This document shows positions 1 to 33,835 of a stretch of DNA of 33,835 nucleotides, one piece after another. Source of the stretch: an uncultured Puniceicoccaceae bacterium (GTDB taxonomy: Bacteria > Verrucomicrobiota > Verrucomicrobiia > Opitutales > Coraliomargaritaceae); contig CAJQOS010000107.1 in the NCBI GenBank assembly GCA_905479975.1, forward strand, positions 1-33,835, read 5' to 3'. The notes beneath the pieces were generated by a model that was not told where the DNA came from, made no database searches, and saw nothing but the letters and a program-made list of their open reading frames with translations. The position numbers and the translations under genes are program-made. The stretch's first letter is position 1, and every line of letters begins with the position of its first letter.

Positions 1-270
1 GGGGAGAAGCAGTTCCGCTACTTTCCAAGATACCTGCTCAAATGCATCCAAGACTGGTTCGCTCACCACGGCGACGAACTCTACGAAGAACTCAAACACG
101 TTCGTAATCAACTCTGCACCATCGAGGCGCTCCTCCAGCAAAATCCACACACTCAAATCGAGCCCCAGCATACACACGTCACGCGTCTCGCCGACGCGCA
201 TCAGATATTAAAACAACAAATCAACGCGAACAAAATTAGGCAAAATGACAGGCAACTCGAACTCTTGTAA
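1..270 (+). CDS. 3' end of an unidentified gene, 89 codons visible (5' end off the window)
   Basis: Frame 1 is open from the first base to a TAA at 268-270 and has no start of its own in the window. The visible product is polar and probably helical, beginning GEKQFRYFPRY and ending NDRQLELL, with several Gln/His-rich stretches. Codons favour C or A in the third position more than the G/T-rich genes to the right, which fits DNA of different origin. It ends about 22 bp before the repeat array of the element end, so it is probably a cargo or transposition gene of that element. I do not recognise the family and assign no function. Confidence 0.5.
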   Translation, partial: GEKQFRYFPRYLLKCIQDWFAHHGDELYEELKHVRNQLCTIEALLQQNPHTQIEPQHTHVTRLADAHQILKQQINANKIRQNDRQLELL

Positions 271-291
271 CAAAAAAATGACTCAAAAACA

Positions 292-398
292 TCGGAAAAA
301 CACGTTCAAATCCTACGACGAGGACGATCATGTTTTACGACCACAGCTCGGAAAAATACCCCAAAATCCTACGACCTCAAATTGGAAAGAATTACGAC
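292..398. repeat. Direct-repeat array inside the transposon end (candidate transposase-binding sites)
   Basis: Two 28-bp direct repeats occupy 292-319 and 348-375 and match at about 24 of 28 positions. Both start TCGGAAAAA and end ATCCTACGAC. A shortened copy lies at 382-398 (TTGGAAAGAATTACGAC), and a further core TTTTACGAC is at 333-341. The TACGAC cores start at 314, 336, 370 and 393. Closely spaced direct repeats next to a TG...CA terminus are typical of TnsB/TniA/MuA-type ends. Confidence 0.6.
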
Positions 399-399
399 G

Positions 400-1122
400 T
401 CAAAAAAAGCGCTTACAGATGATGAACGCGATGTTTTGAGCGGTATAGTTATCTGAGTAATAGGTGGCAAAGCGATCGCGCGGCGCACCTGCGATTACCG
501 ATTCGAGGCCGATAGGGAGACGCTGACTTGCGAGGAAGTTGGGCATGAGGAACTCGAGACGTTGTTCGAGCAGGCGCATCTGCACAGAGTCGCGCGAGTT
601 CATTTCGGCGAGCACGACGCCGCGCTCTTTATCGATCTCGTCAGTTTCCAAGAGTGCGCCGTCGGCGAAGTCGCGCATCACGGTAAAGGCGAGGTCGAGT
701 GTGTCTTCTTCGATGTTAGGCAGGTCGAGCATATAGACGGTTTCGTCGAAAGAGGTGTAAGCATTCGCGTGTGCTCCGAATGCGATGCCGAGGCGCTGCA
801 TTTTAGGAATGAGCAGGCTGGCGTCGGGGAAGTGCTTGCTGCCGTTAAACACCATGTGCTCCAGGAAGTGAGCTAGGCCACGTTGGTCTTCGGATTCGCT
901 GAGCGAGCCGGAGTCGACATGCAGCCGAAGGGAGACGCGACCCGGCGGTTCTGCATTGGGTAGGATGGCATAGCGCATGCCGTTTTCCAGCGTGCCGAAG
1001 GTGACGGTGGAATCGACTGCGACATCACTATCGAGGTGCGCCCATTGCGTGGCGTTGAGAGAGCACGTGCAGAGAGCGAGCAGGGAAAGTGCTACGAGGC
1101 TTGTAAATTTATGGTAATACAT
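400..1122 (-). pseudogene. M16 zinc peptidase (insulinase/pitrilysin family), truncated by an insertion
   Basis: This is the N-terminal part of a secreted M16 metallopeptidase. The ATG at 1122 gives a signal peptide (MYYHKFTSLVALSLLALCTC, cleavage probably near LNA). An upstream in-frame start at 1206 would bury that signal. The inverted zinc motif HFLEH lies at about residues 85-89, inside the typical LAHFLEHMVFNG context, and the usual downstream ERGVVLAE segment follows. The native frame runs 235 codons to base 418. It then continues CKRFF and stops inside the inserted element, where intact relatives carry a beta-strand leading to the rest of the first domain. Bacterial family members of this kind are commonly several hundred residues longer, so this copy lacks most domains and is probably not functional. 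Confidence 0.85.
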
Positions 1123-1232
1123 AGGGCAAAGGGTGTGGTTTGGCGATATCTGTGTGTTTTTCTGGAACGTAAGGCTTATGGTTGGGTCAATGCGTAAGAT
1201 TCTCAATCACGTTTAAACTATTTTAATTTCTT

Positions 1233-1709
1233 ATGAAACTCGTATTCCTTTTTTGTTCACTTGGACTCTTCGCATTTATGAAGTGTTCTGCGGCTCATCC
1301 TGAATTAAAAGCATATGCTGAAGCAACAGAGGGGATGCAGCGCTATGTGATCGAGCTACCGGCACTCGAAGATGAAAGCCTTAAGCAGGTGGAGCTGATC
1401 ATTGGCAAAACCGTGCCGACAGATGGGGTGAATCGTCATTTTTTTGGAGGGAAGATCACTCGTGAGACGATTCAAGGCTGGGGCTACAGTTATTATGAGC
1501 TAAAGGCAATCGGGCCGATGGCGGGCACGCTGATGGCGGGGCCCCCGGATGCTCCAAAGGTGGATACCTTTGTGCCTGTTCGCCATGGGGTCGGGTTGCT
1601 GCGCTATAACAGTAAGCTGCCGCTGGTGGTATATGTCCCGGAGGGCGTCGAGGTGAACTATCGCCTTTGGTCGACGGAGTCGGAGTTGGTTGCTGCGGAC
1701 GTGCAGTAA
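1233..1709 (+). CDS. eco: Ecotin, periplasmic serine protease inhibitor
   Basis: The 158-residue product matches ecotin along its length. After a signal peptide (about residues 1-20, ending KCSAA) come the family blocks EGMQRYVIELP, EDESLKQVELIIGKT, GGKITRETIQGWGYSYYEL, LLRYNSKLPLVVYVPE and VNYRLW. Ecotin is a homodimeric periplasmic inhibitor of trypsin-fold proteases, in E. coli also of host elastase. The cysteine pair that makes the E. coli disulfide next to the inhibitory loop is absent: both aligned positions are glycine (TDGVN and LMAGPP). By alignment, the P1-P1' residues are Leu-Met rather than Met-Met. It is transcribed away from the M16 fragment and ends in a double hairpin shared with convergent rsmD. 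Confidence 0.93.
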   Translation: MKLVFLFCSLGLFAFMKCSAAHPELKAYAEATEGMQRYVIELPALEDESLKQVELIIGKTVPTDGVNRHFFGGKITRETIQGWGYSYYELKAIGPMAGTLMAGPPDAPKVDTFVPVRHGVGLLRYNSKLPLVVYVPEGVEVNYRLWSTESELVAADVQ

Positions 1710-1720
1710 CGTGATTGCAG

Positions 1721-1776
1721 TAGAAGCGGCATCCTGCCGCTTTAGTTCAAGGTAAGCGGCTGGAAGCCGCTTCTAG
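1721..1776. repeat. Nested inverted repeat with two GC-rich hairpins (REP-like, possible bidirectional terminator)
   Basis: Two hairpins stand side by side between convergent genes: AAGCGGCA-tcc-TGCCGCTT (1724-1742) and AAGCGGCT-gga-AGCCGCTT (1754-1772). The outer flanks TAGAAGCGGC (1721-1730) and GCCGCTTCTA (1767-1776) also pair, so the whole could form a cruciform. It overlaps the rsmD stop codon. Paired inverted units of this kind resemble REP/BIME elements; there is no strong U-tract for a standard terminator. Confidence 0.6.
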
Positions 1777-2339
1777 TTTATTCGCTCTCGCTCGAAAATC
1801 GCTGCGTTGGGTGTGTCGCGCTTTGGCTTGCCGAAGCGGCGGGTGAGTTTCCAGCCATCGACTTCGGGGTTGAGGTTGCCGGGGAGCTCAAGAATCACGC
1901 GGGCATCGGCTGTGCCGAGTGCGTTGGCCTTTTCAAAGATGCGTGGCAGGTTGGCTTCGATATCGTCGTAGGGTGGGTCGATAAAGATCAACTCTGCTTG
2001 TTCGCCGCCAGCGGTGCGGGCATACAGATCGCGGGCGATGGTGTTGACCGCGCTCTGCGGAAGCTCACAGCATTTGAGCACGGCCTGCTGGTTTTTCTTC
2101 ATACAGGCGAGCGCTTGCCGATCGATTTCGTAGAACGTGGCTTTGATTGCGCCACGACTGAGGGCTTCGAGCCCGTAGGCACCGGTGCCTGCGAAGAGAT
2201 CGGCCACGCGGCTGCCTTCGACGCTGGGGCCGAGGCTAGAAAAAATGGCTTCGCGCATACGGTCCGTTGCGGGACGTGTGGTGTCGCCTGTGGGGGCCTT
2301 GATTAGAATGCCGCGTGCTTTGCCGCCTGTGATTCGCAT
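1773..2339 (-). CDS. rsmD: 16S rRNA (guanine966-N2)-methyltransferase RsmD
   Basis: The 188-residue protein begins MRITGGKARG, the usual RsmD opening. It has the RPATDRMREAIFSSL segment, a SAM-binding loop (VADLFAGTGAYGLEALSRGA, about residues 44-63) and the catalytic IFIDPPYDD motif. The enzyme methylates G966 of 16S rRNA on assembled small-subunit particles. The start at 2339 is supported by an AAGGAG Shine-Dalgarno (2351-2356 on the complement) 11 nt upstream, one of the few good ribosome sites here. It lies 64 bp downstream of kdsA on the same strand, so co-transcription is likely. Confidence 0.93.
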   Translation of the reverse strand: MRITGGKARGILIKAPTGDTTRPATDRMREAIFSSLGPSVEGSRVADLFAGTGAYGLEALSRGAIKATFYEIDRQALACMKKNQQAVLKCCELPQSAVNTIARDLYARTAGGEQAELIFIDPPYDDIEANLPRIFEKANALGTADARVILELPGNLNPEVDGWKLTRRFGKPKRDTPNAAIFERERIN

Positions 2340-2360
2340 GCTTTAGTGAACTCCTTCGGA

Positions 2361-2396
2361 AGTGAGAGTGATAGTGAGAGTGATAGTGAGAGTGAG
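2361..2396. repeat. 12-bp tandem repeat, three copies, in the kdsA-rsmD spacer
   Basis: Three consecutive units occur, two AGTGAGAGTGAT and a last AGTGAGAGTGAG. On the sense strand of kdsA-rsmD this is a C/T-rich leader just before the rsmD ribosome-binding site. Confidence 0.8.
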
Positions 2397-2403
2397 GGTT
2401 CAA

Positions 2404-3195
2404 CTATCGCACTGCTTGCCAGACGCGGAGGAGGCTCTCGATCAGTTCGGGGAGCTCGTTGAGCGGCACTTGGCTGGCGGCGTCGGAAATGGCTTTGGAC
2501 GGATCGGGGTGTGTTTCGAGAAAGACCCCGTTGGCTCCGGCGGCGAGGGCGGCGCGGGCGAGAGGTGGCACGAACTCGCGTTGACCACCGCTGATGCCAC
2601 CGGCGGCGCCTGGGAGCTGCACGCTGTGTGTGGCGTCGATGATGGTTGGGTGCCCGTTCTCGGCCATGATGCTGAAGCTGCGCATATCAACCACGAGATT
2701 TTGATAGCCGAAGGTGGTGCCGCGGTCCGTTTGCCAGATTTCTTTGGCGCCGGCTTCTTCGAGCTTGTTGGTGACGAAGGTCATTTCGTAAGGCGAAAGG
2801 AATTGGCCTTTTTTGACGTTGATCGCGCAATCGGTCTTGGCGGCTTCGACGAGTAGGTCGGTTTGACGGCAGAGGAAGGCCGGGATTTGCATGGCATCGA
2901 CAACGGCTCCGACGGTGGCGCATTGGTCGGGCGTATGGATGTCGGTGATGGTGCGGAATCCGTATTCGGCTTTGATCGTCTGGAAAATTTCCATTCCGGC
3001 TTCGAGTCCAGTGCCACGGTCGCTGCCGATGGAGGTGCGGTTGGCTTTATCGAAGGAGCCTTTAAAGAGGATGTTCAGCTCGGGGTGCTTTTGTTGGAGT
3101 GCCGCAAGGGCGTCGGCCACGGGGCGGCAAGTGTCGAGGCTTTCGAGCGAGCAGGGGCCGGCCAGTAGGAGAAGCTTGTTGGAATCGTAAATCAT
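2404..3195 (-). CDS. kdsA: 3-deoxy-8-phosphooctulonate (KDO-8-P) synthase
   Basis: The product condenses phosphoenolpyruvate with arabinose 5-phosphate to make KDO-8-phosphate for lipopolysaccharide, which implies a Gram-negative envelope. Family blocks are in order: [84 protein letters not shown] and FLETHPDP. The start at 3195 ([11 protein letters not shown]) gives 263 residues and matches where relatives begin; a TTG 14 codons upstream is less likely. The Cys of GPCSLES is the metal-ligand position, so this belongs to the metal-dependent class rather than the E. coli non-metal class, which has Asn there. Confidence 0.93.
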
Positions 3196-3314
3196 GGGCG
3201 CATTAAGTGTGAAGTCGCGGAGTTCGCCAAGCCACAAAGCAAAAGTATGTTCGTGGTTTATAGGCCCGTGTAAAATGAGTTGCGCCGATGGGGTCTATTC
3301 TTCATTTGTTAGGG

Positions 3315-3854
3315 ATGGTATGGCGTGGATATGGCTGGTTGTTACTTTGTTTGCTGGCTTTGGTCGTGCATGCGGAGGACGCGCCTGAAGAGGCTGCGGT
3401 CGTGCCGGACGAAACGCTTGAAGTCTCATTGAAGGCTTATGAGGGGCGCTGGGTCGGGCATTTTACGATTCATTCCACGGCGACTGGCTATACCGAGACC
3501 TTTCCCGTGGAGCAGCAATACTGGTGGAAGGATGGTCAGCTACACGGCGTCGCGGTGTCGCAACGCGATCAGGGCATGTCGAGTGCGCGTTCCAAGTCTG
3601 TGGCGAAAGAGGGGAAGTTTTTCTCCGAAGTGAAGAGCGGTGGCGAGGTCGAAACGTATTGGGGGGTGCTGCATGATGGCGGCCTCGTGTGGCTTTCGTC
3701 GAATTTGAAGCGGACAAAGGATTACCAAATGAAGGAGTCGATCATCGAAGTGGACGGCGAACGTGTGCTAAAGACTGAAGGTTTCGATACTTATGTGTAT
3801 GGCGAAGGCATCGGGCATCTTGTGTATCGCGGCGAGCTGAAGTTTGTGGAGTAG
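3315..3854 (+). CDS. Small secreted protein of unknown function
   Basis: The 179-residue product has a clear signal peptide (MVWRGYGWLLLCLLALVVHA) and then an acidic linker. The folded part, from about residue 40, is rich in alternating strand residues and aromatic positions (YEGRWVGHFTIHS, VEQQYWWKDGQLHG, YWGVLHDGGLVWLS). The pattern resembles lipocalin-like or DUF1579-like beta-barrel proteins that measure 'heat-bound' ligands, but I cannot place it in a family. The ATG at 3315 puts the signal peptide at the N-terminus; an ATG nine codons upstream (3288) is possible. It is monocistronic and convergent with the repeat-rich protein gene to the right. Confidence 0.7.
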   Translation: MVWRGYGWLLLCLLALVVHAEDAPEEAAVVPDETLEVSLKAYEGRWVGHFTIHSTATGYTETFPVEQQYWWKDGQLHGVAVSQRDQGMSSARSKSVAKEGKFFSEVKSGGEVETYWGVLHDGGLVWLSSNLKRTKDYQMKESIIEVDGERVLKTEGFDTYVYGEGIGHLVYRGELKFVE

Positions 3855-3861
3855 GAGGGGA

Positions 3862-3952
3862 GTTGTTGGTTGGACGTTGGTTGCTATATGAGGCAACGAC
3901 GTGATTTTCTTTCTAACAACTAACAACTAACAACGTTCAACTTCCAACGCCT
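3862..3952. repeat. Imperfect long palindrome between convergent genes
   Basis: The left arm (3862-3883) is built from GTTG/GTTGG words, and the right arm (3918-3950) is the complementary run of CAAC/TAACAAC words. For example, GTTGGACGTTGGTTG faces GTTGAACGTTGTTAGTTG when the right arm is reverse-complemented. It may act as a bidirectional terminator. Confidence 0.55.
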
Positions 3953-5204
3953 AATCAGCGCCGATTTGGCTGGCGAGTGCGTGGCGCAAGTCGGGTTCGA
4001 GCTCGGCTTCTTTGACCCATTTCAGGGCTTCGTGTGGTTGGGTGTGGCTCCAGTTTTGGATGACGCGGTTGAGCTGATCGATGCGTTGGTCGGGTTTGGA
4101 AATGGTGTTGCTCCATGCGATTGCGGCTTCGGGGTCGAAGTCGAGCATGGTGGTGGTGAAGCCGACAATTGCGGCGTCGCGTTGCGGGCCGTCTGCGGCT
4201 TCGTTGAGCCAGCTCGATGCGGCGACGGAGTCGGTGCGGCTCCATTCTTGCATGATGACTTCCGAGTTGTTCGGCGTGTTGAGCGGGTCGGTGGCGGGGA
4301 GAGCGCTTTGCCAATCCATCGCTTGGATCGGGTCGTTTTGAGCAAGGGTGCGGACGTAGGTCTCGATCGCGACTGGTTTTTCGTAGGCTTCGTTGATGCT
4401 GCGCAGGAATTGCTCGGCTTCGTCGGGGTTGATTTGCGCGTAGTGTTGAATGCTGAGGTTGAGCAGGTCCTTGTTGCCGTGATATTCTGCCTCGGTGAGC
4501 GCCCAGATGGCTGCGGCTTCGGGTGCGGTGGCTGTCCAAGACTCGACGAGTGCGGCGGCTGCTTCGTTACGTAGACTGCCTGGGGGGAGTTGTTCGACCC
4601 ATTTTGAGGCGTCGTCGGGACTTTGCTTTGCCCAGTTCGCGGCGAGTGCTTTGGCGGCGGTGACTTTGCTGCCGTCGTTGGCCATGCCGTCGATCCAAGT
4701 GGCGGCGGAGACGGGGTCTTGCTGACTCCAGAGCTGTATGCCGCTGTTGAGGGTTTCGAGACGAGCGAGGCCTTGGGCGTTCGATTCGAGCCACATCAGG
4801 GCACCTGCGGAATCTTCTGCTGCCCAGACCGCGACGATTTCCAACATGCCGCGTAGGGTGTCTTGGCTGAGTGATTGGGTCTGTAGCCAATCCATTGCAG
4901 CCTCGGGGTCGTCTTGCGCGCGACGGCGGGCTTCGGTGAGAAAGGGATCTTTGTCTGTGCGGGTGATTGCTGTGTCGGAGAGCGGCGCGTCGTCAGGTTT
5001 GAGCACGGTGCGGCCTCGATCCGACCTTGCAGGGGCTTTGCTTGGCTCGGTCACCGGTTGAACGTCTTCGCCACTACGCACGATTGCCCATGTCTCGCGC
5101 AGGTTGTTCCACTCCTTGCGAATCGTCGCGGTATGTGGGAGCACTGCGAGCGCGGCCAATCCGAGAAAGGCGATTGTGAGTAAACTGCGTAAAATCCAGC
5201 GCAT
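3951..5204 (-). CDS. Secreted or membrane-anchored tandem-repeat protein (Trp/Asp-Pro repeats)
   Basis: The 417-residue protein starts with an uncleaved signal or single membrane anchor (residues 1-24, RWILRSLLTIAFLGLAALAV), followed by a low-complexity linker to about residue 85. The rest is eight to ten degenerate helical repeats of roughly 30-40 residues. Each is built around a [D/Q]DP-x-x-A-x-x-W core followed by a second helix and another Trp; examples are DDPEAAMDWLQ, QDPVSAATWIDG, QSPDDASKWVEQ and FDPEAAIAWSN. Such repeats are expected to form an alpha-solenoid for protein binding outside the cytoplasmic membrane. It starts 6 bp after the tatD stop, so the two are probably one operon. 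No function can be assigned. Confidence 0.8.
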   Translation of the reverse strand: MRWILRSLLTIAFLGLAALAVLPHTATIRKEWNNLRETWAIVRSGEDVQPVTEPSKAPARSDRGRTVLKPDDAPLSDTAITRTDKDPFLTEARRRAQDDPEAAMDWLQTQSLSQDTLRGMLEIVAVWAAEDSAGALMWLESNAQGLARLETLNSGIQLWSQQDPVSAATWIDGMANDGSKVTAAKALAANWAKQSPDDASKWVEQLPPGSLRNEAAAALVESWTATAPEAAAIWALTEAEYHGNKDLLNLSIQHYAQINPDEAEQFLRSINEAYEKPVAIETYVRTLAQNDPIQAMDWQSALPATDPLNTPNNSEVIMQEWSRTDSVAASSWLNEAADGPQRDAAIVGFTTTMLDFDPEAAIAWSNTISKPDQRIDQLNRVIQNWSHTQPHEALKWVKEAELEPDLRHALASQIGAD

Positions 5205-5210
5205 ACGATG

Positions 5211-6008
5211 CTAGCTTAGGTTGAAAAATGCCTTGGTGTTGGCAGTGGCGTGTGCGGCGAGTTCCTCGGGTGTGATTGCCATCGCCTCGGCGCAGCGTCG
5301 TGCGATGTCGGCGAGGTAGGCTGGTTCGTTGGGCTTGCCGCGATGTGGCTCGGGTGTGAGGTAGGGGCAATCCGTCTCCAACATCAGGCGATCAGTGCCT
5401 TGCGTGCGTAGCGCTTCGCGAATGTCGGGCGCGTTTTTGTAGGTGACGACCCCCGTGAAAGATGCGCGACCACCGCGTTGATTGATCTGTGCGATTTCGT
5501 CGGAGCCGTAGGTGAAACAGTGGAACACGATACGGCTCCAATCGATACCAGATTCGTCGATCATGCGCACGGTGTCGTCAAACGCGTTGCGACTGTGGAT
5601 GACCACAGGGCAATCGAGTTCGGAGGCAAGCATGAGTTGCTGACGAAAAGCCTCCTCCTGAAAGATCATGGTTTCACCTGCTTGGACCGGGTCTTTCGGT
5701 AGGTGAAAGTAGTCGAGGCCGATCTCGCCGAATGCGACGGGCGCGTGTGGCGGCATGAAAAAGGTCGAGATTTGGCTGACGTCTGCCTCCCACTCGGCAT
5801 CCACGTAGCAGGGGTGCAGGCCGACGGTATAGTCGATTTTCCCTGTGTAGGCCGCATGCAGTTCACGGTAGGGCACCCAGTCTTTCGGCGAGGTGCCGAC
5901 GGTGATAAAGCGCTGCACACCCGCGTCCGCGGCGCGTTCGAGCACGGCGTCGAGTTCGCCCTTTTCCTTGAAGCCTAATAGGTGGCAGTGGCTGTCGATG
6001 AGTTCCAT
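5211..6008 (-). CDS. tatD: TatD-family metal-dependent hydrolase (DNase)
   Basis: The 265-residue protein has the TatD TIM-barrel metal ligands in order: the N-terminal DSHCHL (residues 5-10), [33 protein letters not shown] and the late [15 protein letters not shown]. Family members are Mg-dependent 3'-5' exonucleases linked to DNA repair or turnover; their exact substrates vary. The start at 6008 ([10 protein letters not shown]) leaves almost no residue before the first motif, as in relatives. The leader on the sense strand is C/T-rich and has no Shine-Dalgarno. It is followed 6 bp downstream by the repeat-protein gene. Confidence 0.92.
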
Positions 6009-6157
6009 AGCTGGGAAAATGCTGAAATTTTGAAAAACTGAAAGGCTGAAAATAGATGTGGAGTCTTTCCTTTTCGAAAGTTCTTGAGAATAAAATGGGC
6101 GGCTCCATCGTCTGACAGCTTTAGCAAAATCAAATCACTCTATTTAATCATACTACC

Positions 6158-7084
6158 ATGGAAGACGTCATCATTTTAGGCACCGGTTGTGCCGGACTCA
6201 CTGCAGCAATTTACACGGGCCGCGCTCAATTGAACCCGCTCGTGCTCGAGGGCACGCAGCCAGGTGGCCAACTCACAACGACTTCTGAGGTGGAGAATTT
6301 TCCCGGTTTCCCTGAAGGTATCGATGGTTACACGATGATGGACAATCTGCGTAAGCAGGCGGCGAAGTTCGGTGCACGCTACGAGCATGCCAAGGTCGAT
6401 AAGATCGAGGTCGAGGGTGCCACTAAGAAACTCTATGCGGGTGATAAAGTTTACGAAGCGAAGACGGTGATCGTCGCAACGGGCGCCCGTCCACGCTTTA
6501 TCGGCGTTCCTGGTGAGCAGGAAATGTTCGGTGGCAAGGGTGTGACCACTTGTGCGACCTGTGATGGTGCATTCTACCGCGACATGGAAGTGGTGGTCGT
6601 CGGTGGTGGCGATTCCGCTGCTGAAGAAGCGTTGTTCCTCACTCGTTTCTGCTCGAAGGTGACATTGATTCACCGCCGCGATGAGCTGCGTGCTTCGCAA
6701 ATCATGGCTGACCGTGCGACGTCTCACCCGAAGATCGAGATGGCTTGGAACTCGTTGCCGCAGGAAATTCTTGCGGACGAGAAAGGCTTCACTCGTGCGA
6801 TTCGCGTGAAAGATGCGAAGAGCGGCGAAGAGCGCGAAATCCCTTGTAAGGGTGCGTTCATCGCAATCGGCCACATCCCGAATACTGACTTTGTCGAAGG
6901 CGTGCTTGAGCGCGACGGCGACGGCTACATCATTCCAAATACTGGCAGTCAGGTGAAGACTCAGCATGATGGGTTCTTCGCTGCAGGGGACTGCGTGGAT
7001 CACGTCTATCGTCAAGCGATCACCGCTGCGGGCATGGGTTGTCAGGCTGCGATCGAAGCCGAGCGCTATTTGGCGGAACTTTAA
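6158..7084 (+). CDS. trxB: Thioredoxin-disulfide reductase
   Basis: The 308-residue flavoprotein has an FAD-binding N-terminus ([18 protein letters not shown], with Cys in a position often Ser/Pro), the redox-active CATC (about residues 132-135, [10 protein letters not shown]), the NADPH loop [15 protein letters not shown] and the 2'-phosphate-binding HRRDELRAS. The C-terminal FAD site is [22 protein letters not shown]. It transfers electrons from NADPH to thioredoxin in the cytoplasm. The ATG at 6158 is the only start that gives the standard length. It is divergent from tatD, and its 3' region runs into the purine-rich arm of a long palindrome before pdxH. Confidence 0.95.
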
Positions 7085-7133
7085 GAGTTTGAAAGCAAAA
7101 GAGTATGAATGTTTGAAAGTTTAGAAGTTTGAA

Positions 7134-7203
7134 AGTGTGAAGGTATTAAAGTAGCAAAGTGTACGGTCACCTTCTCACCTTCCTACTTTCTCACCTTCCT
7201 ACT
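7134..7203. repeat. Imperfect palindrome of GAAAGT/GAAGGT words in the trxB-pdxH spacer
   Basis: The purine-rich arm at 7134-7161 and the pyrimidine-rich arm at 7176-7203 are 28 nt each and match at about 21 positions as an inverted repeat, many mismatches being G-U compatible in RNA. The preceding 7085-7133 is more purine-rich text of the same words. The pyrimidine arm ends 6 bp before the pdxH start, so it could occlude or expose the start region. Confidence 0.65.
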
Positions 7204-7209
7204 CCTAAA

Positions 7210-7851
7210 ATGGACCACATCTCCGAGCTTCGAGCTGATTACACTAAGGCTGCATTGCGGTCTGCTGATTTGGCGGCGAACCCATTTGCTCAATTTGAGC
7301 AATGGTTTCGTCAGGCCGAAGAGTGCGAGGTGCAAGAGCCAAATGCGATGTGCCTCGCGACGGTAGGTGCGGACGGGCAACCCTCCACGCGTGTCGTGTT
7401 GTTGAAGGCGTTCTCGGATGAAGGCCTTGTCTTTTATACCAACTACGAGAGTCGCAAGGCGATCGAGATGGAGGCGAATTCGAAGGTGTCGGCGAATTTC
7501 CTGTGGCTGCCGTTGCAACGGCAAGTCAATGTGACTGGTCGCGTCGAGCGTGTCTCTAAGGCGACGGCGCTTAAATATTTTTTATCGCGTCCGTTTGCGA
7601 GTCGGTTGGGGGCCTGGAGTTCGCCGCAAAGCAAGGTGATTGGTTCGCGCCAGATCTTGGAAGCGAAGCTGGACCAGATGAAACGTAAGTTTGCCAATGG
7701 CGAAGTGCCGCTGCCGGACAACTGGGGCGGCTACCGAATCGTGCCCGAAACCTTTGAATTCTGGCAAGGAGGTGGCGGCCGTTTACACGATCGTTTCATG
7801 TATCGCCTAGATGAGGATGGACAATGGGCACCCGCTCGATTGGCTCCTTAG
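7210..7851 (+). CDS. pdxH: Pyridoxine/pyridoxamine 5'-phosphate oxidase
   Basis: From the ATG at 7210 ([11 protein letters not shown]) the product is 213 residues, the family's usual size. It has [10 protein letters not shown], the FMN-binding [21 protein letters not shown], the [10 protein letters not shown] segment, [27 protein letters not shown] and the C-terminal [24 protein letters not shown] and WAPARLAP. It oxidises pyridoxine or pyridoxamine 5'-phosphate to pyridoxal 5'-phosphate with O2, the final step of vitamin B6 synthesis. An in-frame start 17 codons upstream would lie in the palindromic C/T-rich leader and is rejected. There is no Shine-Dalgarno. Confidence 0.95.
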
Positions 7852-7952
7852 GCGGTTATTCGTTTTCGAGTATTCAGTTTCTCGTTTCCAGTTTTCCGTT
7901 TTTCCAAGTTTTCACCACTCTTCACTTTCACTATAATCACTCTCACTTAGAA

Positions 7953-8774
7953 ATGCGCGTTGACTCACATATGCACACCACCCTTTGCGGCCACGCCATC
8001 GGCGCGCCGATTGAGTATGCCATGGTGGCAGTCGAGCAGGGGATCGATGTGATGACGATCACCTGCCACATTCCAATGGAGTGGGAGGCATTTGGTCAGG
8101 CTGGGATTCGTATGCGTCTGGATCAATTGGATCAGTATCGCGAGTTGGTTTTTGACACGGCGAAACGAGCAACGCCGCTCGGCGTTGAGGTGCTTTGCGG
8201 CATCGAAGCGGAGGTTTATCCAGATGAGTCGCACATGGAGCCGATGGATGAGATTCTCGCTGAGTATGAGTGGGACTTTGTGCTCGGTTCGCTGCATGCA
8301 CAGTGCCAGAGCTATTTGACTTGGTTGAAGAAGAACAAGGTCGAGGACGACGCGATGCGGATCGACAGTTACTTTCGCCATCTCAAAGACGGTGCACAAT
8401 CGGGGCGTTACGATAGTATGTCGCACCCGGATGTGATTCGGACCTACGGTGTGGTGAGCGAGTTCAAACCTGCGGAACACGAAGAAGTGATCCGTGATTT
8501 CCTGCAAGCCGTGGTGGACGAAGATATTTGTATGGAGGTCAATACCAGTGGCCTGACCAAGGGGGACTTTGAAGTGCATCCCGATCCGCTGATCCTAGAT
8601 TGGGCGAGTGAGATGGGCGTGAAGCTAACGATTGGTTCGGATTCGCATCGCCCGTATTCCGTCGGTCAGTTCTTCGATACGATTCAGCCGATGCTACGCG
8701 AGAAGGGTTTTAAGGATCTGCACTATTTTCGCGGCCGTAAGCGCATTCGGATTGATATGCCGAAGTGGGACTGA
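7953..8774 (+). CDS. PHP-domain phosphoesterase, histidinol-phosphatase (HisJ/HisK type)
   Basis: The 273-residue product begins [15 protein letters not shown], the first PHP metal motif (HxH plus a further His). It continues with [50 protein letters not shown] and [13 protein letters not shown], which supply the remaining ligands of the trinuclear centre. This order fits the class that hydrolyses histidinol phosphate in histidine synthesis. Related PHP enzymes act on other phosphoesters, so the substrate is an inference. The ATG at 7953 is chosen because the upstream in-frame extension only translates the C/T-rich spacer. It lies 101 bp after pdxH on the same strand. Confidence 0.85.
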
Positions 8775-8817
8775 GTGGGCTGGTTTGAGCCGTTAATTCC
8801 AATCCAGATGCTTCACA

Positions 8818-8976
8818 CTAGTCCGAGTCGCGAATGCCATCCACAGCATCTGACTGCCAAGCGTCGTTACTGAAGCTACGAATTTCAATTTCGAGTTGCC
8901 CTGATTCAAGTCGTTGATGAGGCAGCACCTTTAACTCTAAGCTAGTGGCATCTTCTCCTGTTGCACAAGTGAAGAA
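8818..8976 (-). pseudogene. Remnant of the 3' end of a lost gene
   Basis: On the minus strand a 52-codon frame is open from after a TAA (8977-8979) to a TAG (8818-8820), with no convincing start. It has protein-like composition: LELKVLPHQRLESGQLEIE followed by IRSFSNDAWQSDAVDGIRDSD. Amphipathic beta-type spacing and a clean stop suggest the C-terminus of a former gene whose body was lost, perhaps when the adjacent transposase gene arrived. No family is recognised; a chance frame remains possible. Confidence 0.35.
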
Positions 8977-9039
8977 TTACTACCAGGCAATAAAATAGAG
9001 GGTAGATTGACTGTGTTCTGATTTGTGCTATTTTAGGGC

Positions 9040-10029
9040 ATGAAAAGGTTGCGGAGGGCTAAGGTGGTTGGAGTCAGCGCTGCATACCATGCGATGAGTC
9101 GCACTGTGGGGGGAGCATTTCTATTTGAGGATAGGGAGAAGGAGATGTTGCGAAAGATGATTTGGCAAGTGGCTGATTTCTGTGGGGTGGAGGTGTTAAC
9201 TTATTGCATCATGTCGAACCATTTTCATGTGTTGATTCAGGTTCCTTGTGTGGACTCTGTCTCTGATGTAGAGCTGCTTCGTCGTTTTAAAGTGCTGTAT
9301 CCGAAGCCGACGAAATACCAAGTGGCGTCTTTTGCTGAGATTGAACGCTTATTGCGCGCTGGCGGTGATGAGGCGTCTGAAGTTCGTCAGAAATTGTTGG
9401 CGCGAATGGGTGATTTGTCAGAATTCATGAAAACGGTGAAACAGCGTTTTTCTGTGTGGTATAACCGTAGTCATCATCGCTATGGCACGTTGTGGGCCGA
9501 CCGTTTCAAGTCGGTGCTGGTTGAGGGGCTGGGCAACCCACTGCAAACAATGGCCGCTTATATTGATCTCAACTCAGTGCGTGCGGGGATCGTCAATGAT
9601 CCCAAAGATTATCGTTTCTGCGGCTATGCCGAGGCGGTGGCTGGTGTGAAAGAAGCGAAGTCGGGGTTGATCCATATTTGGAGTGACCATGGTGTGACAC
9701 GGATCGATTCAGCAATGCGTGCCCATCGAACGCTGATTTTTGGTAAGCATGCATCTGAGCCCAGCTTATCTGAGATGACGCGCAAACGTGCGTTGAAAGT
9801 GCTGGATCAGGAAGATGGCCAGTTGCCGAAGTCAGTGATGCTGCGCTGCCGTGTGCGCTACTTTACCGATGGGGCGATTCTGGGGTCTACTGAGTTTGTG
9901 CGTGGCTTTACCGGAGCCTGGCAAATGGAGCGCGGACGCAAGCATCCGCCGAAGGTCAACGCGATTAAGGGCACGGATTGGGGCGATCTAGCAGTGATCC
10001 ATGGCCTGCGAAGGCGGGTCTTTGGCTGA
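9040..10029 (+). CDS. REP-associated tyrosine transposase (RAYT, Y1/HUH family)
   Basis: The 329-residue protein shows the Y1_Tnp pattern. The N-terminus is AAYHAMSRTVGGAFLFEDREKE, the HUH motif appears in CIMSNHFHVLIQVP (residues 57-70), and the conserved block with the candidate catalytic Tyr is VKQRFSVWYNRSHHRYGTLWADRF. The AAYIDLNSVRAGIV segment and a long C-terminal extension follow. RAYTs are single-copy domesticated relatives of IS200/IS605 transposases that bind and cleave REP hairpins on single-stranded DNA. No insertion-sequence ends are obvious around it. REP-like inverted elements occur at several spacers in this window (1721-1776, 11710-11784, 14002-14183, 17723-17813) and are candidate substrates. 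Confidence 0.85.
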   Translation: MKRLRRAKVVGVSAAYHAMSRTVGGAFLFEDREKEMLRKMIWQVADFCGVEVLTYCIMSNHFHVLIQVPCVDSVSDVELLRRFKVLYPKPTKYQVASFAEIERLLRAGGDEASEVRQKLLARMGDLSEFMKTVKQRFSVWYNRSHHRYGTLWADRFKSVLVEGLGNPLQTMAAYIDLNSVRAGIVNDPKDYRFCGYAEAVAGVKEAKSGLIHIWSDHGVTRIDSAMRAHRTLIFGKHASEPSLSEMTRKRALKVLDQEDGQLPKSVMLRCRVRYFTDGAILGSTEFVRGFTGAWQMERGRKHPPKVNAIKGTDWGDLAVIHGLRRRVFG

Positions 10030-10331
10030 TCGCGGTCTAGATGTCATCTCTTTCAGTTTCGAGTGTTTCAAGGATTCTAAGACTCCCAGCAAGTCAGCAG
10101 GCGGCTTCCTGGGCTCTGCGCTTCGGTCGGGACTCCATCGTCTACGTTCTAAGCCGCGCCGTCTTTCAATTTGGCTTCGCTAGCATCTTCAACCCCGCGT
10201 GCTCTGCTACGTCTGAGGCGTTGATCTAAAGTCAGGGCGGGGCATGTCATTATGTTTATAGTCGCTCATCTTTTAGCAGCTTCTCCGATCAATGCCACCT
10301 AGGGGAACGATTAATTGAGGTTCGGGGGGGC
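10030..10331. other. Gene-poor spacer downstream of the RAYT gene
   Basis: About 300 bp without a convincing gene. A plus-strand frame at 10041-10229 is open but has no recognisable motif and no ribosome site, so I do not call it. A weak hairpin CCCAGCAAG...CTTCCTGGG is present near 10086-10114. This may be decayed sequence linked to transposase acquisition. Confidence 0.4.
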
Positions 10332-11207
10332 TTACGCGCTCTCAACCAGCACGGTTTGAATCGTGGCTTTTGAAATACTGCGGATGATTGCGGCGGCTAG
10401 TTCGTTGCTGGAATGTTGGCTGGTTGCGAGTTTTGCCTGGGTGCAGCGATGGATCGTGACGTTACGACTATTGGACAAGTTGCGCTGGTTGAGCGCGCTG
10501 AGCACTGCGGGGACGCTGGGATTGAATGCGATGTTTTCTGCGGTGCGGCCGGTAAAGTGTTGGCCGTCGGCGCATTTGATCACGAAGCCTTCGGGAGTGT
10601 GCGTGTATGGAGTGTAGCTGTGCTGCGCGGCGTTGATCGCGCGTTGCGCAGTCGTTTGCTTGATCGGCGTGGTGCTTTGCAGCTTCGACGGAGGGCTGTC
10701 GAGTAGGCCTTGTCCGCTCTGTCGTGGTTCGCCGAAGGGCATCGGCAAGAGTTGACTGAGCGTGGTCTGCGTTTGGCCGACGATGATCGGCAGGGTGGGC
10801 GCGTTGGATAGCTCCCACAGAAATTGGCGGCAGTATCCGCAGGGGGCAGCGGAGATGGTGAGCGCTTGGAGTTTCGATTCGCCGTGCATCCAGGCGTTGA
10901 GCACTGCGGATTGCTCTGCGTGTAGGGTGGCGCTGAGTGGCGCTCCGGTGAATTCGAGGTTGCTGCCGAGGTAGAGTGCTCCAGATGCGCCGACGGCCAC
11001 GGCGCCGACGTGAAAGCCTGAGATCGGCGCAATGGAAAAGGTCGCAGCGAGGGGGAGCAGTGCCTGCGCGAGGTCGATTGCGGGGCTGTCGAAGTCGGTG
11101 AGCTTACCGCGGAATTGAGGCGCGCAGAGCTGGTTTAATAGCAGTGACTGCTCGGATTCCGGCAGTCCGCTGAGCGCCTCTTTAAAGTCGTCTGCGTTGA
11201 GTGCCAT
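10332..11207 (-). CDS. cdd: Cytidine deaminase, E. coli-type (two-domain, homodimeric)
   Basis: The 291-residue length matches the two-domain dimeric class rather than the roughly 130-residue tetrameric class. The catalytic domain has the zinc motifs HAEQSAVLNAW (proton-shuttle Glu) and APCGYCRQF (two Cys ligands), preceded by FHVGAVAVGASGALYLGSN. The C-terminal half is a degenerate second deaminase domain (TPEGFVIKCADGQHFTGRTAENIAFNPSVP). The enzyme converts cytidine and deoxycytidine to uridine and deoxyuridine in pyrimidine salvage; tdk in this window serves the same pathway. It starts 6 bp after the DUF4870 gene and is probably co-transcribed with it. Confidence 0.93.
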   Translation of the reverse strand: MALNADDFKEALSGLPESEQSLLLNQLCAPQFRGKLTDFDSPAIDLAQALLPLAATFSIAPISGFHVGAVAVGASGALYLGSNLEFTGAPLSATLHAEQSAVLNAWMHGESKLQALTISAAPCGYCRQFLWELSNAPTLPIIVGQTQTTLSQLLPMPFGEPRQSGQGLLDSPPSKLQSTTPIKQTTAQRAINAAQHSYTPYTHTPEGFVIKCADGQHFTGRTAENIAFNPSVPAVLSALNQRNLSNSRNVTIHRCTQAKLATSQHSSNELAAAIIRSISKATIQTVLVESA

Positions 11208-11213
11208 CGGTGC

Positions 11214-11633
11214 TTATTTGATGAAACGAATCGTGAATGGGTAGCTGTAACTGTCGCCTTCGCTGGCTTTGATCGCGGCGATGATGGTGTAGACGATGTT
11301 CAGGATCATTAGGATGATGACCAAAAAGAAACCGATGAAGAGGAACATCAGCACGACGGAAATCGCCAGATAGATCGTCATCGAGATCTGGAAGTTGAGC
11401 GACTCTTTGCCGCAGAGGTCGACGAAGGGATCTTCGTCGCGCTTAATGAGCCAGACAATGAGTGGCCCGAGGATGTTGCCAAAAGGGATGCCGAGCAGCT
11501 GAGTTAAGCTCAGTAAGTGGCACAGCATGCCCATAGTATTGTCGGCTTTGACTTCTGGGGCGAGTAGCACGGGTGGTTGCTGGTCTTCAGCTTCGATTGA
11601 AGGCTCGGTTGGTTCGGTTGCGTCGTTATCCAT
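11214..11633 (-). CDS. DUF4870 (Tic20-like) small membrane protein
   Basis: The 139-residue product has an acidic, disordered N-terminus (residues 1-30) and then the DUF4870 pattern: MGMLCHLLSLTQLLGIPFGNILGPLIVWLIKRDEDPFVD, GKESLNFQ, and two hydrophobic segments (about 84-115) ending SYSYPFTIRFI. Members are small inner-membrane proteins of unknown function. It is the first gene of a pair with cdd. The start at 11633 is an ATG without a clear Shine-Dalgarno. Confidence 0.88.
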   Translation of the reverse strand: MDNDATEPTEPSIEAEDQQPPVLLAPEVKADNTMGMLCHLLSLTQLLGIPFGNILGPLIVWLIKRDEDPFVDLCGKESLNFQISMTIYLAISVVLMFLFIGFFLVIILMILNIVYTIIAAIKASEGDSYSYPFTIRFIK

Positions 11634-11709
11634 TTGGTTGCCGAGCGTAGTGAGTGAGTCGATTCGAGCAACTTTGAAATCAGAGTAGTGCGGTGGGTTG
11701 GATCGAGTT

Positions 11710-11784
11710 GTCGAAATGGCTTCGCCAGTCCGCTACGGAAGCGGGAGGATCTGGTGTAGCGGAATCCGCGAAGCGGTTTCGATC
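11710..11784. repeat. REP-like inverted repeat upstream of the DUF4870-cdd pair
   Basis: The left arm, TCGAAATGGCTTCGCCAG followed by TCCGCTAC (11711-11736), and the right arm, GTAGCGGAATCCGCGAAGCG followed by GTTTCGATC (11756-11784), are imperfect inverted copies with a 19-bp loop. The arms carry the CGCTTCGCGGATTCCGC type of palindrome common in REP elements. It is in the spacer between DUF4870 (-) and the 3' end of yaaA (-). Confidence 0.6.
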
Positions 11785-11842
11785 TGTGCGGTGGCTCTGC
11801 TGGGCGCTAGTAAACTCGCACGTCACTGGTTGAGCAGCTGCC

Positions 11843-12619
11843 CTACTTTTGCTCTGGCCGTAGGAACACGAGGGTGTTGCCCTCCGATGCCTCAGTATCG
11901 AATTGATAGCCGCGGTTGTTAAACGCTTTCAAGCCTTCGACGGTCTGGACTTGGTTGCGCACAATGAAGTCGGCCATCATGCCGCGGGCTTTTTTCGCGT
12001 AGAAAGAAATGATTTTATAGGTGCCGTTCTTCTCATCTTTAAAGACGGGCGTGATCAGTTGGCCGTTGAGCTCCTTCGGTTTGACGGACGAGAAGTATTC
12101 ATTCGACGCAAGGTTGACGATGAGGTCGGAGCCAGAGGCCTTGAGGTCTTTATTGAGCAGCTCGGTGATTCTGGAACCCCAGAATTTGTAGAGGTTGGTG
12201 CCGCGTGCGTTGGGGAACTTGGTGCCCATCTCCAGGCGATACGGTTGCATGCGGTCGAGTGGGCGTAGCACGCCGTAGAGGCCAGACAGGATGCGGATCT
12301 GTTGCTGCGCCGCGTCGAAGTCTTCGGTCGACCAATCGGCAAGCGCCATGCCTTGATAGACGTCGCCGGTAAATGCGAGGATCGCTTGGCGGCTGTTCTT
12401 GGCGGTGAATTGGGGGCTGTAGTTCTGGAACCGTGCGTGGTTGAGCTCTGCAAGCTTCGGACTGATGCGCATTAGCGTGGCAATGTCGTCGGCGCTGAGT
12501 GCCTGAAGCTCGCCAATCAGCTGCGCGGAATGTGCAGCCAGACGCGGCTGTGTCGCTTTCGTCGTGAGGAGCGGAGCGTTGGTGTCGAGCGATTTTGCGG
12601 GCGATAGAAGGATCAACAT
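11843..12619 (-). CDS. yaaA: YaaA family protein (DUF328), peroxide stress protein
   Basis: From the ATG at 12619 ([12 protein letters not shown]) the product is 258 residues, the family's normal size. It has [95 protein letters not shown] and the C-terminal FNNRGYQFD. In E. coli YaaA lowers intracellular iron toxicity under hydrogen peroxide and binds DNA; its chemistry is not settled. An upstream TTG start would add four residues before the conserved N-terminus and is rejected. It is divergent from lysA. Confidence 0.93.
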
Positions 12620-12735
12620 TCCGCCAAACAAGTCTGAATCGTTTCGAGTGCAAGCGGGAAGCGGTTAAAATGATCGGGATGCGGGCTGTGACATCGCGCT
12701 TGCCAGCGCAGGGGAGCGGCCTTTACTTCTCCGCC

Positions 12736-14001
12736 ATGGCCAATTATTCGCAGCCCAGATTTCTTGATTACAACACCGCACGCACCATTGTGGACGACTT
12801 CGGCACGCCCGTCTATGTCTATGACATGGCAACCTTAAAGGCCAACGCGGCCGACGTGCTGGCGTTTCCGAATGCCTTTGGGCTCACTGCGCGCTATGCG
12901 ATGAAGGCCTCGCCGAATGCGGCGATCTTGAAGATTTTTAACGAAGTAGGCCTGCATATTGATGCCAGCTCGGGTAATGAAGTGCGCCGCGCAATCGCTG
13001 CGGGCGTGCCGGCGGCCAACATCAGCCTGAGCACTCAGGAGCTGCCTGTGGATTTCGCGGAACTCTACGAGTTGGGCATCGAGATCAATGCTTGTTCGCT
13101 CAGCCAGTTGGAACGTTTCGGGCAGGCTTGTCGCGGTCGCGCCATCGGTGTTCGCTTTAACCCCGGCTCTGGCTCGGGAGGCAACAACCGCACAAACGTC
13201 GGCGGCCCGGCGTCGAGTTTTGGTATCTGGCACGAGTGGATCGATCAGGTGCAGGCGATTGTCGCGAAGTATGATTTAAAGGTGATTCGCATCCACACAC
13301 ATATTGGCTCGGGCAGTGATCCTGCCGTGTGGCAGAAGATTTCGGAGCTCAGTCTGGATATGGTGCGTCAGTTCCCTGATGTGGTGGCACTGAATCTCGG
13401 CGGGGGTTACAAGGTGGCTCGCATGGAGGATGAGGTCGGCACGGACTTGCAAGAGTGCGGCGCGCCGGTGGCGGAGAAGTTCCGCGAATTTGCTCAGGAG
13501 ACCGGCCGTGAGATTCGTTTGGAGATCGAGCCAGGCACTTATCTATTGGCAAATACCTGTTCGGTGCTGTCGATCGTGCAAGACATCGTCTCCACGGGCG
13601 CTGATGGCTATGAGTTCTTGAAGCTCAATACCGGTATGACTGAAATTCTGCGTCCTTCGATTTATGGGGCGCAGCATCCGATCTTTATCCTTCAGCCTGA
13701 AGTAGTTACCGAGACGCGCGATTATATGATCGCAGGGCATTGCTGCGAGTCGGGTGATATCTTGACTCCAGCACCCGGTGATCCGGAGTTGCTTGCGACA
13801 CGAACATTACCGGTTTGCACTATTGGCGATCTGTGTGTGATCGATGGCGCAGGTGCGTATTGCGCAGCGATGTCGACCAAGCACTACAACTCGTATCCCG
13901 AAGCCGCCGAAGTCATGCTAGATGAGAGCAAGGTGCCGCATGTGATCCGCAAGCGCCAGAAGCTCGAAGACATTTGGGCCAACGAAGTGGGGTTGGGGTA
14001 G
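12736..14001 (+). CDS. lysA: Diaminopimelate decarboxylase
   Basis: This is a PLP enzyme of the alanine-racemase-fold group that converts meso-diaminopimelate to lysine. From the ATG at 12736 ([10 protein letters not shown]) it has 421 residues. The PLP lysine is K57 in RYAMKASPN. Other blocks are [38 protein letters not shown], the phosphate-binding [22 protein letters not shown] and the catalytic CCESGDIL. The C-terminus has [16 protein letters not shown]. Starts further upstream (12595, 12670) are in frame but add sequence not seen in relatives. The leader just before the chosen ATG is C/T-rich and lacks a Shine-Dalgarno. Confidence 0.93.
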
Positions 14002-14183
14002 GCTGCCTTTGGCGGTGTTCGTTTATTGGTTTGCGCTGTAGCGAGCGCTCGGCGGCGGCTAAAGCGGCTGGTCCTGGTGCGAGGCTTTGGTGGGATCGGC
14101 TGTCTTCAGCTGCCGTTCGTTTATTCGTTTTATTGGTTTGCGCTGTAGCTTGTGCTCGGCGGCGGCTAAAGCGGCTGGTCCTT
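14002..14183. repeat. Tandem pair of about 90-bp inverted-arm repeat elements (REP/MITE-like)
   Basis: A full copy occupies 14092-14183 and a degenerate one 14002-14080. Shared words are TTCGTTTATT, GGTTTGCGCTGTAG, CTCGGCGGCGGCTAAAGCGG and CTGGTCCT. The full copy starts GGGATCGGCTGTCTTCAGCT, and its right end is roughly the reverse complement of that arm. A third copy lies at 17723-17813. This fills the lysA-symporter spacer; the symporter small subunit starts 97 bp further on. Confidence 0.8.
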
Positions 14184-14279
14184 GTTGGGTTCATTACTGA
14201 TTTCTGTGTATCCCGCCTTGCTTTACCCAGTCAGGCGAGGTTATAGGTTTAAGTAGTTTTGCTAATCTACCCTGTTGCT

Positions 14280-14546
14280 ATGAAAAATGATCAACCCACA
14301 GCCCATCGTCGGGCATGCCTTAAAATCGTCTTTAGCCTGTTGGCTGTTTGGTTCTCTGTAAGCTTCGGCTGCGGTATTATATTTCGGGAATGGTTGGATG
14401 CCAATGCGCCGCAGGTCGGTAATGCTCCGTTCGGTTTCTGGATGGCGCAGCAGGGCGCGATCATCTGCTTCGTTATCCTGCTCGTGGTTTATGCGATCTT
14501 GATGAACCGCCTCGATGCCAAGCATGGCTACACTGAAGGCAAGTAA
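14280..14546 (+). CDS. Sodium:solute symporter small subunit (DUF4212)
   Basis: The 88-residue protein from the ATG at 14280 (MKNDQPTAHRRA) has two membrane helices (about 16-36 and 61-82). It carries the family signatures FSLLAVWFSVSFGCGI, the PFGFWMAQQGAI block and the C-terminal MNRLDAKHGY. Proteins of this type are always found just upstream of a matching large sodium:solute symporter subunit, as here, 15 bp before the next gene. They are thought to be an obligate small partner of the transporter. Confidence 0.9.
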   Translation: MKNDQPTAHRRACLKIVFSLLAVWFSVSFGCGIIFREWLDANAPQVGNAPFGFWMAQQGAIICFVILLVVYAILMNRLDAKHGYTEGK

Positions 14547-14561
14547 CCTGAGTTTTATACG

Positions 14562-16382
14562 ATGACACAAGATCACCTGAATTTCATTTTTATTGGCATC
14601 TCATTTGCCATTTATATTGGCATCGCTGTCAAATCCCGTGCGGGATCGACAAAGGAATATTACACTGCCGGCGGCGGCGTTTCACCGTTGGCCAATGGCA
14701 TGGCGACTGCGGCGGACTGGATGTCGGCCGCGACGTTTATCTCGATGGCTGGCACGGTTGCGGTCAGTGGCTACGACGCCTCGCGCTTCCTGATGGGATG
14801 GACTGGCGGATTCGTGCTGTTGACCGTCCTCATGGTGCCGTATCTGCGTAAGTTCAACAAGGCCACGGTTCCTGACTTTGTCGGTGATCGCTATTACTCG
14901 AAGCTGGCTCGCGGCGTTGCGGTGGGGTGCGCGATCTTTATCTGCATGACGTATATCATGGGGCAAATGCGTGGCGTGGGCGTGGTCTTCTCCCAGCTCT
15001 TTGGCATTAGTATCACCTCTGGCGTGATCATCGGTGGAACCATTGTATTTTTCTATGCAGGCCTCGGCGGTATGAAGGGTATTACCTATACGCAGGTTGC
15101 GCAGTATTGTGTGATGGCGTTTGCTTACACGATTCCGGCGATCTTCATCGCGATGGCGTTGACGGGCAATGTGCTTCCTCAAATGGGTATCATTGGATCC
15201 TACACTGCGGGCGGGGAGAGTGTGCCCTTTCTGGAGAAGTTAAACAATATCAACACGGAGCTTGGATTTGCGGAGTATACCTCTGGCAAGCTCTCGACGA
15301 TGAATATGTTTTGTATCACTGCAGCGCTGATGTGTGGCACTGCTGGGCTGCCGCACGTGATTGTGCGTTTCTTTACTGTGAAGAATGTGGGTGCGGTGCG
15401 TAAATCGGCTTGTTGGACTTTGCTGTTTATCGCGGTGATCTATCTCACGGCTCCGGCGATTGGTGCCTTTGCTCGGGTGAACTTGATTGAGAAGCTACAT
15501 GATACGCCTTATCAAGAAGCACCCTACTGGTTGCAGGAATTTGAGGAAACTGGGCAGATGGCCTGGGTTGATAAGAATGGCGACGGCAAGATTCAATATT
15601 ATGGTCCGGGTAAATCCGATGCTGGCACGAATGCCGTTTTTCTAGGGAAGAAGCCCGCCTATCCGACTTTCGAGGCGACTGAAGATCAGTTGATCGGTCA
15701 ATACGGAGAGCGCCTGCTCGCGAACAAGGCCAACGCATCGAATCCGAATGAACTATGGTTCGGCGATGACATCATGGTGATGGCGAATCCACATATGGCT
15801 GGGTTGCCGATGTGGGTGATTGCCCTACTGATGGCGGGTTGCATCGCCGCAGCGCTTTCTACTGCCGCTGGCTTGCTGTTGGTCTTATCCACCTCGATTT
15901 CCCATGACTTGATGAAGAAGATTCTGAAACCGGATCTGACTGACAAGGAAGAGGTGAGCTACGCTCGTTTCGCGTCCTTTGTGGCGCTCGCGGTGGCGGT
16001 CTACTTTGGCATTAATCCACCGTCTCAATTTATTGCCAAGACGGTGGCCTTTGCGTTCGGCCTCGCAGCCTCTTCGTTCTTCCCGACGCTACTGATGGGA
16101 ATCTTTTCGAAGCGCATGAATCGTGAAGGGGCGATCTCGGGCATGCTGTGCGGCATTCTTTTCACATTCGGATATATCACTTACTTCCAATTTCTGGATG
16201 GCACGCCGGATCAATATTTCCTTGGAATCACTCCAGAAGGAATTGGTTTCGTCGGGATGCTGATTAACTTCGGAGTCGCATTTCTAGTCAGTGCCTTCAC
16301 GCCAGATCCTCCGCAAGAGGTGCAGGAGATGGTGGAGAGTATTCATATTCCCAGTGGTTCGGGCGAAGCGTCGCACCATTAG
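14562..16382 (+). CDS. Sodium:solute symporter large subunit (SSS family, VC_2705-like, acetate/monocarboxylate type)
   Basis: The 606-residue integral membrane protein has the SSS core: [35 protein letters not shown] in the first helices, [42 protein letters not shown] and the late [21 protein letters not shown]. Relatives carry acetate or other small carboxylates with Na+, but the substrate here is an inference. A hydrophilic insert of about 100 residues sits mid-protein and contains an EF-hand-like loop [12 protein letters not shown] (residues 337-348). It follows its DUF4212 partner by 15 bp, so the two form an operon. Confidence 0.9.
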
Positions 16383-16455
16383 ACATTTATTTGCGATTAA
16401 TTGGTCAGCGGGTTGGACAAAATGGATAAACTGAGTTCATTTTTCCCTCCCGATT

Positions 16456-16959
16456 ATGGTAAAATCTTCTTTCGATAAAAGGTCATTCAATTTTCAGCTG
16501 CATTGCGTGGTGGATGAATGGCAGCAAATTTTGAATTTGCTCGCTCGGATTCTGAATGTGCCTGCGGCGTTGATCATGCATACTAATGGTCAGGAAATAG
16601 AAGTGTTCGTCTCTAGCCAAACGACAGGGAATCCCTATCACCCTGCGGATCATGAATCGCTGGTGGGCTCGGGGCTCTACTGTGAGCATGTGATTCAAAC
16701 GAGTAAACCGCTGTATGTGCCGAACGCGTTGAAGGATCCTAAGTGGAGCCAGAATCCGGATGTCAAGTTGGGGCTGATTTCCTATTTGGGCTTTCCGATT
16801 AAAGTGCCGAGTGGGGATGTCTTTGGCACCATTTGTGTGCTCGATACCAAGGAAACTGATTATCCCGATGATTATGTGGAGTTGGTCGAGCGCTTTAAAA
16901 ATGTGATTGAGCTGAGGTTGGAAAATATTGGGTATTCGCCGAGGGCTGTTGTGGCGTAA
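16456..16959 (+). CDS. Stand-alone GAF domain protein
   Basis: The 167-residue protein is essentially one GAF domain. A helix-rich N-terminus (WQQILNLLARILNVPAALIM) is followed by EIEVFVSS, SGLYCEHVIQTSKPLYVPNALKDP, LGLISYLGFPIKVPSGDVFGTICVLD and a C-terminal helix. GAF domains bind small molecules or chromophores and usually regulate attached output domains. No output domain is present, so it may act on a partner or on the transporter just upstream (73 bp). The start at 16456 is the first ATG after the symporter stop. The ligand is unknown. Confidence 0.85.
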   Translation: MVKSSFDKRSFNFQLHCVVDEWQQILNLLARILNVPAALIMHTNGQEIEVFVSSQTTGNPYHPADHESLVGSGLYCEHVIQTSKPLYVPNALKDPKWSQNPDVKLGLISYLGFPIKVPSGDVFGTICVLDTKETDYPDDYVELVERFKNVIELRLENIGYSPRAVVA

Positions 16960-17001
16960 TCGTGCTCGACTGTCAGAATATCGGTGCGTTATGTTTAGGC
17001 G

Positions 17002-17685
17002 ATGTTGAATCGGTATTCAGTGGCTCAGAAAAGTGGTGCGGTCGGTTGTGTGCTGGGAGCGGCTTGGGTGTTTTTTCTGGGGGTGCTGCCAATCGTTCGG
17101 GCACTGTTGAAGGCGGGAGACTGGCTTGATGGGGTGCTGACTATTATAATGCCGTTTTTTTTGAGTGGGGTCGGTATCATCTTTATCGTGCTTGGGTTAC
17201 AATTGATGCGCTACGAGCCAACACGCGTTCGGATTAAACATCTCTTTGGCATGCTGTGTGGGGTTGGGACATTCTTCTGTGCGGTTTTGTTTATTTGGCC
17301 TCTGGAAGTGCTGGGCTATGAGTCGAGGGAAGGTCTGGAATTCTTTTTTGCTCTCTTTGCTGCGCTGCTGATCATGCTGCCGCTTTATGCCAAATTGTCG
17401 AAGTTTGTGATGAGTCGCTCGGGGATCGCCGCGGTTAAAGGGGAATTCGTCGGGCGTGGCTGCTATCAGATCTTCGCATTCCTGTTGTGGAGTATATTGG
17501 AAGCACTGATGCCATCTGATATTGATCGGTGGGAGGCTAATGGCTGGCTTTACTTCGCGATGGTATTTGGTCCAATCATCGTAACGTATTTAGTCTATCG
17601 GCTCGCCGTGAAGTATTGGGTGCGAGAAACGATCTACGAGGAGGTGGCTTTGGATCATCCGTCGAAGGCAGAGGCCGCGAGTTAG
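17002..17685 (+). CDS. Six-helix integral membrane protein of unknown function
   Basis: The 227-residue protein has six predicted membrane helices: residues about 14-33, 44-68, 81-104, 109-128, 153-170 and 181-205. A basic loop (MRYEPTRVRIKH) follows helix 2, and the tail is acidic and hydrophilic (YEEVALDHPSKAEAAS). No motif identifies a family. It starts 42 bp after the GAF gene on the same strand and may be co-transcribed. It ends just before a 90-bp repeat element. Confidence 0.7.
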   Translation: MLNRYSVAQKSGAVGCVLGAAWVFFLGVLPIVRALLKAGDWLDGVLTIIMPFFLSGVGIIFIVLGLQLMRYEPTRVRIKHLFGMLCGVGTFFCAVLFIWPLEVLGYESREGLEFFFALFAALLIMLPLYAKLSKFVMSRSGIAAVKGEFVGRGCYQIFAFLLWSILEALMPSDIDRWEANGWLYFAMVFGPIIVTYLVYRLAVKYWVRETIYEEVALDHPSKAEAAS

Positions 17686-17722
17686 GTCTGCTTGTTCGAG
17701 GGTTTGAGTCCTCGCTCAAACT

Positions 17723-17813
17723 GGGATCGGCTGTCTTTAGCTGCCGTTTTTTTATTCGTTTATCACTTTACGCTGTGACTTGTGCTCGGCGGCAGCTAAA
17801 GCAGCCGGTCCTT
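17723..17813. repeat. About 90-bp inverted-arm repeat element, third copy
   Basis: The left arm starts GGGATCGGCTGTCTTTAGCT, and the right arm ends GCGGCAGCTAAAGCAGCCGG followed by TCC. When reverse-complemented, the right arm matches the left at about 21 of 23 positions with one indel. The middle shares TTTATTCGTTTAT and TGTGCTCGGCGGC with the copy at 14092-14183. It lies between the membrane protein (+) and methyltransferase (-) stops, so it could also stop both transcripts. Confidence 0.8.
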
Positions 17814-17819
17814 GGTGCG

Positions 17820-18665
17820 TTACTTTGCCAGCCAACGCGACCATGTGCCGCTGGGCACGGGGAACACGTCTGCTTCGCCTGTTAGGAGCATTTCACCGTG
17901 TTCGGTTTTACCGCCGGGCAGTAATTGTTTCAGTAGGTTATCCAATACGATTGGCGTAAAGCCAGGCGTGTGACTGGTCAAATAGACGAAGCAGGGGCGA
18001 TCAGTGAGCACACCTTTGACGAGTTTGAGCGTTTCGAGGAGTGCGTGCTCGATCTTGTAGAGTTCGCCGCCTTTACCGCGTCCGAACGAGGGTGGGTCGA
18101 GTAGGATGCCGTCGTAGCGATTGCCGCGCTTAATTTCGCGGGTTAGGAATTTGTTAACGTCGTCCACAATCCAGCGGATCGGGTGCTGAGTGAGTCCGTT
18201 GAGCTCGGCGTTTTGACGTGCCCATTGCACCATGCCTTTGGAGGCATCGACGTGGCAGCAGTGTGCGCCGCCTTTGGCCCCTGCTAGAGTCGCACCACCT
18301 GAGTAGGCGAACAGGTTGAGGAATTTGAGCGGTTCTTTGCGCTTTGGGGCTTCGGCTGCGAGAGTCTTGGTGATCCAGCTCCACATGTCGCGCGTCTCGG
18401 GGAACACACCGAGATGGCCGAAGTCGGTGGTGGAGAGCTTCATGGTCACATCGTTGACGGAGACTTTCCAAGCATCGGGCAGTTTGTCGCGGTTGCTCCA
18501 CTCTAGTCCCTCTTTGCGAGTGAACGACGCGTCCGCTGACTTCCAGAGCTGCGGGTTGGCGGGGTTCCACACTGCCTGAGCGCAGGGGCGCTCGAGTGTG
18601 ATCTTGCCAAAGCGTTCGAGTTTTCGGCCATGGCCGCTGTCGAGGAGTGCGTATTCGTTTTTCAT
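17820..18665 (-). CDS. Class I SAM-dependent methyltransferase, RlmI/RlmL C-terminal type
   Basis: From the ATG at 18665 ([11 protein letters not shown]) the product is 281 residues. It has the Rossmann SAM site [19 protein letters not shown], the acidic strand [21 protein letters not shown], the [10 protein letters not shown] segment and the catalytic-face motif [14 protein letters not shown]. This arrangement is that of the rRNA cytosine or guanine methyltransferase group (COG1092), but the N-terminal PUA domain of RlmI is missing. The target is therefore unknown. An upstream frame to 18782 would translate the C/T-rich spacer and is rejected. Confidence 0.82.
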
Positions 18666-18957
18666 GAAGAAGAGTATGAATGTATAAAAGTGTGAAGGTG
18701 TAAAGGTGGGACGAAGCGCGAGTAGCGCAAAGATGGTCAGAGAGGTCTGCCGAGCTGGCCCCGGCTCGTGCGGGCGTAGCATCGCGAAGACCCAAGGGGT
18801 GATTGAACTGGGTGCCCTTTGGGCAAGTGAAGGAACAAAGTGGGAAGGCTAAAGGAGGGAGGAGTCTGAAGGTGGGAATGTCGGAAGGTAAGAAAGTAGA
18901 GGGTGTCAACTTTCCCACTTTCATACCTTCTGACTTTCTCACGGCGGCGAAGCCGCC
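18666..18957. repeat. Spacer with long purine/pyrimidine quasi-palindrome and small hairpins
   Basis: The spacer between tdk (-) and the methyltransferase (-) holds no gene. Purine words (18872-18905, starting GTGGGAATGTCGGAAGGT) face a pyrimidine arm (18907-18942), which in reverse complement starts GTGAGAAAGTCAGAAGGT. Further elements are the hairpins GGCGGC-gaa-GCCGCC (18943-18957), directly after the tdk stop on the minus strand, and TGCCC-ttt-GGGCA near 18820. The 40 bp before the methyltransferase start are again C/T-rich on the sense strand. Confidence 0.6.
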
Positions 18958-19533
18958 TTAAGCCATCGCCTCGCGGAAGTGCTTGCGGCACATGGCGACG
19001 TAGCGTTCGTTGCCGCCGATTTCGACTTGGGCGCCTTCTTTGATGGCTTTACCGTTGGCGTTGGTGCGTAGGTTCATGGTGGCCTTGCGGCCGCAGTGAC
19101 AAATGGTTTTGAGCTCGATGAGGTTGTCTGCCCAGCCCAGCAGGGCGGCGCTTCCTGGGAAGAGGTTGCCTTGGAAGTCTGTTCGTAGGCCGTAGCACAG
19201 AACGGGAATGCCGAGATCGTCGGTGACTTGGCTCAGTTGCTCAATTTGCGGACGGGTGAGGAATTGAGCCTCGTCGATGAGCACGCAGGCGATGGGGGGA
19301 GCGGTTTGTGTCGATTTGACGAGTGCGTGTAAGTCGGCGTCGGCGTTGAAGGTCTGGGCATCGGCATCGAGCCCAATGCGGGAGGCGATCTTGCCGATGC
19401 CTGCGCGTTGGTCGATCTCTGGGGTTAAGAGCAGGGTGTTCATGCCGCGCTCTTTATAGTTATGGCTGGATTGCAGGAGCACGGTGCTTTTGCCGGCGTT
19501 CATCGCGGAGTAGTAGAAGTAGAGTTTGGCCAT
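18958..19533 (-). CDS. tdk: Thymidine kinase
   Basis: The 191-residue type II thymidine kinase has the P-loop [10 protein letters not shown] (residues 8-17), the Walker B-like VLIDEAQFL, the lasso and base-binding region [16 protein letters not shown], and a zinc site in which CHCG and the C-terminal CRKHF provide Cys ligands. The TK family segment [11 protein letters not shown] is near the end. It phosphorylates thymidine in the salvage pathway. The start at 19533 ([12 protein letters not shown]) is standard. Its leader is C/T-rich on the sense strand with no Shine-Dalgarno. Confidence 0.95.
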
Positions 19534-19674
19534 CTTGAAGAAGTGGGAAGGTCGGAAGGTCGGAAGGTCAGAAAGTTTGAAAGTGAGGGTGATTTGAATA
19601 AGGGGACGTGGGAAAGTCTATCGACATTCATACTTTTTACTTTCGCACTTTCATACTCAAGCGCGAAGCGCTTG
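19534..19674. repeat. Quasi-palindromic spacer upstream of tdk, with a perfect 7-bp hairpin
   Basis: Tandem purine words (GGTCGGAAGGTCGGAAGGTC, 19550-19569) and GAAAGTTTGAAAGTG are followed by pyrimidine words (CTTTTTACTTTCGCACTTTC, 19633-19652). A perfect hairpin CAAGCGC-gaa-GCGCTTG occupies 19658-19674. The arrangement mirrors that of the 18666-18957 spacer. Confidence 0.6.
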
Positions 19675-19714
19675 TTGGCTTGCGGTTCTTTGTTCGGGGT
19701 CTAGCGTTTGATGC

Positions 19715-20224
19715 ATGGAAACCGTATTAGTTTTGACGATTAGCGGCAAAGACCGCGCTGGATTAGTAGAGCAGCTGGCGGACGTAGTGACGACGCATGG
19801 CGGAAACTGGGAGCATTGCCGAATGGCGCATTTGGCGGGGCGTTTTGTCGGTCTGCTGGAGGTGAGTGTCTCTGCTGAGAATCAGCAAGAGCTGGAAGCG
19901 GCTTTACGGACGATCGAAGCTTTGGATGTAATGATCGCAGTGGGCGAACTCGTCGAGCCAGAGGTGCAGGGGCACTTTGATCTGGAAGTGGTCGGCAGCG
20001 ACCATCAGGGGATTGTGCGCGATGTCTTTAAGGCCTTGGCTGCTGCGGGTGTGAACGTCGAAGAGTTGAGCACTAAGACGACGAATGCGCCGGAGTCCGG
20101 TCGCTTGTTGTTTGAGGCGCGCGCGCGTTTGGCGAGCGGTCCTGATGTGACGCGCGAGGTAATTCAGGAAAATCTGGAAGCGATCGCCCAAGATCTGATG
20201 GTGGATGTCCGCTGGTTGGATTAG
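19715..20224 (+). CDS. Double ACT domain protein, GcvR-like
   Basis: The 169-residue protein has two ACT domains: residues 1-80 ([42 protein letters not shown]) and 85-169 ([33 protein letters not shown], with LLFEARARL). This is the layout of GcvR, which in E. coli binds and inhibits the activator GcvA of the glycine cleavage genes. No gcvA or gcv gene is in view, so the partner and ligand are unknown; it may instead be a general amino acid sensor. It is monocistronic and convergent with the sensor kinase gene. Confidence 0.85.
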
Positions 20225-20258
20225 TTTGTGCGCCGAGAAAGTGTGGAGGGTAATGGCT

Positions 20259-20314
20259 GTCACGCAATCATGTGACTTCGACTCGTAGGAACCAACCGTT
20301 TTTTAGGCGGTTGG
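20259..20314. terminator. Hairpins between convergent gcvR-like and kinase genes
   Basis: GTCAC...GTGAC (20259-20276) and CCAACCG...CGGTTGG (20292-20314) can each form short stems. The second spans the kinase stop codon. Neither has a strong U-tract, so termination is only suggested by position. Confidence 0.35.
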
Positions 20315-21679
20315 ATGGAGCGGGATATGCGCTAGGATTGTGGTGCCTGCTCCGGGGGCGGATAGGATCTTGAAATGCCCGCCGATCAGCTCGACTCGAT
20401 CCCTCATCGCGAGTAGCCCGAGGCTCTCATTTTCGTGTGCGAGTATGTGGTCTAACACTTCAAAAGATTTGCCGTCGTCTATGATCTTTAGGCGCAGGGC
20501 ATTGGCTTCTTGGCTTATCTCGACATCTACTTTGCTGGCTTGAGCGTGGCGAGTTACGTTGGCGAGCGCTTCCTGAGTGACTCTAAAGATCGTCGTGCGG
20601 TAGGATTTATCCAACTGCTCGACTTCAGCAAAGGCGCTCAGATGTGCCTGGATGCCTGTCTGTTCGGTGAGATTTTCGATCAGGGCGCGTAGGGCAGGAA
20701 TGAGTGGGAGTTCATCGAACTCTGTGAGTCGTAATTTGTTGGCGAACTGATGCATCACCTGAATCGATTGTTCGAGCGATATGTGTGTCTCAGAGATCGT
20801 GGCCGCTAAATTCGGGGCATCGAGGGCCCCCTTTTTTTGTAAGTGGCTCTGGGCGTGATGGAGACCAGTCAACGCTTCGGAAATGATATCATGCATGTCT
20901 TTGCCGAGTTGTTGACGCTCATCTTCCTGTGAGGACAACATTTTATGTGAGATCCGTTGCAACTGGGCACGCATGTCTCGTGATTCATTGAGCAACTCGA
21001 CTAGGTGCAGCTCCCCCTTGCGGAGCTCTTTCTCTAGCGTTTTTCGATCGTGGATTTCCGCCTGCAGTGCCTCGTTCGTCGCGGTGGCAATTTGCAATTT
21101 TTTTCGAGATTCTTGTGCGTGCTTTAGTTCGGTGATGTCGGCAATTACGATTTGGCAGATTTTTTTCGAATCGCCTCGGCAGGCGGCAGGCGTGGCATAC
21201 ACGTTCACATCGCAGCTGCCTCCGTTTGGCTGTAGCAGTTTCGCCTCATACGCGTGTTCTCCGTTTTCGGAAAACACGTGCTTTAGGAATTCGAGAAAGC
21301 CCAATCTGCAGTCTGGGGTGAAAAAACGCGGCAAGTTGTGATCGATGAGCTTATCTCGATCATCGCCGAGTAAGGTGGCTGCCGTCAGATTCAGATTGGT
21401 AATGGTGCAAGTTTCATCAATTGAAACATAGCCGACCGGGGCGAAGTCATATAAGTCGCTGTATTTGCTGAGGAGGTGTTCGATCGTTTCTCTGGAGTGA
21501 TACAGTTCCTCGTTCTGCATCTCCAATTCGACCTGATGCACCTGCAATTCGTGCAAGAGGCGCTGAGTGTCGGTTTCAGTTTCTATTGTGGCTTTTGTTG
21601 GAGCCTTTTTTGTTGCTAGGTGCTTTTCAGCAGCGTGGCGCAGTTTGGTATCGGCAGATTTTTTAGCTGTGGCCTTCAT
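20303..21679 (-). CDS. PAS sensor histidine kinase (HisKA_3/NarX-type)
   Basis: The 458-residue soluble kinase starts with a Lys/Ala/Thr-rich tail (1-40) and a short coiled coil (LLHELQVHQVELEMQNEELY). A PAS domain follows (about 70-190, YDFAPVGYVSIDETCTI...). After a coiled coil (190-240) comes the dimerisation/phosphoacceptor helix EDERQQLGKDMHDIISEALTGL with the conserved His, and then an HATPase domain with the N-box ALANVTRHAQAS and G-box ESLGLLAMRDRVELIGGHFK. No membrane segment is seen, so it senses cytoplasmic signals. It lies 56 bp after the CheB/CheR fusion gene, so the two are probably one operon. No response regulator is in the window. Confidence 0.9.
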   Translation of the reverse strand: MKATAKKSADTKLRHAAEKHLATKKAPTKATIETETDTQRLLHELQVHQVELEMQNEELYHSRETIEHLLSKYSDLYDFAPVGYVSIDETCTITNLNLTAATLLGDDRDKLIDHNLPRFFTPDCRLGFLEFLKHVFSENGEHAYEAKLLQPNGGSCDVNVYATPAACRGDSKKICQIVIADITELKHAQESRKKLQIATATNEALQAEIHDRKTLEKELRKGELHLVELLNESRDMRAQLQRISHKMLSSQEDERQQLGKDMHDIISEALTGLHHAQSHLQKKGALDAPNLAATISETHISLEQSIQVMHQFANKLRLTEFDELPLIPALRALIENLTEQTGIQAHLSAFAEVEQLDKSYRTTIFRVTQEALANVTRHAQASKVDVEISQEANALRLKIIDDGKSFEVLDHILAHENESLGLLAMRDRVELIGGHFKILSAPGAGTTILAHIPLHPTA

Positions 21680-21735
21680 GGGGTATGAGTGATTGAGGTG
21701 ATCGGATACGGAATTTGAGTCAAAGGGATGGACGG

Positions 21736-24390
21736 TTATTCGGGTGGGGGCGCTTTTTTCGGGGTTGTGGCGATGTATTTTTTCAGCTCGTCACTCTGCT
21801 TGCGTAGCTTTGCCTCGAGTGTCTTCGCGATCGTGATATCTGTGAAGGTGATGACGACGCCGTCGATTCTGTCGTCGACCGTGCGGTAAGGGATGATGCG
21901 CAGGTTGAACCAGTGCAGGTTGTCAGCGACCAATTCTTTCTCCGTCGAGACCAGCGTGCGGATGACTTCCTGCACGTCCTCGGTAAGCTCGGGGTAGTTC
22001 AGGCTCGATGCCAGATCGGTGATGGGGCGACCGATATCACTCGGTATGAGTTTGATGATATGTGTGGTCTGTGGGGTAAACCGTCGGACGTTGAGGCTTT
22101 TATCCAAAAAGAGCATGGCGATGTCCGTGCTGTTGAGGAGGTTTTTCATGTCGCTACTGGTGCGTGAAAGCTCGTCCAGCTTGGTCTGTAGTTCCGCATT
22201 GAGTGTCTGTAATTCTTCGTTGAGCGATTGCATCTCCTCCTTCGAGGTGGTGAGCTCCTCGTTGGTGGATTGTAGCTCCTCATTGGTGGATTGCAGTTCC
22301 TCATTGGCAGAGCGGTATTCCTCTTTGAGTGTCTGCATCGCTTCGTTATTGGCCTGTGCTTCAGACCTGACTTGTAGTAACTCTTGCTCTAAGTCTGTTA
22401 GTCGAGCGCTGGGGCTGCCGACTGGTGGGGCCTTCTTCGCTTTGCCGAGAACTGGTGCCGGCACCTCCTTGAACACGACCATCATTAAGCCCTTCAGTTG
22501 CTTCGGTTCGTGTAATTGTTGAACGGAGATGTCTGCAAAATGCTCGTTTGCGCCGGTCTCGATTCTGACTCTGTTGAGAGTGATGCATTCTTTTTGACGG
22601 AGTGCTTTATGGAATGCGGCGGACAGTTCATAGCGGATGCCTTCTCTGGCCATCGCGAAGAGGTTCCAGTTCGCTTTGCCGGCGGCCGGTTCCAAATATT
22701 TACCAGTGTGACCGCTGATATATAAGATGTCGCCCTGATCGTTAACGAGCGCCGATGGCGGGGCGTATTGCTTGAGGATCAAATGATCCGCCACTGAATG
22801 AAGGCTGGTTGGTGCTTTTTGCGCCGAATGCACATGTTTCTCGATCATCGGAGTGTTGCTAAAGGATGACGGGAAATCGACTGACAGCAGAGCCGCTTGG
22901 CTGGTTTCAGAGCGCTGATAGAGACGCGTTTTACTATTTAACGTGCTGAACAGATTGTTGTAACTGCCGATGGTTTCAGAGTTTCCGAGGAGTAATATGC
23001 CGTTAGGCTTTAGGCTGTAGTGAAAGAGTGGGATCAATTTCTTCTGCACCTTTGCGGATAGATAGATCAGCAGATTTCGGCAGAACAGTAGGTCCAGCTT
23101 GGTAAAGGGCGCGTCCATGGTGATGTTTTGCGGCGCGAAAATGACCATCTCACGGATCTCTTTGCAGATGCGGTAGCCGTTGTCTTGCTTGATGAAAAAT
23201 CGCTTGAGGCGTTCGTCCGAAACATCGACCGCAATGTTGCTCGGGAAGAAGCCCAAGCGCGCTCGATCAATTGCATCCTTATCCAGATCGGTGGCAAATA
23301 TTTGCAGGGTGACATTGTGGATCTTGGCCTGCTCCAGCGCCTCCTTGAATACGATGGCGAGCGAATAGGCTTCTTCGCCACTGGAACAGCCGGCGACCCA
23401 AGCGCGTAGCACTCGTCTGGGGACGCATGCCTTAAGTAGCGCGGGGATCGTTTCTGTGCGTAACTGCTCCCAGACTGGCGCGTCGCGAAAGAAGTTAGTG
23501 ACCCCAATCAGTAGTTCCTTGAAGAGCAGTTCCAGTTCCTGCGGATTTTCCTGCAAGTAGCGGACGTAGGTCGACATTTGAGCGATTTGGTGGATGCCCA
23601 TGCGGCGCTCGATTCTGCGAAAGAGGGTATTCTGTTTGTAGAGGGAAAAGTCGTGCCCAGTCTGCGTGCGCAGGAGGATGATCGTTTTCTCCAATGCGCT
23701 GAGCGCGTTGTCTGCGAGCGGTGCTGGCTTGTGTGGTATGAGCGGGGTGCGCTTCAGGTAAGCCATGATCTTCTTTGGCAGTTCTTCCACCGGTGCCACG
23801 ATATCCGCCAGCCCGGCATCGATGGCGCTACGCGGCATCCCGTCGAATTTGGCGCTCGTCGGCTCCTGCACCAGGACCAGGCCCGCCTTCTCTTTGATGG
23901 CGCGTAGGCCAAGGCTGCCGTCCGACCCCATCCCTGACAGGATGACGCCAATACTCTTTTCCATTTGGTCCTGCGCGAGGGAACGGAAGAAAAAATCGAT
24001 GGGCAGGCGCAGCCCCCGTTTCTTGGTGGGATCGAGTAAGTGCAGCACGCCGTGCAAGATGGACATGTCCTTGTTGGGCGGGATGACATAGACGCAATCC
24101 GGTAGCACCTGGGTGCGATCCTTGACCTGTATGACTTTCATTTCGGTCGCGCGTTGCAGCAGCTCCGGCATCATCCCTTTGTGCGTCGGATCCAGATGTT
24201 GGATGATCACGAATGTCATGCCGCTGCTCGTCGGCACGGCGTTGAGGAATTGCTCCAACGCTTCCAGCCCCCCTGCGGAGGCACCAATGGCTACAATCTG
24301 CAGGGCGGATTTTACGGGCGGTTCCGCTGTTACCTTAGAAGTTGCTGTTTTAGTCGACTTAGCAGCTCGTGGCTGTGGCTTTTTCGTCAT
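21736..24390 (-). CDS. CheB/CheR fusion protein with coiled coil and PAS domain
   Basis: The 884-residue protein from the ATG at 24390 (MTKKPQPRAAKST) has a CheB methylesterase domain (30-215) with the catalytic Ser in GASAGG (S38), His in IIQHLDP (H65) and Asp in SGMGSDGSLG. A CheR methyltransferase domain (about 240-500) follows, with the SAM motif VAGCSSGEEAYSLAI and LLFCRNLLIYL. A PAS-like region, a long repetitive coiled coil (ANEELQSTNEELQSTNEEL, about 670-740) and a final PAS domain complete it. It lacks the REC domain of classical CheB, so its esterase is not under ordinary phosphorylation control. No chemoreceptor or CheA gene is nearby, so a non-chemotaxis role is plausible. An upstream frame to 24501 is rejected as a start. 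Confidence 0.92.
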   Translation of the reverse strand: MTKKPQPRAAKSTKTATSKVTAEPPVKSALQIVAIGASAGGLEALEQFLNAVPTSSGMTFVIIQHLDPTHKGMMPELLQRATEMKVIQVKDRTQVLPDCVYVIPPNKDMSILHGVLHLLDPTKKRGLRLPIDFFFRSLAQDQMEKSIGVILSGMGSDGSLGLRAIKEKAGLVLVQEPTSAKFDGMPRSAIDAGLADIVAPVEELPKKIMAYLKRTPLIPHKPAPLADNALSALEKTIILLRTQTGHDFSLYKQNTLFRRIERRMGIHQIAQMSTYVRYLQENPQELELLFKELLIGVTNFFRDAPVWEQLRTETIPALLKACVPRRVLRAWVAGCSSGEEAYSLAIVFKEALEQAKIHNVTLQIFATDLDKDAIDRARLGFFPSNIAVDVSDERLKRFFIKQDNGYRICKEIREMVIFAPQNITMDAPFTKLDLLFCRNLLIYLSAKVQKKLIPLFHYSLKPNGILLLGNSETIGSYNNLFSTLNSKTRLYQRSETSQAALLSVDFPSSFSNTPMIEKHVHSAQKAPTSLHSVADHLILKQYAPPSALVNDQGDILYISGHTGKYLEPAAGKANWNLFAMAREGIRYELSAAFHKALRQKECITLNRVRIETGANEHFADISVQQLHEPKQLKGLMMVVFKEVPAPVLGKAKKAPPVGSPSARLTDLEQELLQVRSEAQANNEAMQTLKEEYRSANEELQSTNEELQSTNEELTTSKEEMQSLNEELQTLNAELQTKLDELSRTSSDMKNLLNSTDIAMLFLDKSLNVRRFTPQTTHIIKLIPSDIGRPITDLASSLNYPELTEDVQEVIRTLVSTEKELVADNLHWFNLRIIPYRTVDDRIDGVVITFTDITIAKTLEAKLRKQSDELKKYIATTPKKAPPPE

Positions 24391-24646
24391 GATACATTTT
24401 GAGAGTAAATAGTGTAGCTTAAACCGGTAATTAAACCAGCAAGTTATAACCTTTTTTGACGTATATTGCCCTCTGTGGCCGCACCGGCAGGATTCGAGCA
24501 AAAAAAGAGCGCGGCTGTTAGGCCGCGCTCTTTGTTTTTTTGAATGGTTTAAATGAAGACAGGCAGGACGGAGGTCTTCCGAAGATGGCGTCGCGTAAAA
24601 GACTACGTCTCACGCGATTGCAGCAATGCCTGTGTCACTTCACTGA
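24391..24646. other. Spacer between the signalling pair and the OFA transporter
   Basis: No gene. It holds the terminator at 24501-24541, two further hairpins (24555-24579 with GAAGAC/GTCTTC, and 24591-24617 with TCGCGT-AAA-AGAC facing GTCT-C-ACGCGA) in the 3' region of the transporter transcript, and a tRNA 3'-end-like 23-mer at 24476-24498. Confidence 0.6.
24501..24541 (-). terminator. Strong intrinsic terminator of the pfl/OFA gene cluster
   Basis: A 12-bp perfect stem, AAAGAGCGCGGC (24504-24515) with GCCGCGCTCTTT (24522-24533), and a 6-nt loop are flanked by A and T runs on both sides. Read on the minus strand, it ends in a U-tract after the transporter gene. The plus-strand T-run would allow bidirectional action. 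Confidence 0.9.
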
Positions 24647-26161
24647 TTACTCGCCGTGTGTGTGCGGGCGGGCTGCTTCGATATCCAGTGCGCTGTAGTG
24701 ACGGTTGATGCGTTTGATCTCGATCTTCATCAATAGAGAGATGATGAGTGCGATGACGAAGGCGCCGCCGAATACGTAGAGGCTGCCTTGGTAGCTGTTT
24801 GTCTGTTTATAGACATAGGCGTTGAGCATCGGGCCAACGATACCAGCACAGGACCATGCTGTTAGGATATAGCCGTGAATGGTTGGCATTTCCTTGAGCC
24901 CGAAGAGATCGCTAATGTAAGCTGGAATACTTGCGAAGCCACCGCCGTAGCAGGACAGGATCAGGAAGGTGACGGCCATGAATGCGATCGGCATACTGGT
25001 TAGATTTGCCAGCAGCGGGAAGGCGATGATCTGAATCGCAAAGAAGGCGGCGTAGGTATTTGAGCGGCCGATGAAGTCCGAGAACGTTGCCCAAATGATG
25101 CGGCCCAAGCCGTTGAAGAGGGAGATGCCCATGACTAGGAGGCTGGCCATTTCAACGGGTAGGCGAACCATCTCGTAGCCCATTTTCTTGGCCGTCGCGA
25201 TCACGGCGATGCCACAGGAGACGTTGATGAAGAGCATCAGCCAGAGGCCGTAGAACCCTGGTGTGCGGATGGCTTCTTTGGCGGTCATTTCGCCCTTGAT
25301 GGCGATCGCTTTTGCTTTCTTTGGATCGGCTGCGGCGAATTTTTCGGCGTAGCCAGCAGGGGGCGGTGCGATGTAGAGTGCGCTGGGCACCATGATGCAG
25401 AAGTAGATGATGCCAAGGAACAGGAAGGCGCTAGCGATCGACTTCTTATCGTAGATTAGAGTGGAGCGGTAGTTGTCTGTGGTGGCTTTGACTGCGGCGT
25501 ATTCTTCGCTGTCCGTTTGTTTCGCGCGATAGAGTGCGGCGGCTTTTGCGCTTTGCGCTTTGTAGGACTCCAGAGTGGGGGCGCCTGCGATCAAGAGCTC
25601 TGCGGCGGCTGGATCGGATTCGAGTTTTTGTAGGTAGTCGTAGGTTTGGACTTCCTTGCTGAGAACAATTTCGTCCTGCATGGGCACGAATTGATCAATC
25701 AGTTGAGCGCAGATGAGTCCGCCAAATCCGAAGCCCATGATGGCGAGACCTGTGGCGAGGCCACGGCGGTCGGGGAACCATTTAACCAATGTCGAAACGG
25801 GCGAGATATAGCCGAGGCCTAGACCGATGCCGCTGACGACACCGAAGAATAAATAGAACAGTGTGATATTCTCATACCAGCAGGCTGCGGCGGAGCCGAT
25901 TAAGCCAGTGGAGAAGAAGACTGCGGAGAGCAGGCCACCCTTTGAAGCGCCTTTACGCTCGATATAGCGCCCGAGGAAGGCGGCTGATAGGCCCAGGAAG
26001 AAGATGGCGATACTGAATGCCATCGAGGTCTTAGGAGAGGACCAGCCGAAGGTGTTTTCCAACGGCATCTTCCATGCACTGTATGCATAGACGGAGCCGA
26101 TTGATGCGTGAATGCCAACTGCGGATGCAGCGATGAGCCAACGATTTTTTGTTTGTGCCAT
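24647..26161 (-). CDS. MFS transporter, oxalate/formate antiporter (OFA) family
   Basis: The 504-residue 12-helix transporter begins with the OFA-type N-terminus ([20 protein letters not shown]) and has the ERKGASKGG loop, [29 protein letters not shown] and, in the second half, [16 protein letters not shown] and [22 protein letters not shown] proteins exchange small carboxylates such as oxalate, formate or lactate. Its place next to pflA and pflB on the same strand suggests formate or pyruvate-derived acid traffic; this is inference. Between helices 5 and 6 there is an insert of roughly 95 residues (about 160-255, rich in Ala, Glu and Lys) that should face the periplasm and is not usual for the family. 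The start at 26161 follows a weakly C/T-rich leader. Confidence 0.88.
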
Positions 26162-26183
26162 AATAAAAGTAATAAGGTGGGGC

Positions 26184-26265
26184 GTCGAATCTCGAAGCTA
26201 GAACGTCCAACATTCAAATTTGAAGTGTTGGACGTGTGTTCGAATTCGGAAACTCGATGTTCGAC
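26184..26265. repeat. Palindromic spacer between pflA and the OFA transporter gene
   Basis: ACGTCCAACATTCAAA (26203-26218) and TTTGAAGTGTTGGACGT (26219-26235) form a near-perfect stem with one bulge. Outer TCGAAT/TTCGAA words partly extend the pairing. It lies directly after the pflA stop (26277) on the minus strand. Confidence 0.7.
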
Positions 26266-26276
26266 ATTGAATGCGT

Positions 26277-27074
26277 TTAAGCGACGGCTTCGATGCCGTG
26301 GCGGGCGAAGATGTCTTTGGCGCTTTGAATCTGTGCCGCAGTGGGGGAAGGAGTGTTTTTCAGGTTATACTGAATGCCGGAGATTTCGTATTTGCCTTCG
26401 CCCATCTTGTGGAAGGGGAGGATCTCCACACGCTCGACATTGCCGAGTGTGCTGACGAATTCGGCTAGGCCATCGATGTTCTTTTCGGCATCGGTGAGGC
26501 CGGGGACGAGCACGAAACGAATCCACACTTTTTTGTTCATCGCATCGAGGCGTTTCGCAAATTTTAGTGTTTGATCGACGCAAACGCCGGTCGCGAATTT
26601 GTGAGTCATCGGGCTGAAGCTCTTGATGTCGAGCAGCACGAGGTCGGTGAGCGCGAGTAGCTCGTCGGTGGCTTTGTGGCCAACAAAGCCGGAAGTATCC
26701 AACGCGGTGTGGATGCCTTCGTCTTTGGCCATTTGGAACATGGCTTGCACGAAGTCCGGCTGCATGAGTGGCTCGCCACCGCTGAGGGTGAGTCCGCCGC
26801 TTTTGATGAAAGATTTGTATTTCTTAACATCGGCAAATGCATCCTTCGCTGATGTCAGTTCGCCGGCCGGTTTGCCTTGGGCATCCGGATTGTGGCAATA
26901 CTGGCAGCGCAATGGGCAGCCGTGTAGAAATAAAATATAGCGAACGCCTGGGCCATCGACTGTGCCGCAAGTCTCAACTGAGTGGATGTAGCCTGATGGT
27001 TGGCTCGTTGCGATGTCGCAAGCTGGGCGCTCGTAAGTGCAGGTAGTGGTTGGTGCTTCTAGAGTGGCGTTCAT
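26277..27074 (-). CDS. pflA: Pyruvate formate-lyase-activating enzyme
   Basis: The 265-residue radical-SAM protein has GYIHSVETCGTVDGPGVRYILFL, the cluster motif CPLRCQYCHNPD (CX3CX2C), LTLSGGEPLMQPDF, ALDTSGFVGH, DLVLLDIKS, and RFVLVPGLTDAEKNIDGLAEF with HKMGEGKYEISGI near the end. It uses a [4Fe-4S] cluster and SAM to create the glycyl radical on PflB under anaerobic conditions. An N-terminal extension of about 25 residues (TTTCTYERPACDIATSQPS) with two extra Cys is unusual. It follows pflB by 106 bp on the same strand, with a long hairpin between. Confidence 0.94.
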   Translation of the reverse strand: MNATLEAPTTTCTYERPACDIATSQPSGYIHSVETCGTVDGPGVRYILFLHGCPLRCQYCHNPDAQGKPAGELTSAKDAFADVKKYKSFIKSGGLTLSGGEPLMQPDFVQAMFQMAKDEGIHTALDTSGFVGHKATDELLALTDLVLLDIKSFSPMTHKFATGVCVDQTLKFAKRLDAMNKKVWIRFVLVPGLTDAEKNIDGLAEFVSTLGNVERVEILPFHKMGEGKYEISGIQYNLKNTPSPTAAQIQSAKDIFARHGIEAVA

Positions 27075-27093
27075 GGTAGTAGTTTTCTCTGTT

Positions 27094-27175
27094 CTTAATC
27101 GTAATCTTTATCCTAATCGTAACCCCACCTGCACTCGTTTGCGGAGGCGGGGTTACGATTCGGAAGATGATTAAG
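27094..27175. repeat. Long hairpin in the pflB-pflA spacer
   Basis: CCTAATCGTAACCCCACCT (27112-27130) pairs with AGGCGGGGTTACGATTCGG (27145-27163) with two mismatches. The outer arms (27094-27111 and 27164-27175, CTTAATC/GATTAAG) extend the stem with internal loops. On the minus strand it lies in the pflB-pflA intercistronic RNA, where it could protect pflB mRNA or reduce read-through into pflA. Confidence 0.75.
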
Positions 27176-27180
27176 TGTTC

Positions 27181-29463
<2,283 letters not shown>

Positions 29464-29586
29464 AATAGCTTCTGTTCTGTGTGGTTATGTAGTGTAGAAA
29501 GAGAGCCGAATTGGCTGGTCATTAAATTTATTAATGCGACTTAAGTGCCAGAAGCAGCTCAGCTAATCGAGCTTAAAGGGAATGTC

Positions 29587-29600
29587 TTGATCTAGAATAA
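29587..29600. promoter_or_regulatory. Possible FNR/CRP-type half-palindromic site upstream of pflB
   Basis: TTGATCTAGAATAA matches the FNR consensus TTGAT-N4-ATCAA at eight of ten defined positions, about 125 bp before the pflB start. Oxygen control of pfl by FNR is known in enterobacteria; here the match is imperfect and could be chance. The rest of 29464-29735 shows no clear promoter that I would defend. Confidence 0.2.
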
Positions 29601-29735
29601 GTTTTCCTAATGGGCTGTATGATTATTTTGCTAGGGTTAAGTTCCGCAGCTGGTGTTTTTTAGAATAGGTTTACTTTGGGCGTTTTTTCTCGTCAAGGTG
29701 CTAACGCATTGTTGTATTAGGAGAATACTATTGTT

Positions 29736-30515
29736 ATGCTTTTTAAGAAATGGATTTTATTGAGTTGTTCTGTGGCCTTGTTGTTGAGTGCGCCTGCTTG
29801 GGTGAGCGCAGCGGACTATCGCACTTTTAAAAATGACGCAGGTGTGGAGTTGGAGGCCGAGGTGCTTTCATGTGAAACAGGAGAGTCGGCTACTGTGCGT
29901 CGTCGCGATGGGAAGGTCTTTAAGAATGTGTCGTGGTCACTGTTCTCCGCTGAGGATCGTAAATATCTGATGCAGTGGGCGAAGGCAGAGGCTAAGAAAT
30001 TTAGCCAAGCAGATCTGGATGCGGACGCTCGCATCACGGTGACGGTGTTGAAGGGGCAGGATGACGACTTTAACGACTATGGAGATATCGATGACCATGT
30101 GGTGCAGTTTGAGCCGCGAGTGATTATCGATAGTGACGAAAAAGATCGCACATTTACGGAGGTGCAGGGCGTGCTCGTGATGATTGGGCAAGGCTACTTA
30201 AGGAAGAGCGAGTATGTCGTTTTGAAGCGACAGGAGTTTACGCTAGATATACCTGCCCGTGATGAGGTGCGTTGGACTGGTAAGCCTTTTAAGTGTAGCT
30301 ATGATCCGGATTACGGTGGCTACCGATACGGCGGTTACGTGCTGGTGCTGAAGAATCGCGCGGGGCAAATCGTCTTTACGAAGTCTTCCAAGACGCTGTG
30401 GGAGCGTAGTGCCAGAAAAATTGTCGAGGCAAAGCAGAGGCTTGGCTATGATCGCGACTTTACAAACGGCGAAGCGCTTCGGACGACCTACGGCTTGCCT
30501 AGTAGTGTGCGCTAG
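29736..30515 (+). CDS. Secreted protein with SHD1-like domain
   Basis: The 259-residue protein has a signal peptide ([20 protein letters not shown], cleavage near VSA-AD). Residues 27-82 match the SHD1-like domain common in planctomycetes and verrucomicrobia ([38 protein letters not shown]). The C-terminal two thirds are beta-rich, with a Tyr/Gly patch ([17 protein letters not shown]), and match no family I know. It is divergent from pflB. Its TAG stop overlaps the TAG of the convergent amidase gene within the palindrome CTAG (30512-30515). Confidence 0.75.
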
Positions 30516-31408
30516 TCGTAGCGTGCATGCATCGCTGCTAGCGGGAAGTTTTTCCCAGGGCAGATGGTTTGCTCGCCCTTGAGCTCTTTGTGTCCGGCGA
30601 ACTGTGTCTTCTTTTTGAGCACGTCGCCCTGCAACCAGTCCATGAGTTGAGTGAAGGCATCGAGTTGTTTTTTGCTCGGGTGTGTCTGCTCAAAGTTTCC
30701 GACTAGGCAGATGCCGATCGCGGTGAGGTTGAGGTTGTAGCTGCGGACGTGGCCGCCGAGGAGTTGCTTCTTCCAGCGTGGGCCGATCTCGATCTCGCCG
30801 TCGCCGGAGTCGATGCCGTTGCCGATTAAAAAGTGGTAGGCTAGGCCGTTTTGCATCCCGCGCTGGCGGTGTGCGGAGTCGTATTTCTTGGCATTGCCGT
30901 ATTTGATCGCGCTGTGGTGGACGACGATGCGCTTCCAGTTGTCGCGGCGCACGTTGATTTTTGCGGTTTCGGCGCGGACATTGCTGAGTAGATCTAAAGA
31001 GGGTTTGCCTGCTGGTATCTGTAGCTTTTGGCCAACGCGAACGAGATCGCTTGTTAGGTTGTTTGCATGCTTGATGGTGCTGACGGTCGTTCCGTAGCGT
31101 AGTGCGATGTGGCCAAGGGTGTCGCCTTGTTGAACGATGTGAATGGAGGTCGCCGTCGCCACGCTGGCGGTGGGCTTTGTTGGGACCTTCAGCTTCTGGC
31201 CAATTCGGACGGTGTCGCCGTTCAAGTTGTTGAGCTGTTTTAGTTCGCTGATGCTGACTCCGTGGCGCAGCGATATGTGGCTGAGCGTATCGCCTTTTCG
31301 GACGATGTAGTCGGAGGTGGCTTGCGCGAATAGTTGCTGAGAGAGAATGGTGCAACTTGCAGCAGCAAGGAGTGCTTTTTGGGTGAATTGTCTGCGTGTG
31401 TGTTGCAT
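30512..31408 (-). CDS. Tat-exported N-acetylmuramoyl-L-alanine amidase with two LysM domains
   Basis: From the ATG at 31408 the 298-residue protein begins with a twin-arginine signal ([20 protein letters not shown], ending QQLFA). Two LysM repeats ([19 protein letters not shown] and [19 protein letters not shown]) follow, then a short linker and an Amidase_2/PGRP-type domain ([63 protein letters not shown]). The His, His and Cys residues fit the zinc ligands. It should bind and cut peptidoglycan stem peptides in the periplasm. A start at 31558 would bury the Tat signal and is rejected. Tat rather than Sec export suggests folding before export. Confidence 0.88.
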
Positions 31409-31612
31409 GGGAGGGGCTTTGTTGGGTAGACAGCGAACTTGCCGTGTTGTGCCGTTGCTGTAAAGAATCTCCTGTGATGATTGTGGGATATGGCTATTCG
31501 ACCATGCGGAGTTGGGTCTAAGGGTGCTGCTTAATGGGTGGTGGCAAAAAAATAACATGAAGAGATGTTGGCTTTTTGAGTGCTCGCAAAATGTGAATAA
31601 TGTCTTTCAGTG

Positions 31613-33127
31613 ATGGGACTACTTATGGATTCTCTTAGACATTTTCCGCTTGGCTCCCGTTTTCCGGATTCTCCGCATGCTGTGATTAGCAGTCTGCCGA
31701 CGATGGAGGATGTGCGTGGCTATGAAGAGCACGATCCGCGTGTCTTGGCCGCGTTGAAGTCGGGCTACCCTCGCTTCGTGGTGCATGAGTATGTGCAACG
31801 ATTGGTTGATTTTTATGTCGAGCGTGCGGAGTTAGTTGGGCGAACTGTGGTGCTGGTGGATAGCCGTCGTGCGGTGGACGATGCGGTGACTTTTCTGGGA
31901 GCGAGTGTGGGTGAGCTCCTCGTCGATTTCGGTGTGTATTTACTGCACTGTGATGTGGCGGATCAGGGGTTGACGAAGCGGTTGAAGAAATTCGTGCAGC
32001 ATACGGGCTGCGGAGTCTATTCGCGCCAGGCGGAGGATTTGTTACTGAAGCATGGCCTATTGGATGAGCTGTTTTTTGAGCCAACGGTGCGTGAGGATGC
32101 GCTGCCGCAGGTGCAGCAAGTGTTGGCGCGGCAGATTGGTTGTGGTGGGGCTGATGTCCTAGTGTGCACCTCAGGGATGAATGCGTTTTATGCGGGGTTT
32201 CGTGCGGTTCAGGAGTCGCAGCGTGCTCGTGGTCGCACGGCTTGGCTGCAGCTCGGCTGGCTTTACCTCGATTCGGGCTGCGTGCTGAAGGAGTTTCTTG
32301 GGGAGGATGAGACCTTGGAGTATTCGTACGATGTGTTCGATGCAGATGCGATTATTGCGAAGTTAAGGGCTTATGGCGACTCGTTGGCTGCGGTGGTGGT
32401 CGAGTGCCCATCGAATCCGTTGATCCGTGTGTGCGAGGTGCATCGAATCGCCGCGGTTGTTCGCGAGTTGGGTGGTGTGATGGTCGTCGATCCCACGATT
32501 GCTTCGGTATTTAATGTCGATGTGCTTCCGTGTGCGGATCTTTTGATTACGAGTTTGACGAAATATGCTGCCATCGAGGGCGATGTGATGTCAGGAGCCT
32601 TGGCGGTGAATCCTCACTCGCCTTTTTATTCAGAATTGATCGAAGGTGTATCGCGCTTCCATGTGCCTGTGTATGACCGGGATGTGGAGCGGCTTGCCTG
32701 TGAACTAGAATATGCGCTAGGTGTGATCGCTCAGATGAATGCGAATGCGTCGCGCTTATGTGCGTTTTTAAAGGGGCACCCTGCGGTGGAGCATATATAC
32801 TGTGCGGGCTGTTCAGCTCATATTGAAGAGGTCGCGAAGTCGGATCGTCCGGTCGGTGCGGTGATCTCGATTGAATTGAAGGGGGATATGGAGCGGTTTT
32901 ATGATTCGATTCGTTTGATGAAGGGGCCGAGCTTTGGCGCGCGGTTTACTTTGCTGTGCCCGTTCATGTATTTAGCGCATTACGATTTAGTCACGACGGG
33001 TGAGGGCCGTGCGTTCCTTGCGAGCGTAGGCTTGGATCCGGAGTTGATCCGTATTTCCGTAGGTGCGGAGCCGTATGCTGAATTGCAGCAGGTGTTTGAT
33101 GAGGCATTAACAGCTTCAATTGATTAA
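31613..33127 (+). CDS. PLP-dependent cystathionine gamma-synthase-like enzyme, fungal (Str2/MET-7) type
   Basis: The 504-residue protein belongs to the Cys/Met metabolism PLP family. The N-terminal part (about 1-120) has a segment seen in fungal cystathionine gamma-synthases but not in short bacterial Met[20 protein letters not shown], followed by [18 protein letters not shown]. The catalytic half has the tyrosine-less but recognisable [43 protein letters not shown] (PLP Asp) and [16 protein letters not shown] (PLP Lys). Typical bacterial enzymes are about 380-400 residues, so the extension is real. Starts at 31610, 31613 or 31625 are all possible. It is followed 13 bp later by a Tsr3-like gene, apparently one operon. 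Confidence 0.8.
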
Positions 33128-33129
33128 CT

Positions 33130-33136
33130 GGAGGAG
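33130..33136 (+). promoter_or_regulatory. Shine-Dalgarno of the Tsr3-like gene
   Basis: GGAGGAG lies 4 bp before the ATG at 33141 and decides that start over an upstream in-frame TTG. It is the best ribosome-binding site in the window. Confidence 0.8.
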
Positions 33137-33140
33137 TATT

Positions 33141-33593
33141 ATGATACCAATTTCTGTAATTCGTCACCCGAAAGAGCGGCGTAGTAAGTGTAGCCTCACG
33201 CCTCTAGAGGCTCGTGAAGATATCACGTTCTATCGAGCGCGACCAAGTTGGTCGTTTGATATGACTGGATTTACGGTGCTGGCACTGGGGGCGCCGGAGC
33301 TCTCGGTGGAAGATGCGGGGCGTCCGCTGTTGCTGTTGGATAGCACGTGGCGCTTATTGCCGCAGATTGAGGCGTGTTTGCATGGTGCGGGCGTTTGCCG
33401 CACCTTGCCTGCTGTGGCGACTGCCTATCCGCGTATCAGTAAAATTTCTGATAACCCGATGGGTGGCTTGGCGTCTGTTGAGGCCTTATACTTGGCTCGT
33501 TTATTATTGGGGGAGCGTGACGACAGCTTGTTGGATGCGTATTATTGGCGCCCCGGTTTTATCGAAAACTTGAAAAGCGCAGGTGTTTTGTAG
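33141..33593 (+). CDS. Tsr3/DUF367-like protein (putative rRNA aminocarboxypropyltransferase)
   Basis: The 150-residue product resembles Tsr3 in order and spacing. The segments are an N-terminal [14 protein letters not shown] (compare the Tsr3 DPKxCSGxKL segment), [35 protein letters not shown] (VVECSW in Tsr3), then [32 protein letters not shown] and [12 protein letters not shown]. Tsr3 moves the 3-amino-3-carboxypropyl group of SAM onto a modified uridine of small-subunit rRNA in eukaryotes and archaea. A bacterial homologue may act on another RNA or substrate. The call rests on motif pattern alone. It is 13 bp after the PLP gene. Confidence 0.65.
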
Positions 33594-33669
33594 CCGGAAT
33601 TGGCCTGTGCCGGGCGCTGTAGTCGAATAATTGTGATCAATTCGTCAAATTGCTAAAATTTAAGTCCTT

Positions 33670-33798
33670 ATGTTTAAGCGCTTTGCGCGACTTAAAAATA
33701 AAAGTGTCATTTATGTAAAAAAAGAGCTTGGCAAGTGGGGGAGGGATGCGCACTTTCTGCGGCCTTCTCAGATGAGGTGGCGCAAGTCGTTTCATTAG
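33670..33798 (+). CDS. Possible small basic protein, 42 residues
   Basis: An ATG at 33670 opens a 42-codon frame ending in TAG at 33796-33798. The product is strongly basic (MFKRFARLKNKSVIYVKKEL...) and ends RPSQMRWRKSFH, with three Trp/Phe anchors. No ribosome site precedes it. It could be a true small protein, a remnant or chance. Confidence 0.3.
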   Translation: MFKRFARLKNKSVIYVKKELGKWGRDAHFLRPSQMRWRKSFH

Positions 33799-33835
33799 GA
33801 AGTTGTTCTTTATTAATGATTTAAGTGTTAATTTA

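Follow-up and report, generated by a model that had tools for sequence, protein, structure and literature searches.

Where Mu, IS21 and Tn7 elements insert, and in what manner, is determined by AAA+ helper ATPases, and phased arrays of transposase-binding sites are known in all three. A typical IS481 element consists of a single transposase gene and has no helper ATPase. The ends of IS481 elements are of the TGT/ACA type (PMC11406308) and their duplications vary from 2 to 15 bp, with 6 bp being most common (PMC10045372). IS21 ends carry arrays of transposase-binding repeats, and the IS21 helper ATPase is reportedly needed for correct duplications (PMC10122671). Tn7-like elements use TniQ proteins and make a 5-bp duplication in all relatives (PMC11406308).

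The stretch of DNA analyzed here (from here: the window) is the complete contig C107, 33,835 bases in length, of the draft genome G000 (117 contigs, 94.9% complete). Its first 417 bases are the right end of a repeated element that landed in a peptidase gene. Judging from the interior of related elements, we assign this end to a compact, multi-copy IS481-related DDE transposon that would possess its own AAA+ ATPase, with a probability of about 0.88. The features at this end of the window are:

1..270, plus strand: C-terminal 89 codons and stop codon of ORF3, an orphan helical protein; read in frame +1, which is open from base 1
271..417, plus strand: right end of the element, putatively transposase-binding, with the terminus ...GCGCTTACA; matched on contigs C53, C91 and C78 with different flanks
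314..319, plus strand: TACGAC box 4 (GTCGTA when read inward), 99 bases from the tip; position kept in the ends of G110, G042, G045, G043 and G063
336..341, plus strand: TACGAC box 3, 77 bases from the tip; position kept in several genera
370..375, plus strand: TACGAC box 2, 43 bases from the tip; position kept in several genera
393..398, plus strand: TACGAC box 1, 20 bases from the tip; RTCGTA in seven of eight other right ends and RTCGTG in the eighth
418..424, no strand: target-site duplication GATGATG, with its second copy at the C13 left end of the same insertion
418..1122, minus strand: M16 peptidase gene, 5' portion up to the interruption (PF00675, E 6e-26); start codon taken to be at 1122, with the frame open as far as 1206

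The border of the element lies exactly at 417|418. The right end, comprising approximately 140 bp before base 417, recurs with 98-99% identity on C53, C91 and C78, each time at a contig end. In all four cases the identity ceases after ...AAAAAAAGCGCTTACA, and the flanks past the tips all differ (GATGATGAACG, TAAACGTAAGG, GACTGCTTAAA and AAACAGCGTCG). An earlier note on this DNA had taken the ...GCTTACA terminus beside the M16 gene for a transposon end, and its recurrence on three other contigs with different flanks bears this out. That note had also described the M16 frame as family-like up to base 418, followed by CKRFF and a stop codon. This is what we see: the frame on the minus strand, with its Peptidase_M16 domain, turns into ...NIAFIICKRFF-stop at the element border.

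G003, a genome of the same genus, carries an M16 gene in uninterrupted form, with 79% identity to the fragment in the window. When the remainder of that gene was searched against G000, the match (74% identity, E 5e-251) fell at the very start of contig C13, where the M16 sequence sets in directly after ...GAATTCGGCCGCTTACA, which is the element's left end. Hence, the second end that the earlier note had asked for exists on C13, and left ends of the same type were also found on C106, C7 and C5 (99-100% identity), giving four left and four right ends in G000. The tips TGTAAGC...GCTTACA are present at all four left and all four right ends. When the C13 and C107 flanks were rejoined by script with removal of a 7-bp duplication, the M16 gene read through as one open frame of 399 codons or more. 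As transposon insertions go, this one is ordinary, and the gene that it interrupts has two further paralogues in G000. Directly upstream of the M16 gene and divergent from it, a gene for an ecotin-family protease inhibitor is located at 1233-1709 of the window (PF03974, E 9e-42).

The rest of the M16 gene had been expected past a duplicated GATGA; the remainder is indeed there, while the duplication is not the predicted 5-bp GATGA but GATGATG. A match of 4 bp is formally also possible for the C13-C107 pair, but 7 bp is preferred because it keeps the length seen in G003. The C5-C53 pair shares TAAACG (6 bp), and its rejoined flanks form one uninterrupted reading frame across the junction. The C7-C91 pair shares GACT (4 bp), and its rejoined flanks complete the natural 3' end of an epimerase-like frame; gene names at these two sites are our own reading of the sequence. 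C106 and C78 were paired by elimination only and share no duplication.

Every copy of the element in G000 sits at a contig end and its interior is absent from the assembly, which, in a draft of 117 contigs, could suggest that the borders are artefacts of assembly or binning rather than insertions. We consider this extremely improbable. Repeats are expected to break contigs, and C107 starts inside the element because the assembler stopped within a repeat. Moreover, matching duplications and restored genes pair three of the contig ends, and intact copies exist on long contigs of genome G519 as well as on complete plasmids.

The TACGAC copies at 314, 336, 370 and 393 and the two 28-bp copies at 292-319 and 348-375 (82% alike) that had been pointed out before are all present. 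On the same strand, TACGAC occurs only twice in the remaining 33.4 kb of the window. Not one of 5000 dinucleotide shuffles of 271-418 contained four TACGAC copies, and any non-simple hexamer appeared four times in only 1.6% of the shuffles. Furthermore, RTCGTA boxes occur at exactly 20, 43, 77 and 99 bases inward in ends from relatives of other genera and families. Nearly all boxes keep their positions in G110, G042, G045, G043 and G063, a few being mutated, while the intervening sequence largely differs. At the left end, the same tip is accompanied by scattered box-like sequences in another arrangement. The box array is thus real and conserved, as would be expected of transposase-binding sites, a role that we regard as putative.

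Neither an rve domain, searched for throughout the G000 assembly, nor the interior of the element, searched for with the transposase of a relative, was found in G000. Based on the sequences of its relatives, the interior would measure about 3-3.5 kb and hold four co-oriented genes in the order ORF0-DDE-AAA-ORF3. This order, on one strand, was observed at the intact-element loci L117, L119-L123, L125, L126 and L150-L152. ORF0 encodes a cysteine-rich zinc-ribbon/HTH protein that matches DUF6431 in some members; its structural model was too poor for use (pLDDT 45). The DDE protein of the relatives gives rve and IS481-type matches and shows the spacing D-D-35-E, as read from an alignment. Their ATPase matches AAA_22 and PHROG 296, 'DNA transposition protein', gives no match to IstB and is MuB/TnsC-like.

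Three intact copies of 3,506-3,547 bp are present in G519, consisting of the four genes and nothing else. Their tips, TGTCCCGCGTCACGG...CCGTGACGCGGAACA, are of the TGT..ACA type, and they are flanked by the duplications CCACTCC (7 bp), CGTAG (5 bp) and GAAAGCC (7 bp). The third copy has one extra base at the left junction, and its empty target is seen in another copy of the same repeat. Some of the G519 copies have broken frames, so not all of them are active. These intact 3.5-kb copies contain no cargo, TniQ or CRISPR genes. The suggestion that cargo lies to the left of the window therefore finds no support: there is no sign of cargo, and the intact related copies have none at 3.5 kb.

Three-gene versions lacking ORF3 are located on complete plasmids of Geobacillus, Mycobacterium, Mycolicibacterium and Rhodococcus, and similar cassettes on plasmids of Cupriavidus, Pandoraea and Acidithiobacillus. 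Where both ends could be set, the duplications measured 7 bp (pGS18 and R. opacus B4), 6 bp (LC300 and M. intracellulare 852) or 5 bp (M. gilvum, AH16 and M. abscessus). No exact duplication was found for the copies of pGeo12a and Rhodococcus USK10, and for the copies from Cupriavidus, Pandoraea and Paraburkholderia no right border could be delimited. The elements of M. gilvum and M. intracellulare 852 are reported to be 100.0% identical over 3.35 kb and yet have duplications of 5 and 6 bp, respectively, which indicates that the length varies between copies of one element. The longer matches are not chance extensions of shorter ones, because the matching frame shifts with the length. Overall, duplications range from 4 to 7 bp (4, 6 and 7 in G000, 5-7 in the relatives).

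Right ends were also observed beside unrelated DNA or internal deletions, at L061 (G110, next to an IS256-like gene), L063 (G041) and L066 (G097, a shortened copy). Their persistence indicates that non-autonomous or decayed derivatives are common. In addition, a short GC-rich palindromic repeat, GCGAAGATGGCGAAGCCCC..GGGGTGAG..GACCGGGTGCCC, was noticed within or next to transposase genes of degenerate element copies from two genera (L055:10780-10850 and 11700-11760; L066, G097:C66, 6400-6480; L054 near 5700-5900), a pattern that would fit recurrent hits by a REP- or MITE-like element.

The plasmid cassettes annotated as DUF6431, 'IS481 family transposase' and 'AAA family ATPase' (pGeo12a, pGS18 and M. 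gilvum pMSPYR101) are the closest counterparts by gene order and strand. They likewise encode a zinc protein, an IS481-like DDE transposase and an AAA_22 ATPase within 3.1-3.4 kb, with TGT..ACA ends and duplications of 5-7 bp, but they lack ORF3 and differ in their end sequence. A literature search, on DUF6431 and on the combination of IS481 with an AAA ATPase and with ISfinder outside the comparison, found no paper that describes this cassette as one element.

The best NCBIfam model for every relative's transposase tested was IS481 (84-255 bits), G000's own transposase being unassembled; the cut-off of 224 bits was passed by the Geobacillus protein only. Like IS481, and like IS1202 and IS481EU, the elements have TGT/ACA ends and duplications within the range of 2-15 bp, and the transposase of the relatives is of the rve type with a D,D(35)E motif. 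The elements differ from IS481 in that all intact relatives encode an AAA+ ATPase among their three or four genes and in that most of the relatives' transposases score under the IS481 cut-off. TnRErm46, which is mobilised by IS481 and has similar tips, was considered as a counterpart and rejected, since its transposase is of the single-gene type, it carries cargo and its duplication is a fixed NCTAGN (PMC6794481).

An AAA+ ATPase partner and ends with several binding repeats are shared with IS21 (IstA/IstB). An ordinary IS21-family element with istA and istB would account for the combination of a DDE transposase and an AAA+ ATPase and for the multiple end repeats and TG..CA ends (PMC10122671, PMC11208146), and, among proteins of solved structure, IstA of IS5376 is the best match to the transposase. 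Nevertheless, such an assignment is very improbable: on the relatives' transposases the IS21 model reaches 23-59 bits against a cut-off of 160, lower than the IS481 scores, the ATPase belongs to the AAA_22 and not the IstB family, and two extra genes are present.

The earlier note had favored an affiliation with Tn7 or TniA. A Tn7-like (TnsB/TniA) transposon, possibly CRISPR-guided and with its cargo to the left, would agree with the TGT/ACA ends and the asymmetric box arrays, in which the outer and inner pairs are each 22-23 bp apart (PMC11406308). The weak TnsB match of the transposase points in the same direction, and a DDE transposase, a TnsC-like ATPase and phased box arrays are common to the present elements and to Tn7-like, Tn5053 and CAST systems. 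The duplications of 4-7 bp instead of a fixed 5 bp, the IS481 model as the best for the transposase, and intact, cargo-free copies of 3.5 kb speak against it, as do four G000 copies at unrelated sites. A TniQ gene is absent from every intact related cassette; PF06527 had no match in G000 either, which counts for little as the control was also silent. Cas genes and guide arrays were not found in the intact 3.5-kb relatives, the interior in G000 being unassembled. An affiliation with Tn7 is therefore very improbable, as the transposase is closest to IS481 and the related elements measure 3.0-3.5 kb and lack TniQ, and guided targeting is not supported, the related elements having no CRISPR or TniQ genes.

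Accordingly, we return to the IS481-related transposon. In all probability, it is small and IS481-like, works with a helper ATPase, encodes one protein without known function and is not guided by CRISPR. It is best described as an IS481-related transposon that would act in the manner of IS21 or Mu with its own AAA+ helper. By analogy with IS21, Mu and Tn7, the transposase would bind the phased boxes at both ends, bring these together and cleave 3' of the terminal CA. On the target DNA, the ATPase would assemble and activate strand transfer; two joins placed 4-7 bp apart would then give a duplication of variable length at no fixed target. The zinc protein and ORF3 may take part in choosing the target, in loading the ATPase or in regulation.

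In the window, the last gene of the element is represented by the 3' part of ORF3. Its product shows 36-51% identity to the ORF3 proteins of Opitutales and related genomes; in these, the complete ORF3 gene comes after that of the AAA ATPase. Homologues were detected on 13 GTDB contigs, mostly from Opitutales/Opitutaceae, and in five of 388 genomes sampled from the phylum, and none were found on plasmids or viral contigs. Profile searches against Pfam, NCBIfam, PHROGs, PADLOC and PDB gave no significant relative. An AlphaFold model of fair quality (pLDDT 80) is all-helical with four helices, and its best match among PDB folds had an E value of 2.9. It is conceivable, if rather doubtful, that ORF3 is a new small helical partner added by the Opitutales branch, which might stand in for TniQ in target selection or ATPase loading, within a distinct and undescribed ATPase-assisted IS481-like family with loose strand-transfer spacing (4-7 bp, among near-identical elements).

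The points of interest are the compact ATPase-assisted family, the variable duplication length and the orphan ORF3. A 3-kb, cargo-free IS481-like system with phased boxes and variable duplications would be a small natural model for strand-transfer spacing, and the defined orphan ORF3 lends itself to tests of its role in transposition. For annotation, DUF6431, IS481 family transposase and AAA family ATPase, now named separately, are joined into one element.

Elsewhere in the window, a gene with an IS200-like Y1 transposase domain is located at 9040-10029 (PF01797), probably encoding a REP-associated tyrosine transposase. A short tandem repeat, AGTGAG/AGTGAT, lies at 2361-2396 just past a Cons_hypoth95 (RsmD-like) gene, and a CheB-CheR-PAS fusion protein of 921 residues is encoded at 21739-24501.
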